NCBI GenBank assembly: GCA_023473795.1
Contig: JAMCYS010000085.1
Coordinates: 1-64,000, forward strand
Reading direction: 5' to 3'
DNA: 64,000 nucleotides
DNA from: Chloroflexota bacterium
GTDB lineage: Bacteria > Chloroflexota > UBA6077 > FW602-bin22 > JAMCYS01
The translations under genes and the position numbers were made by a program. This document shows positions 1-64,000 of this stretch, piece after piece. Under the pieces are notes generated by a model. It made no database searches, was not told where the DNA came from, and was given only the letters and a program-made list of their open reading frames with translations. Numbering within the stretch: the stretch's first letter is position 1; the number at the start of each line of letters is the position of its first letter.

Positions 1-51
1 AAGAGCAGACACGGCGACACAAACCACCCCGGTCTATTTACGAGTTATGGG

Positions 52-150
52 TCATATGAGGGAAGAATGGCACAAAAAGGGGTCAAAACGGGTACAAATC
101 TGACTGTGCCTTGCCTCGGCGATCAGCGCCAGCAGCTCGTCCTGCGTCAC
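52..150 (-). pseudogene. Truncated 32-codon reading frame after the methylase
   Basis: A GTG codon overlaps the methylase stop as GTGA, the usual sign of translational coupling. It opens a 32-residue frame beginning MTQDELLALIAEAR. That start resembles the N-termini of leucine-rich-repeat/ROCO-type proteins (from memory). After about 14 codons the base composition changes abruptly and the frame runs into a stop. I read it as the remnant of a third operon gene cut by an insertion or recombination junction near position 105. It could also be a meaningless overlap. Confidence 0.3.
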
Positions 151-3100
151 TCCTCGCCCTCGTCGGCACCCTGGCCCAGGCGATACTTGATGTCGTAGTT
201 GATGATGTAGTCCAGCTGTTCGCCCGTGAAGCCATAGTGTCTGACCAGACGACGGTCGATGAGATCAACAAGAAGTTTGGACTTGCCAACGTTGAAGTTG
301 ACCTCGACTTGCTGAGTACCATCTGCGCGATTACGCAAACGCCGGGCAGCATTCCGATACAAATCTTCTAGAAGCTCATCCGCCAGCGCGTCAAATGACT
401 TATCCTCGGCCAGCCTTGCCGGAACCGGAAGGGTATTTATGTCGTTGGCAGTTACGTGGTAACAATCGGATGTTTGAAGCCAGTATAAGTAGAAGAGGCC
501 GGATGACAGCACGCAGATCAATGCACTTGCCCATTCCTTCGGTGTCCGAAGGGCCTTGTACGCGTTTGACAGCTTGTCTCGCAGGCATTTCCTGAAGTAA
601 CGACCACCGCTGTGGTAATACACCGTGTCCTGGTCGCCCCCGTAGGCTGCTAGCGATGCCAGCCGATGGTGCTTACGCACTTCCTGAGCGACAGATTGCG
701 ACATTGCCGACCCGATCTTGGGTATGGCACTTATCGTACAGTCAAGCCACGATTCGGCATATGTCAGTGACTCAAACAAGTAATTCCGGTATTCCACACG
801 CCATCGCGTATAGCCAGTAGAATGGATGACGGCACCTGATTTACGCGCGGACCGACGCCCCAGAATAGTGGTTAGATTCATATCGACGCCGACGAACAAC
901 TTGCCCGGTCGGACAGCGAAGTTAGCGATGTAAAGCGTGGAATACGCTTGGTCCAGATGCTTCATAAGCGGCAGCATACGTGGGGTCGATATAGCGCTAA
1001 TTGGCACGATGAGACCGGCCAGCCCACGATGGCGTAGCACATGGCTTGCCCGCTCAAGGCAAAGCGCATACAAGTTGCCGGTGCCCTGCAAATCCAACTG
1101 CGATGTCATGAACGAGTAGCCCACGTCAGGCAATTCCACGTAGGGCGGGTTACCGATCACAGCACCAAAACCGCCGCCAGCCATTATCCCGTGAAACTCG
1201 ACAAACCAATGGAACGGCCTGTGCGATGCCAGCCAGTCGGCGTACCCAGTGCTGTTCTCTGACTCGACACCATACTCCCGAGCCAAGTAGCGGTTCAGCT
1301 CCTCCGCCATCTCTCCCAGCTTGTGCCGCAGCGCGGCCTTATCAGCCGGTGCAATCCGACCGCCCAACGTCAGTTGCTGTTCGCGGAAAATGGCAACCAG
1401 CGCCTCCACCGCTCGCGCTTTCTCCTCGATGGCGGGCAGGGCATTGTCGAAGTCCATCTTGCTGGTCAGGGCCCGCTTCACATCCTCGTAGGTGGCGAAG
1501 CCCACCAGCGTGTTGCCGGCGCGGATGTTGAAGTCGATGTCGGGCAGCGGCTCGATGCGGTCAGCGCTCTCCACCTGCGCCACCAGCTTCAGGAAGAGGC
1601 GCAACTTGCAGATCTCGACCGCCTCCTCCATTATGTCGACGCCGTAGAGGTTGTTGACCATAATCGTCTTGAGAATGAAATAGCGCCGGTTGGGGTGGTC
1701 GGCCAGGCGCGCCAGCGCTTTCTGGAAATCCCCGTACTTAGCCGGGCTGTGCTTCTCGCCGCTCGCCGCCAGGTCGTCCAGAAAAGCCTGCATGCGGTTG
1801 AGGCAGGCCTCGTAGAGCGGCTCCAGGATGTTGAGAGCGGCGAAGAGGAAGGCGCCCGAGCCGCAGGTGGGGTCGAGCACCGTTATCTCGTTGAGAGCCT
1901 TCCAGAAGGCGCGCAGCAGCTCCGGCCCCTCGCAGTTTTCGATCACGTCCTGGGCGAACTGGCGGATATTCAGGTTGTAGGTGATGAAGTCATCTATGGC
2001 GCGAACCTCGCCGCCCACCAGCTTGCTCCAGACCTCCTCGTAGCGCTGGCGGCGGGCCACCACCTCGCGCCAGATCTCGGTGGGCAGGGCATACTCTCGC
2101 GGCGCCGGCTTGTTCCAGCCGCCGCGTTGGCTCACGTCCTTGAGGCCGGCGGCGATCTCCGGCGGCAGCGGCAGCTCGACGCCGTGGCGCACCGAGGGGT
2201 AGATGTAGCGGTCGGGGTCTTCCTGGGCCAGGCGCCAGACGGCGCTCTCCCCTTCGAAGGCGATGCGGCACTCGCGCCGAGCGGCGTCGAAGAGGTAGGG
2301 GACGACGGTGTTCTTGCCGATGTACTCGGTGATGTCCTCCTTGGTGTAGTAGGCGCCCATCTGCTTCTGGTTGATATATTTCTCGAAAATATAGCCGAGC
2401 ACGTCGGGATTGATCTCGCTATCCTTGGCCAGCGGCCGGTCGTCCAGGTGCCATTCGTACTGTTCGAAGAAGGCGAAGACCTGCGCGAAGGACTCATCGG
2501 CGATGTCCAGGTGCTGCCCGTGTTGCTCCTCGATCTGGTGGCGCTGGAAGAGCCCGCCGTCGAGGTAGGGAATGTCGCCCAACAGCCGGCGTTCCGCGTC
2601 CGTGCGCTCCGCAGGACGCTTGGCGAAGCCGGCGAAGAACAGGGGGCAGAGAAAGTCGGCGTGGAAGCGGTCGCCGGCCCGCGCCTGGCTGCGCCCCAGC
2701 TGGACGCGCAGGTAATCGAGGTTGCCGTCCAGAAAGCCCTTCTTCTGGACGAAGTAGATGAACATCAGCCGGTTCAGCATCACCGAGGCGTACCAGCGCC
2801 GCTGCTCCACGTCGGGGATGCCGCGAATGAAGCCCAGAAAGGCGTCGTGCTCCTTCTTGAAGCGCTCGTAGAAGCGTTTGGTGACGGGGTCGCGGTCGAA
2901 GGAATCCACCAGGCGGTTGACGACGCCGGTGAGGGTCAGCTCCTCCTCGTCGCTGAGGGGGATGGCGATGGCGGCCAGTTTCTGGGCCAGGGATTCCTCT
3001 TTTTCCCCGGGCTCGAAGCGGTACTCGCGGTAGGAGGCGGGGCGGCCCGGCCCCCGGGCCACCCACTGCCAGGCCTGGCGCGCGCGAGAGGCGTCGGCGA

Positions 3101-3371
3101 AGATGATGAGATGTTCGCGGGCCGACTTGGCGACCTCGCGGTCCACCTTCTGGCGCACGGCGTAAGGCGGGATGCGGCCGCTGCCGTCGGGCGAGCAGAG
3201 GAAGACCTGGGCGCCGCGCTTCTGGGCGATGCCCTCCAGGTTGAAGGTTTGGTCCCCCACCGCCACGGAGAGGCCGCCGCCGTAGCGGTCCCAGCCCAGC
3301 TCCTGGGTGAAGAGACGGCGGAAGTCGCCCCGCAGCAGATAGGAGCGAATGGTCTGCGAGTCTGGCGGCAC
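147..3371 (-). CDS. Eco57I-type (class I-like) N6-adenine DNA methyltransferase
   Basis: Large methylase of about 1074 residues that probably modifies adenine in host DNA as the self-marking half of a restriction-like pair. The SAM-binding motif DPTCGSGAF lies near residues 500-508 and the catalytic NPPY near 741-744. GAYYTK near 340 is typical of Eco57I/type IIG/DISARM-class-1-like methylases. I see no clear PD-(D/E)xK nuclease motif in the N-terminal 200 residues. A GTG start at 3371 is preferred over the TTG at 3377 because GGAGGG then sits 6 nt upstream. The stop of the helicase gene is only 12 bp away, so the two are one operon. The C-terminal third (below about 1280) is visibly less GC-rich than the rest; I counted 28/60 G+C at 721-780 against 37/60 at 2401-2460. 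Confidence 0.88.
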   Translation of the reverse strand: MPPDSQTIRSYLLRGDFRRLFTQELGWDRYGGGLSVAVGDQTFNLEGIAQKRGAQVFLCSPDGSGRIPPYAVRQKVDREVAKSAREHLIIFADASRARQAWQWVARGPGRPASYREYRFEPGEKEESLAQKLAAIAIPLSDEEELTLTGVVNRLVDSFDRDPVTKRFYERFKKEHDAFLGFIRGIPDVEQRRWYASVMLNRLMFIYFVQKKGFLDGNLDYLRVQLGRSQARAGDRFHADFLCPLFFAGFAKRPAERTDAERRLLGDIPYLDGGLFQRHQIEEQHGQHLDIADESFAQVFAFFEQYEWHLDDRPLAKDSEINPDVLGYIFEKYINQKQMGAYYTKEDITEYIGKNTVVPYLFDAARRECRIAFEGESAVWRLAQEDPDRYIYPSVRHGVELPLPPEIAAGLKDVSQRGGWNKPAPREYALPTEIWREVVARRQRYEEVWSKLVGGEVRAIDDFITYNLNIRQFAQDVIENCEGPELLRAFWKALNEITVLDPTCGSGAFLFAALNILEPLYEACLNRMQAFLDDLAASGEKHSPAKYGDFQKALARLADHPNRRYFILKTIMVNNLYGVDIMEEAVEICKLRLFLKLVAQVESADRIEPLPDIDFNIRAGNTLVGFATYEDVKRALTSKMDFDNALPAIEEKARAVEALVAIFREQQLTLGGRIAPADKAALRHKLGEMAEELNRYLAREYGVESENSTGYADWLASHRPFHWFVEFHGIMAGGGFGAVIGNPPYVELPDVGYSFMTSQLDLQGTGNLYALCLERASHVLRHRGLAGLIVPISAISTPRMLPLMKHLDQAYSTLYIANFAVRPGKLFVGVDMNLTTILGRRSARKSGAVIHSTGYTRWRVEYRNYLFESLTYAESWLDCTISAIPKIGSAMSQSVAQEVRKHHRLASLAAYGGDQDTVYYHSGGRYFRKCLRDKLSNAYKALRTPKEWASALICVLSSGLFYLYWLQTSDCYHVTANDINTLPVPARLAEDKSFDALADELLEDLYRNAARRLRNRADGTQQVEVNFNVGKSKLLVDLIDRRLVRHYGFTGEQLDYIINYDIKYRLGQGADEGEE

Positions 3372-3383
3372 GGCCAACCCTCC

Positions 3384-6300
3384 CTAGACCCGGCGCAGGC
3401 CGAGCGAACAGATGATGCGCGGCTCGCCGCTTTGGGGCGTCTCCTCCACCTGGCAAAGGCGGTCCTCGTGGCGCAGGCGCACCACCAGTTCGGCCAAGTC
3501 CTCGTCGGAGATGCCCACGCGCAGCTGCCGGTTCAGCGTGTCCTTGGCCACCTCTCGCAGAGGGTAGCGGTAGATATCGTCGATGGCTTTCAATAGGTCC
3601 TGGGTCAGGAACAGCTGGCCCTGGATATGGCGGGCGTAGGCTTGCAGCCGCTCGTAGACCCGGAAGCGCGCCGAGGTGCGCCCGCCCAGCTGGCCGCCGG
3701 CCGAACGCTCCTCCCGCGCCAGCAGCTCCAGCCCCTGGCGCACCAGGTCGTGGTGCCGGTCCAGGCAGGGCAGCGCCGCCGTCTCGGGGCCGCACTCGGC
3801 CGCTTTGAGGATGGCGTATTGCGATTCGCTGACGCTGTTCCCCTGGCCGTCCAGCCAGGCCAGGGCGTCGTTGCCCTCGGCGGTGCGGGCGTAGACGAGC
3901 ACGCCTTCGGGCTTGTCCGCCGCCGGCACGTGCGGCCGGGTGGAGTAGACGACATCCGGCAAGCCCTCGACGGCGCGGCGCAGCGCGGGGTTGTCGGCGG
4001 TGGCGTTGTGCCAGATCTGGTAGGCGTAGGAGGAGAGGTCCACTTCGCTGTCGGCGTCGCCGTCCAGAATGCCCGCTTTCTCGTTGTAAAGATCGCGCAC
4101 CGTTTCGTCTTCGTCGCCCTCGAAGAAGCGCTCGTCCGTACCCACCACCTCGGCGTTCTCGTGCAGCCGCTGGCGCACCCGGCCACGCAGGCGGATCAAC
4201 CGCTCCACGCCCTCGGCGGGGAGGAAGGAGTAGCAGAGGATCTCCTCCGCCGCCTGGCCGATGCGGTCTACGCGGCCGGCCCGCTGAATGAGGCGGATGA
4301 TGGCCCAGGGCAGGTCATAGTTGACGACCACGTGGGCGTCCTGCAGGTTCTGGCCCTCGCTGAGGACGTCGGTGGCGACCAGGACGCGCAGCTCGTCCTC
4401 CGGCCGCACCGTCTTCTGGTTGCTGGCCGGGCTGAAGCGCCAGGCCAGGGCGGTAGGGTTGTCGGAGTCGCCGGTGGCGGCGGCCAGGCGGGTGAGACCA
4501 CAGGCGGAGAGCTGCTCCCGCAGGTAGAGAACGGTGTCCGCGAACTGGCTGAAGACGAGCACCTTGTCGCCCGCATGCTTGTCCATCAGGAGCCCGCGAA
4601 GCGCCGCCAGCTTGGCGTCGCGGGCGAGGTCCCAAGTGCCGGCCGAGCGCAGGACGTCAAGCAGGCTCGCCGCATCCTTGCCCAGGTCGCCGGCCAGGTC
4701 CGCACTGAAGAAGCGCGCCGATAGCCACTGGAAGCGCTTGCCGTAGCGCATGTCGTAGATCTTGTAGACTTCTGCCGCCCGCCGGCGGAGGGCCGCCTCG
4801 TCGCTCGGGATGGGGACGCTGGCCGTGGCCACGAGCTCGCCGGGGGCCTCCTCGTCGCCCCAGAGGCCGGGCTCCAACTCCTCCGCCTCGTCGTCGCGGT
4901 CGTCTAGCAGCTCGGCGTTCTGCGTGCCGATGGGCAGGGGCAAGTTGTTCTCCAGGGCATACAAGTAGACGTAGTTGCGTAGGACGTGGCGTTCCAAGGA
5001 CTGGAGGAAAGCCAGGCCGCCGCTCTCCAGCCGCTTGAAGAGGTTGGTGCGGCAGAATCCCATCAGCCGCTTGCCGGCGCGGCAGAGGTCATCCAGAATC
5101 TTCTCTTCAGCCATCGTGGGCGGGGGAGTGACGCTGTTCAAGCGATAGTTGCCCAGCCCGTAGCGCGGCAGGCGCAGGGCGCCGATCAGGTCGACCACCC
5201 GCTCCGAGTAGAGCCGGGCGTACTGGTCGTCCGGATCGGCGTCGTCGATGGGGAACTTCAGGTTGCGCGGCAGGCGGGCGGGGAAGTAGGAGCGCCGGCC
5301 GTCCGGGAAGGTGAGGTATTTGCGCCCGTTGGCGGGGTCGGTTTGGGCGTAGTTGTCCTGGATGAAGGAGCGGGTACGGCGAACCATGTAGAGGCGCATC
5401 AGCTCGCGCCAGTCGTCCGCGTAGTCGCTCTTCTCGAAGGCGGCGAGGGAATGGAGGGCGCACTGATGGCGCCGCAAGAACTCTATCTCCCCCAGCTCGC
5501 GGATCTTCTGCTCGGGGCGGACGCCCAGGTTCTGATCTTCGGGGACGAAGAGACGGAGCTGGCTGGAGAGGTCACTGTAGTCCTTGTTGTAGGGCGTGGC
5601 CGTTAGCAGAATGCACTTGCTGCCGTTGCGCTGCACGTAGTCCTGGATGGCGTGAAACCGCTTGCCCTCGCGGTTGCGCAGGTTGTGCGACTCGTCCATC
5701 AGGACGAGGCGGTAGCGGCGCAGGTCGGCCAGTTCCTTCCGCACCATGCTGAGGGAGAGGACCCTGGCCCGCAGACGGTAACGCTCGCGGTAGTCTTTCC
5801 ACATCGAAACTAGGTTCTTAGGGCAGATGATGAGCGTCTCCAGGTCCTGGTCGTCCTCGAAGATGCGGGCCACGGCGGTAGCCATCAGGGTCTTGCCCAG
5901 GCCGACCACGTCGCCGATGAGCACGCCGCCGCGCTTGTTGAGGTGGTGGGCGGCTATCTTCACGGCCGCGGTCTGGAACTCGAACAGCTGGTTCTCGAAG
6001 TCGCGCGGCAGGCGGAACTCGCGCAGGCCGGCACGCGCCTCCTGGGAGAGATGGTAGGCCATCTTGAGGTAGATGTAGTAGGGCGGCAGCGGCTCCTCGC
6101 GGGCCCAGCTCTCCTCGATGATTTGCGCCAGCTCGTCCGAGATATCCAGGCACCAGCGGTCGCGCCAGCGTTGCTCGAACCACTGCGCCAACTTTTGGCA
6201 GGCGTCGCCGTCCATAACGTCGACGTTCAGCTCGCCTTGTTCGCGCAGGCCGGCGAGGGTGAGGTTGCTGCTGCCCAGGAAACCTATGGTGGGGTTGAAA

Positions 6301-6749
6301 GGGTCAGGGCGGAAGGCCAGATAGAGCTTGGCGTGCAGCGGATAGCGCAAGAAGAGCTTGACGACAACCTTGCGGGCGCGGATCTGGGCTGCCAGGCGGC
6401 GCAGGCCGGCCTCGTCGGCGGCGGTGGGCACGCCGACGGTGAGCTGCTCGCGGAACTCGAAGGCCAGGCGCTTCTTGAGCTGCACCGCCGTGCCCTGGTC
6501 CATATCGTCGGCGGCTTCGCCGATCTTGAAGAGCGCCTCCAGCTGCTCCCTGGGGGCGCGCTGCATGCCTACGAGCAGCCGGCAGGCGTGGCCCTCACCG
6601 CCGGGCCAGCGCTCGACGTAGCGATCCAGCTCCTTCCAGCCGCGCAGGTTGAAGTAGCCGACGCAGAAGTCCGCCCGGTCGGAGACCTCCATCGCCTGCC
6701 GCAGCGCCGGGAGCAGGCTCTGTTCGATATTGTCGAAGATGCGGGGCAT
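3384..6749 (-). CDS. PLD-family nuclease fused to SNF2/RapA-type helicase
   Basis: A 1121-residue protein with two modules. The N-terminal phospholipase-D-like domain carries HAKLYLAF (H139, K141) followed by GSSNLT (159-164), a single HKD-type motif as in PLD nucleases. The rest is a SNF2/RapA-like ATPase, with Walker A GDVVGLGKT near 279-287, a DESH box in motif II, and motif VI QRAGRVDRIGQ. These features predict ATP-driven DNA translocation coupled to cleavage. With the downstream adenine methylase this makes a two-gene restriction-like defence system; DISARM class 1 and Gao-type helicase/PLD systems are the nearest concepts I know. The ATG at 6749 is chosen because GGAGGAA lies 7 nt upstream; a longer frame to 6797 has no such site. 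Confidence 0.87.
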   Translation of the reverse strand: MPRIFDNIEQSLLPALRQAMEVSDRADFCVGYFNLRGWKELDRYVERWPGGEGHACRLLVGMQRAPREQLEALFKIGEAADDMDQGTAVQLKKRLAFEFREQLTVGVPTAADEAGLRRLAAQIRARKVVVKLFLRYPLHAKLYLAFRPDPFNPTIGFLGSSNLTLAGLREQGELNVDVMDGDACQKLAQWFEQRWRDRWCLDISDELAQIIEESWAREEPLPPYYIYLKMAYHLSQEARAGLREFRLPRDFENQLFEFQTAAVKIAAHHLNKRGGVLIGDVVGLGKTLMATAVARIFEDDQDLETLIICPKNLVSMWKDYRERYRLRARVLSLSMVRKELADLRRYRLVLMDESHNLRNREGKRFHAIQDYVQRNGSKCILLTATPYNKDYSDLSSQLRLFVPEDQNLGVRPEQKIRELGEIEFLRRHQCALHSLAAFEKSDYADDWRELMRLYMVRRTRSFIQDNYAQTDPANGRKYLTFPDGRRSYFPARLPRNLKFPIDDADPDDQYARLYSERVVDLIGALRLPRYGLGNYRLNSVTPPPTMAEEKILDDLCRAGKRLMGFCRTNLFKRLESGGLAFLQSLERHVLRNYVYLYALENNLPLPIGTQNAELLDDRDDEAEELEPGLWGDEEAPGELVATASVPIPSDEAALRRRAAEVYKIYDMRYGKRFQWLSARFFSADLAGDLGKDAASLLDVLRSAGTWDLARDAKLAALRGLLMDKHAGDKVLVFSQFADTVLYLREQLSACGLTRLAAATGDSDNPTALAWRFSPASNQKTVRPEDELRVLVATDVLSEGQNLQDAHVVVNYDLPWAIIRLIQRAGRVDRIGQAAEEILCYSFLPAEGVERLIRLRGRVRQRLHENAEVVGTDERFFEGDEDETVRDLYNEKAGILDGDADSEVDLSSYAYQIWHNATADNPALRRAVEGLPDVVYSTRPHVPAADKPEGVLVYARTAEGNDALAWLDGQGNSVSESQYAILKAAECGPETAALPCLDRHHDLVRQGLELLAREERSAGGQLGGRTSARFRVYERLQAYARHIQGQLFLTQDLLKAIDDIYRYPLREVAKDTLNRQLRVGISDEDLAELVVRLRHEDRLCQVEETPQSGEPRIICSLGLRRV

Positions 6750-6844
6750 CCCTCGTTCCTCCGGTCCGGTCGAATGGCTGAGTCGCCCATTCGCCAACGC
6801 AATGGGGCAGCTGGCATGTGCTCAGCCGCCAGGGTGATAACCGT

Positions 6845-6872
6845 AATATACGGCCGGTGGGGGGAATGTCAA
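6845..6872 (-). promoter_or_regulatory. Putative sigma-70-type promoter of the defence operon
   Basis: On the minus strand, TTGACA (6872-6867) and TATATT (6850-6845) are separated by 16 nt. This places a start site about 90 nt upstream of the helicase ATG. The -35 is a consensus match and the -10 matches 5 of 6. Confidence 0.55.
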
Positions 6873-6926
6873 TACTGGGCTGAGACCAAGGACGAATCGA
6901 TCCTCAGCCAGATTCGCACCCGGACA

Positions 6927-6967
6927 GGGGGAAGGTAGGGGGCGCCGCGGGCCGCCTACCTTCCCCC
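6927..6967. repeat. 12-bp perfect inverted repeat
   Basis: GGGGGAAGGTAG (6927-6938) is matched by CTACCTTCCCCC (6956-6967) around a 17-nt GC-rich loop. It lies between the diverging defence promoter and the groEL 3' end. There is no T-run on either strand, so it is a terminator only in a loose sense. Confidence 0.5.
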
Positions 6968-7012
6968 AGAGGCAGAGGGAGAAGGCAGAGTCCGCGGGCG
7001 GGGGAACAAGAC

Positions 7013-7076
7013 CGGGGGATGCGCCAAGTGCATCCCCCGTTTGCGGATAGGGCCTTTTCCGTGGGGCAAGCCCCAC
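7013..7076 (-). terminator. Two hairpins downstream of groEL
   Basis: Two stems follow the groEL stop. GTGGGG-CAAG-CCCCAC lies at 7061-7076, and a perfect 10-bp stem CGGGGGATGC/GCATCCCCCG lies at 7013-7039 with a 7-nt loop. No U-tract follows, so this would be a non-canonical or RNA-protecting 3' structure. Confidence 0.45.
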
Positions 7077-7091
7077 AGGACTTGGTTTCTC

Positions 7092-8750
<1,659 letters not shown>

Positions 8751-9044
8751 TTAGCCGAGGATGCCCATGATGTCCTTCTCGGAGATGATGAGCAGCTCCT
8801 CGCCGTCCAGCTTGACTTCGCTGCCCGCGTACTTGGCGTAGAGGACCGAATCGCCCTCCTTGACCTCCATCGGCACGCGCTTGCCTTCTTCGTTCACGCG
8901 TCCGGGGCCCACGGCCAGTACCTTGCCCTCCATGGGCTTCTCCTTGGCCGTGTCCGGCAGCACGATGCCGCCCTTGGTCACTTCCTCCCGCTGGGTGGGC
9001 TTCACGACCACGCGGTCGCCCAACGGCTTGATCTGTCCCGCCAT
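8751..9044 (-). CDS. groES: Co-chaperonin GroES (Hsp10)
   Basis: A 97-residue lid of the GroEL chamber. It shows [11 protein letters not shown] at the N-terminus, the mobile-loop region [15 protein letters not shown], and the closing motif [19 protein letters not shown] longer in-frame extension to 9110 exists, but the ATG at 9044 has GAGGAGG upstream and matches the family start. It is the first gene of the HrcA-type heat-shock operon. Confidence 0.98.
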
Positions 9045-9078
9045 GAACTGGAACCTCCTCTCGACTGCAGGTGCGCCC

Positions 9079-9105
9079 TTAGCACTCAACCCTGCAAAGT
9101 GCGTT
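9079..9105 (-). promoter_or_regulatory. Second, degenerate CIRCE half-palindrome
   Basis: A second perfect left arm TTAGCACTC occurs at 9079-9087. It is followed after 9 nt by AAGTGCGTT, in which only AGTGC of the right arm survives. It is spaced 25 bp from the perfect copy, so the two sites lie in tandem between promoter and groES. Confidence 0.6.
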
Positions 9106-9130
9106 AGCACTCTCGACCTTCGAGTGCTAA
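9104..9130 (-). promoter_or_regulatory. CIRCE operator (HrcA site), perfect
   Basis: TTAGCACTC (9104-9112), a 9-nt spacer, then GAGTGCTAA (9122-9130) match the CIRCE consensus exactly. The flanks gcg/cgc extend each arm to 12 bp (9101-9133). The operator lies just downstream of the -10 hexamer, where bound HrcA would block transcription. No hrcA gene is in the window. Confidence 0.96.
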
Positions 9131-9138
9131 CGCGTCGA

Positions 9139-9168
9139 ATATTAGCCGCGCCGGGTCAAACGGGGCAA
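9139..9168 (-). promoter_or_regulatory. Putative groESL promoter
   Basis: On the minus strand, TTGCCC (9168-9163) and TAATAT (9144-9139) lie 18 nt apart, directly upstream of the perfect CIRCE. A TTGACC further inside would give too short a spacer. The position relative to the operator supports it more than the sequence match does. Confidence 0.5.
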
Positions 9169-9324
9169 GCGTGCCGCGGGCCGTTGAAGCACGTCCCGCT
9201 GCATATTTCTCGCCAGGACTAGAGATTACTCGTGATTACTCGGCCATGCTAGTCAGTACGCACTTGATGCCTGCGCCGGTCTCCGGCAGGGGTAGGTGGG
9301 GTCGCCCGCGGGCAACCGGGCCCG

Positions 9325-9330
9325 TATAAT
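9325..9330 (+). promoter_or_regulatory. -10 hexamer of a leaderless-type promoter
   Basis: A perfect TATAAT ends 6 nt before the ATG at 9337. A start site the normal distance downstream would fall on or next to the ATG. No Shine-Dalgarno can fit, so translation is probably leaderless. Confidence 0.6.
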
Positions 9331-9336
9331 GTAGCC

Positions 9337-10752
9337 ATGGAGAACCCCGTCCCGCCCGCCCGGGGCGCCTGGGCCTGGCGCCACTCCCCCCGACCTGCGC
9401 GGCACGCGCCCGATTTCGAAGTATTCGAGACGCTGGCTTCGCCGGGCTGCCCGATCTGCGCCCTCGCCTTGCGCAGTGTCCGGCGCTATCTGGACGCGCT
9501 GGCCTACGAAAGCGTCAACGACGTCGAGCTGCGCGAGCACCTGCGCGCCTCGCGCGGCTTCTGCCATCACCACGCCTGGCAGTTCCTCGACCTGGCCGCG
9601 GATGGTCTGGGAACGGCGCTGATCTACGGCGACGTGCTGGGCTCGGTGTTGGCGGCTCTGCGTCCCGAGCCGGCGGCAGTTTCGCCACTGCGGGCACTGG
9701 CCCGCCTGGGCCGGCGGCAACCACGCTGGAGAACCATGCTACGACGTCTGGCGCCGCGCGGCCAGTGCCCGGCCTGCCGCGAGCTGGAGGGCGCCGCGAC
9801 GCGCTACCTCGAGGTCCTGCTCCCGCGCCTGTCAGAACCGGATATGCGGCGCCGCTTGGCCGCGGCCGGCGGACTCTGCTTGCCTCATCTGCGCCAGGCT
9901 CTCGGCAAGAGCACGACAGCCCAAGCAACGTTGCTGGCGGGCGCCACTGTCGCCGGCCTGCACCGACTGGGCGGGGGCGCGCCCTCACCGGAGGCGGCCG
10001 CGTCTCTCCTCGCCGGGGCGGCCGGCGCCGTCGCCTCGCCACCGCCACACCAGCCACGTTCCCGGGGCCCGGCGGCGACCGTCCCAACCGGGCAGAGCGA
10101 ATGCGCCGTCTGCCACGCGGCGCTGGCTGCCGCCGACGCCTGCCTTTTATCCTTGGCCGATGGACAAGCCAACGCCGACGCGGTCCGGCTCTGCAACAAC
10201 CACGCCTGGCGCCTGGTGGCGTTAACGCCCGGCGCGGGCGGACCCTGGCGCAGGGCCCTCGGAGCGGCCGGCGATAGCCTGGCGCAGGCCATCGCGGCGG
10301 TGTCGGCCGGCGGCGATGTGGCAGAGTGGCTCGCCTCCGGCCTGAAGCTTCGGCCTTCTGAACTCGCCCAGCCCACTGGAAGCCAAGGCTTCAGCCGGAG
10401 CCAGGCGCAAGAGGAATGCCCCGCCTGCCGGGCCGAGGCGGCGGCCGAGCTGGCGGCGACCGAGAGGCTTTTGGACGACCCCAGTGGTCCCTGCTTGCCC
10501 CACCTGCAGCTGGCCCTGACACTGGCCGGGGCGGACGAGCGGACGCGGGAGCTGTTGGCCGCCGAGCGAGAGATGCTGCTCGCTCTGCGGGCCGAGCTCG
10601 CCGAGTTCGTGCGCAAGAAGGACTACCGCTTTGCCCGCGAGCCCCTGGGCGCGGAGGCGGGCTCACCCCGCCGGGCGGTAGCCCTGGTGGCCGGCGCCCG
10701 CGGCCTGCGCGGCGTGGGCGCCCTGCCGGCGGGCCCGCGTCCGGGCGATTGA
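9337..10752 (+). CDS. Four-repeat CxxC/CxxH protein (DUF6062-like)
   Basis: A 471-residue protein, probably cytosolic, with no signal peptide. It is built of four divergent repeats. Each starts with C-P-x-C (near residues 38, 143, 255 and 360) and ends 25-37 residues later with a C-x-x-H motif (CHHH, CLPH, CNNH, CLPH near 75, 180, 285 and 385). Each C2/CH set could bind a zinc ion or an Fe-S cluster; which one cannot be told from sequence. It resembles the DUF6062-type proteins I associate with Chloroflexota (from memory). The function is unknown. The start is fixed by the ATG immediately after a TATAAT box. Confidence 0.8.
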   Translation: MENPVPPARGAWAWRHSPRPARHAPDFEVFETLASPGCPICALALRSVRRYLDALAYESVNDVELREHLRASRGFCHHHAWQFLDLAADGLGTALIYGDVLGSVLAALRPEPAAVSPLRALARLGRRQPRWRTMLRRLAPRGQCPACRELEGAATRYLEVLLPRLSEPDMRRRLAAAGGLCLPHLRQALGKSTTAQATLLAGATVAGLHRLGGGAPSPEAAASLLAGAAGAVASPPPHQPRSRGPAATVPTGQSECAVCHAALAAADACLLSLADGQANADAVRLCNNHAWRLVALTPGAGGPWRRALGAAGDSLAQAIAAVSAGGDVAEWLASGLKLRPSELAQPTGSQGFSRSQAQEECPACRAEAAAELAATERLLDDPSGPCLPHLQLALTLAGADERTRELLAAEREMLLALRAELAEFVRKKDYRFAREPLGAEAGSPRRAVALVAGARGLRGVGALPAGPRPGD

Positions 10753-10853
10753 TCAGCCAGGCCTGGCCCCGTCCGCGACTGGCTTGCTTGCGTCGCTTCC
10801 TTGCTTATGGTAATGTCAAGTAGGGCTTGGCTCGCCCGGAGGGAGCGGCGCAC

Positions 10854-12179
10854 TTGGACACGGACGTTCTGTTAGAGATCGGCCTCATCGTCCTTCTGAT
10901 AGTGCTGAACGGCTTCCTCGCTGCTTCCGAGATCGCCATCGTCTCCGTCCGCAAGCCTCGGGTCAAGCAGCTCGCCGACGAGGGCTCGCGCGCCGCGCGC
11001 GCGGTGTTGCGCCTCTCCGACAACATGAGCCGCTTCCTCGCCACTATCCAGGTTGGCGTCACCATCTCCGGCTTCTTCGCCTCGGCGGTCGGCGCCGTCA
11101 GCCTCTCCGCCGTTCTCGCCCAGAGCCTGCGCGACTCTGGCGTCTCCTTCCTCGCCCAAGCCGCCGACCCCATCGCACTGATCGTGGTGACGCTGCTCAT
11201 CTCCTACGTCACCCTCATCTTCGGCGAGCTGGTACCCAAGAATCTGGGCCTAAGCTTCGCGGAGTCCTGGTCGCTGCGCTCAGCCAGCCTGGTCGAACTC
11301 TTCGGCAAGCTAGCGGCGCCCGTCGTCTCCCTGCTCACCCTCTCCACCAACGCCATACTGGGCATCTTCGGCCTGCGGCAGCGGGCGATGATCGCGCACG
11401 TCACCGAGGATGAGATCATCTCCATGGTGGACGCGGGCGAGGAGGAAGGGGTCATCCAGACCTTCGAGCGGGAGATGATTCGCGGCGTCTTCGACTTCGG
11501 CGATACGGTGGTGCGCGAGGTGATGGTGCCCCGGATCGACGTGGTGGCACTGGACAGGAGCACGCCCGTGCAGATGGCGCTGGAGACTTTTCTCAGGCTA
11601 GGCTTCTCCCGACTGCCAGTGTACAAGGGCTCCATCGACGAGATCGTGGGCGTGCTCTACGCCAAGGACCTGCTGCGCTACTTCTCCGGCGAGCACAAGC
11701 CCGAAGGCATCGTCGCCCTGGCCAGGCCGCCGATCTTCGTGCCAGAGACCAAGCGGCTGAGCGAACTGTTCAAGGAGCTGCAGCAGAGCCGCACCCACAT
11801 GGCCATCGTCGTCGACGAGTACGGCGGCACGGCCGGGCTAGTGACGATGGAGGACATGCTCGAGGAGATAGTCGGCGAAATCCGGGACGAGTACGATCTG
11901 GAGGAGAGCCGCCTGGTCATCCTCAGCCCCGACGAGGTCCTCGTCAACGGCCTGGTCTCGGTGGGCGACCTGGAAGACACGCTGGAGGTGCGCCTGGAGG
12001 TGGAGGGGGTCGATACGGTGGCTGGCCTGGTCTACTCCACCCTGGGGCGCATCCCCGTGCCGGGCGACAGGGTGGAGTTAGGCGAGCTCACACTGACGGT
12101 GGAATCGGTGAGCGGCCGGCGCATCCGTCAGGTGCGCGTGGTCCGCCGTCCCCAGCCGCCGGAAGAAGAGGGGGAGTAG
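10854..12179 (+). CDS. CorC/HlyC-family CBS-domain membrane protein (CNNM-like)
   Basis: A 441-residue membrane protein of the DUF21-CBS-CorC_HlyC family, members of which act in Mg2+/Co2+ efflux. The order is an N-terminal DUF21 domain with several membrane segments ([15 protein letters not shown] near residues 15-30), a CBS pair ([11 protein letters not shown], then [18 protein letters not shown]), and a C-terminal CorC_HlyC domain ending at an acidic tail. The TTG at 10854 is preferred to an upstream frame start at 10827 because GGAGGG lies 10 nt ahead of it. The assignment to a specific ion is inference from the family. Confidence 0.9.
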
Positions 12180-12264
12180 ACTCGGCCCCCACTTCTCCCT
12201 CTCATGCCTCAAAGCGGACAGTCTTGCATACAGCTCGGTTCGGACGGCGCCCGGCCATGAATGG

Positions 12265-12361
12265 CCCGGGCTGAAGAAACGAAGCCGTCTGAAGCCGGCT
12301 GGGAACGTTCCCCAGCCCCCTTCGAGGGGGCTTTGTGTCCTCAGCCCGGGGCTTGAGCCCC
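12265..12361. repeat. Palindromic intergenic element with nested hairpins
   Basis: Outer arms CCCGGGCTGA (12265-12274) and TCAGCCCGGG (12341-12350) enclose a near-perfect palindrome around GGGAACGTTCCC and a CCCCC-TTCGA-GGGGG hairpin (12316-12330). GGGGCTTGAGCCCC (12348-12361) adjoins them. It resembles the dispersed palindromic repeats found in many high-GC genomes. It fills most of the 267-bp gap between two convergent genes. Confidence 0.6.
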
Positions 12362-12446
12362 CGGCGACAGTCCCGGTCCACCGGGTAGCGGAGGCTGTCC
12401 TGCTCTGCACCCCGCCAGGGAGAGGCAGCTTCCCGCAACGGGCCGG

Positions 12447-12869
12447 CTACTCGACCAGCTCTCGGAGCCCGCCCTCGGCCGCGAAGGCGGCGAACTCGGC
12501 CACACTGGCGAACGCCCGTCCTGCCAGCAGGTTCACCACCCAGTTGTGGCGCAGGGGCGTGATCGCCAGCACAGGCGTGCCGCGCCGGTGGGCCTCCCAG
12601 ATCTCGATGGCCGTGCCCATGCTGGCTTCCGGCAGGTAGGCCACCACCAGGTCGGCGCTCGCCGCCTCCTCCACCAGAGAGAAGAAGGCTTCCCGGGCCT
12701 GCCCCAGATCGTACTCGATGCCGTTGGGATGGAGGTCGATCGGGCAGACCACTTCGGCCTCGGGCAAGTGCTGGCTCAGCAGGCGCTTCAACTCGTCGCG
12801 GTAACCCTGGTCGTGCAATTCCGTGCCCGAGTGCGAGCCCTGGATAATCCCGGAGAGAAACACCTTCAC
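12447..12869 (-). CDS. Nucleoside 2-deoxyribosyltransferase-like protein
   Basis: A 140-residue protein with the Rossmann-like pattern of the nucleoside deoxyribosyltransferase/DUF4406 group. It opens MKVFLSGIIQGS (phosphate-loop-like GxxxGS) and has an acidic active-site-type segment ASADLVVAYLPEASMGTAIE, where the D and the final E match catalytic positions of that superfamily. It may cleave an N-glycosidic bond of a nucleotide; the substrate is unknown. The GTG at 12869 is preferred over the GTG at 12878 because GGAGG then has 8-nt spacing. A TATAAT on the minus strand (12917-12912) may be its -10 hexamer. Confidence 0.7.
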   Translation of the reverse strand: MKVFLSGIIQGSHSGTELHDQGYRDELKRLLSQHLPEAEVVCPIDLHPNGIEYDLGQAREAFFSLVEEAASADLVVAYLPEASMGTAIEIWEAHRRGTPVLAITPLRHNWVVNLLAGRAFASVAEFAAFAAEGGLRELVE

Positions 12870-12912
12870 CGCCCCCACCTCCTACTGGCCGAGCCACGCG
12901 CTCCGCGGGCGA

Positions 12913-13227
12913 TTATAGCACCGAGCCGCCGGTAGGCCTGCGGCGGACGATCAGCCCGGCCGGCGCCTCGCGGGCCAGAATACCGTACAGCCGGCAGGAC
13001 GCCGTCACCTTCCCCGGCCGGCGGCGGAAAGGGTTGCGCGCCTGCAGAACGTAGTCGACGCTCTCGCGGTCGAACCACAGCCGCTCGCCGCCCAGCAGCA
13101 GTTCGAGGGCGATCCACTGGCCGGTGCGGCTGTAGCGTATCTGCCTGACCAAGCCGTAGGCGCCGGCGTGGACGCTGGCGGTCGCCGCCTTGACGTGGGC
13201 AGTGTCGCCGATGGCTGGGTTGTCCAT
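12913..13227 (-). CDS. Small hypothetical protein, 104 residues
   Basis: Not recognised. The protein is basic, with no signal peptide or membrane segment, and has a central stretch of alternating hydrophobic residues (GQWIALELLLGGERLWFD) that suggests a small beta-rich fold. GGGAGG lies 6 nt upstream of the ATG at 13227, which argues that it is a real gene. It ends 43 bp before the deoxyribosyltransferase-like gene on the same strand, so the two may be cotranscribed. Confidence 0.6.
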   Translation of the reverse strand: MDNPAIGDTAHVKAATASVHAGAYGLVRQIRYSRTGQWIALELLLGGERLWFDRESVDYVLQARNPFRRRPGKVTASCRLYGILAREAPAGLIVRRRPTGGSVL

Positions 13228-13349
13228 TGGGTGCCTCCCGAGAACGACGCTGCCGCGGCCGCTCGCGGCCATGTTACCCGCCTGGCGGTCTGGCGGCAAC
13301 TGGTGGGCGCGGGCCTCTCCGGAATGCGAGACGGCAGCCCTCTGGGGTG

Positions 13350-13355
13350 TATAAT
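13350..13355 (+). promoter_or_regulatory. Putative -10 hexamer upstream of the tandem-repeat leader
   Basis: A consensus TATAAT lies in the divergent region between 13227 and the reductase gene. No convincing -35 is visible. Transcription from here would give a leader of about 160 nt containing the whole 38-bp repeat array. Confidence 0.4.
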
Positions 13356-13391
13356 GGCCGCCACCGGCGGCGCTCCCACGCCACTGCCAAT

Positions 13392-13494
13392 AAGGATGTG
13401 GGGGCTGCGTCCCCACGCCAGCGACGATCAAGGATGTGGGGGCTGCGTCCCCACGCCAGCGACGATCAAGGACGTGGGGGCTGCGTCGCCAAGA
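13392..13494 (+). repeat. 38-bp tandem repeat, about 2.7 copies, each a hairpin
   Basis: Copies start at 13392, 13430 and 13468 with exact 38-bp spacing. Each contains GTGGGGGCTGCGTCCCCAC, a 6-bp stem with a 7-nt loop. The third copy has a changed right arm and ends early. The array occupies the 5' leader of the reductase gene at 13518 and stops 24 bp before its start codon. Confidence 0.9.
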
Positions 13495-13517
13495 AAGCGA
13501 CTCGGGAGGGACATCTC

Positions 13518-14555
13518 TTGCGCTACACTCGCTTGGGCCGGACCGGCCTCACGGTCTCGCTGATTGGCTTCGGCGGCATCCCCGTCCGCCGTCTCGACCG
13601 CGCCGAAGGCGTGCGCGTGGTGCGCCGGGCGCTGGACCTGGGCATCACCTTCTACGACACCGCTCGCCGCTACGGCGACAGCGAGGAGAAGATGGGCGAG
13701 GCCCTGGCCGGCCATCGCCAGCAACTGGTGCTGGCCAGCAAGAGCCAGCGGCTGACTAAGGAAGAGGTGACCGCCGAGCTGGAGGAGAGCCTGCGCGCTT
13801 TGCGCACCGACTACATCGATCTTTACCAGCTGCACAACGTCAGCGAGGCGGGACGCTACGAGACCGTGATGGGACCCGGCGGCGCTTTCGAGGCCCTGGC
13901 CGAGGCCAAGCGGGCCGGCAAGGTGCGCTTCCTGGGCATCACCAGCCACAAGCGCGAGCTGGGGCTGCGCGGCATCGAGACCGGCCTCTTCGACTCCGTG
14001 ATGCTGCCCTTCAGCCATCTCGAGCCGGAGGTGGCCGCGGGCGTCTTGCCGCGCTGCCGGGAGCTCGACGTGGCCTTCATCTGCATGAAGCCCTTCTCGG
14101 GGGGCATCCTGACCACGGCCGAGCAATGCCTGAAGTGGGTGCTGCAGCAGGGTGTGACGGTGGCCATTCCCGGCATCGGCTCGCTGGCCGAACTGGAGCA
14201 GGACGCCTCCGTGGGCGACGCCAACTGGACGCTGGCCCCGGGTGACCTGGCCGCGATGGAAGCAGAGCGGGCGGAAGCGGGCAAGACCTTCTGCCGGCGC
14301 TGCGACTACTGCCGCCCTTGCAGCAACGACATCCCAATCTCCGAGGTACTGCACAGTACCTCGCTGCTGCGCCGCCAGGGCCCTAGCTACATGGGCAACG
14401 GCCAGTACGAACGCGTCAAGGGATTCGTGGAGAGCTGCAGCCAGTGTCGCGAGTGCGAGCCGCGCTGCCCCTATGGGCTGGCCATTCCCGAGCTGCTGCG
14501 CGAGCGCTTGGACGAGATTCAACTGACTTTGCGCGCCGCCGGCTGGCAGGTCTAG
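13518..14555 (+). CDS. Aldo/keto reductase with C-terminal 4Fe-4S ferredoxin region
   Basis: A 345-residue NADPH-type aldo/keto reductase. The barrel carries the tetrad: D and Y in TFYDTARRYGDSE, K in LASKS, and H in YQLHNV. The C-terminal 80 residues add two cysteine clusters, CRRCDYCRPC and CSQCRECEPRCPYGL, typical of the COG1453 subgroup that binds a 4Fe-4S centre. A redox role using ferredoxin-like electron transfer is likely; the substrate is unknown. The TTG at 13518 is chosen because GGGAGGG lies 7 nt upstream. The long in-frame upstream extension is only the tandem repeat being read through. The TPR gene follows after 37 bp. Confidence 0.88.
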   Translation: MRYTRLGRTGLTVSLIGFGGIPVRRLDRAEGVRVVRRALDLGITFYDTARRYGDSEEKMGEALAGHRQQLVLASKSQRLTKEEVTAELEESLRALRTDYIDLYQLHNVSEAGRYETVMGPGGAFEALAEAKRAGKVRFLGITSHKRELGLRGIETGLFDSVMLPFSHLEPEVAAGVLPRCRELDVAFICMKPFSGGILTTAEQCLKWVLQQGVTVAIPGIGSLAELEQDASVGDANWTLAPGDLAAMEAERAEAGKTFCRRCDYCRPCSNDIPISEVLHSTSLLRRQGPSYMGNGQYERVKGFVESCSQCRECEPRCPYGLAIPELLRERLDEIQLTLRAAGWQV

Positions 14556-14592
14556 CCGGCGGCGAGGCGACGCCGGGGACAAGGGGGGCGGC

Positions 14593-15789
14593 ATGGACGA
14601 GAAGCCACGGGAAAGCGAGTCCGCACCCCACCCTGCCCCATTAGCGGGAAAGCCCTGGCGGCGGCCGGCACTGCGGCTGCCCTCGACACTTCAAGGGTTA
14701 CCCATCACCTGGCCGGTCGTCTCCGGGCTGGCGTTGGCCCTGGTCTTTCTCGTTGGCCTCTACTGGCTCATTTCCGCCCCCATCCGGGACAGGCAGGCGC
14801 GCCTGCCGTCCGCGACACCGGGGGCTCTGGCGCTGGTCCTCCAGGGGGATGAACTCCTCGCCAAGGGACGCCTGGAGGAGGCCATGAGCGCCTACAGCCA
14901 AACCCTGGCCCTCGATCCTAACAACGCCCGCGCCCTGGCCCACTGGGGCTGGGCGCTGACCGTACGGGGCAAGACGGTGGAAGCGATCCAGCGCCTGGGC
15001 CGGGCGACGGAACTGGCCCCCAGCAGCGGGGAGTACCGGGCCCTGCTGGCTCTGGCCTACGACTGGGGCTCGCAGTACGACCGCGCCGGCGTCGAGGCCC
15101 AGGCCGCCTTCCGTCTGGAGCCGGGCAACGCCCGCGTCCTCGCGGTGCTGGCCGAGGTGCTGGCGGACAGCGGTCGTCCCGCCGAGGCCGTGGACTACGG
15201 TCGCCGAGCGGTGGCGGCCGACGCCAACTCGGCCGACGCCCACCGCGCCTACGGCTACGCCCTGCAGGCGGCCGGCGACCTGACGCAGGGGGCCGCCGAG
15301 CTGCGCCGGGCGGTGGAACTGGCGCCGAACCTGGCCTACTTGCGGCTCTCCCTGGCCGCGCTCTACCGCTCGGCCGGCCAGTACCCCGAGGCGCTGGCGG
15401 AGTACCAGAAGGCAGTGGACCTGGAGCCCTTCAGCCCGCAGGGGCACGAGGGACTGGGGACGGTGTACTACCGGCAGAAGCAGTACGACACGGCCGTTCC
15501 CTACTTCGCAAGGGCCGCCGACCTCGACCCTAACCGCTTCTCTGCCCAGAACTACCTCGCCTGGAGTCAGTATCTGACGGAGCACTACGACCTCGCCATC
15601 CCCCACTTCCAGCGGGCGTTGGAGATCGACAACAGCCGGGCCGACGGCCACGCCGGGCTCGGCTGGGCGCTACTCAACCTCAAACTAACGGAGCAGGCGC
15701 GAGGAGAGTTCGAGAAGGCGCTGGCGCTCGACCCCCAGCTGAAGCTAGCTCAGGACGGCCTGGCAGCGGCCAAGCAACAGCAGCCATAG
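14593..15789 (+). CDS. Membrane-anchored TPR-repeat protein
   Basis: A 398-residue protein with a cytoplasmic N-terminus, one membrane segment at about residues 40-62 (VVSGLALALVFLVGLYWL) and a long tail of tetratricopeptide repeats to the C-terminus. The repeats are recognisable by the recurring pattern of A-x-x-x-Y-x-x-A-L-x-L-x-P-x-N (for example AMSAYSQTLALDPNNA and ALAEYQKAVDLEPFS). TPR arrays are protein-binding scaffolds; the partner is unknown. A GGGGGG ribosome site precedes the ATG. It is likely cotranscribed with the reductase. Confidence 0.85.
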   Translation: MDEKPRESESAPHPAPLAGKPWRRPALRLPSTLQGLPITWPVVSGLALALVFLVGLYWLISAPIRDRQARLPSATPGALALVLQGDELLAKGRLEEAMSAYSQTLALDPNNARALAHWGWALTVRGKTVEAIQRLGRATELAPSSGEYRALLALAYDWGSQYDRAGVEAQAAFRLEPGNARVLAVLAEVLADSGRPAEAVDYGRRAVAADANSADAHRAYGYALQAAGDLTQGAAELRRAVELAPNLAYLRLSLAALYRSAGQYPEALAEYQKAVDLEPFSPQGHEGLGTVYYRQKQYDTAVPYFARAADLDPNRFSAQNYLAWSQYLTEHYDLAIPHFQRALEIDNSRADGHAGLGWALLNLKLTEQARGEFEKALALDPQLKLAQDGLAAAKQQQP

Positions 15790-15802
15790 CCCGCTCTCTT
15801 GC

Positions 15803-15831
15803 TTGACAATTGGCAAGTCCAGCGCTAGTAT
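15803..15831 (+). promoter_or_regulatory. Sigma-70-type promoter of the lipoprotein gene
   Basis: A consensus TTGACA (15803-15808), a 17-nt spacer and TAGTAT (15826-15831) lie 50 nt upstream of the lipoprotein ATG at 15881. Confidence 0.75.
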
Positions 15832-15880
15832 GCCGCCCATTCGTCCATTCGAGGGAACGATTGGGAGGTCGCTTTACACG

Positions 15881-16513
15881 ATGAGAGGACGCACGGCTCT
15901 CTGCCTCGCGACGGTGATCCTGCTGCTCACCGCCTGTTCCTCTCCAGCATCGGCGCCCGCCGCCACACCTACCGCCGTGGCCAAGGCTACTACCGCGCCA
16001 GCGGCTGCTCAAACCGCCGCTCCGGCGGCCGCCACGAAGGCCCCCGCAGCTGGCACTCAGGCCCCGGCCGCGGCGGCGACGGCCAAGCCGGCAGCTGCTG
16101 CCGCTCCCCTGGCCGCGGACGCGGCCAAGTTGCTCACCGTGGCCGATGTCGAGAGGGTAACCGGCCTCAGTGGCGTCAGACTTATCCCTTACAACGCCAG
16201 CGCCGGCGCCGGCGGCGACATCAACTTCGGTGACAAGGACGGCAGCCTCATTCTGATGCTCAAGTTGTCGAGCAACACGCCCTACAACACGATGAAGAAC
16301 GATGCGCGATACTCTAGTGGCCCGATCAGTGGCATCGGCAACGACGCCTTTGGCATACCCTCGCCGCTCAACCCTAAGGAATCGTTCGGCGTCGCCTTCC
16401 TCAAGGGCACCCAGGCGGCCACGCTCAGTACCTACTTCAGCGGGAACGGGCTCGCCGTGAGTATCGATAAGATTCAAGAGCTGGCCAAGCTGGCCGCCTC
16501 GCGGATGCCCTAG
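15881..16513 (+). CDS. Secreted lipoprotein of unknown function
   Basis: A 210-residue protein with a type II signal peptide, MRGRTALCLATVILLLTAC, with lipobox LTAC. About 70 residues of Ala/Pro/Thr/Lys linker follow, then a globular domain that starts near AAKLLTVADVERVTGL. That last segment resembles the opening of small secreted DUF3558-like domains. It would be lipid-anchored outside the membrane. GGGAGGT precedes the ATG. The function is not known. Confidence 0.8.
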   Translation: MRGRTALCLATVILLLTACSSPASAPAATPTAVAKATTAPAAAQTAAPAAATKAPAAGTQAPAAAATAKPAAAAAPLAADAAKLLTVADVERVTGLSGVRLIPYNASAGAGGDINFGDKDGSLILMLKLSSNTPYNTMKNDARYSSGPISGIGNDAFGIPSPLNPKESFGVAFLKGTQAATLSTYFSGNGLAVSIDKIQELAKLAASRMP

Positions 16514-16593
16514 CGCCCCCCAGCGCCACGCGCAACAGAGTCCGCCGCCGAAAGCCCGTGCCCTACAGCCGGGACCAGCCTGGTGCCACCGGC

Positions 16594-17916
16594 CTAGACG
16601 CCCCCGTAGCGGTTAGCCAGATGGTCGTAAAGGCGAGAGAGCGGTCCCAGCAAGCCGGCGCTGCCGCGGAAGTTCAGGTTGATCAGCCACATCAGGAGCC
16701 AGTTGGGGTGCGACCAGCCGATCCGTTGCCAGGTGCAGGGCAGGCTGTAGAACTCGCGCCACAGCCAGTCATGGCCCTCCTGCAGCCGTTTCACGGAGAG
16801 GCGGCGGGGCGTGTAGACCACCCTGTCGCTGCCGTAGTGCGACCAGTCGCGGTCGAAGATGCGGCCCTCGCGCTCCAGCTCGGCGTAGAGGCGCGTGCCG
16901 GGGTAAGGGGTGGGAATGTTGAACTGCGCCGACTCGAGACGCACCCGTCGGGCGAAGCGCAGCGTCTCGGCGAAAGCGTCCTCGCTATCCTCGTCCAGGC
17001 CGACTAGGAACGCGCCGTGGACCGCGATGCCGTGGGCCTGGATGCGCGCGATCGCCGCCTCATAGCGCTCGGCGACGTTGGTGCGCTTGCCCACCGCCGC
17101 CAGGTTCGCTTGCGAGATGGACTCTATGCCGATGAGCAGCCCGGTGCAGCCGCTGGCCGCGGCGGTGGCCAGCAGTTCCTCATCGCGGGCAATGTTCAAG
17201 TCGGCCTGACCGAACCAGGTGAGCCTGCGCCCCGCCAGGGCTCGGAAAAGCCGCTTGGCCCGGCCGGGATTGGCGGCCACGTTGTCGTCGAGAAAGGCCA
17301 GCAGGCGCGGGCTGCCCATCTCCCCCAGCTCCGCCAGCACCTCCTCCACCGGGCGGGAGCGGTAGGTGCCGCCGAAGAACGTCGTCACGCTGCAAAACGA
17401 ACAGCCGTAGGGGCAGCCCCGGGTGGTGAACAGGGTGTCCGGCAGCAGGTATTTGCCACGCCGAAACAAGTCCCGCCTCGGGAAAGGGAGACCGGCCAAG
17501 GCGGGGTACTCCGGCGCCTGGTAGACAGGGCGCAGCCCGTCCGCGCCCGCATCGGCCAGAAGCTGCGCCCAGAGGGTCTCGGCCTCGCCAACAACCACGG
17601 CGTCGGCGTGCGCCAGCGCCTCCTGGGGCAGGGCGCTCGGGTGCAGCCCGCCCAACACCACCCGAATGCCGGCGGCGCGGAAGCGATCGGCTATGGCGTA
17701 GGCGCGCGTGGCCGTTAGCGTGGTGCAGGTGACGCCGACCAGGTCGGGATGGCCGGCCCAGTCGATGGGGTCGACGTTTTCGTCGGTGAGTGACACCTCG
17801 ACCTGTGGTGGGGTGAGCGCCGCCAGAATAGCGAGGGCGAGGGGCGGGGCCAGGGAGCTCTTGCCGCCAATGCCCACCGGTTCATCGCGCGACGGGGCGA
17901 TCAGTTCTACCCGCAT
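16594..17916 (-). CDS. B12-binding-domain radical SAM protein
   Basis: A 440-residue enzyme of the class with an N-terminal cobalamin-binding-like fold (residues about 1-140, ending VLGGLHPSALPQEAL) and a radical SAM core. The Fe-S site is CPYGCSFC (CxxxCxxC) near residue 165. The later segment LLIGIESISQANL is the usual SAM-contact strand. The C-terminal region has the PYPGTRLY motif common in BchE/HpnP-like and related methylases. The substrate is unknown. A start at the ATG 17916 is preferred over the long 5' extension because AGAGG lies upstream and family homology begins there. It is convergent with the lipoprotein gene. Confidence 0.88.
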   Translation of the reverse strand: MRVELIAPSRDEPVGIGGKSSLAPPLALAILAALTPPQVEVSLTDENVDPIDWAGHPDLVGVTCTTLTATRAYAIADRFRAAGIRVVLGGLHPSALPQEALAHADAVVVGEAETLWAQLLADAGADGLRPVYQAPEYPALAGLPFPRRDLFRRGKYLLPDTLFTTRGCPYGCSFCSVTTFFGGTYRSRPVEEVLAELGEMGSPRLLAFLDDNVAANPGRAKRLFRALAGRRLTWFGQADLNIARDEELLATAAASGCTGLLIGIESISQANLAAVGKRTNVAERYEAAIARIQAHGIAVHGAFLVGLDEDSEDAFAETLRFARRVRLESAQFNIPTPYPGTRLYAELEREGRIFDRDWSHYGSDRVVYTPRRLSVKRLQEGHDWLWREFYSLPCTWQRIGWSHPNWLLMWLINLNFRGSAGLLGPLSRLYDHLANRYGGV

Positions 17917-18280
17917 CTTGCCCTCTATCCTCCGGGCGACGCCCCTCGGGCAGGCGAACGCGCTCTGGTCAGTCCGCGAGACGCCGTTCCATCGCCCGCG
18001 GGGCGCGGGGACCAACGTCAAACTCATCCGCTGCACTAAGCTGAACACCGCCGGCGGGCGGGGGATACGAGCGCCGTCCGCTGGATCAGTAGGTGATGCC
18101 GCTGCCAGGGAAGTCTAGGCGCCCTCCTCGTGCTCGCCCGCTTCCCGTAGCCACTTCTCCCGGGTCTGCCGCTTCATCTGGCGGCTGGCCCGCATCGCCT
18201 GGCGCGCGCCCCAGAGCTTCGGGATCGCTCGGCGAGCTGTGTTCGCCTGCCCTGAGGCTGGTAGACCGAGTGGAAGTGCG
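17917..18280. other. 364-bp gap without a supported gene
   Basis: The gap lies between the gyrA-like stop and the radical SAM start. A short minus-strand frame ending in a basic/acidic stretch (REKWLREAGEHEEGA) is open, but it has no start with a ribosome site. I see no terminator hairpin with a T-run. Confidence 0.5.
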
Positions 18281-21200
18281 CTACTTCTTCCACCGGGCGG
18301 CCACGCCCGCGGGCGCCTTCTTGCCGGTCGCCTTGCTCGTCGGCTCAGCGGCCGACCTAGCGGACTTAGCCCCGTCCGTCAACTGGCTGGCTTTGGGCGC
18401 GTCTGGTTTGGTGGCCGGCGCAGTGGCGGGCTTCGCCCCCTCCGTATCCTTGTCCGTCTTCGACTTGGCGGCGGGCGCCGCGGGCTTGCCGTCTGGGGCC
18501 CTGGCCGCAGCTTTCTCGTCTCTGATCGGGGCAGACGGCTGCGCGGGCGCTTTGGCGGCTGCCGCCGCCGGCTTGGCCTTGCCCGCGGGCGCCTGCAGCG
18601 CTGCCGCCTGGCCTGGCTTCGCCGCCACTGCGGTCGCGGCTTTGCCGGCAGGCTGGGCAGGCGCCTGCGCGGCGACCGCCACCGCCGCCTCTGCCGCGGG
18701 CTTGGCCCGCTTGGGCGCCGCCACGGCCACCGGAGTCGGCTGCTCCGTGGCCGGCGCCGGACCGGAGGCCGGCTTGGCGAGCGGTTCGGCGGCCTTCGGG
18801 CGCGCGCTGCTGGTCGCTTTGGGAGCCACAGCCACAGGCTCGGGGGCGGGCTCCTTCTTGGGCAGGCTCGCCTTGCTCCGGCCGTCGCCGCCCTTGCCCG
18901 GGCCCTTGGCGTCGCCGATGACGTACAGTACCGCCATCGCCACCACCTTGTCCGTGGGCGCCACCCGCACTAGCCCCACGCCGAGGGTCGAGCGCCCGTT
19001 GCGCGGAATGGCAGTCACGGCGCTGCGATAGACGATGCCCTCGGCGGAAGCCACCATCACCTCGTCGCCCACGTTGGCCACCCGGGCCGCCACCAGGATG
19101 CCGGTCTTATCCGTGATCTTGGCACCGCGCACCCCGCCGCCGCCGCGACCCTGCTGCGGGTACTCCTCGATGGCCGTGCGCTTCACCATCCCCCGCTCGG
19201 TGGCGGTGATGAAGTCCGTGCCCCGGCTGGCGAAGTCCATGCCGGCGGCCTTATCGCCCGCATCCAGCCGGATGGCGCGCACGCCGCCGCTGCCCCGGCC
19301 GGAGGCCCGCACCTCGTTCTCGTTGAAGCGAATCGTCTGCCCCTGTTCGCTGGCCACGATCAGCTCGTCGTTGCCCTTGGTCAGCCGCACCCAGCGCAGC
19401 TCGTCGCCCTCGCCCAGGGCCATGGCGATGAGGCCGCTGGAGCGGATGTTCTCGAAGTCGGTCACGGCGATGCGCTTGACCTCGCCCGCCCGGGTCAGCA
19501 TGCACAGGTACTGGTCCTCCTCGAACCTGCGCACCGGCACCAGGGCCGTCACCGACTCCTGCGGGTCAAGGCTGACGAAGTTGTTCAAAGGCAGGCCGCG
19601 GCTTTGCTTGCCGGCGTCGGGGATATCGTTCACCCGCAGCGAATAGACCTTGCCCCTGTCGGTGAAGAAGAGCATCGTCGCCCGCGTATTGGCGACCGAG
19701 AGGTGGATGACCGCGTCGTCCTCGCGCGTGATAATGGCCCCGGTGCCCGCGCCACGCGCCCGCCGCTGCGGGCGGTAGACCTCCACCGACAGGCGGCGCA
19801 CGTAGCCCCGCGCCGACAGGCCCACGACGACGTCCTGGTTGGGGATGAGGTCTTCTTCGTCGATCTCAGCCGGCTCGTCGGTCAGGATGGCGGTGCGCCG
19901 CGGGTCGCCGTACTTGCGTTTGATCTCCTCCAGCTCGTCTCGGATGACGTACAGGATCTTCAGCGGATGGCCGAGCAGGTCCTCGAGGGAGGCGACGAGG
20001 CGCCGCACCTCGGCCAACTCGTCGAGGATTTTCTTGCGCTCGAGAGCCGCCAGGCGGCGCAGCTGCATGTCGAGGATCGCCTGCGCCTGGATCTCGCTCA
20101 ACTTGAACTTGCTGATCAGAGCCTTACGGGCGGCGTCGGCGTCCTGCGCCCGGCGGATGGTGGCTATGACTTCGTCCAGGTTGTCGAGGGCGATCTTCAA
20201 GCCCTCCAGAACGTGAGCCCGCTGGCGCGCCTTCTCCAGTTCGAAGAGGCTGCGGCGGGTCACCACCTCCTGGCGATGGTCGAGGAAGTGCTGCAGCGCG
20301 GCCTTGAGCGTGAGCGTGCGTGGCTGGTTGTCCACCAGGGCCAGCAAGTTGACCGAGAAGGCCACCTGCATCGTCGTGTGGCGGTAGAGCAAGTGCAACA
20401 CCTGACGGGGAGTCACGTCGCGCTTCAGCTCAATCACCACCCGCAGGCCTTGGCGGTCCGACTCGTCGCGCAGGTCGGATATGCCCTCGATGCGCTTGTC
20501 GCGCACCAGCTCGGCGATCTTCTCCAGCAGCGCGGCCTTGTTGACCTGGAAAGGCAGCTCGGTGACGACGATCTGGTAGCGCCCGCCGCGCATCTCCTCT
20601 ATGTGTGCCTTGGCGCGCAGCACCACCCGACCACGGCCCGTGGTGTAGGCGCTCGTGATCCCCTCTTGGCCCAGGATCAGCCCGGCGGTGGGGAAGTCGG
20701 GCCCTCTGACGATCGCCAACAGCTCGTCCGGGGCGATGTCGATCAGATCGTCGGCCACGGCGACGAGCGCTTCGGGGGAGGCGGCCTTGCGCACGCCCAG
20801 GTGCAGGTCGAGGGCCTTGGCCTGCAGCCGCTGGCGCAGGGCCGGCGCGATCTTGGCCAGGGCCTGTTGCAGGACCTCGCCCTCCACGTTCTGGCCGTGC
20901 ACGCGCGCCCACATCACCTCGAAGGACACGCCCTCCTCCACGGCGGCGCCGTAGCGGTTGATCATGTGCGCCAGAGCGTCGCAGACCTCGCCCAGGTTGT
21001 GGGGCGGGATGTTCGTGGCCATGCCCACGGCGATGCCGGCGGAGCCGTTGATCAGCAGATTGGGGATGCGGGCCGGCAGCACTACCGGTTCTTTGCGGGT
21101 GCTATCGTAGTTGTCGACCCAGTTGACCGTGTCCTTGTCGATGTCGGCCAGCATCTCCTCGGCGATGGCCGTCATGCGGGCTTCGGTGTAGCGCATCGCC

Positions 21201-21547
21201 GCCGGATTGTCGCCGTCGATGGAGCCGAAGTTGCCCTGGCCGTCCACCAACGGGTAGCGCATGTTGAAGTCCTGTGCCAGACGCGCCATGGATGGGTAGA
21301 CGATGGCCTCGCCGTGGGGATGGTAGTTGCCGCTGACGTCGCCGCAGATCTTGGCCGACTTGCGATAGTGAGCCGTGTGGGTCAGGCCGAGGTCGTGCAG
21401 GGTGACGAGGATACGCCGGTGCACCGGCTTCAGGCCGTCGCGCACGTCCGGCAGGGCGCGCGAGACGATGACGCTCATCGCATAGTCGAGGTAGGAGCTC
21501 TGCATCTCCTTCTCGATGGCAACGGGCTTGACGATTCCTATTTCCAT
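18281..21547 (-). CDS. gyrA: DNA gyrase/topoisomerase IV subunit A with long Ala/Lys/Pro tail
   Basis: A 1088-residue type IIA topoisomerase subunit that cuts and religates DNA. The core is clear: [22 protein letters not shown] at the N-terminus, the catalytic tyrosine in [10 protein letters not shown] (near residue 120), then the coiled-coil and beta-pinwheel domain to about residue 870. Two things are odd. The GyrA-box region reads QRRARGAG instead of the canonical QRRGG(K/R)G. The last roughly 210 residues are low-complexity Ala/Lys/Pro, like histone H1 tails. Typical GyrA is 800-880 residues. The weak box leaves room for a ParC-like role; no gyrB/parE is nearby to decide. The ATG at 21547 has GGTGAAG upstream. 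Confidence 0.9.
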
Positions 21548-21674
21548 ACGGCTTCACCTTCCCAGTGCTAGCCCGCGTGCTGGTCACAAAAGACGGGCCC
21601 TATGGCCCGCTTGGCTGCCGCCCAGTGGCGGCGAGGTATGCGCGGAGGCTGGTCTCAACACGTTGAACGGGCTG

Positions 21675-21704
21675 ATTATACCACAGGCCCGCCGGACCGG
21701 ACAA
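21675..21704 (-). promoter_or_regulatory. Promoter of the gyrA-like gene
   Basis: On the minus strand, TTGTCC (21704-21699), an 18-nt spacer and a consensus TATAAT (21680-21675) give a leader of about 120 nt before the ATG. Confidence 0.7.
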
Positions 21705-21782
21705 TTCGCCCCCCGGCCTGGCGAGCGCTGGATTGCGGCTGGCTGCCTCTCGGCCCACCGCCGAAGGAGCCAGCCGCCGGTA

Positions 21783-22421
21783 CTACTCGTCGAGCGTGAT
21801 GATCTGCCCTTCGCCGCCCCGCGGTCGGGCGCCGGCTGTCCGCATCAGCTTGCGGAAAGCCTCGCTGGGCTGGGCGCCCACCACGGCATAGCCGCCGGCC
21901 AGGAAGGTGGGCACGGCCGAGACCCCCAGGTCCCGCGCTTCGTCGATCTGTCGCTGCACTGCTTCCCGGTAGGTTCTCTCGGCCAGGACACGGCGCAGCT
22001 CGGCGGCGTCCAACCCGCAACTCGTCGCCGCCCCGGCCAGAACCTCGACGTCGCCGATGTTGAGCCCCTCGGCAAAGTAGGCGTGGAAGATGGCCCGGTG
22101 CAGGCAATCGTGCGCCGCCGGGCCCAGGCCCTTGGCCCACTCGGCCGCCTCCAGGGCGAGCCGGGAGTTGGCGAGGCGCGTCCGGCTGCCCAGGGGCAGC
22201 CCCACCTCCCGCGCCATACGCTCGAATTGCGCCCGCGATTGGCGCAGCAACTCGGGGTCCCAGGGAGGATCCATGCCCTCCGCCGGCACCTCTGGGTGCA
22301 GCTCGTAGGCACGCCAGTCGACTGCCACGTCGAACTCGCGACTGATCAGGTCGGCCCGCTCCAGGGCGACGTAGCAGAAGGGTCAGACGAAGTCAGAGTA
22401 GATGGTCAGGGCTATCGGCAT
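21783..22421 (-). CDS. FrnE/DsbA-family oxidoreductase, probable selenoprotein (Sec13)
   Basis: Thioredoxin-fold DsbA-like protein of the FrnE group, 212 residues if an in-frame TGA at codon 13 (22383-22385) is read as selenocysteine. Translation from the ATG at 22421 gives MPIALTIYSDFV, then TGA, then PFCYVALERADL. The TGA therefore occupies the first position of the CPFC redox motif, making UPFC. The rest is intact: the GMDPPWDPELLRQS segment, the DARDLGVSAVPTF-like cis-Pro region (DLGVSAVPTFLAGG) and the C-terminal helix. A SECIS-like hairpin lies 19 nt after the TGA. A conventional caller would miss the first 31 codons. The alternative is a nonsense-mutated pseudogene, but nothing else in the gene is damaged. 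Confidence 0.8.
22350..22370 (-). promoter_or_regulatory. Candidate bacterial SECIS element (FrnE-like gene)
   Basis: In the mRNA, GUCGCCC pairs with GGGCCGAC (one bulged C) around the 6-nt loop UGGAGC. The loop begins 20 nt after the UGA and has G in its second position, matching the known bSECIS pattern of a small apical loop 16-37 nt downstream with a G in the first two positions. Confidence 0.6.
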
Positions 22422-22490
22422 CTTGCACCATTCCTGGGAAGGTGGTTAGCGGAAACCATTGTACCACCGGTTGGCCAAAGGCGGCTAGGC

Positions 22491-22558
22491 CGTCTTTGGA
22501 GTGCGGCGGCAAGCCGCCGCCCACGAAAGCGCGGGCAAGCCCGCGCACTCCAAAGACG
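22491..22558. repeat. Cloverleaf palindromic element
   Basis: A perfect 15-bp outer stem, CGTCTTTGGAGTGCG (22491-22505) with its complement at 22544-22558, encloses two inner 8-bp hairpins: GCGGCGGC/GCCGCCGC (22503-22520) and GCGCGGGC/GCCCGCGC (22529-22546). It sits in the divergent promoter region of the two selenoprotein genes. It resembles dispersed palindromic repeats of the GGAGTGCGGCGGC type. Confidence 0.85.
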
Positions 22559-22568
22559 TCGCGCAGCC

Positions 22569-22598
22569 TTGTTGGCTGCCCGGCGGCTCGCCTATAAT
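22569..22598 (+). promoter_or_regulatory. Promoter of the GrdB-like selenoprotein gene
   Basis: TTGTTG (22569-22574), an 18-nt spacer and a consensus TATAAT (22593-22598) lie 41 nt upstream of the TTG start at 22640. It begins 11 bp after the cloverleaf element. Confidence 0.65.
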
Positions 22599-22639
22599 GT
22601 GGGTTAGGAGCGGCCTATCGGCCGCCGGGAGATGGCACC

Positions 22640-23476
22640 TTGGCACCAATCGAGTACATCCCAATCATGCGCGCTTACTACCAGAGCCTGGGCCGCGGCG
22701 ACTACCCCCTCTACAAACCCCAAGACGACCCCTGGGCGCCGCTAGTTAGGCCACTCTCGCAGTGCCGGCTGGCGCTCATCGCCTCCTGCGGGATCTCGCG
22801 CCGCGACCAGCGGCCGTTTCACCGCCTGGGTAGCGACGATTTCTCGCTGCGCGAGATCCCAGTGGAGACCCCGGCGGGCGAGCTGGTCGTGAACTACGAC
22901 TACTTCGACCACCGCGACGCCGACGCCGATCCCGATATCCTCTTCCCCCTCTGCCCTCTACACGAGCTGGCGGCGGAGGGGTTCGTCGGCGGGATTTGCC
23001 CAACCGCCTACGCCCTGGGTGTCGGCCGCTGGCGCGGCCCCGCTACGCCCGAGCGCCTGCAGGGCGAGCTGGCGGAGGACCTGTTCGCCCGCTGCCGAGC
23101 CGACGGCGCCGACGCCGCCCTGCTGGTGCCCGGCTGACCGCGCGACCACCAGTCCGTGGGGCTGATCGCCAGAGGGTTGGAGAGGCGCGGCCTGCCCACA
23201 GTGGTCGTGGGCCACATGCTCGACATCATGGAACTCAATCGCCCTCCCCGGGCGGCCTTCCTCGATTTCCCGCTGGGCCATCCTTTCGGCCGGCCCGGCG
23301 ACCGCCCGCGCCAGCTGGCCATACTGCGCGAGGCTCTGCGGCTGCTGGAGACCGGCACAGGGCCCGGCACGCTGGCGCAGCTGCCGTTCGCCTGGGGCGA
23401 GCCCTTTACCTTCACGCCCGGCCAGGGCCCGAAGGTCAACAAATCAGTTAGTGGAGTGCAATCGGATCGTGAGTGA
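22640..23476 (+). CDS. GrdB/PrdB-family reductase subunit, probable selenoprotein (Sec166)
   Basis: A 278-residue member of the glycine/sarcosine/betaine/D-proline reductase selenoprotein B family, if TGA at 23135-23137 is read through. The upstream half has the family pattern NYDYFDHRDADADPDILFPL followed by PLHELAAEGFVGGICP. The TGA follows DAALLVPG, and the frame continues PRDHQSVGLIARGLERRG, then TVVVGHMLD and FLDFPLGHPFGRPGD, all conserved family segments. Sec is known at this position in relatives. A SECIS-like hairpin follows. It starts at a TTG with GGGAGAT upstream. Partner subunits such as GrdE, GrdC or PrdA are absent, so the substrate is unknown. Its stop overlaps the next gene's start. 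Confidence 0.83.
23142..23169 (+). promoter_or_regulatory. Candidate bacterial SECIS element (GrdB-like gene)
   Basis: In the mRNA, GCGA pairs with UCGC and CAGUC with GGCUG (one G-U pair), separated by an internal loop, around the apical loop CGUGG. The loop begins 18 nt after the UGA and has G at its second position, as expected of a bSECIS. Confidence 0.6.
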
Positions 23477-24407
23477 ACAATTGCAGCGCCCCCGGCGACC
23501 CTTCGGCCGCACGGAGCTACTCGTCGACCCCATCTGCATCGGCACGGCCGAGCTCGGCTTCACGCAGAAATCCTACGGCTACACGATCGACGAAGAGCGC
23601 GCTCTGGCCACCGCCCGCGCCATCTTCGCCGGGCCCTTCAACTTCGTGGATACGGCCGCCCTCTACGGCGACGGCGAGAGCGAGCGTCGTCTGGGCGTCG
23701 CCCTGCGCGAGCTCGGCGGCCTGCCGGCAGGCTTCGTGCTCTCCACGAAGGCCGGCCGCAACCCTCAGAAAGACGAGTCCCTCGACGCCGACGGCGTGCG
23801 GCGAGTAGTCGAGCGCAGTCAGCGCCTGCTCGGTTTGGAGAGGCTGCAGATGGTCTTTCTCCACGACCCGCGCTTCTCGACCTTCGAGGCGGTGATGGCC
23901 AAAGGCGGCCCATTCGAGGCGCTGGCTGGGTTGCGGGCCCAGGGCGTGATCCAGCACCTGGGCGTGGCGGAACTCGACGTGCCGCTGCTGCGGCGCTACG
24001 TGGAAACGGGCGAGTTCGAGGCCGTCATCACCCACAACCGCTACAACCTGCTCACCCAGGAGGCCGAGCCGGTCATCGCCGCGGCGCAGGCCCGGGGTAT
24101 GGGGGTGATGAACGCGGCGCCCTATGGCAGCGGCATCCTGGCCAAGGGCCCGGCCGCCTTCCCGCGCTTCCAGTATCACCAGGCAACGCCCGAGATATTG
24201 GAGAAGGCTCGCCGTCTGGAGGCAGTCTGCCAGCGCCACGGCGTGCCCCTGGCGGCGGCGGCGCTGCAGTTCTCTCTCCGCGACCCGCGCATTCACGCCA
24301 CCGACGTAGGCATCTCCCGCCCGGAGCGTATCCAGCAGACGCTGGCACTCTCGGCGTGGCCGATCCCGGAGGCGCTGTGGGCAGAGACAGGCAATCTGAT
24401 TGCCTGA
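23469..24407 (+). CDS. Aldo/keto reductase (D-threo-aldose dehydrogenase-like)
   Basis: A 312-residue NAD(P)-dependent aldo/keto reductase. The tetrad is visible: D and Y in NFVDTAALYGDGE, K in LSTKAG, and H in VFLHDPR. The subgroup resembles D-threo-aldose 1-dehydrogenase/pyridoxal dehydrogenase proteins, which act on small aldoses and similar carbonyls. The GTG at 23469 overlaps the TGA of the selenoprotein gene, so the two are translationally coupled. A GTG at 23451 is an alternative start. Confidence 0.85.
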   Translation: MSEQLQRPRRPFGRTELLVDPICIGTAELGFTQKSYGYTIDEERALATARAIFAGPFNFVDTAALYGDGESERRLGVALRELGGLPAGFVLSTKAGRNPQKDESLDADGVRRVVERSQRLLGLERLQMVFLHDPRFSTFEAVMAKGGPFEALAGLRAQGVIQHLGVAELDVPLLRRYVETGEFEAVITHNRYNLLTQEAEPVIAAAQARGMGVMNAAPYGSGILAKGPAAFPRFQYHQATPEILEKARRLEAVCQRHGVPLAAAALQFSLRDPRIHATDVGISRPERIQQTLALSAWPIPEALWAETGNLIA

Positions 24408-24440
24408 AAGACCGGTTTCGCTGGAGGTTACCCTACGACC

Positions 24441-25886
24441 ATGCAGGACCGTTACGAGCGCGACGCCGAGCACTTTCTGGAGGGGCTGAACCGAGAGTAC
24501 TACCTCGCCGACGCCGGCCTCAAGGAGACGCTGGCCATCGCGCCTCTCTACGACGAGTACGGCTGGCTCTTCGGCCGCGAGGCCGTGGACGGCCTGCTGC
24601 GCGGCCGCCAGGACCGAACGTCGCGCTACCTGGCCGACTTCGCCGCCCAGGGCTACCTGGACGACAGCGTCAAGGCCCTTACGGAGGAGGCCACCAACGC
24701 TAAGATCCAGGCCAAGGTGGAATGGGACGGCCAGGAGATCCCCTACCGTTCGGCCGCTGTCGTCCTGGCCAACGAGCCGGACTCCGGCCGCCGCCACGAA
24801 CTGAACCAGCGCCTCGCCGAGCGCACCGCCGAGTCCAACCCCCAACTACTGCGGCGCCTGCGCCGGCTGCATCTGGAGGCCGGCGCCCTCGGCTTCGCCG
24901 ATTACGTGGCGCTCTGCGACGACCTGGGCGGTCTCAACCTGCTGTGGCTGGGGGAGCGCATGGCCGAGCTGCTGGAGCGGACCGGCCCGGTCCACTACCG
25001 GCGCCTGGAGAACATGCTGGCCGGCATTGGCGTGGCACGGGAGAGCGCCGACAACTCCGACCTCGCCTTCCTTTTCCGGGCGCCCCAGTTCGACGCCCTC
25101 TTCCCCAAAGACCGCTTACTCTACACGTTGGGGCAAACGCTGGGCGGCCTGGGCATAGACATCGACCGCCAGCCCAACGTCGAGCTCGACGTGAGCGAGC
25201 GCCCGCTCAAGTCACCGCGCGCCTTCTGTGCCACTATTCGGGTGCCGGAGGAGATCAAACTCGTGATCATGCCGCACGGCGGCCAGGACGATTACCACGC
25301 CCTGCTGCACGAAGCCGGGCACGCGGAGCACTTCGCCCATACGGCGGCCGACCTCGACTTCGCCTTCCGCCACCTCGGCGACAACTCGGTCACCGAGGGC
25401 TACGCGATGCTGCTGGACGAATTGCCGCGCAGCCCCCGCTGGCTGGCCGAGGTTCTCGGCGTGGCCAAGCCAGAGGCCTTCTTGCGCCTGATCAACTTCC
25501 GTAAGCTGTACATGCTGCGCCGCTACGCCGCCAAGCTGGCCTACGAGTTGCGGCTGCATCGGAGTGACGGCGCCGGCCTGGCTGAGGTCTACGCCCAGAC
25601 GCTGGGCGGCAACCTGGGCCTCCAGATCAAGCCCGAGAACTACCTCAACGATTTGGACGACGCCTTCTATGTGGCACGCTACATCCGAGCCTGGATCTTC
25701 GAGGTACAACTTCGCCGGGCCCTGGAGGCCCGCTTCGGCCAGTCCTGGTTCGCCAGCCGGGCCGCGGGACGCTTCTTGACCGACCTGTGGCGCGAAGGTC
25801 AGAAGTATAGCGCCGACGAGCTGGCCCAGCGGCTGGGCTACGCCGGCCTGGATCCCCAGCCGCTGATTGAGGAGCTGATCGCCTAG
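24441..25886 (+). CDS. M3-like zinc metallopeptidase
   Basis: A 481-residue, mostly helical peptidase without signal peptide, so cytosolic. The zinc site is HEAGH (residues 290-294) with a third ligand Glu about 25 residues later in SVTEGYAML, the arrangement of family M3 (thimet/oligoendopeptidase F). It is shorter than usual M3 enzymes (560-680 residues) because the N-terminal part is reduced. It probably trims short peptides. GGAGG lies 13 nt before the ATG. It is the last gene of the run that starts with the GrdB-like selenoprotein. Confidence 0.82.
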   Translation: MQDRYERDAEHFLEGLNREYYLADAGLKETLAIAPLYDEYGWLFGREAVDGLLRGRQDRTSRYLADFAAQGYLDDSVKALTEEATNAKIQAKVEWDGQEIPYRSAAVVLANEPDSGRRHELNQRLAERTAESNPQLLRRLRRLHLEAGALGFADYVALCDDLGGLNLLWLGERMAELLERTGPVHYRRLENMLAGIGVARESADNSDLAFLFRAPQFDALFPKDRLLYTLGQTLGGLGIDIDRQPNVELDVSERPLKSPRAFCATIRVPEEIKLVIMPHGGQDDYHALLHEAGHAEHFAHTAADLDFAFRHLGDNSVTEGYAMLLDELPRSPRWLAEVLGVAKPEAFLRLINFRKLYMLRRYAAKLAYELRLHRSDGAGLAEVYAQTLGGNLGLQIKPENYLNDLDDAFYVARYIRAWIFEVQLRRALEARFGQSWFASRAAGRFLTDLWREGQKYSADELAQRLGYAGLDPQPLIEELIA

Positions 25887-25974
25887 GGGCAGGCTGTATG
25901 CAGCGCGTAGCGGAAAAACGCCCGCGCTTAGCCATACTTCACCCTGTTGGACGAAGACCCCAGAAGGTCCGGTG

Positions 25975-26004
25975 TTGGACACATTCTAACTTTGGACTTA
26001 TACT
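25975..26004 (+). promoter_or_regulatory. Promoter of the Fur-like/catalase operon, leaderless type
   Basis: TTGGAC (25975-25980), an 18-nt spacer and TATACT (25999-26004) end 6 nt before the ATG. TTGGAC is repeated directly at 25992-25997, immediately before the -10. The duplicated hexamer may be part of an operator. Confidence 0.6.
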
Positions 26005-26010
26005 ACACAC

Positions 26011-26406
26011 ATGAACGCGATCGAAGTTCTCGCCCAGGCCGGCATCAGGCCCACGCCCCAGCGACTCGCCGTCGCCGAGTTCGTCCTGGCAGGCAGGACC
26101 CACCCCACGGCCGACGAGGTCTTCGCCGCCGTTCAGCACACCTGCCCCACCATCTCCCGGGCCACCGTATACAACACCCTCAGACTGCTGGTCAACAAGG
26201 GGTTGCTACGCGAGCAGGTGCTGCGTGAAGGAGTGACCGTCTTCGACGCGGAACGCACGGCCCACCATCACTTCGTGGACGAAGAGACCGGCCAGATCCA
26301 CGATGTGCCCTGGGAGGCTCTGAAAGTCTACGGCGCCGACCAGTTGGGCGGGTTCGAGGTGCACGACCTACAGGTGGTGCTGCGCGGACGCCGCCGGAGA
26401 GCCTAG
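26011..26406 (+). CDS. Fur/PerR/Irr-family metal-dependent repressor
   Basis: A 131-residue regulator. The winged helix (RPTPQRLAVAEFVL, then PTISRATVYNTLRLL) is typical of Fur. The dimer domain keeps HHHFVDEETGQIHDV, but the structural CxxC pairs of most Fur/PerR proteins are missing, as in Irr and a few PerR proteins. It precedes catalase by 39 bp, so a peroxide-sensing PerR-like role is the best inference; iron or haem sensing is the alternative. The ATG at 26011 is next to its -10 box, so the mRNA is probably leaderless. It is likely autoregulated. Confidence 0.87.
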   Translation: MNAIEVLAQAGIRPTPQRLAVAEFVLAGRTHPTADEVFAAVQHTCPTISRATVYNTLRLLVNKGLLREQVLREGVTVFDAERTAHHHFVDEETGQIHDVPWEALKVYGADQLGGFEVHDLQVVLRGRRRRA

Positions 26407-26445
26407 CCGGAACAGGCATCCGGAATCGAGAAAGGGGAAGTAGCG

Positions 26446-27903
26446 TTGACCGAACGTAAGCGCTTGACCACGGAGGCCGGTGCTCCCGTCGCGGAGAACC
26501 AGCGCTCCCAGACCGCCGGGCCGGGCGGGCCAGTCCTTCTGCAGGACCACCATCTGCTGGAGAAGCTCGCTCGCTTCAACCGGGAGCGTATCCCGGAGCG
26601 TATCGTGCATGCCAAGGGGTCGGGTGCCCACGGCTACGTCGAGGTAAGCCACGACGTAACTCAGTGGACTAAGGCCAAGTTCCTCAGCCAGGTGGGCAAG
26701 CGAACCGAGGTGTTCGTGCGCTTCTCGACCGTGGCAGGCGAGAGGGGCTCTGCCGACACCGTGCGCGACCCGCGCGGCTTCGCGGTGAAGTTCTACACCG
26801 AGGATGGCAATTACGACCTGGTGGGCAACGACACACCGGTGTTCTTCATCCGCGACCCACTGAAGTTCCCCGACTTCATTCATACCCAGAAGCGCGACCC
26901 CTATACTAACGTGCAGGAGCCCGACAACGTCTGGGACTTCTTCGCCCTCTCGCCGGAGGCCACGCATCAGTTCACCTGGCTATTCGGCGACCGCGGTATC
27001 CCGGCCAGCTACCGCCACATGGATGGTTTCTCCTCACACGCCTACCAGTGGGTGAACGAAAAGGGCGAGTTGTTCTGGGTGAAGTACCGCTTCAAGACCG
27101 ACCAGGGCATCAAGTGCCTTACCGCCCAGGAGGCGGCGCAGATCGCGGGTGAGAACCCGGACTACCACCAGCTCGACCTGCTGCACGCGATCGAAAACGG
27201 CGACTACCCTTCCTGGACGCTCATGGTGCAGGTGATGCCGGCGGCCGAAGCGGCGACCTACCGCTTCAACCCCTTCGATCTGACCAAGGTGTGGTCGTTC
27301 AAGGACTACCCATCTCAGCCGGTGGGCAAGCTGGTTCTCAACCGCAATCCCGAGAACTACTTCGCCGAAGTGGAGCAGGCAGCCTTCAACCCGGCCGACT
27401 TCGTTCCCGGCATCGGGCCCTCGCCGGACAAGATGCTCCAAGGACGCCTCTTCGCCTACGGCGACGCCCACCGCTATCGCCTGGGGATCAACCACACCCA
27501 GCTACCGGTGAACCGGCCCCACGCCACCGAGGCCAACAACTACGGGCGCGACGGTAATATGCGTTTCGACGGCAACGGCGGCGGCAGCAAGAACTACGAG
27601 CCCAATAGTTTCGGCGGCCCGGTGCAGACCAACGAGCCGCTCTACGCCGGCATCCAGGTGCAGGGCGCGGCAGCCCCACACGCCTGGGAGCTCCATACCG
27701 AGGACAACGACTTCGTTCAGGCGGGCAACCTTTACCGCCTGATGAGCGAAGCGGAGAAGCAGCGCCTGGTCCAGAACATCGCCGGCAGCCTCGGGCGTGT
27801 CAGTCGTGAAGATATCATAATGAAGTGCCTCAGCCACTTCCGCAATGCCGACCCCGACTACGGCGAGCGGCTGGCCAAGGCTGTGCGCGCTCAGCGCCGT
27901 TAA
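26446..27903 (+). CDS. katA: Monofunctional haem catalase (small subunit, clade 3)
   Basis: A 485-residue catalase that breaks down hydrogen peroxide in the cytosol. Active-site residues are in place: the distal His in [14 protein letters not shown], the Asn in [13 protein letters not shown], and the proximal haem-ligand Tyr in [14 protein letters not shown]. Length fits small-subunit catalases. It starts at a TTG with GGGGAAG upstream. Cotranscription with the Fur-like gene implies peroxide induction. Confidence 0.96.
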
Positions 27904-27917
27904 TAGGCAAGACAAGT

Positions 27918-27957
27918 GGTCGCCGGGCAGCCGCCGCATGGTGGTTGCCCGGCGACC
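27918..27957 (+). terminator. Hairpin after catalase
   Basis: A perfect 12-bp stem, GGTCGCCGGGCA (27918-27929) with TGCCCGGCGACC (27946-27957) and a 16-nt loop, starts 14 nt after the catalase stop. No T-run follows. Confidence 0.6.
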
Positions 27958-28309
27958 CTCACCATCTGGATAGGCACCCTACCGCCCCAGTTCTTCGTGG
28001 AATCCTCAGGCTCGTGCCCGCCCTGCTGGGGATCGCTGTGGTGATGCTGGTTCTCGTGTCTAGAGCTGCCGGCCTGACCCTCGCCCAGGTCGTCAGAGTG
28101 AGCACGCTCTCCGGAGTGCTCGTGCGGCTAGCTGTGCTTATGCCTGTGGGGGACCTCTTCATTGCTTGTTAGGGCCCCCTGGCGGACTCGTGACGCCGGT
28201 TCCAGACAGAGACGCCGCACCTTGCGGGCGGAGCGCTGGCCATGCCAGGCGTTCGCCAACTGGGCGAGCCGCGGCGCGTTCGAGCCAGTGGCCCCACGGC
28301 TGTGGAACC
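27958..28309. other. Gap without a supported gene
   Basis: About 350 bp between catalase and the LCP gene. A short hydrophobic frame is open on the plus strand up to 28172, but it has no start with a ribosome site and no family I recognise. Confidence 0.5.
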
Positions 28310-28338
28310 TTGCGCTCAGCTCGTCCGTCTAGTATTAT
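28310..28338 (+). promoter_or_regulatory. Putative promoter of the LCP gene
   Basis: TTGCGC (28310-28315), a 17-nt spacer and TATTAT (28333-28338). A TTG at 28348 would be nearly leaderless from this promoter; the ATG at 28402 would have a leader of about 57 nt. Confidence 0.5.
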
Positions 28339-28401
28339 GCGTTCGCTTTGCCCCGGGCTCGCCCGGCGGCAGGTCGGCGACACTACCACTGGCTGGTGAA
28401 C

Positions 28402-30333
28402 ATGGGCTTTCTACGAGGTACTTCTCACTCTTCTCGTCGCGCCGAGGCGCGACGGTTCCCTCTAAAACAGGCGGCGCTACTCGCCTTCATCGCTTGTTTT
28501 CTCGGCGGCGGACTGTTGTTCGCCGCGGCCAACGGCTTCGGCCCCGCCGCGGCGCTGCTGGACAACGGCGCGGAAGGCAGCAACGGCCCTCAGGAGCAAC
28601 GGAGCGGCGCCGATACCTCCTCCGTGGTCGCGACCGCTCCGGCCGATACAGTGCCACTACCGCAGAAGGCGGCATCCGACCCGCGCTACGCCTTCCTTCT
28701 GATGGGCTACGGCGGCGGCGGCCACGAAGGCGCTTACCTCTCCGACTCGATGATGGTCGTGATCGTGGACCCGTCACAGAAGACGCTGACGATGCTGTCG
28801 TTGCCGCGCGACATCTGGGCACCGCTCGTCTTCGACGGCAAGACGGCGGTCTACAACAAGCTGAACACCGCCTATGCCTTTGCCCGGGACAGCAGCCTCT
28901 ACCGCAACCGCCTGGCTAGATACAGCGGCAAGAACGGCGCCGGTCGCTTCGCCACCGACACCGTCTCGCGTCTGCTGGGCATTCCTATCGCCAACTACCT
29001 GGCACTCGACTTCCAGGGCTTCCGTGAGATGATCGACGCCGTGGGCGGCATCGACGTCGCCGTGCCGGCGAGCTTCAGCGCCCGCTACCCGGCCAACGAC
29101 GACCCGACCATCGACTCCAGCTGGATCACCGTGCGCTTCACCAAGGGCACGGAGCACATGAGCGGCGAGCGGGCCATCCGCTTCGCCCGCGCCCGAGAAA
29201 CCCTGGACAATGTGGCCGAAGGCAGCGACTTCGCGCGCTCACGCCGCCAGCGCCTGATAATGGAAGCGTTCAAGAACAAGGTAATGACCGCCGGTGGGCT
29301 GTTGGCCGTGCCCAAACTGTTGGGTATCGCCAGTCAACACGTCGATACCGATTACTCCCTACCGGACGCCGCGCAGTTCGCCAGACTGGCGCTGGAATGG
29401 AAGGACATGCGCATCTACCAGACGGCGCTGACCCTGGGCAACTACCTGCAGGAGGCCACGGGCCCGCAAGGCGCTTACATCCTGGTGCCGGACGAGCCGG
29501 ACCTCTCCTGGTCGCGGGTGCGCGCCTTCGCCCAGCGCCTCTGGCAGAACCCCGCCGGCGGTATCGCCATGGCCGCGAACAAGATCACTGTGGAGAATAC
29601 GAGCGGCGTGAGCGGCATGGCGACCCAAGTGACCGATCTCCTCTACCAGATGGGTTACCAGGTCAACGCGCCTGCCTCCGGCGAGGAGATGCAGCAGGAT
29701 TGGCGCCTGCTAGACGGCAGCGGCGGCGAGGGCAAGGCCCTAGCACCGCTGTTGGAGAAGGACCTCAACCGGAAGATCGATGTCGTGGCAGGACCGGACG
29801 GCGACCCCACGGGGGTTGTACTGATGGTTGGCAGTTCCGACGTCAACCTAGCTGGCTTGCGGGCCCCTGCCGATGCCAGGGCTCCGCTCAGCGCCGCGGG
29901 CGTGACCCACGCCGGGGCCTGGGTGCCGCAGGTGCCGCCCACCGCGACCCAAACGGCACTGGCCACGGCCAAGGTGACTGTCACGGTCAACGCGACAGCC
30001 AGCACCAGCCCCACGGCGGCACTCTCTCCCTTGCCGGCTCGTTCCCCCACGATCACCCCCTCGCCTGGTCGAACCGCGGCGGCGACGGCTACCGCGCCAG
30101 CTGGCACCAGCACAGCCACGGCCACCCAGCTCGCCCGCTCCAGCACGCCGACCCCGAGCCTGGCCACGGCCACACGCACACCGACAAGCACGCCAACGAC
30201 TGCTGCCGGCACGGCCACTCGTACGCCGACCCGCACGGCGACCGTCGGCTCAGCCGGGGTGACCGCCACGTCGGTCGCCACCCCAACCAGTCCCGCGCCG
30301 ACGGCCACGCCCAAGAAGAGCGCCACCCCCTGA
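28402..30333 (+). CDS. LytR-CpsA-Psr (LCP) family cell-wall glycan ligase
   Basis: A 643-residue membrane-anchored protein. A single N-terminal membrane segment (ALLAFIACFLGGGLLFAAA) is followed by an LCP domain with YLSDSMMVVIVDP and LSLPRD, and later GGIDVAVP and the RFARAR/RSRRQR basic motifs that bind the polyprenyl-pyrophosphate substrate. A LytR_C-like domain (about 390-500) and a Thr/Ala/Pro-rich tail of about 130 residues follow. LCP enzymes attach glycopolymers to the cell wall or to protein, a plausible last step for the glycan cluster at 38-60 kb. The start is uncertain: no ribosome site is evident, and the TTG at 28348 is an alternative. Confidence 0.86.
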   Translation: MGFLRGTSHSSRRAEARRFPLKQAALLAFIACFLGGGLLFAAANGFGPAAALLDNGAEGSNGPQEQRSGADTSSVVATAPADTVPLPQKAASDPRYAFLLMGYGGGGHEGAYLSDSMMVVIVDPSQKTLTMLSLPRDIWAPLVFDGKTAVYNKLNTAYAFARDSSLYRNRLARYSGKNGAGRFATDTVSRLLGIPIANYLALDFQGFREMIDAVGGIDVAVPASFSARYPANDDPTIDSSWITVRFTKGTEHMSGERAIRFARARETLDNVAEGSDFARSRRQRLIMEAFKNKVMTAGGLLAVPKLLGIASQHVDTDYSLPDAAQFARLALEWKDMRIYQTALTLGNYLQEATGPQGAYILVPDEPDLSWSRVRAFAQRLWQNPAGGIAMAANKITVENTSGVSGMATQVTDLLYQMGYQVNAPASGEEMQQDWRLLDGSGGEGKALAPLLEKDLNRKIDVVAGPDGDPTGVVLMVGSSDVNLAGLRAPADARAPLSAAGVTHAGAWVPQVPPTATQTALATAKVTVTVNATASTSPTAALSPLPARSPTITPSPGRTAAATATAPAGTSTATATQLARSSTPTPSLATATRTPTSTPTTAAGTATRTPTRTATVGSAGVTATSVATPTSPAPTATPKKSATP

Positions 30334-30532
30334 GCGACGGTCCCCCGCCCCACCACGCCATGCTCCCACGCCACGTCGCCGGCTGCCACGCCGTTTGTTC
30401 CCTCTGACTCGCCCCGCTGTCACGATTGCTGAGGCAAGTCGCCCGGATGGCCGCTCTCGACATAGCAGGTGATCTGCCGCCCCCTCCCGCGCACGTGGTT
30501 CCGGCCGTCAGGGCGTCCACAGTCAGGGAAGG

Positions 30533-30568
30533 TTCCGAACCTCCCCCCCCATTCCGAACCTCCCCCCC
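30533..30568 (+). repeat. 19-bp direct repeat before the regulator promoter
   Basis: TTCCGAACCTCCCCCC occurs twice, at 30533 and 30552, and the second copy runs into the -35 hexamer. It could be a tandem regulator-binding site or a slippage duplication. Confidence 0.6.
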
Positions 30569-30597
30569 TTGACAAGTGCCCAAGCGCCCGCTACTAT
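30569..30597 (+). promoter_or_regulatory. Promoter of the GntR/sugar-transport operon
   Basis: A consensus TTGACA (30569-30574), a 17-nt spacer and TACTAT (30592-30597). It rules out starts of the regulator upstream of about 30604. Confidence 0.75.
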
Positions 30598-30665
30598 ACG
30601 CGTGCTTCATCATCGCTGATGGAGTAAGCGTGCCTTCGCTGTGCGATTACTTTGGGGAGTGGCGG

Positions 30666-31523
30666 ATGCCGGGCACGAGCGAGCAGTCGGCCGAGGACGT
30701 CGGCAGGACGCGGCACCCTCAGCGCGACCAGGCCATCTATCTGACGCTGCAGGCGCTCGCCGGTAGCGCCGGTCCGGCCGGCTGCTGGCGCCTGCGCGAC
30801 GCCCTGCGCGGCGCGGGGCTGGAGCTCAGCGAGGCGACGGTTGGCCGGCTGTTGCGCGAATTCGACTACCTGGGCTATAGCGAGCGCGTGGGCAGCAAAG
30901 GCGGCCGAATCATCACCGCGGCCGGCCGCGTCCAGCTGGCCTCCCTCGAGCAATCCCAGCACGAGGACACCTACCGCGAGCAGTTCCTCCGCGCCATTCG
31001 CGTCGAATCCCTCGCCGACATCCTCGACCTGCTCAGCGTCCGCCGGGCCATCGAAGGCGAGACCGCACGGCTGGCCGCGACGCGGGCGACGGCCGACGAC
31101 CTGGTGCGCCTGCGGCGCCGGGCGCGCGAACACGCGCAGGCGGTGCGCCAGGGCGGCTCGGGCAGCGAGGAGAACAACCGCTTCCATCTGGCCATCGCCC
31201 AGGCCTCCGGCAGCCGTGTCGCTCTGGCGGTGCTCGCCCTCATCCTGCAAGACCGCCAGGTCCACCGCACCCAGACGGAAGTGCAGCGCTCTATGGACTC
31301 TGTGGTCCCCGAAGAGCATCAGCGGGTGCTGGCAGCCATCGAGACTCGTCGCCCCGAGGAGGCCTTCGCGGCGATGCGCGCCCACATCGACCGGTTGATG
31401 CAGTCGGTGGAGCTGTTCGCTGCCAGACAGACGGCGTCGTTGGAGGGGGTGGGATCAGCGAGCGAAGACACGGCGGCCCCGGCGGTCGCCGAAGCAACCC
31501 AGCCAGCCAAGTTCGCTAAGTAG
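30666..31523 (+). CDS. FCD-domain (GntR/FadR-like) transcriptional regulator
   Basis: A 285-residue regulator. The N-terminal winged helix (SEATVGRLLREFDYLGYSERVG) is not a classical GntR helix and looks closer to NrpR/RNase-R-type winged helices. The C-terminal domain (LLSVRRAIEGETARLAA, NNRFHLAIAQASG, then EEHQRVLAAIE) is a typical FCD ligand-binding domain with metal-binding Asn/His positions. It probably senses the transported sugar acid or carbohydrate and controls the transporter genes directly downstream (19-bp gap). The ATG at 30666 is chosen because GGGGAG lies 6 nt upstream and it is downstream of the promoter. Confidence 0.82.
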   Translation: MPGTSEQSAEDVGRTRHPQRDQAIYLTLQALAGSAGPAGCWRLRDALRGAGLELSEATVGRLLREFDYLGYSERVGSKGGRIITAAGRVQLASLEQSQHEDTYREQFLRAIRVESLADILDLLSVRRAIEGETARLAATRATADDLVRLRRRAREHAQAVRQGGSGSEENNRFHLAIAQASGSRVALAVLALILQDRQVHRTQTEVQRSMDSVVPEEHQRVLAAIETRRPEEAFAAMRAHIDRLMQSVELFAARQTASLEGVGSASEDTAAPAVAEATQPAKFAK

Positions 31524-31542
31524 AGGAGAAGGAGAACAAACG

Positions 31543-32919
31543 GTGCTAACCCGAAGAGCGTTCCTTGTGCGTTCCCTCAGCCTGACAGGAGCGGTCGCGC
31601 TGCTGGCGGCCTGCGGCACGCCGCCCGCGGCCTCGCCCACGGCGGCGCCCAAGGCCACCGACGCCCCCAAGCCGGCCGCCACCACGGCTCCGGCGGCCAC
31701 CGCCGCCCCGGCCGCGACCCAGGCGCCCGCCGCCGCCAAGCCGAGCGGCCCCCAGGTGACGGTCACCTTCTGGTCCGGCGTCGACCCACCGGTGAAGAAA
31801 TTCCTAGAGGAAGACCTGCTGCCGCGCTTCCAGAAGGAGAACCCCGACATCAAGGTCGAAGCCACGTTGCTGCTCTGGATGGAGTTCTTCCAGAAGGTAT
31901 CCGTGGCCTTTACGGGCGGCATCGGTCCGGAGGTCGTCGGCTCCGGCTACGGCCAGCTGGGCTCGATGATCGGCAACAAGTGGATGCAGCCGATCGATGA
32001 CGCCCTGAAGACGTGGACCGACTTGGCCGACTTCGACGGTCCCGCCCTCGATTCCGGCAAGAAAGACGGCAAGCGCTATGCGGTGCTGGTGCCGGGCGTG
32101 CGGCCGTTCAACTATCGCAAGGATTACTACAAAGAGGCCGGCTACGACCCTGAGAAGTCACCCAAGGACTGGGGCGAGCTGCGCACGTACTCCAAGAAGT
32201 TGGTCAAGCTCGACCGCGACAAGGTTACGCGCGGCGGCATGGAGATTCCGCTGAAGAACGGCGAGCAGACCTTCGCCAGCTTCGCCTTCTGTAATGGCCT
32301 GAAGAACTTGTGGGATGAGGCGGGCATGCCGCTCTTCGATTCGCCCGAAGCTAGGGAAACGGCCGACTACATCCTGAAGCTGATGTACGAGGACAATGTG
32401 GTGATCCCCAGCGACCAGCAGGGCGTGACGGGCACCGCGTTCCAAAACGGCCTGGCGGCCCAGGGCTACCTGCAATCGCAGCTGTACGCGGCGGTCGAAA
32501 AGGCCAGCCCCGGCGTGCTGGGCGTGGGCCTGCCGCCCGCCAGTACCAAGCAAGGTTCCAAGCAGACTTCGCTGGTGCTGGGCACATTCTACGGGCTGGG
32601 CAGCAAAGTCAAGAACATGGACGCCGCGGCTAAGCTGCTCAAGTTCCTTTGCTCGCCCGATAGCCTCTGGACGCACTACGCCCAGGCCGGCTTCCAAGTG
32701 CCGCGCAAGTCGCTCAAGGACCGCTTTGCCAAGGACAAGCCCTACAACGCCATGGTCAACAAGTCCATGGAGGACATGCAAGGCTGGCCGATTTTCCCGA
32801 CCTTCCTGGAGGCGCGCCAGGTGATCGTCACCCACCTGGAGGCTATCTATCTCAAGCAGCGAACCCCGCAGGAAGGCTTCAAGCTGGCTGCCGAAGACAC
32901 CAAGAAGCTGATCAAGTAG
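31543..32919 (+). CDS. Carbohydrate ABC transporter substrate-binding lipoprotein
   Basis: A 458-residue extracellular binding protein of the CUT1/MalE type. It has a type II signal peptide with twin-arginine-like start LTRRAFLVRS and lipobox LAAC, an Ala/Pro/Thr linker of about 45 residues, then a periplasmic-binding fold starting VTVTFWSGVDPPVKKF. It captures a sugar outside the membrane for the two permeases that follow. The GTG start has AAGGAG upstream. Confidence 0.92.
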   Translation: MLTRRAFLVRSLSLTGAVALLAACGTPPAASPTAAPKATDAPKPAATTAPAATAAPAATQAPAAAKPSGPQVTVTFWSGVDPPVKKFLEEDLLPRFQKENPDIKVEATLLLWMEFFQKVSVAFTGGIGPEVVGSGYGQLGSMIGNKWMQPIDDALKTWTDLADFDGPALDSGKKDGKRYAVLVPGVRPFNYRKDYYKEAGYDPEKSPKDWGELRTYSKKLVKLDRDKVTRGGMEIPLKNGEQTFASFAFCNGLKNLWDEAGMPLFDSPEARETADYILKLMYEDNVVIPSDQQGVTGTAFQNGLAAQGYLQSQLYAAVEKASPGVLGVGLPPASTKQGSKQTSLVLGTFYGLGSKVKNMDAAAKLLKFLCSPDSLWTHYAQAGFQVPRKSLKDRFAKDKPYNAMVNKSMEDMQGWPIFPTFLEARQVIVTHLEAIYLKQRTPQEGFKLAAEDTKKLIK

Positions 32920-32926
32920 TTGTCTG

Positions 32927-32964
32927 CTGCTGGGTGGAGCGGCGTCCGCCGCTCCACCCAGCAG
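32927..32964 (+). promoter_or_regulatory. 18-bp perfect hairpin between binding protein and permease genes
   Basis: CTGCTGGGTGGAGCGGCG (32927-32944) is followed after TC by its exact complement (32947-32964). There is no T-run. Such intercistronic stems commonly protect the binding-protein mRNA and reduce permease expression; that role here is inference. Confidence 0.75.
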
Positions 32965-32992
32965 GCTTGTCCTACGTCGGAAGGAGTTCCCT

Positions 32993-33922
32993 TTGGCAAT
33001 AGCAGCTAAGAGAGCCCGTCGCGGCGCGGAGCCGGGCAGGCTGCGGCGCTGGCTGGGACCCGACGCCTCGGGTTACCTCCTCATCGCGCCGGCCTACGTC
33101 ACCTACGTCATCTTCATTCTGGCCCCCGTGTTCGCCGTGGGCGTGCTCAGCCTCACCAGCTACCGCCTCGTGGGCACCTGGGAGTGGATCGGGCTCGACA
33201 ACTTCACGTCTATGTGGAACGACCACAATTACATCTCGGCCCTCAAGAACACGGCCGTCTACGCGTTTTTCACACTCATGCCTAGCCTCAGCCTGGGCCT
33301 GGTGCTCGCGGCCGTGCTCACCCGGCAAATCCGCGGCCTATCCTTCTTCCGGCAGAGCTACTACTTGCCCAACGTGGTCAGCACCGTCGCCGCCGCCGTG
33401 ACCTGGCTCTGGATCTTCGACCCCGGCAACGGCTTTCTCAACCGCATTCTAGGTGCGGTGGGCTTGCCACGTCCGGACTGGCTCTACGACCCCAACACGG
33501 CCCTGCCGGCGCTGATCGTGGTCGGGGTCTGGAAGATGCTGGGCTACAACATGGTGATCTACCTGGCGGCACTACAAGGCATCCCCCGGGAGATCTACGA
33601 GGCGGCGCGGGTCGATGGCGCCAAGGAGCGAGAGGCGTTCTGGCACATCACTATCCCCCTGGTGCAGCCGACGACTTTCTTCTTACTCATTATGGGGTTC
33701 ATCAACGGCTTTCAGGTCTTCGACCAAATCTACGTCATGACCTCCGGCGGTCCGGCCAACGCCACTACCACTCTGGTGCACCAGATCTATCTCAACGCCT
33801 TCTTCTTCCACCATCTGGGCTACGCTTCGGCCGAGTCGGTGTTCTTAATGATCGTGGTGGCGTTCGTGACTCTGGCGAACTTCCGCTACGGCCAGCAGGG
33901 CAAGCTCATGGAGGTGAGCTAG
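32993..33922 (+). CDS. Sugar ABC transporter permease (UgpA/MalF type)
   Basis: A 309-residue inner-membrane permease with about six membrane segments. The coupling EAA loop reads YEAARVDGAKEREAFWHITIP, the contact site for the ATPase. The N-terminus is basic and short, as in CUT1 permeases. A TTG start at 32993 has AAGGAG upstream. The next permease begins 1 bp after its stop. Confidence 0.93.
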   Translation: MAIAAKRARRGAEPGRLRRWLGPDASGYLLIAPAYVTYVIFILAPVFAVGVLSLTSYRLVGTWEWIGLDNFTSMWNDHNYISALKNTAVYAFFTLMPSLSLGLVLAAVLTRQIRGLSFFRQSYYLPNVVSTVAAAVTWLWIFDPGNGFLNRILGAVGLPRPDWLYDPNTALPALIVVGVWKMLGYNMVIYLAALQGIPREIYEAARVDGAKEREAFWHITIPLVQPTTFFLLIMGFINGFQVFDQIYVMTSGGPANATTTLVHQIYLNAFFFHHLGYASAESVFLMIVVAFVTLANFRYGQQGKLMEVS

Positions 33923-33923
33923 G

Positions 33924-34799
33924 ATGGTGGCCAGACTAGCGCGCGACCGGACGGACCTGCTAGTCTACGCGATACTAATCTTCTTCGCGGTGCTGATGCT
34001 CGTACCATTCGCCGTGGCCGTCTTTACCTCGCTCAAGCCGAAGGAGGAGCTGCTCTTCAGCGGCATCAATCTGCTGCCCTCCAACCCGCGGCCGTACAAC
34101 TACGTCGAGGCGATGCAGGCGGCGGACTGGGGCAGGTACTTCCTGAACTCGACCTTCGTCACGGTCACCTGCGTGGTGATCAGTCTCCTCTTCAACAGCG
34201 TCGCTGGCTTCTCGTTCGCCCGGCTGCACTTCCGGGGACGGGATTTCCTTTTCTTCTTCATGCTCATCGGGATCATGATCCCGCCGCAGGCGATCATCAT
34301 CCCCCAGTTCCTGATGTTCCGCGCGGTGCCCCTGGCGGGCGGCAACGACATCGCGGGGCAGGGCGGCATTGGCTGGCTGAACACCTATTGGGCGCTGATC
34401 ATGCCCTGGCTGGCGGGCTCGTTCGGCATCTTCCTCTGCCGGCAGTACTACATCAACTTCCCCACCGAGCTGGACGAGGCGGCACGGCTGGACGGCTGCG
34501 GGCCGCTGCGCCTGTTCCTCGACATCTACCTGCCACTGAGCGGCCCGGTGCTGGCAGCGCTGGCCATCCTCAAGACCGTGTTCATGTGGAACGACTTCTT
34601 CTATCCCTTGATCATGACCACCACGGACAACATGCGCACCGTGCAGCTGGGCTTGCAGGTCTTCGCCGGAGAATACATGACCGACTGGAATCTGCTGATG
34701 GCGGCGCAGGTGCTCGTCACCCTGCCGCTCATCGTCATGTTCTTCTTCCTGCAGCGCTACTTCGTGGAGGGCATCGTCACCACAGGGCTCAAAGGATAG
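33924..34799 (+). CDS. Sugar ABC transporter permease (UgpE/MalG type)
   Basis: A 291-residue second permease with about six membrane segments and the EAA loop DEAARLDGCGPLRLFLDIYLP. The C-terminus RYFVEGIVTTGLKG is characteristic of MalG-type permeases. No ABC ATPase gene follows within the window, so the transporter must use an ATPase encoded elsewhere. Confidence 0.93.
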   Translation: MVARLARDRTDLLVYAILIFFAVLMLVPFAVAVFTSLKPKEELLFSGINLLPSNPRPYNYVEAMQAADWGRYFLNSTFVTVTCVVISLLFNSVAGFSFARLHFRGRDFLFFFMLIGIMIPPQAIIIPQFLMFRAVPLAGGNDIAGQGGIGWLNTYWALIMPWLAGSFGIFLCRQYYINFPTELDEAARLDGCGPLRLFLDIYLPLSGPVLAALAILKTVFMWNDFFYPLIMTTTDNMRTVQLGLQVFAGEYMTDWNLLMAAQVLVTLPLIVMFFFLQRYFVEGIVTTGLKG

Positions 34800-34943
34800 G
34801 AAGGCAGGGGCAAAGCAGCCATCAAGAGCACAGAGAGGGCGTTGCCGACCGCCCAGGCTCTGCGCCCTTCGCTTGCCGCGCGGCGGCGAGAGTCAGGTAC
34901 TGGTCCGCGAGACAGCGTGGCCTCGCGCGTTCATTCCTCTGGC

Positions 34944-35465
34944 CTATGCTTCTCTGGTTGGCACCAGGCTCTCGCCCAGGCCCCGGAAGAAGTGCACCGT
35001 CACCGCCAGACTCGCCAGCGCCAGCACGCCCGTGACGACGGCCGGCCCCGGCTGGCCCATGACCAGGCTCAGCGGTATCCCCACCACGTCGATGAAGGTC
35101 GTCGCCACCAGCAGCGCGCCCGCCAGCACGTAGCCCCAGGCTCGCCGGCGCCACAGCCAGACCGCCGCAACGTAGCAGGCGGGAACCAGCAGGCCCAGGT
35201 CAATCGCGAAGGTGACGCTGCTGGGCGTGCCGGCAAGCCGTATGGTCTCCGGCACCGTGCCGGCCAAGGTGGAGAGGGCAACGTCGGCAAACCAGGCCAG
35301 CCAGGCCGATGTAGGTGTAGACCAGGTAGCCGAGCAGACCCGGCCAGATCACCTGGGCCCGCGGCGAGCCCCGCGCGGCGTAGAAGAGCGAGCCCACGAA
35401 AACCGGCAGGGCGAGGACCAGGGTGGCCAGGTCTGGGCAAGAGTGGCTGGTGGCGTCCGGCCAGA
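34944..35465 (-). pseudogene. Frameshifted small multi-pass membrane protein
   Basis: Two minus-strand frames together encode one hydrophobic protein. The first (about 35465-35300) reads DLATLVLALPVFVGSLFYAARG and VIWPGLLGYLVYTYIG. The second (from about 35300 to the stop at 34944) continues in another frame with WFADVALSTLAGTVPETIRL and LLVPACYVAAVWLWRRRAW. The join needs a frameshift near 35290-35310, and no start codon precedes the first part, which directly follows the ctaG-like stop. The family is an uncharacterised 4-6 TM protein with a DATSHSCPDLATLV-like opening. Confidence 0.65.
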
Positions 35466-36365
35466 CTAGCTTTCGCTTTGTTCCTTTCGGACCTCGGTCG
35501 GGGAGGCACGCCCAGCGCGAGCCTCGTCCTCGGCTGAGGCCTGGCGCTCCTGCTGAGCGAAGAAGCGTGCCACGAGGACCGTCATGGCGATGGCATTGAC
35601 GGCCGTACCCACCACGGACATCAACCCTCCCGAGAGGTTCTGGTCAAGCACGGGCGAGATGCCCCAGAGCCGCGACGAGTCCTCATAGAACGAGTAGACC
35701 GGATGCTGGGTCCAGGCGAGGATGAGGCCGATGGCATTCTGTTCGGCAATGGCGGGCCAGAGGTAGAGGATGCCCGCGCCGTAGCCGAGTCGTCGCCGCC
35801 CGCCGAAGGGATGCACCAGCGGCCACCAGTAGAGCAGCGCTCCCCCCAAGAAGGCCGTGTGTTCGGCCTCGTGGACCCAGGTATCGCCTTGCGCCGCGTC
35901 GTAAAGCGCCGGCAGGTGCCAGATGCCGATGACGAGTAGGAACACGGTAACGGCCACAGCGGGGTGGGTGAGGAAGCCGAAGAGGCGCTGCGGCGGCCGG
36001 CCGGGAACAAACAGTAGCCCCAGGGACCGCCGAGGCCCGGGCGGCAGCGCCCAGAGCCAGGGTAAGAGCGGCCTACCGAGCAGCAGCAGGGGCGCCGCCG
36101 AGATGAGCAGCAGGTGCTGCAGCATGTGCAGCAGCAAGAGCTCGTCGTCGAAGGTGGCCACCGGCGACAACAGGGTTAGGCCGACGAGCAGCAAGCCGGC
36201 GGTGTAGCTCCAGACCCGCCAAGCGGGCAGCAGGGCAGGGCCGCCGCGCAAGCGCCTCAGCCGGCGCCCGCCAATGGCGTAGAGGCCCGCCGTCAGGGCC
36301 AACCCGACGACGACGACCGGTTCGAGGGTCCAGGAGCTGAGAAACTCGCCGATACTTGGCTGCAT
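35466..36365 (-). CDS. CtaG-like cytochrome c oxidase assembly protein (caa3_CtaG)
   Basis: A 299-residue protein with about seven membrane segments. It carries the family signatures LLLHMLQHLLLISAAPLLLLG, IGIWHLPALYD and HEAEHTAFLGGALLYWW, whose histidines are thought to bind copper for delivery to caa3-type oxidase. No oxidase subunits are nearby. The ATG at 36365 is preferred over a 13-codon extension because the membrane region begins soon after. A frameshifted membrane gene follows directly on the same strand. Confidence 0.85.
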   Translation of the reverse strand: MQPSIGEFLSSWTLEPVVVVGLALTAGLYAIGGRRLRRLRGGPALLPAWRVWSYTAGLLLVGLTLLSPVATFDDELLLLHMLQHLLLISAAPLLLLGRPLLPWLWALPPGPRRSLGLLFVPGRPPQRLFGFLTHPAVAVTVFLLVIGIWHLPALYDAAQGDTWVHEAEHTAFLGGALLYWWPLVHPFGGRRRLGYGAGILYLWPAIAEQNAIGLILAWTQHPVYSFYEDSSRLWGISPVLDQNLSGGLMSVVGTAVNAIAMTVLVARFFAQQERQASAEDEARAGRASPTEVRKEQSES

Positions 36366-36567
36366 AGCCCACCACACTCGCCTTGACCGTGCCGCGCGGC
36401 GCAATGACCGCCGGCCAACTCACAGGCCAAGATAGCACATGGCGTGCCACGTATCCAGACACTGTCGTCGTCGCCTGGCAGCCGTTCGGCGCCGGCCGGA
36501 ATGGGTTCTAGGGACCGACCTGGTCGTCTGACCAGCCTGGCTTCAGGCCAGAGGCATAGCTGTCGGT

Positions 36568-36771
36568 ATGCTCTGCGAGTGGGCCACTCTGCCCTTGTTG
36601 CTGATGTGGCCGGTGCTGGTGGTGCTCTACTACCGCCTGGCGCGGCGTGAGGAGGCGGACACCGAGAGGGAGTTCGGCCAGGCCTGCCGGGATTATCGGC
36701 GGCACACCGGGGTGTTCCTGCCGCTGAAGGCGTTCTCCCGGCCGACCCAGCCGCGGCAGGCGACGCGATAG
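36568..36771 (+). pseudogene. C-terminal fragment of an isoprenylcysteine/phospholipid methyltransferase
   Basis: The 67-residue frame has the end of ICMT/NnrU-type membrane methyltransferases: LLLMWPVLVVLYYRLARREE followed by FGQACRDYRRHTGVFLPL. The SAM-binding and upstream membrane segments are missing and no upstream frame supplies them, so this looks like a 5'-deleted remnant. Confidence 0.65.
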
Positions 36772-36807
36772 GCGGCTGAGAAGCCCCTCAGAGCGGATAG
36801 CGCCCGC

Positions 36808-36837
36808 TTGACAGGCCCCCGCGGCGGGTGCTACAGA
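36808..36837 (+). promoter_or_regulatory. Promoter of the TctC-like gene, leaderless type
   Basis: TTGACA (36808-36813), an 18-nt spacer and TACAGA (36832-36837) end 6 nt before the GTG at 36844, the same distance as at 9337 and 26011. Confidence 0.55.
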
Positions 36838-36843
36838 TAGGTC

Positions 36844-37887
36844 GTGGGCAGATGGGCGGAAAGGGTTGAGGGCGGACTCAAGTCCGCACTACGGGCGAAC
36901 CGGGGTGCACGGGCCCTAGTTCGTAGTGCGGGCTTCAGCCCGCTCGTTGCCTGGCTGTTGATCCTCATGGTCATCCCGGCCGGCTGCCAGAACGGCGCCG
37001 GGCGGGTCTATCCCGACAAGCCGGTGACCATCATCGCCCTCGACCCGGCCGGCGGGCCGACCGACATCGTGGCCCGCCAGCTGGCGGAGGCAGCCAAGCC
37101 ATTCTTCCCCCAACCGCTCGTGGTCATCAACCGCCCGGGCGGCGCCGGCACCATCGCCGCGGCCGAGGTGGCCAAAGCGGCGCCCGATGGCTACACCATC
37201 GGCCTCCAGGCCGTGGGCCCCTTGGCCCTGCAGCCCCACCGTAACCAGCTGCCCTATCAGGGTCCGCGGGACTTCACGCCGATCATCAAGCTGGTGGATC
37301 AGCCTCTCGCGCTGGCCGTGCGCGGCGACTCCAGCCGGCAGACGGCGAGCGATCTGCTGCGCGACGCGCAGGCCAGCCCGGGCCGAATCCGGGTGGCGCT
37401 GCCGGGCGCGGGGACCATCGCCCAGCTGGTGCTGACCGAGCTACGGCGGCAGACAGGGGCGGTCTTCACGCCGGTGCCCTTCGGCAGCGCCGGCGAGGCG
37501 GTGCTGGCCTTGCTCGGCGGCGAGGTCGAGGCGGCGGTCGTCGGCCCCCCCACGCTAGTCGCGCACGTGCGGGCGGGCAAGGCGCGGGTGCTGGGGGTCT
37601 TTGAGGCGCAGCGCGACCCGCTCTTCCCCGACGTGCCGACGCTGCGCGAGCAGGGCCAAGATGTAACGCTGGGAGGGTACTTCTGCGTCGTCGGCCCCAA
37701 GGGCACCCCCAGGCCGGTCGTGGCCCGCCTGCACGATGCCTTTCAGCAGGCCCTGGCCAGCCCCGAGTTCCAGCGGCTGACGGCGGCAGGGCTAGTAATC
37801 GACTACGCCGGCCCCCAGGCGCTGGGCGAGCAGCTGCAGCGCGACTACGACCTCTACGGTCAGCTCGTGCGGCTGGAGGGGCAGTAG
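36844..37887 (+). CDS. TctC/Bug-type extracytoplasmic binding protein
   Basis: A 347-residue solute-binding protein of the tripartite tricarboxylate transporter family. A lipoprotein-type signal (LVAWLLILMVIPAGC) precedes the mature part, which opens YPDKPVTIIALDPAGGPTD, the usual TctC start, and has GGAGTIAAAEVAKAAPDGYT. It binds a carboxylic acid outside the cell. The TctA/TctB membrane subunits are not in the window, so it is an orphan, as many Bug proteins are. The first 35 residues are encoded by a palindromic repeat. GTG at 36844 is the start if the mRNA is leaderless. Confidence 0.85.
   Translation: MGRWAERVEGGLKSALRANRGARALVRSAGFSPLVAWLLILMVIPAGCQNGAGRVYPDKPVTIIALDPAGGPTDIVARQLAEAAKPFFPQPLVVINRPGGAGTIAAAEVAKAAPDGYTIGLQAVGPLALQPHRNQLPYQGPRDFTPIIKLVDQPLALAVRGDSSRQTASDLLRDAQASPGRIRVALPGAGTIAQLVLTELRRQTGAVFTPVPFGSAGEAVLALLGGEVEAAVVGPPTLVAHVRAGKARVLGVFEAQRDPLFPDVPTLREQGQDVTLGGYFCVVGPKGTPRPVVARLHDAFQQALASPEFQRLTAAGLVIDYAGPQALGEQLQRDYDLYGQLVRLEGQ
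36872..36943. repeat. Palindromic element inside the tctC-like coding region
   Basis: Two hairpins, GCGGACT-CA-AGTCCGC (36872-36887) and GCGGGCT-TC-AGCCCGC (36928-36943), are joined by a 10-bp inverted repeat, CCGCACTACG (36884-36893) with CGTAGTGCGG (36922-36931). The hairpins and the inner repeat overlap, so the RNA could adopt two alternative folds. Confidence 0.7.
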
Positions 37888-37990
37888 TAAGGAGGTGCCA
37901 TCTTGACTACCAATCTGGTTCACCTGTCAGCTAACTGACTACAGAGCCAGTGCACCTTTCTCGGGTGATGGATTGCAGACCACTCGGTCG

Positions 37991-38725
37991 TCAAAGGTTG
38001 AGCTCGCTGCAATTTCTGGGCTCGCAGACCAGACCGACAATCGCGTTGGCGTGGATGATGGGGATCCACAAAGGCCAGAATCGCGTCTTGACGACCTCGA
38101 AGGAGCGGGCGAGCTCCTCCATGATTTCTGAGCAGGTGTTGATATGTTCGGACCTGATGCACCAATCGTAGGAGGTATGATACCGCTTCTGGAACAGCCG
38201 CCGGGTAGTGAGGTCGCGCCCTAGGCCGTACACTAGGCCACCTTCACACGGTAGTACCGCAGTGAAGCGTCCGGATGGCTTCAAGACCCGCCGGACTTCC
38301 GCCAGCGCTGCCGGAAGGTTCGGCAGGTGCTCCAGGACGTGCACGGCGACGACCCGATCGAAGTGGGCGTCGGCAGCTGGGATATGCTCCTGGACGTCGG
38401 CGATGAGTACCTCGACCTGGGGATACCTCTCTCTAATCCGTGCTGCCATCGATTCTCTCAGTTCGAGCGCGGTATAGTTCTGAAAACTCAGGTCTTCGAA
38501 AGCCAGGTGCCCGCCGGAGCCAGCGCCGATTTCCAAGGTTCTGATCCTGGCCCCACCCCAATCGGCCCGCCGCGCCCGCGGAAAACCGTGGTTGAAGCGC
38601 TCGATCATCGAGAAGCTCTGCGGCAAGACGTCGTGCCAGTACCGCATCCAGTCTTCAGAGATGGCTTCCTGTTCGGGCGATAGTGCTGGCGGCTCTTTGG
38701 GCCAGCGAGTTTCAGAAGATGTCAC
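37991..38725 (-). CDS. SAM-dependent methyltransferase
   Basis: A 244-residue class I methyltransferase of the Methyltransf_11 type. Motif I is LEIGAGSGGHLAFED, the acidic loop is ALELRESMAARI, and motif IV-VI regions are VAVHVLEHLPN and VLKPSGRF. It has no membrane segment. It starts at a GTG 42 bp after the YfhO-like gene on the same strand and is the last gene of the glycan cluster. It probably methylates a sugar or lipid-linked intermediate; the substrate is unknown. Confidence 0.82.
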   Translation of the reverse strand: MTSSETRWPKEPPALSPEQEAISEDWMRYWHDVLPQSFSMIERFNHGFPRARRADWGGARIRTLEIGAGSGGHLAFEDLSFQNYTALELRESMAARIRERYPQVEVLIADVQEHIPAADAHFDRVVAVHVLEHLPNLPAALAEVRRVLKPSGRFTAVLPCEGGLVYGLGRDLTTRRLFQKRYHTSYDWCIRSEHINTCSEIMEELARSFEVVKTRFWPLWIPIIHANAIVGLVCEPRNCSELNL

Positions 38726-38767
38726 CTTGACTACCCCGCAATCTGCTAAAGTCTTCCTGGCTCAGCT

Positions 38768-41692
38768 CTACCCCGGCGTCTCGTCCGCCTCGGGCCGGCC
38801 TGGAGCCTGACTTGGGCGACCTCCCCGCCACCGCCAGGGAACCAAGCCTGCCGCCACAAGGACTAGCACAATGAACGCTGCGACCGCTAGCCCCATCCCT
38901 GCAGAGAAGCTCGTGGGTTGATAAGAGAAACTCACTACATGCTGCCCCTTGGGCACGAAGACGCCGCGAAAGGCGAGGTCGGTGGCGTAGATTGGCACTT
39001 CGCGGCCATCTACGATGGCTACCCACCCCGGGTAGAAGGAATCGGTCAGTACCAGGCACGAGTCGGCCTGGGCATCGACGTCGAGGACGACGTTGGTGGA
39101 AGCGTAGCCGCGAACCGCCACCGTGCCTCCCCCAGAACCGATGCCTGCAGCCTGGTCCGGCGAAATACCCTCAACAATGGCCGTTTGAGCCGGATCGACC
39201 TGCGGCTGTTTCATCATAACGATAGCTGTCTTCATGTCGAGGGCCCGCGTTACACTATCGACGAGGAACGCTCGGGGCAAGGCTTGGCGGTTCTCGTAGA
39301 TCCGGACCTCGGCGTCGTACACTTTGACGTACTGCGTCTCGGCATCTGCCCCCGTCGCCTGGTCCGTGGCCGGTATCAGCCGCAGGTCCCCCCAGCCTGC
39401 CCAATCGGCGACCGAGTCCCGTAGCGGGTCAGTAGTAAGGATCAGACCGATATCTCGCCCAATGAACCGCGATAGGTCGACGCTGTCGTAGAGCCAGCGG
39501 CGTTGGGAGGGATCGTTCTTCGGGTCCACATCACGGCGGTATAGCCTCTCGACCTTGCCATCGACCTCAACTGAAACCTCGAAGCCAACACCGTCGCCTT
39601 TAGACGCATTCCAGACCTCCGGACTGAGCGCTAGAAAGAACTCCAGGAGAGTACGATCCGGGGTGACTTTGACCGGGTAGCGAACCGATGAAGGCGGATG
39701 TTGACTAAGCCAGGCCTTGGTGACCCCATTGACGGTCAGTGGCTGTAGGCTTACTCTTGCTGGCCTGTCGGGTTTGGTGTCCGCCGCGATGATGTCGTCC
39801 GCGATCCCACCTTCCAAGGCTGAAGCTGCTGTCGAACCATGTGCTGCAAGTACATAGCGAACGCCAGTGAGATCGAACCATCGATTGTCTAAGAGCTTCG
39901 TCCCCTTTTCTGTGGAGGCCGGCGCCCATCCAACATATCTATCGGTAACGCCGGGGCTGAGGAAGTTCTGCACGTAAAGCAGATAACGGTCTATGTAAAG
40001 TGCGTCAAGCGAACGGATATCGTCGAGACCGAAGGCCGACGACGTATTCGGGAACATTATGCCGTCCACGCCAAAGATCCTGAACGGCGCTTCTGCTTGC
40101 CGGCTTCTCAGGTATGCGACGTAGGGCGTCGCTACGAACCTGTCGTAGCGATCCAGGTAAACATCCTTTGGCGCGTAAGAAAACAGTTCCAACACCACGA
40201 GCACGCAGCAAGCCAGCCCCACGAACATCGGTCCGTAGCGGGGACGAAGTTCCGCGATTCCCCAGACAAAGGTGGCGAACAAGAAGCTGGCGCCAAAGGT
40301 CCGCCAAAGTTGGTCGACGGGGGCCTGCACTGCCTTCTCCCAGTCGAGCAGCAGCCCGGCGATCGCCAGCCAAGAGAAAGTCAGCATAACGCGTGCCACG
40401 GCACGGATATTGGTGGCCTCTACTACCAGACGATGGACACCCACGGCGGCCAGCAGAGCCAAGCCAAAGCCGATGACCGGGGAAGCCCACCTGGGGATAA
40501 GTGTGACACTGAAGGGTGGGAAACCGCCCAGGTCGTTGAGGACTGGCATCCCGAACACCTTCGCCAGGAGCAGGACTGTCGCAACGGCGGTGAAGGGGAC
40601 GATGCGCCGGTAGAGCGACGAGGAAGTGGGGCGCAACCCATATAGAGCGAGCACAAGCACTGTCGTGCCCACGTACTCACAGATGAAGCTCCCGTAGCTG
40701 GGGTCAAGTGGGCGCCCATTAAGGAACGGTATGAACCAGACGACGGCGTGGGCGAGGGGTTCATAGTAGAGACCATACATCCCTCGCCCCGTCGAGGTTT
40801 TCATAGAGCTGGCAACGTACTCAAAGAGGGTGAGCAGAAGTGGAGCGGCAAGTGCCACACCGGCGATCCATGCGCCGACAAGTAACGCGCCTTGCCGCAG
40901 GCAGGATAGGAGCACTCCAGCCTGGCAGGCCAGAGCGATCAGCCTCCAGCCACCGTAGCCGGCCGCTAATAACAGTACAAACAACGTCACTTCGGGCATG
41001 CCGACGTAGATCGCCAGTGCGACCGATGCGGCGGTGATTGCAACTCCAAGGCGACGTCGACCAAGCATTAGCAGCTCTTCTCCGAGCAATACCACCGGCA
41101 GCAGAAAATAGGCTTCCACCCAAGTGTTGTTGCCAAGGAATAGAAAGTGTCCCGAGAAGATGTAAGCGATCGCGAAGAAGAGCCTGGCCGGCAAGACCAG
41201 CCCAAGCGAGCGTGCGAACAGATAGGTGGCGACCCCGCCAAGCAAGGTACGAAATAAGTAGTAGAAATCCCAGACTAGACTCGAGCCGCTGAACAGCACG
41301 GGCAGTCGCAGAATGTCCATCCCGCCCGACTGAGCGTTAGCCAATAATGGTGTGCCGAAGCCCTGGTTCTCATTCCACAAGGGGAACCGCCCTTCGGCAT
41401 ACTCTGCGCTCACTTTGCGGGCCCACGGCTCCATAGCCCATGCGGACGCACCCAGGTCCACACGGTACCGATCTGGTCGATTGGGGCCGGTGTACCCGTA
41501 GGGTGCACTCCCCCCCATCACACCAGCGGTGGTCACGGGCACGAGCGTCCGCCCCAGGAAGATCACTTCGTAATAGAAAAGGCCAGTCACTGCGACGAGG
41601 ACGGCCAACACGAAGATTGGTTCGCCTCGCCAACCACGTAACGCCGGCGACTTGGACACAAGATCCTTGAGTGAGGCAGTACCCACTACCAA
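38768..41692 (-). CDS. YfhO-like multi-pass membrane protein (GT-C type)
   Basis: A 974-residue protein with about a dozen membrane segments in the first 500 residues, a large extracytoplasmic domain, and a final membrane helix before the basic C-terminus. The opening FLGRTLVPVTTAGVMGGSAPYG and the late motif LVLTDSFYPGWVAIVDGREV match YfhO-type proteins, which are linked to GT-C glycosyltransferases and add sugars outside the membrane from lipid carriers. A TTG start has GGAGGTGA upstream. It probably transfers a sugar during surface glycan assembly. Confidence 0.85.
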   Translation of the reverse strand: MVVGTASLKDLVSKSPALRGWRGEPIFVLAVLVAVTGLFYYEVIFLGRTLVPVTTAGVMGGSAPYGYTGPNRPDRYRVDLGASAWAMEPWARKVSAEYAEGRFPLWNENQGFGTPLLANAQSGGMDILRLPVLFSGSSLVWDFYYLFRTLLGGVATYLFARSLGLVLPARLFFAIAYIFSGHFLFLGNNTWVEAYFLLPVVLLGEELLMLGRRRLGVAITAASVALAIYVGMPEVTLFVLLLAAGYGGWRLIALACQAGVLLSCLRQGALLVGAWIAGVALAAPLLLTLFEYVASSMKTSTGRGMYGLYYEPLAHAVVWFIPFLNGRPLDPSYGSFICEYVGTTVLVLALYGLRPTSSSLYRRIVPFTAVATVLLLAKVFGMPVLNDLGGFPPFSVTLIPRWASPVIGFGLALLAAVGVHRLVVEATNIRAVARVMLTFSWLAIAGLLLDWEKAVQAPVDQLWRTFGASFLFATFVWGIAELRPRYGPMFVGLACCVLVVLELFSYAPKDVYLDRYDRFVATPYVAYLRSRQAEAPFRIFGVDGIMFPNTSSAFGLDDIRSLDALYIDRYLLYVQNFLSPGVTDRYVGWAPASTEKGTKLLDNRWFDLTGVRYVLAAHGSTAASALEGGIADDIIAADTKPDRPARVSLQPLTVNGVTKAWLSQHPPSSVRYPVKVTPDRTLLEFFLALSPEVWNASKGDGVGFEVSVEVDGKVERLYRRDVDPKNDPSQRRWLYDSVDLSRFIGRDIGLILTTDPLRDSVADWAGWGDLRLIPATDQATGADAETQYVKVYDAEVRIYENRQALPRAFLVDSVTRALDMKTAIVMMKQPQVDPAQTAIVEGISPDQAAGIGSGGGTVAVRGYASTNVVLDVDAQADSCLVLTDSFYPGWVAIVDGREVPIYATDLAFRGVFVPKGQHVVSFSYQPTSFSAGMGLAVAAFIVLVLVAAGLVPWRWRGGRPSQAPGRPEADETPG

Positions 41693-41817
41693 GGCCTAAT
41701 CACCTCCAATGGCAACCCGGGCAGACGATGAACGTGCGGCTGGCAAAGGCACGACTGTGCGTTCCAACAACCAACAAATGGACCATGTAGCGGCTGGCGG
41801 CGACTCTGTGCTCAGGC

Positions 41818-42534
41818 TCAGAGGCTGTAGCCGACCCTGACTGCGTCCTCGTAGAACATTCCTACGGTTTCCAGCGAGTATTCTGTCAAGTTTTTATCGA
41901 CTAGGGCCAACTTCTTCAAGACGTCGTTGGTGACTGTGATGACGTGACAGCCGATGCTATCCGCCTGGAAGATGTTGAGCAGCTCGCGCGGGCTGGCCCA
42001 AATCAGCTCGGCGTTGGGGTAGGGTCGCAGCACCTTCACCGCCTCGGCCATCATGGGCACCGGATCGCGGCCGGTGTCGGCGATCCTCCCGGCGAAGACG
42101 GAAACAAAGCACGGGCTGCCGCCGGCGACCGCCGCGGCTACCTCGCGCACCTGGTTCAAAGTCATCATCGCCGTCACGTTCACCTTGACGCCGCTGTGCG
42201 AGAGGTTCTCCACCAGCTCGTAGGTCGTCTTGCCGGCGGTATTCGTGATCGGGATCTTCACGTAGACGTGCTCGCCCCAGGTGGCGATCTCTCGCGCCTG
42301 TCGTTCCATCTCGGCCGGCTCATCGGCGAAGGCCTCGAAGGAGATAGGCCGGTCTGGGATGGCCGCTAGGATATCCAGCGCGAACGCGCGGTAGTCGCTG
42401 ACACCGGCCTTGCGCATCAAGGTTGGGTTGGTCGTGAAGCCCTTGATGTGCGGTTTGGCATACATCTCGAGCATACCAGCCTTGTCGGCGCCATCGGCGA
42501 ATATCTTCACCTTCAACGTGGACAACGAGGTCAT
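41818..42534 (-). CDS. Transaldolase/fructose-6-phosphate aldolase family protein
   Basis: A 238-residue class I aldolase. The Schiff-base Lys is in VYVKIPITN, and KGFTTNPTLMRKAG and VFAGRIADTGRDP match small transaldolases. It is the last gene of the heptose operon, overlapping the HAD phosphatase by 4 bp (ATGA). Transaldolase makes sedoheptulose 7-phosphate from fructose 6-phosphate and erythrose 4-phosphate, which is the substrate of the heptose pathway encoded next to it. That link is inference from position. Confidence 0.88.
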   Translation of the reverse strand: MTSLSTLKVKIFADGADKAGMLEMYAKPHIKGFTTNPTLMRKAGVSDYRAFALDILAAIPDRPISFEAFADEPAEMERQAREIATWGEHVYVKIPITNTAGKTTYELVENLSHSGVKVNVTAMMTLNQVREVAAAVAGGSPCFVSVFAGRIADTGRDPVPMMAEAVKVLRPYPNAELIWASPRELLNIFQADSIGCHVITVTNDVLKKLALVDKNLTEYSLETVGMFYEDAVRVGYSL

Positions 42535-43094
42535 CCGCCACCTCCTCCTAGGTTCGTCTGGCTCAAGATCCAGGCCGCCGCCTCAGGCAGCGATGCCGCT
42601 TTGTGATCTAGCCGGGTATCCGGTCCGGTCTCCGGGTAACCGTAATCTATGAGAACGGTCCTGCAGCCGGCACGGCGGCCGGCCTCCATGTCTTTCCATC
42701 GGTCACCTATCAGAAAGCTGCTTGGCAGGTCGAGGGAGTGGTGAGCGGCGGCCTCCAGCAAGAGGCCCGGCTTCGGTTTGCGACAGTCGCATTCGTCCCA
42801 GTCGTCGTGGTAGCACACCAGGATATCGACCAGCGGTAGGTCGGCGAGTAGGGCACGGTTGATCGCCTCTACTACTTCCCGCCGCTGTGTCCCCCGGGCG
42901 ACATCGGGCTGATTCGTGATCCCGACTAGAAGATAGCCTGCTGCCGCTAGCGCTTCTAGCGCCTCCATGGTGCCGGGCAGGATCTGGAGTTCATCCAGAC
43001 CGGCAGGAGGATATGGCTTGCCCTCGCGGACGACTGCGCGATTCAACACCCCATCGCGGTCCAGAAAGACCGCCGGATGCAGCTGGTTCTTCAC
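42531..43094 (-). CDS. gmhB: D,D-heptose 1,7-bisphosphate phosphatase (GmhB-like HAD)
   Basis: A 187-residue HAD phosphatase. It has the nucleophile loop FLDRDGVLN, motif II GITNQPDVARG, a zinc-binding loop with spaced Cys/His in CYHDDWDECDCRKPKPG, and motif IV FLIGDRWKDMEAG, all typical of GmhB. It should dephosphorylate D-glycero-D-manno-heptose 1,7-bisphosphate. The GTG at 43094 overlaps the isomerase stop as GTGA; a GTG at 43109 is an alternative. Confidence 0.9.
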   Translation of the reverse strand: MKNQLHPAVFLDRDGVLNRAVVREGKPYPPAGLDELQILPGTMEALEALAAAGYLLVGITNQPDVARGTQRREVVEAINRALLADLPLVDILVCYHDDWDECDCRKPKPGLLLEAAAHHSLDLPSSFLIGDRWKDMEAGRRAGCRTVLIDYGYPETGPDTRLDHKAASLPEAAAWILSQTNLGGGGG

Positions 43095-43687
43095 CGCACC
43101 GATTCCCACTTCGTCTGGGCGGTCTTTAGGTCGGGGTGTGACACGAGCAGGTGCCAGATAACACCCTGGAACGCCTCGGCGTGGGGCGTGATGTGCGTAG
43201 GATTTACGGTTGGCACGATCACGCAGGCGTCCGCCACCTGAGCCGTGTAGCCGCCGTCGCGCCCGACCACGCCGAGCACACGTGCGCCGACCTCTTTGGC
43301 GTAACGTAGCGCCATCACGAGATTGGGGCTAACATTCAGTTCCGCATTACCCCCGCCGACAGAGAAGACGAGCACCGCATCTTCAGGACGCAGGCGGGCC
43401 GTCCGCAGCCAACCCGCGAAGACACTTGCCCAACCGTCGTCGTTGGTGCGAGCGGTCAGCTCAGAGACGTTGTCCGTCGGAGCGTACGCTTCCAGGCCGA
43501 CGATCTTGCGGAAGTCGTTCACGGCGTGCGAGGCGCTGGCGGCACTGCCGCCTACCCCCAGAATGAATAGCCGCCCCCCGCGCGCCCGGGTCTCGACCAG
43601 TAGAGCAACTACCCGCTCGATGGCCTCCAGGTCCAGCTGCCGGATGACCGCGATGGACTCGGCGAGGTATTGCTCGCTGAAACTCAT
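43091..43687 (-). CDS. gmhA: SIS-domain sedoheptulose 7-phosphate isomerase (GmhA-like)
   Basis: A 198-residue SIS-fold sugar isomerase. It shows GVGGSAASASHAVNDFRK and later VFSVGGGNAELNVSPNLV and ARVLGVVGRDGG, the phosphosugar-binding loops of GmhA. Zinc-ligand His residues occur near ITPHAEAFQGV. It would convert sedoheptulose 7-phosphate to D-glycero-D-manno-heptose 7-phosphate. The ATG overlaps the hddC stop region by 4 bp and has AAAGGAGA upstream. Confidence 0.88.
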   Translation of the reverse strand: MSFSEQYLAESIAVIRQLDLEAIERVVALLVETRARGGRLFILGVGGSAASASHAVNDFRKIVGLEAYAPTDNVSELTARTNDDGWASVFAGWLRTARLRPEDAVLVFSVGGGNAELNVSPNLVMALRYAKEVGARVLGVVGRDGGYTAQVADACVIVPTVNPTHITPHAEAFQGVIWHLLVSHPDLKTAQTKWESVR

Positions 43688-44418
43688 ACTATGCTCTCCT
43701 TTCGTGCCTGGGCCTGCAACGCGAGATACCGGCGCGTCTCCTCGAGACCCTCGAAGGAGCCGATCTCGTAAAAGCGCTCGGTGACCTCAAAAGTCGCTAG
43801 TTTGCCTTGTGATAGGACGTGTTGATACAGCGCCGCGAGGTCATAGGGCTCGTCGCGCGGCACCGCCTCGAAGGCGATCTGGCTAAAGACCCCGAGTCCA
43901 TAATCGATGTACTGCATGCGTGGCGTCCGGTTGCGCTTGTCGTAGGCCACGATCCGCCCGTCCACGAACTCGACGTTGCTCGTATCCCAGAGGCAGGCGT
44001 TGCGGAACACCGTCATCATGGCCGGACTGCCGCTCTCCTGGAAGGCCCTCTGCACCCGGCGATAGTCGCAGGGCAGGTAGGAGTCGCCGTACAGCACGAA
44101 GAACGATTCGCCCAACAGAGGCAGAGCGGCATTGATGGCTCCTGCTGTGCCGAGCAAGCGAGGGCCGTCAAACGAGAACTCGACCCGCAGTCCAAAGCGC
44201 GCGCCATCGCCCAGCAGCTCCTGGATCATCTCACCCCGGTAGCCGGCGCAGACCACCACTCGCTCGATGCCATTGGCGCGTAGCAGGCGTAGCTGGTGAG
44301 CGATGAAAGCTTCCCCGTTCACGTCAACCAAAGCCTTGGGGATGGTCTCTGTCAGCGGCCGAAGGCGTGTGGCCAGGCCACCAGCCAAGATTGCGACCGG
44401 GAATGGCCGATCGCTCAC
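43684..44418 (-). CDS. hddC: Heptose 1-phosphate guanylyltransferase (HddC-like NTP transferase)
   Basis: A 244-residue nucleotidyltransferase. The N-terminal signature AILAGGLATRLRPLTETIPKAL is the NTP-binding loop of sugar-1-phosphate nucleotidylyltransferases, and VLYGDSYLPCDY carries the metal-binding Asp. With HddA next door the likely reaction is GTP plus D-glycero-alpha-D-manno-heptose 1-phosphate to GDP-heptose. The GTG at 44418 overlaps the hddA stop (GTGA); the longer upstream frame is a shadow of hddA. Confidence 0.85.
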   Translation of the reverse strand: MSDRPFPVAILAGGLATRLRPLTETIPKALVDVNGEAFIAHQLRLLRANGIERVVVCAGYRGEMIQELLGDGARFGLRVEFSFDGPRLLGTAGAINAALPLLGESFFVLYGDSYLPCDYRRVQRAFQESGSPAMMTVFRNACLWDTSNVEFVDGRIVAYDKRNRTPRMQYIDYGLGVFSQIAFEAVPRDEPYDLAALYQHVLSQGKLATFEVTERFYEIGSFEGLEETRRYLALQAQARKESIV

Positions 44419-45398
44419 GACTGGGCCACCACCTTCGTGCCTTCGAAGTCGAACCGAAAGCGCACTTCCTGCAGACCGGCTTGCCGCATGGCGTGGCGCA
44501 GGCGCACCTTGTCCTCGGCGTAGAACATCAAGAAGCCGCCTCCGCCGGCGCCGATTAGCTTGCCTCCAAGGGCGCCATTCTGGCGCGCCAGTGCGTACCA
44601 CTCGTCGATTCGCCCATTGCTCATATTGGCAGAGCGCTTCTTCTTGTGCTCCCAGTGCACGTTCATCAGGTTGGCGAAGCAGTTGAGGTCGCCCGCCTCC
44701 AAGGCTTCCTTGCTCTCTCGACCCAGCTCCTTGATGAAGTGCAGGTTGGCGATCATCTCGCGGTCGTTCTGTCGGCTCTTAACGTCCTGCTCCTTGAGCA
44801 CATCGGAGGCTGACCGTGAATAGCCAGTGAAAAAGAGCAACAGGTTGTCCTCAAGACTGTAGAGCGTGTCGGTGTCTAACTTCAACGGCCAGGCTTCGAC
44901 CTGGCCGTTGGGCAGGAAGCGGAAGCAAGTGATGCCGCCGTACGCCGCGATATACTGATCCTGCTTGCCGATCGGCTCCCCCAACAGATCGATCTCGATG
45001 TGACATGCCTGCTCGGCCAGCTCCTGGGGATGGATGAGATTCTTGTTGAGGGTATGGAGCGCCTTGAGCAGGGCCGTGGTGAAACTGCCGGAGGAGCCAA
45101 GGCCAGTGCCCGCTGGGATGTCGGCCATGCTCGTTATTTCCAGCTGCGGTGCTCCCACGTGGGTCAGCATCAGCGCTTCCCGGATCAGGGGATGCTGCAC
45201 CTCTTCCACCGACTTTACCCGCTCCATTTTCGAGTACTTGAGGATCAGCTCCTCCACCAGGGTGCGGTGCAGTGTGATGTAGACGTACTTGTCGATGGCT
45301 GCGGCGATGAGGAAGCCGCTGTGATCCCGGTAGTAAGATGGAAGGTCGGTCCCACCGCCGCCGAGAGAAATGCGCAGAGGGCTGCGCGTGATGATCAT
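44415..45398 (-). CDS. hddA: D-glycero-alpha-D-manno-heptose 7-phosphate kinase (HddA, GHMP kinase)
   Basis: A 327-residue GHMP-superfamily kinase. It opens MIITRSPLRISLGGGGTDLP, the HddA signature. The ATP loop is GTGLGSSGSFTTALL, and the C-terminal motif is GAGGGGFLMFYA. It phosphorylates heptose 7-phosphate at C1 in the GDP-heptose branch. Its ATG overlaps the stop of the upstream oxidoreductase by 4 bp. Confidence 0.93.
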   Translation of the reverse strand: MIITRSPLRISLGGGGTDLPSYYRDHSGFLIAAAIDKYVYITLHRTLVEELILKYSKMERVKSVEEVQHPLIREALMLTHVGAPQLEITSMADIPAGTGLGSSGSFTTALLKALHTLNKNLIHPQELAEQACHIEIDLLGEPIGKQDQYIAAYGGITCFRFLPNGQVEAWPLKLDTDTLYSLEDNLLLFFTGYSRSASDVLKEQDVKSRQNDREMIANLHFIKELGRESKEALEAGDLNCFANLMNVHWEHKKKRSANMSNGRIDEWYALARQNGALGGKLIGAGGGGFLMFYAEDKVRLRHAMRQAGLQEVRFRFDFEGTKVVAQS

Positions 45399-46369
45399 CG
45401 CTTTGAAACCTCGTAGACTCGTTCGATAATCCTCAGCACGGCGTGGGCGTCGAGGAGGCTGGCGGCGGGCTGGCGGACTAGCCGGATGTCCTCAAGAAAT
45501 TCGGCGAATTCACCTTCCCACGAGGTGTCGGCCATTGGGTATTCCCAGATGGTTGTCTCCGGCGGTCCCATCTGAGGGAGCATGCGGTAGAAGGCAATCC
45601 GCTCGGTTCCATAGCTGCCACCCAGCCCGGTGACCTCGACCTTGCCCTGGCGTCCATACACCTCAAACGAGAAAAGGTTCTTCCACTCGGTGCAGCTCGC
45701 GTGCAGGAACGCCACTTGCTGGTGCTCCGTCTTGAGCAGCAGGAAGCCATTGTCCTCGACCGGCATATCCCAGTAGTAGGTATGAGCGAAGCCCTGGACC
45801 TCGGCGAAGTCGCCCAGAAAACAGCGGGCCAGATCGACCAGGTGAACGCCCTGATCGATGAGCTCCCCGCCGCCAGAGAGCTCGGGAATGGCTCGCCATT
45901 CCTTCTCGTAGCCGGGGCGCCCCCCGTGCCCGTAACGCCCGCGCAGGAACATCAGCTCGCCCAGCTCCCCGGCCGCACACAGCTCCCGCGCCTTGCGCAG
46001 AGCCGGGTGGTAGCGGTGATTGAAGCCGACTCTCACCAGCACGCCGGCCAGCTCGGCCGCTTCGATTACGGGAACCAGCTCAGCCGCGCACCGGGCCGCC
46101 GGCTTCTCGACGAGCACGTGTTTACCGGCCCGGACTGCGGCAAGAGTGATTTCGGCGAGCACGTCGTGGGTGGTCGAAACGACAACGACGTCGACGTCCG
46201 GCCGCTCAACCAGGGCTGGCCAGTCTGTCGATTCGGCGCTGGGAAATGCCCTGGCCAGCGCCGTGGCGCGCTCGGGCTGCGCGTCGGCGCAGGCCACTAG
46301 CTGGGCGCTGGCCAGGGCCCGGGCCCGCTTCTGCCCAATCGAGCCGCAGCCGACGATGCCAATTCTCAT
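45395..46369 (-). CDS. Gfo/Idh/MocA-family sugar oxidoreductase
   Basis: A 324-residue NAD(P)-dependent dehydrogenase. The Rossmann motif MRIGIVGCGSIGQKRARAL and the EKPAA motif (HVLVEKPAARC) with catalytic Lys are present, and the substrate-domain GELIDQGVHLVDL supplies the catalytic His. It probably oxidises or reduces a nucleotide-linked sugar in the glycan pathway. It ends overlapping hddA and starts 3 bp after the SDR gene. Confidence 0.9.
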   Translation of the reverse strand: MRIGIVGCGSIGQKRARALASAQLVACADAQPERATALARAFPSAESTDWPALVERPDVDVVVVSTTHDVLAEITLAAVRAGKHVLVEKPAARCAAELVPVIEAAELAGVLVRVGFNHRYHPALRKARELCAAGELGELMFLRGRYGHGGRPGYEKEWRAIPELSGGGELIDQGVHLVDLARCFLGDFAEVQGFAHTYYWDMPVEDNGFLLLKTEHQQVAFLHASCTEWKNLFSFEVYGRQGKVEVTGLGGSYGTERIAFYRMLPQMGPPETTIWEYPMADTSWEGEFAEFLEDIRLVRQPAASLLDAHAVLRIIERVYEVSKR

Positions 46370-46372
46370 AGT

Positions 46373-47236
46373 TCAGGACCAGACCTTGCCGCGTTCGCCC
46401 GGGATGATCCGACGCAGGGTGTAGATATCAGAGTCCCTTAGCTCGTCGGCGCGCCCGGGCAGGCTCTCCCAGGGATCCCAAACGGCGCTGATTAGCCTGC
46501 CGGTGATCCCATCGCTCTCTGGTGAGGCGAGGAAGACGCAGAGCGATGCGCCGCGCTCCAGTGGCGTCCCGCCCTCTTCTTTCTGCTTGACCGCCTGCCG
46601 GAAGAACTTCTCCCCTACCCGCTCGGGTCCGGCCTCAAGCACCTCGTCGAGCATTCTGGTGTTCAGGGCACCCGGAGCCACTGAGTTGACGGTGATGCCG
46701 AACTCCCGTACCTCCTCGGCCAGCGTCTCGCAGAAGCGGACCACCGCGGCCTTAGACGCGGCATAGGCGCTGAGGTAGGGCAATCCCTTGGTCGCACCAC
46801 CGCCCGACAGCAGAACGATCTTGCCGCTCTGTCGCGCCTTGAGATGCGGCAGTACCGCGCGGCAGGTCAACACGGTGCCCATTAGGTTGATGGCGACAGC
46901 TCGAGACCACTCGCTCCAGTCCACCTGCTCGACCGGGCCCTTTGGTCCGTAGACACCCGCGCTCATCACGAGGATTTCCAACCCGCCGAGCTCGGCCAGC
47001 GATGCCTCCACCAGTCGGGCCACGTCGTCGGGATCCGACACGTCCGCGGGCATTGCCAACACCATGGTCCTGCCGCCTGCCACTTGGGACAGTTCCTTCT
47101 GCGACTGAGCCAGCTTCGCCCCCGAGCGAGCGCACAACATTACATCCGCACCCTCGGCGATGAATGCCCGCGCGACGGCTAGCCCAAAGCCTTGGCTGGC
47201 GCCGGTTATCAGAGCACGCTTCCCGGCTAGCTTCAT
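46373..47236 (-). CDS. Short-chain dehydrogenase/reductase
   Basis: A 287-residue SDR with the cofactor motif ITGASQGFGLAVA, NAG-equivalent MSAGVYG, and catalytic YAASK in LSAYAASKAAV. The C-terminal extension (SDIYTLRRIIPGERG) recurs in SDRs of sugar clusters (from memory). It reduces a keto-sugar or similar substrate by inference. The ATG overlaps the preceding stop (ATGA) and has GGAGG upstream. Confidence 0.9.
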   Translation of the reverse strand: MKLAGKRALITGASQGFGLAVARAFIAEGADVMLCARSGAKLAQSQKELSQVAGGRTMVLAMPADVSDPDDVARLVEASLAELGGLEILVMSAGVYGPKGPVEQVDWSEWSRAVAINLMGTVLTCRAVLPHLKARQSGKIVLLSGGGATKGLPYLSAYAASKAAVVRFCETLAEEVREFGITVNSVAPGALNTRMLDEVLEAGPERVGEKFFRQAVKQKEEGGTPLERGASLCVFLASPESDGITGRLISAVWDPWESLPGRADELRDSDIYTLRRIIPGERGKVWS

Positions 47237-48522
47237 GACAACCTCCCTACGGTGACATATTCCACCCGGCCGTCGGCTCTCAGATTGGCCTCCAGGAAGC
47301 GACCGGGGTCCAGAACGAGCGGCCGGCGCATCCAGCTCACCAGATCATCGCCTCTTAGCCTCTTGAACTCGGGCCACTCCGTCGCAACCAACGCCGCGTC
47401 GGCCTCTAGCAAAGCCGCACGGGTCGAGGGGCGAAGGTCGATGACGCCGCCAAGCTCGGGGGGCAGAGCCCTGACGGCAGGATCGAACGCGGTGACGTTC
47501 GCACCCAGCCGGCGGAGCCGGCGGCTGGTTTCGACAGCACTTGAGCGGCGCAGGGTATCGGTGCCCGGCTTATACGTCAGGCCCAGAACCGCCACGGAAA
47601 GGCCCTGCAACTCGCCAAGCAGATCGACAAGCCGCCTCTCCGCCCATCGCTTGTGTGCCTCATTGCTCCGCAGCACCCCAGAGAACAGGTGGGTCGGCAG
47701 GTTCGCCTCGTGCCCGGCGTCGATGAGAAACGACACGTCACGCGCGAGCGTCCCGCCCGCGAAGGCCGCGCCGGGCCGGACGTAGGCACGCGGGCCGACC
47801 CGGGGGTCGCTACGCAGCGCCCGCTCGACTTCGCCAGAGTCCGCACCTACCCGCTCGCACAGTGTCGCCAGCTCGTTCGCAAACGTCACGCAGGTGGCGA
47901 GGAAGGAGTTCAGTGCGTGCTTGGTCATCTCGGCGGACTCCACCGATGTCCACTCGATCCTTTCGGTGATCGGTCCGAGGAGTGCCGCCACGCGCTGCCT
48001 GTCGGCATCCGACCTGATGCCCACCACCACGCGAGCCGGTCGGGTGAAAGCCTCAATGGCGCGGCCCAGACGAAGGTTCTCCGGCGAGTAGCCGAAGGTC
48101 ACTTGACCGTCCGGATTAGTCCGGCGATATAAGGCCTCAAGCGTACGCGTTGTGCCCGCGGGCACCTGCGACGAGACTAAGACCAGGCTGCCTTTCGGGA
48201 GGTGCGGGAAGAGTGCGGCGACCTTCTGGCTGACGTAGTTCACGTCGGCCCGGTCGTCGTCGTCGACAGGCGTGTCGTAGGCAATCCAGGTCACTTCAGC
48301 GTCGCGCAGTTCGCGGGGGTCGGCTGAAAAGCGCAACCGGCCAGAGGCCAGCCCACTGAGCGCCAGCTCGGCAAGCCCAGGCTCGTCCACCGGCAGATGG
48401 CCCGACTGCAGGCCGTGCACGGTTTCGGCTTCGTCGAGCGCGAGAACCTGGTGCCCGGCGGCCGCCAGGCAAGCCGCCGTCACGGTCCCCAGATGCCACA
48501 GACCGACCACGGCGACCTTCAT
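47233..48522 (-). CDS. UDP-glucose/GDP-mannose dehydrogenase-family protein lacking the catalytic Cys
   Basis: A 429-residue protein with the fold of nucleotide-sugar 6-dehydrogenases: the N-terminal MKVAVVGLWHLGTVTAACLA, the central helix NSFLATCVTFANELATLCE, and the C-terminal VLGLTYKPGTDTLRRSSAV. The active-site segment that normally reads GFGGSCFPKD is AFAGGTLARD here, so the nucleophilic Cys is Thr. It therefore may not carry out the usual two-step oxidation to a uronic acid. It overlaps neighbours on both sides by 4 bp. Confidence 0.88.
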   Translation of the reverse strand: MKVAVVGLWHLGTVTAACLAAAGHQVLALDEAETVHGLQSGHLPVDEPGLAELALSGLASGRLRFSADPRELRDAEVTWIAYDTPVDDDDRADVNYVSQKVAALFPHLPKGSLVLVSSQVPAGTTRTLEALYRRTNPDGQVTFGYSPENLRLGRAIEAFTRPARVVVGIRSDADRQRVAALLGPITERIEWTSVESAEMTKHALNSFLATCVTFANELATLCERVGADSGEVERALRSDPRVGPRAYVRPGAAFAGGTLARDVSFLIDAGHEANLPTHLFSGVLRSNEAHKRWAERRLVDLLGELQGLSVAVLGLTYKPGTDTLRRSSAVETSRRLRRLGANVTAFDPAVRALPPELGGVIDLRPSTRAALLEADAALVATEWPEFKRLRGDDLVSWMRRPLVLDPGRFLEANLRADGRVEYVTVGRLS

Positions 48523-49475
48523 CGGCGCCGCTCCACGACCCAGGGATGCTGTTCCAGATAACTCAGCGTTCTGGTCACTCCCTCTCGAATAGTCAGCGCC
48601 GGCCGCCAGCCGAGAGCCCGGATGCGTGAGCAGTCGAGGAAGATGAAGGGGCTATCGCCCACCCAGCCCCGCTCGCCGCCGGCGTACGCCACACGAGGCG
48701 AGATTCCGAGGTGCTCGCAAATCCAGCCGATCGAGTCGTTCACCTCGCAGAACTCGTCCGTGCCGAGATTAAGAATGTTGACTCTGTTCTGGCCGTTCTC
48801 GATAGCCAGTAGCATCGCCGAAATGCAATCCTGGACGTATAGATATGACTTCCGCTGTTTGCCGTTCCCGAGAACGTCCAGTCGCTCGGGATGCTCCTGG
48901 AGCTGCCTATAGAAGTCGAAGACGTGCCCATGGGTGTAGCGCTCGCCCAAGATCGAAACGAAGCGGAAGATGAAGCCCTGAAAGTCGAAGCCCTCACAGT
49001 AGGCCTGGATGAGCCCCTCGCCAGCTAGCTTGGAGGCCCCATACAGCGATGTCTGGACGGGGAATGGCGCTGTCTCTGGCGTGGGAAACACCTCCGGCTC
49101 GCCGTAGACCGAACCAGTAGAGGAGAAGGCGACGCGGCGGACGCCGTTGGCCCGCATCGCCTCCAGCACGTTAAACGTCGCGATGGTGTTCTGCTCGAGG
49201 TCTTTGCCTGGGTGCTGGGTACCAAAGCGGACGTCGGCGTTGGCGGCCAGGTGGAACACGAAGTCGGCGCCCCGTACAGCCCGAGTCAGACCTGGCAAAT
49301 CTAGCGTGTCGCCCCGCACCAGTCTAAAGCGTGGCGATTCCTGGGCTTGCGCTAGGAACTCGATCTGTCCGGTAACAAGACTGTCGTAGCCAACTACGTC
49401 GTGACCGTCTAGCAGCAAGCGATCTACCAGATTACTTCCGATGAACCCGGCACAGCCGGTGACAATGCAACGCAA
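48519..49475 (-). CDS. NAD-dependent nucleotide-sugar epimerase/dehydratase
   Basis: A 318-residue extended SDR. The cofactor loop is VTGCAGFIGSNLVDRLL, the catalytic triad is in SSTGSVYGEP and SLYGASKLAGEG (YxxxK), and the substrate region contains GNGKQRKSYLYVQDC. It resembles UDP-glucose 4-epimerases and related heptose-modifying epimerases. The exact substrate cannot be told. It is coupled to the dehydrogenase-like gene by a 4-bp overlap. Confidence 0.9.
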   Translation of the reverse strand: MRCIVTGCAGFIGSNLVDRLLLDGHDVVGYDSLVTGQIEFLAQAQESPRFRLVRGDTLDLPGLTRAVRGADFVFHLAANADVRFGTQHPGKDLEQNTIATFNVLEAMRANGVRRVAFSSTGSVYGEPEVFPTPETAPFPVQTSLYGASKLAGEGLIQAYCEGFDFQGFIFRFVSILGERYTHGHVFDFYRQLQEHPERLDVLGNGKQRKSYLYVQDCISAMLLAIENGQNRVNILNLGTDEFCEVNDSIGWICEHLGISPRVAYAGGERGWVGDSPFIFLDCSRIRALGWRPALTIREGVTRTLSYLEQHPWVVERRR

Positions 49476-49492
49476 GCCACAACCTCCAGCGG

Positions 49493-50524
49493 TTACAAGT
49501 GGGCTTCGGATGCCGTAGCTTCCGAGGCTGCACGTCCGCCGCCGATCTTGCGCCCCAGTTGGAGGAACGACTCGCCTACCCGGGATAGACTCAGCACGCC
49601 GAAAGCCGTCGTCAGTAAGTAGTAAGTCAAATGAGCCGTCAACGTTATGGCCAGGGCGCTGGCGGAGTCGTACTTAGCCCCGAACGGCAGCACCAGTGCC
49701 TGCTGCCCGACCAACTGAAACACTCCGATGAAGCCGGGGCTGGAAGGCACCGTCACCGCAAGCGCCAACGCAACTACCATGAAGACTGACTCTAGCAGAG
49801 CACCTTCGGGCTGGAACGCACGTATGATGCACCAGTACACAGCAATACCGAGTGCCCAGGTAATGAGCGACCAACCAAATACGCTGCCCGCAACTCGCCG
49901 CTGCAGCAGCGGTGAGAAGCCGCTCACCAGCTCACGCCAGCGAGGGACCGTGCTATCGGCCGGCAAGAATCTAGCAGATTTGCCCAGGGACTGCAACAGC
50001 GCCTCTACCCGTCGGCTAGCTCGCATTAGGCCGAACAGGAGCGCCAGCGCTACCAGTACCAGCCCACCGAATGATTCTCCGGCCTGAATGACCAGCAGGG
50101 GCACTTGCATCCAAGGCAGAATCGCGACTAGGAAGAGCACGATCGTCCCGAGGTCGAGCAGTCGCTCGACTATGGCCGAGGCGGCGACCTGGAACAGCGG
50201 CAATCCGCAGCGTTTCGCCATGACGATCACTCTGGCGGGCTCACCCAAGCGCAACGGTAGGACGTTGGTGAAGAGATAGCCGACGCCCTGGGACCAGAAG
50301 GAATCGGCGAATCGACTCTCCTTACCCAGTAGCACCACCCAACGCTGGGAACGGGCGGCGATGGACAACATATGCAGGACAATCGCTGGCAACAGCCAAC
50401 CATATTGGGCGCCAGCCAACGTGTTGCTCAAGCCGTCGAACGGCACAGTGCGCAATGCTAGCCAGAGACAGAGCAGGCTGGTCGCGATCCCAAGCCAGAA
50501 CTGCCCCGAGGCAATAGACCTCAT
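49493..50524 (-). CDS. LPG-synthase-TM/UPF0104-type membrane protein
   Basis: A 343-residue protein with about eight membrane segments of the lysylphosphatidylglycerol-synthase-transmembrane family (UPF0104/AglD-like). Signature segments are LSIAARSQRWVVLLG, LFTNVLPLRLGEPARV and FQVAASAIVERLLDLG. In surface-glycan clusters these proteins are proposed flippases or lipid-carrier handlers. The ATG at 50524 overlaps the upstream stop (ATGA). Confidence 0.85.
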   Translation of the reverse strand: MRSIASGQFWLGIATSLLCLWLALRTVPFDGLSNTLAGAQYGWLLPAIVLHMLSIAARSQRWVVLLGKESRFADSFWSQGVGYLFTNVLPLRLGEPARVIVMAKRCGLPLFQVAASAIVERLLDLGTIVLFLVAILPWMQVPLLVIQAGESFGGLVLVALALLFGLMRASRRVEALLQSLGKSARFLPADSTVPRWRELVSGFSPLLQRRVAGSVFGWSLITWALGIAVYWCIIRAFQPEGALLESVFMVVALALAVTVPSSPGFIGVFQLVGQQALVLPFGAKYDSASALAITLTAHLTYYLLTTAFGVLSLSRVGESFLQLGRKIGGGRAASEATASEAHL

Positions 50525-52125
50525 CGTCTCGGCCGGTGCAGCAGCGGCACGAAGCGGTATTTCAGATCCACCCAGAGCCACGATAGGGGATCCCGCACCA
50601 CGGCGACCTTCTTCCCATCCTTGAAGGACCTTGACCGGTAGTTAACGGGTATCTCAAGTGGCCGGTAGCCTTTGCACACCAGCTTGATCACCAGTTCGTG
50701 ATCAAAGTCGAAGCGGTTGCATTCGAACTCCAAGCCATACAAGCAGTCCCGGCGGAATACCTTATACATCGTGAACGGATCGCACATCCGCTGCCCGTAA
50801 AGCACATTAATCAGCCCAGTGAAGAACAGGTGCCCAAGGTTCAGCAGTGTGGACAACCCATGCTGACCTTCGAACTTCCTCATCTTCCAGTTGCCACCGT
50901 GACGTGCCCCCAGAACGAACGCCGATCGATACTCCAATAGCGGCTCAAGCAGCGTGTCGTAGTCGTTCAGGTCGTATTCCAGATCGGCATCCTGGATCAT
51001 CAGGATGTCCCCCCGAGCCTGCTTGAAGCCCATCCGCACCGCGTTCCCTTTGCCTTGAGGTCGATCCTGCAGGACCAGTCGCACCTCCGGATGATCCTGG
51101 TAGGCCTGGGCGGCTTCGCGCGTGCCGTCCTTGGAGTTGCTCTCTACGATGATGATCTCTTTGTCCACGCCGGGCACCTGCTTGGCCAACAGCGAGTCCA
51201 TCAGCAGCGTGAAGGTCTGCCTCTCGTTGTAGGCGGGCACGACTATAGAGCACAGCGGACGGTCACGGCGCTCAGCGCGCGTCGCCGTGACGACTATGCC
51301 CGACGTGCTCAATCGGATGCGCGCTTCGCGCAACGGCGAAGGAAGCAGGCGATACATGAGAGTAATGAGGCGGGTGACCGAGGTTGTGGGAAAGGCGGTT
51401 GCACGGTCATTGACATGGCCAAGCGTGTAGAGGCGCCGATCGGGTTCGACCCACACTTCAAGAAAGCCGCTCTTGACCAGGATGGATTGGATAAGCGCCT
51501 TGCTGAAGTAGTAGAGGTTCTCCGGCCGCCACTCCGTCCAGTGCTCGCCAAAGAAGTGCGCGGGCCACGAATCCAGAGACGGCGTGGCCAGCAGTAGGAC
51601 TCCCTCAGGCCGCAACGCAGAGTGAATCTGGTTTAGTAGATCCAAAGGCGCTGTCGCCTTTTCCAGCTGGTACAGGATTACGGCGGCATCGTAATCCCAT
51701 CCGAAATCGAGTCCTCCGCCGACCTCACGGATGGAAACGTGCTGCCCGATGCTGAATCCCTGTGCTTCGGCCTTGGCGGCAAACGGATGGTCTGGCGGCG
51801 CAATGAGCAGGATGCGGCCGGCAGCAATGCCTCGGTTACGGAGCGTGCTCAGATACTGCTGGGCCGCGTCACGCTCGGTGATACCGTCCAGGCCAATCGT
51901 TAGCCGCGGGTCGGCTCCTTCCAGCAGTCGATCGTAGAACGTGCGGTAGTCCGCTACATCTGGCTGAGGGCTTAGGTAGATAAGTCCGCACCCGGGGCAA
52001 CGCACGACAGGCAAACCGCGAATCACGAACAGGTAAGCACGGCGGTCTTCGCCGCAAATCGGGCACTCAGTCCCCGTGCGCTGCGCAGCACGGATAGCCG
52101 GGGGCGTGGCGGTACGCAGGCTCAT
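50521..52125 (-). CDS. Fusion: zinc ribbon, degenerate methyltransferase, GT2 glycosyltransferase
   Basis: A 534-residue fusion. It starts with a zinc ribbon (CPICGEDRRAY and RCPGCGLIY, residues about 20-50). A methyltransferase-like domain follows whose SAM-binding motif I is replaced by RILLIAPPDHPF, so it is probably inactive. The C-terminal family 2 glycosyltransferase (about 290-534) is intact: SIVVPAYNERQTF, MIQDADLEYD (DxD-type) and ARHGGNWKMRKFEGQHG, as in dolichyl/undecaprenyl-phosphate mannosyltransferases. It likely makes a polyprenyl-phosphate sugar. First gene after a strong promoter. Confidence 0.87.
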   Translation of the reverse strand: MSLRTATPPAIRAAQRTGTECPICGEDRRAYLFVIRGLPVVRCPGCGLIYLSPQPDVADYRTFYDRLLEGADPRLTIGLDGITERDAAQQYLSTLRNRGIAAGRILLIAPPDHPFAAKAEAQGFSIGQHVSIREVGGGLDFGWDYDAAVILYQLEKATAPLDLLNQIHSALRPEGVLLLATPSLDSWPAHFFGEHWTEWRPENLYYFSKALIQSILVKSGFLEVWVEPDRRLYTLGHVNDRATAFPTTSVTRLITLMYRLLPSPLREARIRLSTSGIVVTATRAERRDRPLCSIVVPAYNERQTFTLLMDSLLAKQVPGVDKEIIIVESNSKDGTREAAQAYQDHPEVRLVLQDRPQGKGNAVRMGFKQARGDILMIQDADLEYDLNDYDTLLEPLLEYRSAFVLGARHGGNWKMRKFEGQHGLSTLLNLGHLFFTGLINVLYGQRMCDPFTMYKVFRRDCLYGLEFECNRFDFDHELVIKLVCKGYRPLEIPVNYRSRSFKDGKKVAVVRDPLSWLWVDLKYRFVPLLHRPRR

Positions 52126-52292
52126 TCACGGCCTTCCATCAGTTACTGCCTGTGCCCAGTCCAAGTTGTCGCGGCGACTTAACGATCCGCTACCGAGCCG
52201 GCTCAAGTGCCTGCGGTAGAACGCCTGTTGCGCGTCGCTGGAGGCCCTGTGGCGCACACAGGACATGACCGCCTGCACCCAAGGCGGTGCCT

Positions 52293-52322
52293 ATTATACA
52301 TCCCAGTCGAGAGCTAGGTCAA
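52293..52322 (-). promoter_or_regulatory. Promoter of the heptose/glycan operon
   Basis: On the minus strand, TTGACC (52322-52317), an 18-nt spacer and a consensus TATAAT (52298-52293) lie about 165 nt upstream of the ATG at 52125. From there ten tightly packed minus-strand genes, many overlapping by 4 bp, run down to 41818. Confidence 0.75.
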
Positions 52323-52700
52323 CCAGTATTGATGCAGGCGGATGGCTTTTTGATTGAGCAACTGCCTGGTTGAACAATCTCGTAATACGCATGGACTCGT
52401 TTGAATGATGGCGTTCTGGTGAGGTGTTCATATTGCCGTGCCTTCACGGCTAAGTGGCCCAGCAGGTACGACGGTTGCCACGGTTGCTTACTACAGGCAC
52501 CAACCCAGTACTCGCGGCGTTCCTGGCTACCGGCAGCAGGGTTTGGGCAGGCCCTCTGTACTGTATCGGCCGACGACACGCAGCCCACGAAAGAGCTGCG
52601 CCCTGGATTGTGGCCTAACTCCGCACACCAGCCATGGCGTCATTCACTCTGCCTTGGCAGGCGCATGTCAAAGCATTAGTATCGAACGGTCTTCCCAATA
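52323..52700. other. 378-bp low-GC gap
   Basis: No supported gene. A minus-strand frame of 89 codons (52319-52588) matches nothing I recognise and has no ribosome site. The sequence is visibly less GC-rich than its surroundings. Confidence 0.5.
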
Positions 52701-53021
52701 TCAAAGCCCAATGCGTCTCCGCGGGCGCTGGAGCGCGTTCAGCGCTCGCAGGGCCCGGCCGCGCTCGACCGCCCGCAGCAGCTCGCTAGTCTGTTTCAGC
52801 TCCTGTTCTCGGGCAGCCAGCGTGGCCTCCAGCTCCGCGACGCGTGCCAGGGCTCGGTTTCGCTCGGCCTCTGCTGCCGATTGCCTGTGCGCCACGATGA
52901 CGGTGAAATCGCTGCCGATGCCCTCGGTCTCCTGCAGCAGCTGTTCGAGGTCACACAATACCCTCGCCTCCGCCCCCAAGCCAACAGGTAGCTCCCACCC
53001 ATCACTATGTTCGACTGTCAC
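52701..53021 (-). CDS. Short coiled-coil protein
   Basis: A 106-residue protein from a GTG at 53021. The middle is a heptad-like coiled coil (ALARVAELEATLAAREQELK) and the C-terminus is RGRALRALNALQRPRRR. That end closely resembles the end of the preceding glycosyltransferase (GGKVLRALLALQLWRRRW), so it may be a detached or duplicated C-terminal module. It starts 28 bp after that gene. It could also be a remnant of a larger protein. Confidence 0.55.
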   Translation of the reverse strand: MTVEHSDGWELPVGLGAEARVLCDLEQLLQETEGIGSDFTVIVAHRQSAAEAERNRALARVAELEATLAAREQELKQTSELLRAVERGRALRALNALQRPRRRIGL

Positions 53022-53049
53022 TGGGTCGGGCAGGGTTCATCCATCTGAC

Positions 53050-55074
53050 TCACAATCTCCAACGCCGGCGCCATAGCTGCAGCGCGAGGAGGGCACGCAG
53101 AACCTTCCCCCCGCGCAGACCGCCTACCTCAGCCTCCAGCTCGGTCACCCTTTGCATTGCCGCGGCAAGGTTCTGTCTTAGCTGGCTGATCTCTCTGTCC
53201 CGTTGCTGCAAGAGCGCCCGCAACGGCTGCAAAGACTCCGCCAGCGCTAGCAGCTCATCGATGCGTCGGTCTTTAGCGCGAAGGAGGGCCACAACCTCCG
53301 CGGACAGGCTGCTGCCAAGGGATAACAAAGGCTGTTTAAGGTCAGGCGATTTCGCCCCGTTCGCCGCGTCTGCCTGTGGGGCCTTCCCCGGTCCCGGACC
53401 TACCCTTACCTGTGACCTATACTCCGGTACGCCTGCCCAAGAGAACCAGGTCTTGCCCTCTTCAAGCATGTCGAAGGCAAGCACGTACTCGCCGGCCAGG
53501 TCGGGCGCGGTGACGGATATCGCCAGAGCCACCGATTCGCCGTGAGCCACGCGCTCCCCTACCACCGCGCGTGGCCCGTCCCACTGCACCGCCGCGCAGC
53601 CGCTGGCATCGTACCAATGATAGCCCAAAGCGAAAGCCGCGATGGCCGGCCAGGCCTTCGCCCCCGTGTTGCGAACGCTCACGACTATCTTCCCTTGTTC
53701 GCCCGGGGCCATAACCGTTGGCACGGTAACCTCGTACTCGGCGCCGTAGGGCCGCCCCACAAGCGCGCCTTGTGTGGCAAGCTGCGACTCGAAGTCGCGG
53801 GGCCGCGGTTCGCGCTGGCGGCCCAAACCCCAGCGGATTTGGTGGGTCCCCGGCTCGCCCGGTGCCATCAAGGCCACTTTCAGACTAACGATCTGTCCCC
53901 GCCAGACGTCGACATCGAGCGGCAACCGCGCCTCCGGCATCAATGGGGTACCACGCTCTGTCAGCCACTGGTAAGTCGCGAACCACCCTTCGCTGGCTCG
54001 CCACGCGCTGTCGGTCAGATTGACAATCACCAGTGTAGCGTCCGTGGACTTGCCCGCTTCCAGTATCTCCGGTAGGGTAGCCCAAGCGGAGCCGGGCCCG
54101 ACCCGACTGCCAGTCTCGGGCGTGGACAACTCGAGCCGCGCCCTCTCCGGCAGCGCCTCTTTTGCGAGGAGCGACAAGTACTCTCGGGTCTGCCTGCCCA
54201 GACGCTGCCGATCGGATAGCTGGGCTCGCAGTTCCGGCACGGTCATGCCGGGCACCCGGGGCACGTCGGTGAAGCCGGCGGCTAGGTACCTGGTAGATTG
54301 ATCAGGCACCAAGTATCCGGACCACCGACAAAGGAACAGCCTCTGGTTGGCATCATCTCGTTCGAAACGCCCGCTGCTGACGGATTCGAAATGGTAGAGC
54401 ACGCTGTTGGCAGCATACACGACCTTGAGCCCGCGGCGGCGAACGCGGCAGCAGAGGTCGATATCCTCGTATGAGTTCAAATAGCGCTCGTCAAACCCGC
54501 CAAGTTCCTCAAACAAGGCCCTTCTGATAAGAAGGCAAGCTCCGGTAACAGCCTGGTAGTCCCGGTTCACGGTTACTTCGGCGTAATCGGCAGGAAAGAG
54601 GCAGTACATATGCACGGGGACAAGTTCGTTGGTCATGGCAACCCCGGCGTGCTGGATAGTCCCATCTGGGTACAGCAGCTTACTGCCCACTATGCCAACA
54701 TCCTGGCAACCGTCGGCAACCTGCAGCATTGCGTCAAGCCAGCCTTCTGTGGGAACGGTATCGTTGTTTAGGAACAGCAGATACTCGCCGGTCGCCGCGG
54801 CGGCCCCCTGGTTACACGCTCGGGCGAAGCCGCCATTGCGGCTGTTGGTCATTACTCGGTAGGGCGGCGCCACCCCCCTGAGCCGGTCAGCGGTCTCGTC
54901 CGTCGAGGCATTGTCGACGATGATTACCTCAAAATCTGAGCGTCCTGCCAGCGTCTGGTCAAGGCCCATCATGCACAGGCTAGTGTAGAACCACTTATTG
55001 AAAGCGGGAATGACTATGCTGCACTTGTAGGCCCGCGGTCGCGCTAAGCGGGATTCTTGCATCGTGTGCCTCAT
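53050..55074 (-). CDS. GT2 glycosyltransferase with Ig-like domain and coiled coil
   Basis: A 674-residue protein. Residues about 15-270 form a family 2 glycosyltransferase: SIVIPAFNKW, IIVDNASTDET and LLFLNNDTVPTEGW (DxD-like) with VTGACLLIRRALFEELGG. A middle region ends in an Ig-like beta domain (GYHWYDASG and GEYVLAFDMLEEGKTWF) like those of NBR1/CARDB type, which bind glycans or protein. The last 100 residues are a coiled coil with a basic end. The ATG at 55074 overlaps the upstream stop (ATGA). It probably adds sugars to a rhamnan-like or other surface chain. Confidence 0.85.
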   Translation of the reverse strand: MRHTMQESRLARPRAYKCSIVIPAFNKWFYTSLCMMGLDQTLAGRSDFEVIIVDNASTDETADRLRGVAPPYRVMTNSRNGGFARACNQGAAAATGEYLLFLNNDTVPTEGWLDAMLQVADGCQDVGIVGSKLLYPDGTIQHAGVAMTNELVPVHMYCLFPADYAEVTVNRDYQAVTGACLLIRRALFEELGGFDERYLNSYEDIDLCCRVRRRGLKVVYAANSVLYHFESVSSGRFERDDANQRLFLCRWSGYLVPDQSTRYLAAGFTDVPRVPGMTVPELRAQLSDRQRLGRQTREYLSLLAKEALPERARLELSTPETGSRVGPGSAWATLPEILEAGKSTDATLVIVNLTDSAWRASEGWFATYQWLTERGTPLMPEARLPLDVDVWRGQIVSLKVALMAPGEPGTHQIRWGLGRQREPRPRDFESQLATQGALVGRPYGAEYEVTVPTVMAPGEQGKIVVSVRNTGAKAWPAIAAFALGYHWYDASGCAAVQWDGPRAVVGERVAHGESVALAISVTAPDLAGEYVLAFDMLEEGKTWFSWAGVPEYRSQVRVGPGPGKAPQADAANGAKSPDLKQPLLSLGSSLSAEVVALLRAKDRRIDELLALAESLQPLRALLQQRDREISQLRQNLAAAMQRVTELEAEVGGLRGGKVLRALLALQLWRRRWRL

Positions 55075-57740
55075 CGCTTCCCGTGGGGTGGCACTACTTC
55101 GCACTCGGCCCTACCTTTGCTGGCGAGCAGCCCAACAAGCGTCTTCAGATGAACCTGTAGAGTCTCCACCTGTGCCTCAAGGCCAGCGCACGTCTCGCGG
55201 TAGTTGGCAAGCACCTCACGGGACTGCTCCAAAGACTGCTCGAACTGGCGGCGGAGAGCCCGCTCGGTCTCGTTCCGCTCGCGGCGTAGCTCGATGGCTC
55301 GCCGCACGCCGTCGTCGCTATGATCTGCCCGATGGCACGACTCAGCGGCGGCTGCGCTCAAGAACGAATCGTCCAGCACGGTAGGCAGTTGCGCGGACTC
55401 GCTCGAGGAAGGTGTGAGCGCGAAGCCCCAGTTGTCGTAGACAATCGGATCACAGATATCGGGGTGGATGCTCCGCATCAGGCGCACCGTTGCCACCACG
55501 TCCTCTATGCTATCGCCTGGTCTGCCGAGCGCATACGAAGCGCACACGCGCACCCCCGAGCGCCGCAGCAGAGTCGCGGCCTCCGAGAAGCTGCTCTCCC
55601 ACTCTTTTGCCACCTTGGCCCCCGGGCCTTTTGCGGATTCCCCGCCAAGGGCATGGTCAGGGAGAAGTAGGACCGTGTGAAGCCCGATGGAACGTAGTGA
55701 TGTCAACATCTCGGCGCCCCCCCGCACGACTGAGGAGGCCAGGCTGGCACAGATGAGGGGACGGGTCAGGCCTTCACTCCGGCAGAGGCGCACGAACTCA
55801 GCCACCCACGGACTGTCCATAAACAAGTCGGCATCAATAAGCAGCCAACTGCCGACGGCCTTCCCTTGGCGAAGCTCCGTCACCTCCTTGACGATGCTGC
55901 CAGGGTCGCGGCGAGCGGAGAGTCCAGTCGGCTGTGACTCCATATCCGGGACATCTGGCCATTGTCCGCTTACGACAATGGCCAGCGGTTGTGCTACCGC
56001 CAGGCGTGCGGCCAGTTCGACAGTGCGCGAGAGCCCGAAAGAGTCAAGACTAAGATCAGTGTCGCAGGCAGTCTCATTCGGCGCCAGTGCCGGCTCCGCC
56101 AGTACCTCACGCAAGCCGCCGGCAAGAGCACCGGCGAGTGGGTCGCCAGCGCGCAACGAGATTCTGTGGGCAAGCGTGTGCATCGCGGAGAGTGACGAAC
56201 CTTCGACGACAAACGCAGGGATCGAGGGACTCTGCTGCTCAATCCTCTCTATGAGAGAGGCTAGGCTACTGCTATGGTCCGCTAGGCCCCCGAACAGTAT
56301 CGCCCGCGGTCGCAATGAATTGGCAACGCTCTCCAGGCTGGCCGCGTCGACAAGGTCAGGCAGGTCGATTAGCCTAACGTCCCAACCGTGGCGGGACATA
56401 GCCTCGGCCAGCCGCGCGAGCAAGTACCGGTGGTAGAGCCATTCCACCTGCAAAGCGACTGGCCGGTAACTGGACAGTGGGGGGGCGGCGTTGACGATCA
56501 ACAACGTCAAGCTGTCGAAGATCTCACCCACAGCCTCTGTCCCAAGACTCCGGACTGCGGCCAGATCGCTGGCAAGAGCAGGTATGGCCCAGCTGGCGGG
56601 CACGCGCGCCTTCTGCCTTTGTCGCGCTAGTTCGCTGGCCTGCTCATAGACTCGTATCGTCTCGGCTGCCGCTTTCTCCCAGCTAAACTGACTTGCTTGC
56701 CTGAGTCCAGCTTCGATAAGGGAGTGGCGTAGATGCCCGTCGAGGACGACCCGCTTGATCGCAGCCGCCAAAGCCCCCGCATCCTCGGCATCGACCGTGA
56801 GCGCGGCGCTGCCCGTGACTTCCGGCAGCGACGTGGCGTCCGAGCACACCACGGGCGTGCCGCTGGCCATGGCTTCGAGTGGCGGCAGGCCAAATCCCTC
56901 ATACAGCGAAGGGAACGCAAAGACGTCCGCCGCCTGGTACAACGCTGGTAGGTCATCGTCCAGCACGTGGTCGACAAAGACGACAGAATCGCCCACTCCA
57001 GCTGAGTTGAACAGGTAGCGGAGCTGCGTCCGAGTCTCAGGCCAAACGCTTTCGCCGGCCAGCACAAGCTGGTGGTTGGGCAAGCTCGCTTTCTTCAGCC
57101 TAATGAACGCCTGCGCGAGCGCGGGCAGGTTCTTATGTGGGTAGTCCTTGCCTACATAAAAGACATAGGGCCTGTCGATCCCATATTTCCGGCGAACCCA
57201 CTCGATTGCCACTTGATTGCGTGGCTGCTTGAATTGAGTCCCGACCCCGAGAGGCACGACGGCAATGCGCTCCCCCGCCACGCCCAAGGTTCGGACGATA
57301 CCCGCTTTCGTGTGTTCCGAATAGACGGCGATCGCGTCGGCCCATCTCGTACACTCGGTCAAGAGCGCCCTGTAGCGGACCCTCAGAGGCTCGGGCAGGT
57401 ATTCTGGATGGTGGAATTGAATGAGGTCTGGCACCGTGACCACGCTGGCGCCAGCGATTCGCAGGGGAAGGTAGTGCAGTAGAGAGTTGCCGAGCCAGAG
57501 AGCGTGATACACATCGCACGGTTGCCGGAGAAGGTCTTCGACTAGCCCTTCTTCCCCGCGCACGGGGGTAAGTCTAGCGGAAGGGCCGAACTCGGGCTCG
57601 TGTGCGGAGGGCCACTCCACGTACACCCGATAGGTATTCTGCTCGTGCCCATGAGACAGACTGCCGACGAGACCGCGTATGTACCTCTCGAGTCCGGACG
57701 TTCTCCGATGCAACAAGCGGCCGTCAAGCGCGACCTCCAT
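55071..57740 (-). CDS. Fusion: GT4 glycosyltransferase and B12-binding/dead radical SAM module
   Basis: An 889-residue fusion. The N-terminal 385 residues are a family 4 glycosyltransferase (VPLGVG, FYVGKDYPHKN, and the donor-site motif PSLYEGFGLPPLEAMASG). Residues about 410-560 look like a cobalamin-binding fold (LLIVNAAPPLSSYRPVAL). Residues 590-760 follow the radical SAM barrel pattern, including SWLLIDADLFMDSPWVAEF and ASYALGRPGDSIEDVVAT. The CxxxCxxC cluster site is absent; the place reads SGQWPDVPDME. A coiled coil ends the protein. ATG 57740 is chosen with GGGGGA upstream. Confidence 0.85.
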   Translation of the reverse strand: MEVALDGRLLHRRTSGLERYIRGLVGSLSHGHEQNTYRVYVEWPSAHEPEFGPSARLTPVRGEEGLVEDLLRQPCDVYHALWLGNSLLHYLPLRIAGASVVTVPDLIQFHHPEYLPEPLRVRYRALLTECTRWADAIAVYSEHTKAGIVRTLGVAGERIAVVPLGVGTQFKQPRNQVAIEWVRRKYGIDRPYVFYVGKDYPHKNLPALAQAFIRLKKASLPNHQLVLAGESVWPETRTQLRYLFNSAGVGDSVVFVDHVLDDDLPALYQAADVFAFPSLYEGFGLPPLEAMASGTPVVCSDATSLPEVTGSAALTVDAEDAGALAAAIKRVVLDGHLRHSLIEAGLRQASQFSWEKAAAETIRVYEQASELARQRQKARVPASWAIPALASDLAAVRSLGTEAVGEIFDSLTLLIVNAAPPLSSYRPVALQVEWLYHRYLLARLAEAMSRHGWDVRLIDLPDLVDAASLESVANSLRPRAILFGGLADHSSSLASLIERIEQQSPSIPAFVVEGSSLSAMHTLAHRISLRAGDPLAGALAGGLREVLAEPALAPNETACDTDLSLDSFGLSRTVELAARLAVAQPLAIVVSGQWPDVPDMESQPTGLSARRDPGSIVKEVTELRQGKAVGSWLLIDADLFMDSPWVAEFVRLCRSEGLTRPLICASLASSVVRGGAEMLTSLRSIGLHTVLLLPDHALGGESAKGPGAKVAKEWESSFSEAATLLRRSGVRVCASYALGRPGDSIEDVVATVRLMRSIHPDICDPIVYDNWGFALTPSSSESAQLPTVLDDSFLSAAAAESCHRADHSDDGVRRAIELRRERNETERALRRQFEQSLEQSREVLANYRETCAGLEAQVETLQVHLKTLVGLLASKGRAECEVVPPHGKR

Positions 57741-57789
57741 CAAATAGACATCCCCCTAACCTACAAGTGTAAGCATGCCAACCGGCCTG

Positions 57790-59682
57790 CTACGGTTGTC
57801 GGCGGGCGTTCGCTTCCAGCTCGGCAATGCGCCCCCCCAGCGTTGACTGATGTCTCTCCAGGTCGGTTACCCACGCCCGGTAGTGGTGCACCGCGTCCTC
57901 CAAATTCGCCGCGTGCTTCCTCAGACTAGCCAGATTATCCTCTAGGTCGGCGATGTATCGGTCCTTTTCAGCCCCAATGTGCTCGAGATTGCGGGCGTAG
58001 ATGGCGCTTTGATCCACTGGCACTGACTGCAGCCCTAGCGGGCTGCCAATCTGTGGTGCTTCTAGGCCGCATACGGCCACCAAGTTAAGCGAGTCGCCGG
58101 GCCAAACGGGCTCGGTGGCAATCCCAACGAGACAATAAGCGTACTTCCCCCCTGGACTGACCGTAATGGAGACCAGCAAATCGCCAATCAGAAAGTGCTC
58201 GGTCTGCCCTCCGACACTGCTCTCGGCTACTTTCCCTTTCCGTAACGTGGCATCAGGCTTGCGGCTCTGGCCTAGAAGGTTAACCGTAGGAAAGTACTCG
58301 GCGATCAGTCGCCGAAAGCGATCAGCATCAAACTCCTGAACGTGGAACGGATTCATGATCACCCTTTCCGGGGCGACTCCAGGCGAATAGACATTCTTGT
58401 TCGGTGTCGAGAGTAGCAGGATCCCATTCGGCTTGAGGATGCGCCTAGCCTCCGCCAGAAGGCGCCTGGCATCGGCAACGTGTTCGACAACTTCGAAGCA
58501 GACTGCCAGGTCAAATGAGCCGTCGGGGCAGGCGATCTGCTCGGAATCCGCTATCGAGAACGATAGCCCTGGCGAATGGTAATGGCGTTGGGCGGATTCC
58601 ACTGCCTCAGGAGAGATATCGATGCCAAGGACTCGGCGTGCCCCTGCCGTGAGGAGGAGGTGGGCCCCGTATCCGTTGCCGCAGCCGATGTCGATTACGT
58701 CGCGTCCGCGGGCGTACTCGGCCGCGTGTGCGTATCTCGCGACGTGTTCGGCAAACAGGCTTAGATGTGCCGCTGACTCTGGCACGGCCCGCTCCGCAGT
58801 CGGTGCGGCTGCATTATCCATTTGGCTGCTCTCCGGTATAGGTCCACGCCAATTCGAAATCATGGCTGGTCCTGGCATGGCCTGCTGCTCATTCGCCGCC
58901 TTGCCCCCTACAAGTGCCACAGCTGCAGGGTACTCCAGGGCGTAGATCCGGCACTCTGCAAATCCTCCCTGGACCACATGGGTCCAGGCGTCAGCCCCGT
59001 ATTCTGTGCGGACCAGATAATCGGCGGCCCGCCGGTCTTCTGAGCCATGATAACTTGGTGGCAGACTTGCCCTGGAGATAGTTGGCCGGTCCACGACCAT
59101 AGGAACAGTGAAGGCGCAGAACCCGCCTGGTTTGAGCACTCTGTAGCACTCAGCCATGGCCCTGATGGGGTCTTGGACGTGCTCCAGCGTGTCGGAGTGG
59201 ACCACCAGATCAAACGACTCGTCTGCGTAGGGCAGTTGAAGTAAGTCCACCATTGGGTAGAGCGCAAGGATATGCCCGCGGACATGTGACAGAAGGGGCG
59301 TGAGGCTTGCCGCTTCGTTGACTTCCAGAATGCACAATCTCTGTGCGTTCGGCTGCCTAATGAAGTCCCTGAAGAGTCCGTAATAACCGAAGCACCGCCC
59401 TATGGCCTGAGCGAGGGCCATCGAGCGCAGGTTAGCACCGCAATCGGCACAGTGCAACCCCTGCTGGCGGTCAATGTAGTCGACCTCCCGGTCGGACAAG
59501 TGCCATTGATCTATCAGCGATTGCCAAAGTATCCTGCTCTGAAGCAGCCGATCGGACCCACAACACGTGCACTTGTTGATTAGCTGAGGGCTGCTCACGC
59601 TACCACTGCCTTCAAGGTCGTATCGCCAGGAACCGCCCGGCGCCACAGCGGGAAGGATAACGTACGGTATCCGGGAAGTCAA
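57790..59682 (-). CDS. Fusion: zinc ribbon, degenerate methyltransferase, active methyltransferase, coiled coil
   Basis: A 630-residue fusion. A zinc ribbon (CTCCGSD and CADCGANL) opens it. The first methyltransferase domain has SFDLVVHSDTLEHV and VLKPGGFC, but its motif I is LEVNEAASLTPLL, so SAM binding is doubtful. The second (about 330-500) is intact, with DVIDIGCGNGYGAHLL, SEQIACPDGSFDLAVCFEVVEH and ILKPNGIL. A beta-rich region and a coiled coil of about 80 residues follow. It resembles WbdD-type chain-terminating methyltransferases in layout. TTG 59682 is the frame start; GTG 59598 with GAAGG upstream is an alternative. Confidence 0.83.
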   Translation of the reverse strand: MTSRIPYVILPAVAPGGSWRYDLEGSGSVSSPQLINKCTCCGSDRLLQSRILWQSLIDQWHLSDREVDYIDRQQGLHCADCGANLRSMALAQAIGRCFGYYGLFRDFIRQPNAQRLCILEVNEAASLTPLLSHVRGHILALYPMVDLLQLPYADESFDLVVHSDTLEHVQDPIRAMAECYRVLKPGGFCAFTVPMVVDRPTISRASLPPSYHGSEDRRAADYLVRTEYGADAWTHVVQGGFAECRIYALEYPAAVALVGGKAANEQQAMPGPAMISNWRGPIPESSQMDNAAAPTAERAVPESAAHLSLFAEHVARYAHAAEYARGRDVIDIGCGNGYGAHLLLTAGARRVLGIDISPEAVESAQRHYHSPGLSFSIADSEQIACPDGSFDLAVCFEVVEHVADARRLLAEARRILKPNGILLLSTPNKNVYSPGVAPERVIMNPFHVQEFDADRFRRLIAEYFPTVNLLGQSRKPDATLRKGKVAESSVGGQTEHFLIGDLLVSITVSPGGKYAYCLVGIATEPVWPGDSLNLVAVCGLEAPQIGSPLGLQSVPVDQSAIYARNLEHIGAEKDRYIADLEDNLASLRKHAANLEDAVHHYRAWVTDLERHQSTLGGRIAELEANARRQP

Positions 59683-60022
59683 CGGTGGAAAGCCTTGGCC
59701 GATAGCCTGTACCTTCGGACTGCCTAGATATTGGCCGGCGTCCGATTAATCCTTATCCCGCTCTTCGAGCATTGTGTTCCCCGATCTGCAACCCACCATC
59801 TTGGTAGGCGAACTTACAAACGTGCGTTCGATCTCTGGACTATCGCTGAGTACAGCAAGGACGTCATCCGGGAGCCGAATGAGACCCACTAGGGCGACAC
59901 CTGGCTCGACACTTGAGGTTGTAACAGCGGCTGAGAGGATATAGACTATGCTCCGCGCCCCTGTACAGAACGTACAGGTTCACGCCGTGCGACCGCCTTC
60001 ACAACGCCTTAAGGAGCGAACA
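59683..60022. other. Divergent intergenic region, 340 bp
   Basis: It separates the minus-strand glycan cluster from the plus-strand phosphodiesterase. No gene is supported. Possible -10-like AT-rich spots occur near 59938-59945 (GATATAGA) just before an unused ATG at 59948, but I cannot assign a -35. Confidence 0.45.
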
Positions 60023-61993
60023 TTGGCAAAGCGCATCGAGAAGGTTATGGTCCTGGGCATCGACGCGCCGATCGTGCCCAGGCTGCGCAAGTACGCTTTG
60101 GAGGGCAAATTGCCCGCCCTCAAGCGCCTCTTCGAGGAGGGCACGCACGCCCCCAATTGCCTGGTACCTTTCCCGACGATCACGCCCCCGAACTGGACGA
60201 CGATCACTACGGGGGCCTGGCCGGGAACCCACGGCATCACCGACTTCGAGGGCCACATCCCGGGCGATCCGCTGGACAAGCTGCACCAGAACTTCGACTC
60301 CACCGAGGTGCTGGCCGAACGCATCTGGGAGGCGGCCGCCAGGGCGGGCAAGAAGACGATCGTCGTCAACTACCCCACCAGCTACAAGGCCAACGTGGGC
60401 GAGGACGGCGTCGTCGTGGCCGGCTACGGGCTGAACGTCAACGACTGGCGCTATGGCATGGACAAGCGGACCAACCAGCTGAACAACCTCAGCCACGACC
60501 TGATGCTCACCACCACCCCCTACCCCTTCGCCACCGACGTCGAATTGAAGAAGGCCCAGGGCTGGGAGGGCGTGGAGCACTCGCCCAAGGCGCTGGAGGC
60601 CACGGTCACGCTGAATGCCCGGCGTTCGCTGCACCAGGTGGAGCCCTGGACCTGGCACCTGCTGGTCGACGCCAGCGAGGGCAAGGGCTACGACACGGTG
60701 CTGGTCGCCAAGGCCAAACGCGAGAATGACGTCTTCGCGCGGGTCAAGCCGGGCGAATGGACGGCCAACATCAAAGACGTCTTCCAGACCGAGGCGGGGC
60801 CCAAGAAGGCCGCCTTCCGCATGAAGCTGCTCGAGCTTACGCCGGACGGCGAGATCATGCGCCTCTACGTGCCGGGCATCTGCTCTCTGCAGGACTGGGC
60901 CGCGCCCAGCTCGGTAGAGACGGAGATCGAGAGCGAGAACGGCCTGCCGACGATGCGCGGCGCCTGGGATTCCTTCCTGATGGAGTGGATCGACGCCCCT
61001 ACGCTGGTGGAAGTGACCAACCTGATGCACAACTTCCTGGCCGACGCGGGCAGCTACCTCCTCGAGAACAAGCCTTGGGACCTGTACTTCATGCACATCC
61101 ACACCCCCGACTGGATGCACCACACTTTCTCGGTGGACCTGGACCCCAGGACGGCTCAGCATCCCGAGCAGATACCGCAGTTCGAGTGGCTCGAGCAGCA
61201 GCTGTACAAGGGCGTGGACCATACGGTCGGGCGCATTCTGGAGTGCGCCGACGACAAGACGCTGGTGGTCGTGGTCTCCGACCACGGCGCCAAGCCCAAG
61301 GGCCACGACTTCAACGTCAACCAGATACTGGAGGCTGCCGGCCTGCTGGTCTACGAGCCCTCGGAAGCTGAGGCCGCCGGCTCCCAGGCCTGGTACCTGC
61401 CCACCGACGGCAAGAGCGCGCGCAAGATCGACTGGAGCAAGACCGTGGCCTATGGCCAGCGGCGGGTGCACGTGTACGTCAACACCAGGGGGCGCGATCC
61501 GCAGGGCATCGTGGCGCCGGGTGAGGAGTACGAGAAGGTCCGTGAGCGGATCATCAAGGCGCTTTACGAGTACAACGATCCGGAAACGGGGCTGAAGCCG
61601 ATCGCCCTGGCGCTGAAGAACGAGGACGCGCGCATCATCGGCAACTGGGGACCCCGGTCGGGCGACGTCATTTACGCCATCAACCCCACCTACGGCCGCG
61701 AGCACGGCGAGCAGCTGCCGACCACGACCTGGGGCGTGGGCGACATCCACGGCCTGTTCATTTTGAAGGGCCCGGGGGTGAAGCAGGGGGCAACTATCGA
61801 GCGCACCGTGTACCTGGCGGACGTAACGCCGACCATCTGCCACCTGGCCGAGCTGCCGGTGCCGGCGCAGTGCGAGGGCTCGGTCCTCTACCAGGCGCTG
61901 GAGGATCCCGACGCCCAGGTGAAGGAGCTGCAGGCCCTACGCCGCAACGTCGAGCGCCTGAAGAGGATGGTGGAAAGGCCACCCATGTGCTAG
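60023..61993 (+). CDS. Type I phosphodiesterase/nucleotide pyrophosphatase (alkaline phosphatase superfamily)
   Basis: A 656-residue metal-dependent hydrolase. The metal site opens with VMVLGIDAP, the nucleophile region is TITPPNWTTITTGAWPGTHG, the later ligands are HIHTPDWMHH and VVVSDHGAKPKGHDF, and the closing segment is DVTPTICHLAELPVP. It has no signal peptide. It likely cleaves phosphodiester or phosphonate bonds; the substrate is unknown. The TTG at 60023 is preferred over the ATG at 59948 because AAGGAG lies 6 nt upstream and family similarity begins there. Confidence 0.87.
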   Translation: MAKRIEKVMVLGIDAPIVPRLRKYALEGKLPALKRLFEEGTHAPNCLVPFPTITPPNWTTITTGAWPGTHGITDFEGHIPGDPLDKLHQNFDSTEVLAERIWEAAARAGKKTIVVNYPTSYKANVGEDGVVVAGYGLNVNDWRYGMDKRTNQLNNLSHDLMLTTTPYPFATDVELKKAQGWEGVEHSPKALEATVTLNARRSLHQVEPWTWHLLVDASEGKGYDTVLVAKAKRENDVFARVKPGEWTANIKDVFQTEAGPKKAAFRMKLLELTPDGEIMRLYVPGICSLQDWAAPSSVETEIESENGLPTMRGAWDSFLMEWIDAPTLVEVTNLMHNFLADAGSYLLENKPWDLYFMHIHTPDWMHHTFSVDLDPRTAQHPEQIPQFEWLEQQLYKGVDHTVGRILECADDKTLVVVVSDHGAKPKGHDFNVNQILEAAGLLVYEPSEAEAAGSQAWYLPTDGKSARKIDWSKTVAYGQRRVHVYVNTRGRDPQGIVAPGEEYEKVRERIIKALYEYNDPETGLKPIALALKNEDARIIGNWGPRSGDVIYAINPTYGREHGEQLPTTTWGVGDIHGLFILKGPGVKQGATIERTVYLADVTPTICHLAELPVPAQCEGSVLYQALEDPDAQVKELQALRRNVERLKRMVERPPMC

Positions 61994-62166
61994 AGGGCTG
62001 CAAGCCCGCGTGCTGCCCGGCGACGGCGCAAATGGCCGACGTTACCGAATCGCCCTCTCGTCGCTGGAACTGCGGCTGTCCGCCGTCGGCCAGAAGCGAA
62101 CGGCCGGCAGCGGCGAAAGCTAACCCACACTATCCACTACTCCCCCGCACTCCCCTAGACTTCGCT

Positions 62167-62220
62167 TTGACATCTCGCTCGGCTGGGTATAGGGTAATGA
62201 CAGTTTCAACAGTAGAAACT
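62167..62220 (+). promoter_or_regulatory. Promoter with 6-bp inverted-repeat operator
   Basis: TTGACA (62167-62172) is followed after 17 nt by TAGGGT (62190-62195), a weak -10. Just downstream, AGTTTC (62202-62207) and GAAACT (62215-62220) form an inverted repeat with a 7-nt spacer, placed like an operator over the start site. The coding region starts at 62244 with CAGGAGG before it. Confidence 0.5.
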
Positions 62221-62243
62221 AAACGTTCAGGAGGTACACCGTT

Positions 62244-62849
62244 ATGTCTAGCGTGCCTGAGACTACCCTCACTCTCTATCAAGTCGGAGGCGATGCGGGC
62301 GTTGACAGCGTTCTACTCGATCCTTCGCCAGAAGTCGAAGCCGTGCAGAACGGCGAGCGGCTGAGCAGGGGCCGGGCGGCCGACCTATTGGGCATTCGCC
62401 GCGACGAGCTAGACGAGCTGGCCGAGGCTGGCCTGATCGTCGTGCGCCAGGACGTTGACGGCAAGCCGTACGTCACCGCCGCCGCGTTCCGCAAGTTCCT
62501 CAAGGGCCTGGAGCCGATTCAGTTCATTGAGGCCCCCACCGACGAAGGGGCCGAAGACGACGATGATGAAGAGGAAGAGGCCGTGCCCGCGCCAAAGGCC
62601 AAGGCAGTAACCAAGCCTGCCCCTGCTGCGCCAGCCGCAGAGGATGAAGCAGCAGAGGATGACATCGAAGCTGAGGCCGACCAGGTAAGCATTTTGGGCT
62701 CTGCGGCGGCGGTGGCTGCCTTCTTCAAGAAGCTTTTCGGCGGCGAGCAGGCCGAAGAAGAGCTCGAGCCCGAGCCCGTCAAGCAGACTAAGGCCAACCC
62801 GCTATTCGGCCTTGGCAAGTCTCGCAAGTCTCGCCGATCCGGCCGGTAG
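62244..62849 (+). CDS. HTH-like protein with acidic linker and basic tail
   Basis: A 201-residue protein. Residues about 35-95 look like a MerR/excisionase-type DNA-binding fold (LSRGRAADLLGIRRDELDELAEAGLIV then VDGKPYVTAAAFRKFLKG). A long acidic Glu/Asp/Ala/Pro linker follows, then a hydrophobic patch (VSILGSAAAVAAFFKKLFG) and a basic C-terminus (GKSRKSRRSGR). The family is unknown to me. Its own upstream inverted repeat could be its target. AGGAGG precedes the ATG. Confidence 0.7.
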   Translation: MSSVPETTLTLYQVGGDAGVDSVLLDPSPEVEAVQNGERLSRGRAADLLGIRRDELDELAEAGLIVVRQDVDGKPYVTAAAFRKFLKGLEPIQFIEAPTDEGAEDDDDEEEEAVPAPKAKAVTKPAPAAPAAEDEAAEDDIEAEADQVSILGSAAAVAAFFKKLFGGEQAEEELEPEPVKQTKANPLFGLGKSRKSRRSGR

Positions 62850-62892
62850 AGGGGGCAGCTACCTGCCAAGAGCGCTGTGTCCATTGTCGTAT

Positions 62893-62943
62893 GCCCCTTG
62901 CCCCCGCGGTTCCATCCTCCTAGCCGGCCGCGGGGCAGGGGGC
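62893..62943 (+). terminator. Strong hairpin after the HTH-like gene
   Basis: GCCCCTTGCCCCCGCGG (62893-62909) pairs with CCGCGGGGCAGGGGGC (62928-62943) over 16 pairs with one bulge and an 18-nt loop. TTTC follows, a short T-run. Confidence 0.6.
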
Positions 62944-62981
62944 TTTCGGCCGCCGCTCTTGCCGGTTGGAGAGGTGAGACT

Positions 62982-63113
62982 TTGGACCCCATTGGCGACC
63001 CGTTTGACTGGCTGGCAGAGGACTTGGACGATGATCTCGACCTGCGCCCAGCACGCTCGCACCGTCCGCGCGGCGCTCGCCAAGGCAATCATCGCCGCCA
63101 GCAATCGGTGTAG
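62982..63113 (+). CDS. Possible 43-residue protein
   Basis: From the TTG at 62982 the frame reads MDPIGDPFDWLAEDLDDDLD and ends in a basic stretch before a TAG stop. GGAGAGG lies 8 nt upstream of the TTG. The acidic first half and basic second half resemble small regulators or phage-like proteins, but nothing is recognised. It is supported only by the ribosome site and the spacing. Confidence 0.35.
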   Translation: MDPIGDPFDWLAEDLDDDLDLRPARSHRPRGARQGNHRRQQSV

Positions 63114-63446
63114 GCTGCGCAATTCCCACCGTTAGACCTTCCAGCACTCTCCCCCACGGCCAGTGCCGCTAGCCACCCGCCCTATTGTTGGCCCTATTCT
63201 TGGGCACGGTTATGTTTAGTGAACAGAATGGGAGGACGGTTCAACAGCAGGGCCACTGACCGCGTAGGGAGCGCAGCCGAATGGCGGGCGCGAGCTTCCG
63301 CCAACACGCCAGACGCCGGCTAGAAATCATACTCATTGGCCGGATGGGTCCGCGAAACGGAAGACGGTGGGGATGCTACAGGTACCGCGCTAGGTCGTCC
63401 TAGCCACGGGCCTGAGTGTCATAGGGTGAACGCAAACTAGCTTGGC
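63114..63446. other. Gap without a supported gene
   Basis: About 330 bp of moderate-GC sequence between the possible small protein and the minus-strand winged-helix gene. No gene, hairpin or promoter is clear. Confidence 0.5.
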
Positions 63447-63749
63447 TCATTGTCTGATGGTGTAGTAGTAGGCTCCCCTGATTCTCTTGGCCAATACCTC
63501 GCCTTTCTTGGCGAGACTGTCGAGAGCTGACGACAATGCGTAGTTTGTCGTTCCTTGGCTAATCCCCCGGATAATCAGTGAGCGCAAATCGACTTCCTGA
63601 CTTGGCGAGGTATCACCCACCGAGTAGCCCAGGCTCAGGGCCAGGTCGGCGAGAGTGAAGGCTTGATCGGAATGCTCGCGGAGGTATTGAAGGATTGTTA
63701 GCTGAGTATCGTCCACGCCTTCATCGAATTGGCTCCGCTTGATAGGCAT
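63447..63749 (-). CDS. Small winged-helix protein
   Basis: A 100-residue protein with a winged-helix pattern (DTQLTILQYLREHSDQAFTL then LADLALSLGYSV) and a beta-wing ending GEVLAKRIRGAYYYTI. It resembles standalone DNA-binding or archaeal-type regulators of unknown target. The ATG at 63749 has GAGGAG 9 nt upstream. Confidence 0.75.
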   Translation of the reverse strand: MPIKRSQFDEGVDDTQLTILQYLREHSDQAFTLADLALSLGYSVGDTSPSQEVDLRSLIIRGISQGTTNYALSSALDSLAKKGEVLAKRIRGAYYYTIRQ

Positions 63750-64000
63750 TGGCTTTGGCTCCTCTATGCTTGCTTGGCACAGAATGATACGCTAGCTTTG
63801 TCAGTATGTCCAGTGGTTGCAGGGGCAATCGGCAGGCTCATTGTAGGGTGATTCTAGGGGCTTGAAATCGGCCGCAGGTCATCTGATACCCCCTTGCCCC
63901 CGGGACAGGGCGCCGTCATGGCCACACGCAGGCAAGGGCGGGCAAGCTGCTGGCCCAGATAGGGCGCAAACAGGGTTTACGCGTCGATTCAACTTCAGCT

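Follow-up and report, generated by a model that had tools for sequence, protein, structure and literature searches.

The in-frame TGA at positions 23135-23137 of the 64,000-nucleotide Chloroflexota sequence analysed here (the window) is predicted, almost certainly, to be read as selenocysteine (Sec) in a short PrdB-like redox protein whose Sec motif ends in aspartate. The reading that we favour, with a probability of roughly 0.6, is that this orphan short PrdB-like selenoprotein is a selenolate redox enzyme that would be resolved by an external thiol or by a relocated cysteine. Both the Sec residue and the family are of known kinds, and the variant part is the UxxD form. The relevant features of the gene are as follows:

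22640..23476, forward strand: PrdB-like selenoprotein gene, with a TTG start and 278 amino acids when the TGA is read as Sec
22787..22789, forward strand: TGC codon of Cys50, just after strand 1, where 84 of 88 relatives have Ala or Gly
22895..22897, forward strand: TAC codon of Tyr86, in a column that is His in 85 of 88 relatives
23135-23137, forward strand: TGA codon of Sec166, a column in which all 88 relatives have TGA or Cys and into which the TGA of Terrisporobacter PrdB (UGTC) also falls
23144..23146, forward strand: GAC codon of Asp169 (Sec+3), aligned with Cys in 88 of 88 short-form relatives (UxxC or CxxC)
23148..23166, forward strand: SECIS-type hairpin, with a GUG apical loop at 23156-23158 and an inner 6-bp stem at 23150-23164 (-6.1 kcal/mol)

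Between the TTG at 22640 and the stop codon at 23474-23476 the frame is interrupted once, by the TGA at codon 166. The initial annotation held that this codon encodes Sec and that the family segments on its two sides are intact and in frame, and both claims were borne out. The peptides DAALLVPG and PRDHQSVGLIARG lie before and after the TGA, respectively, codon usage favours a single frame on both sides of it (0.22 nats per codon before and 0.21 after, with negative scores for the other frames), and GC3 is 0.87 in each part. The read-through protein matched the TIGR04483 model of PrdB with an E value of 8.7e-39 across residues 31-251, a match that is continuous over the TGA. The TTG at 22640 is most likely the start of the gene because the peptide downstream of it, EYIPIMRAYYQSLG, is similar to the beginning of proteobacterial relatives (YMRRTRDYYAALG), which the N-terminal YIxxxRxYYxxLG stretch of the window protein matches.

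When 400 genomes of the phylum were searched with a profile, 97 contained relatives, most with one in-frame TGA; motifs were read from the DNA of the best matches, and 88 distinct short-form sequences were compared. This revealed that the column aligned to Sec166 holds Sec (TGA) in approximately 74 sequences and Cys in approximately 14, with no third residue, in agreement with the earlier claim that relatives carry Sec or Cys at exactly this place. A Desulfobacterales genome, the sole close relative locus in a search of genome contigs, carries the same gene with the motif UPKC, while no relatives were found in the viral contigs searched. The nearest kin of the window protein (L069, L062, and L103) are at most 44% identical to it and all read UPxCHQSVGL, placing the window protein on a long branch. 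Gene neighbourhoods varied among the relatives that were looked at; the gene lies directly 3' of rnc (RNase III) in L062 and L069, which come from distant families of the phylum, and in one of these two it also precedes smc.

Translation with table 11 yields exactly two open reading frames at this locus, of 165 and 106 amino acids, as would be expected if the TGA were a real stop that leaves either a truncated pseudogene or two polypeptides, the second starting with GTG at 23156. We consider this reading highly improbable, as about 74 relatives from across the phylum, like the Desulfobacterales genome, have a TGA at this very codon and the remainder have Cys, and as the frame and its codon bias are intact on both sides of the TGA in a genome that has Sec machinery and a covarying SECIS hairpin in this family. 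The pseudogene version in particular is rejected on the codon bias across the TGA together with ordinary column conservation: since the window protein departs from its relatives at just 5 of the 30 columns with conservation of 85% or more, ranking 11th of 89 and thus no outlier, the gene does not appear to be decaying. Reading the TGA as Sec, with the frame after it conserved as one protein, fits these observations.

The source genome, a 4.44 Mb draft of 170 contigs that is 95.9% complete, encodes the Sec insertion machinery, with matches to SelA (544 bits), SelB (363 bits), and tRNA-Sec (71.9 bits), the last with a UCA anticodon (tca in ARAGORN). A search of the draft for SelD gave no match over the cut-off. 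A clear SelD occurs in 22 of 29 genomes of the class, in nearly all cases with its own TGA, and the miss is therefore most simply, and probably, explained by a gap in the draft. The nearest SelD candidate in the genome is a HypE/ThiL/SelD-like AIR-synthase gene that scores below the SelD cut-off and immediately precedes selB on the same strand (contig C107, L129 1267-2271, reverse strand). Several class relatives likewise give sub-threshold AIR-synthase matches, in some cases alongside a true SelD, and the gene may be linked to SelB.

A stem downstream of the TGA had been noted in the initial annotation with a CGUGG loop, which corresponds to the GUG loop plus its closing pair. In the window the stem at 23150-23164 reads CAGUCC-GUG-GGGCUG, and the loop begins 18 nt after the TGA. 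The family hairpin, as seen in 72 distinct Sec-encoding sequences, consists of an 8-bp stem and a triloop at +13 to +31 (U of UGA = 0). Its positions pair in 81% of cells, against 24-46% in controls with the partners displaced by 1-4 bases, which share the coding constraint on the hairpin codons but do not remove it completely. Several pairs swap in a compensatory manner, one of them, for example, occurring as G-C in 39 sequences, C-G in 23, and U-A in 3. The window keeps seven of the eight family pairs and breaks one, with GUG as its loop. Random synonymous codons gave at least seven of eight pairs at the family position in 6.8% of versions and all six inner pairs in 2.9%, such that the window hairpin alone is weakly suggestive; covariation across the family argues strongly for a SECIS-type element. 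A generic scan for hairpins after the TGA was dropped as evidence, as 54% of random synonymous versions of this GC-rich gene do as well, and an Rfam search returned no SECIS match, only weak matches, several of them on an intergenic palindrome.

By homology over its full length, the window protein can be placed in the short PrdB-like branch of the GrdB/PrdB superfamily. The earlier description of a GrdB/PrdB-like protein was therefore sound as to superfamily and too broad beyond it, and is narrowed here to an orphan subfamily of PrdB length. The protein scores 133 bits against TIGR04483, below the 300-bit PrdB equivalog cut-off, and 19.7 bits against PF07355, just below the cut-off of 22. An HMM search of the source genome with PF07355 gave no match, probably owing to this weak similarity and to the splitting of the gene by the TGA. 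GrdB of glycine, sarcosine, or betaine reductase (TIGR01917/01918, NF040794/5) aligns through its C-terminal half with most of the window protein, whereas the GrdB models extend over approximately 435 positions, of which the window protein matches solely those above about 200, and GrdB has a GrdE partner and a UxxCxxC motif. The PrdB of Terrisporobacter petrolearius (WP_228110000.1, UGTC; TIGR04483) is homologous to residues 32-252 with its Sec aligned, but its gene is a near neighbour of prdA, while the window genome has no PrdA and the window protein no Cys at Sec+3. Alphaproteobacterial proteins annotated as "glycine/sarcosine/betaine reductase selenoprotein B family protein" (Roseomonas, Haematobacter) share the short architecture and an N-terminal YMRRTRxxYxxLG, but carry CPxC, in which Cys replaces Sec and the second Cys is kept, where the window protein has UPRD.

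Ocean metagenomes have been known since 2005 to contain orphan short PrdB-like selenoproteins, and the family is widespread, known, and without functional characterisation. In the Sargasso Sea set, PrdB with a UxxC motif ranked third in abundance among known selenoprotein families, with 42 genes (PMC1088965), the GOS set contained 235 Sec members of PrdB (PMC2398784), and UxxC is given as the PrdB motif in reviews (PMC9312934). These short marine "PrdB" proteins (pfam07355), which we equate with the orphan subfamily by family name and motif, carry Sec at the same place in the motif and mostly have Sec over Cys, but are UxxC where the window protein is UxxD.

The initial annotation had also remarked on the lack of partner Grd/Prd subunits, and this was upheld at the level of the genome: the draft contains no candidate for the PrdA/GrdE family (PF09338), while the same search was positive in class relatives with full GrdB. 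The family is also absent from two other short-form carriers of the class (G019 and G027), and a third (G008) has a sub-threshold match only. As this partner family was not found, the window protein is predicted not to be a D-proline reductase. A true B subunit of a D-proline or glycine-type reductase whose PrdA/GrdE partner falls in the missing part of the draft would accord with the homology to PrdB and with an assembly that is 95.9% complete in 170 contigs. The want of any PF09338 candidate, its absence from or sub-threshold score in the other short-form carriers, the score of 133 against a cut-off of 300 bits, and UPRD in place of UGTC make this explanation very unlikely, and we retain the view of an orphan redox enzyme.

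The Sec motif of the window protein is U-P-R-D, such that the second Cys at +3 that would make it UxxC or CxxC is absent. Because the motif given for the family is UxxC (PMC2398784, PMC9312934), the window protein is a variant and not a typical member of the superfamily. The relatives with Cys in the Sec+3 column include two exceptions in form. The first (L106, 2001-2681, forward strand, in genome G301) reads UPIU, with a second in-frame TGA three codons after the first, and may represent a Sec-x-x-Sec motif within the PrdB-like family. The second (L044/L020, in genome G022) has one additional residue in the motif (UPHIC, followed by H), which places Sec and Cys four apart. In full-length GrdB proteins of class relatives the Cys at Sec+3 is sometimes absent too (UGTG, UGSG), such that its loss is known from the superfamily at large, though not among the short-form sequences sampled. 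The window protein also differs at Tyr86 and at Cys50, the latter being a candidate replacement for the resolving thiol.

These substitutions could also mean that the chemistry itself has changed, with Asp169 and Tyr86 acting in acid/base catalysis, no intramolecular selenenyl-sulfide, and either a one-selenol mechanism or a role in binding or transfer. The His86 and Cys169 columns (85 and 88 of 88 relatives) are altered along with the change of Ala/Gly50 to Cys while overall conservation is ordinary, and the Cys-less GrdB proteins of class relatives agree with such a shift. However, all of this is seen in a single sequence whose nearest relative is 44% identical, a setting in which drift along a long branch is indistinguishable from adaptation, and we regard changed chemistry as unlikely relative to a redox enzyme with another resolving thiol.

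An AlphaFold2 model of the protein, built from 55 alignment rows, had a pLDDT of 93.8 and a pTM of 0.92 (protein numbering is model numbering + 1). Sec166 lies in the PrdB/GrdB catalytic domain where the model passes from a strand (159-164) to a helix (167-182), and such junctions are a usual site for a reactive selenolate. Cys50 is located right after the first strand (43-49). A fold search of the model against the PDB and viral models returned nothing at E <0.001, and a likeness to dihydroxyacid dehydratase was rejected as weak, with TM-scores of ~0.33. Searches of solved structures by sequence, single or profile, gave chance matches only. With no close match among solved structures, the structure of the PrdB-like domain is probably new too.

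The Asp at Sec+3 in place of the family Cys and a second, divergently oriented selenoprotein gene beside this one both go beyond the initial annotation. The neighbouring features are:

21783-22421, reverse strand: divergent neighbour encoding a DsbA-like selenoprotein (PF01323, E 2e-33), with the motif IYSDFVUPFCY
22383-22385, reverse strand: TGA of the DsbA-like gene, Sec13 of a 212-residue frame, at the first Cys of CPFC
23469..24407, forward strand: aldo/keto reductase gene, with a GTG start at 23469 and an 8-nt overlap with the stop of the PrdB-like gene

The DsbA-like neighbour is predicted to be a selenoprotein as well, with a UPFC motif. Relatives at E<=1e-20 were present in 14 other class genomes, 12 of which carry a TGA in that gene, and UPxCY was present in all 10 relatives whose motif was read. 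A second TGA-Sec gene so close by also speaks for Sec at codon 166 of the PrdB-like gene. DsbA-like selenoproteins with UxxC are already known (PMC1088965, PMC2398784, PMC9312934). In the table 11 list of open reading frames this gene begins after its TGA (21783-22328). The PrdB-like and aldo/keto reductase genes form a probable operon. A palindromic element (22490-22555; TTTGGAGTGCGGCGG ... CCGCGCACTCCAAA) lies between the two selenoprotein genes, where the weak Rfam matches are spurious, and shows no clear repeat elsewhere within the window. On the far side of the DsbA-like gene, the translation of 18281-21547 (reverse strand) reads as a GyrA-type topoisomerase subunit of 1088 amino acids with a long Ala/Lys/Pro-rich C-terminal tail.

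In the mechanism that we propose, SelB and tRNA-Sec would insert Sec at UGA 166 under the guidance of a hairpin that starts approximately 10 nt after the UGA, a step with strong sequence support. Sec166 would then be the nucleophile that attacks an oxidised or polarised substrate, for which a disulfide, a peroxide, or an activated C-N, C-S, or C-halogen bond are candidates. FarB of Cloacibacillus, which functions in monofluoroacetate dehalorespiration, offers a precedent for a non-amino-acid substrate, as its GrdB-like Sec is proposed to attack a polarised carbon (PMC10838667), but it has a partner, farE, a GrdE homologue whose family is absent from the window genome. In other members of the family the Cys at +3 (UxxC) would release the product via a selenenyl-sulfide. 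Because the window copy has no Cys169, another resolving thiol would be needed, the candidates being Cys50, a small-molecule thiol, and a partner of the thioredoxin type, for instance the DsbA-like neighbour with its UPFC motif. Acting without a pyruvoyl subunit (PrdA/GrdE), the protein would not reduce amino acids in the manner of D-proline or glycine reductase. The overlap with the aldo/keto reductase gene suggests a carbonyl compound, or the reduction of one, in the same pathway. A literature search found no biochemistry and no assigned reaction for orphan short PrdB-like proteins.

More speculatively, and with the odds against it, this lineage may have given up the resolving cysteine and reshaped its active site (Asp169, Tyr86, Cys50), and may use a resolving thiol or a reaction different from that of all other members, with the neighbouring DsbA-like selenoprotein as a possible redox partner in a selenol-to-selenol pair. 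PrdB-like proteins are among the commonest selenoproteins of ocean metagenomes (PMC2398784), and about one in four of the 400 phylum genomes sampled has a relative of the window protein. A natural member that does without the second Cys would offer a direct test of the need for the UxxC selenenyl-sulfide step.
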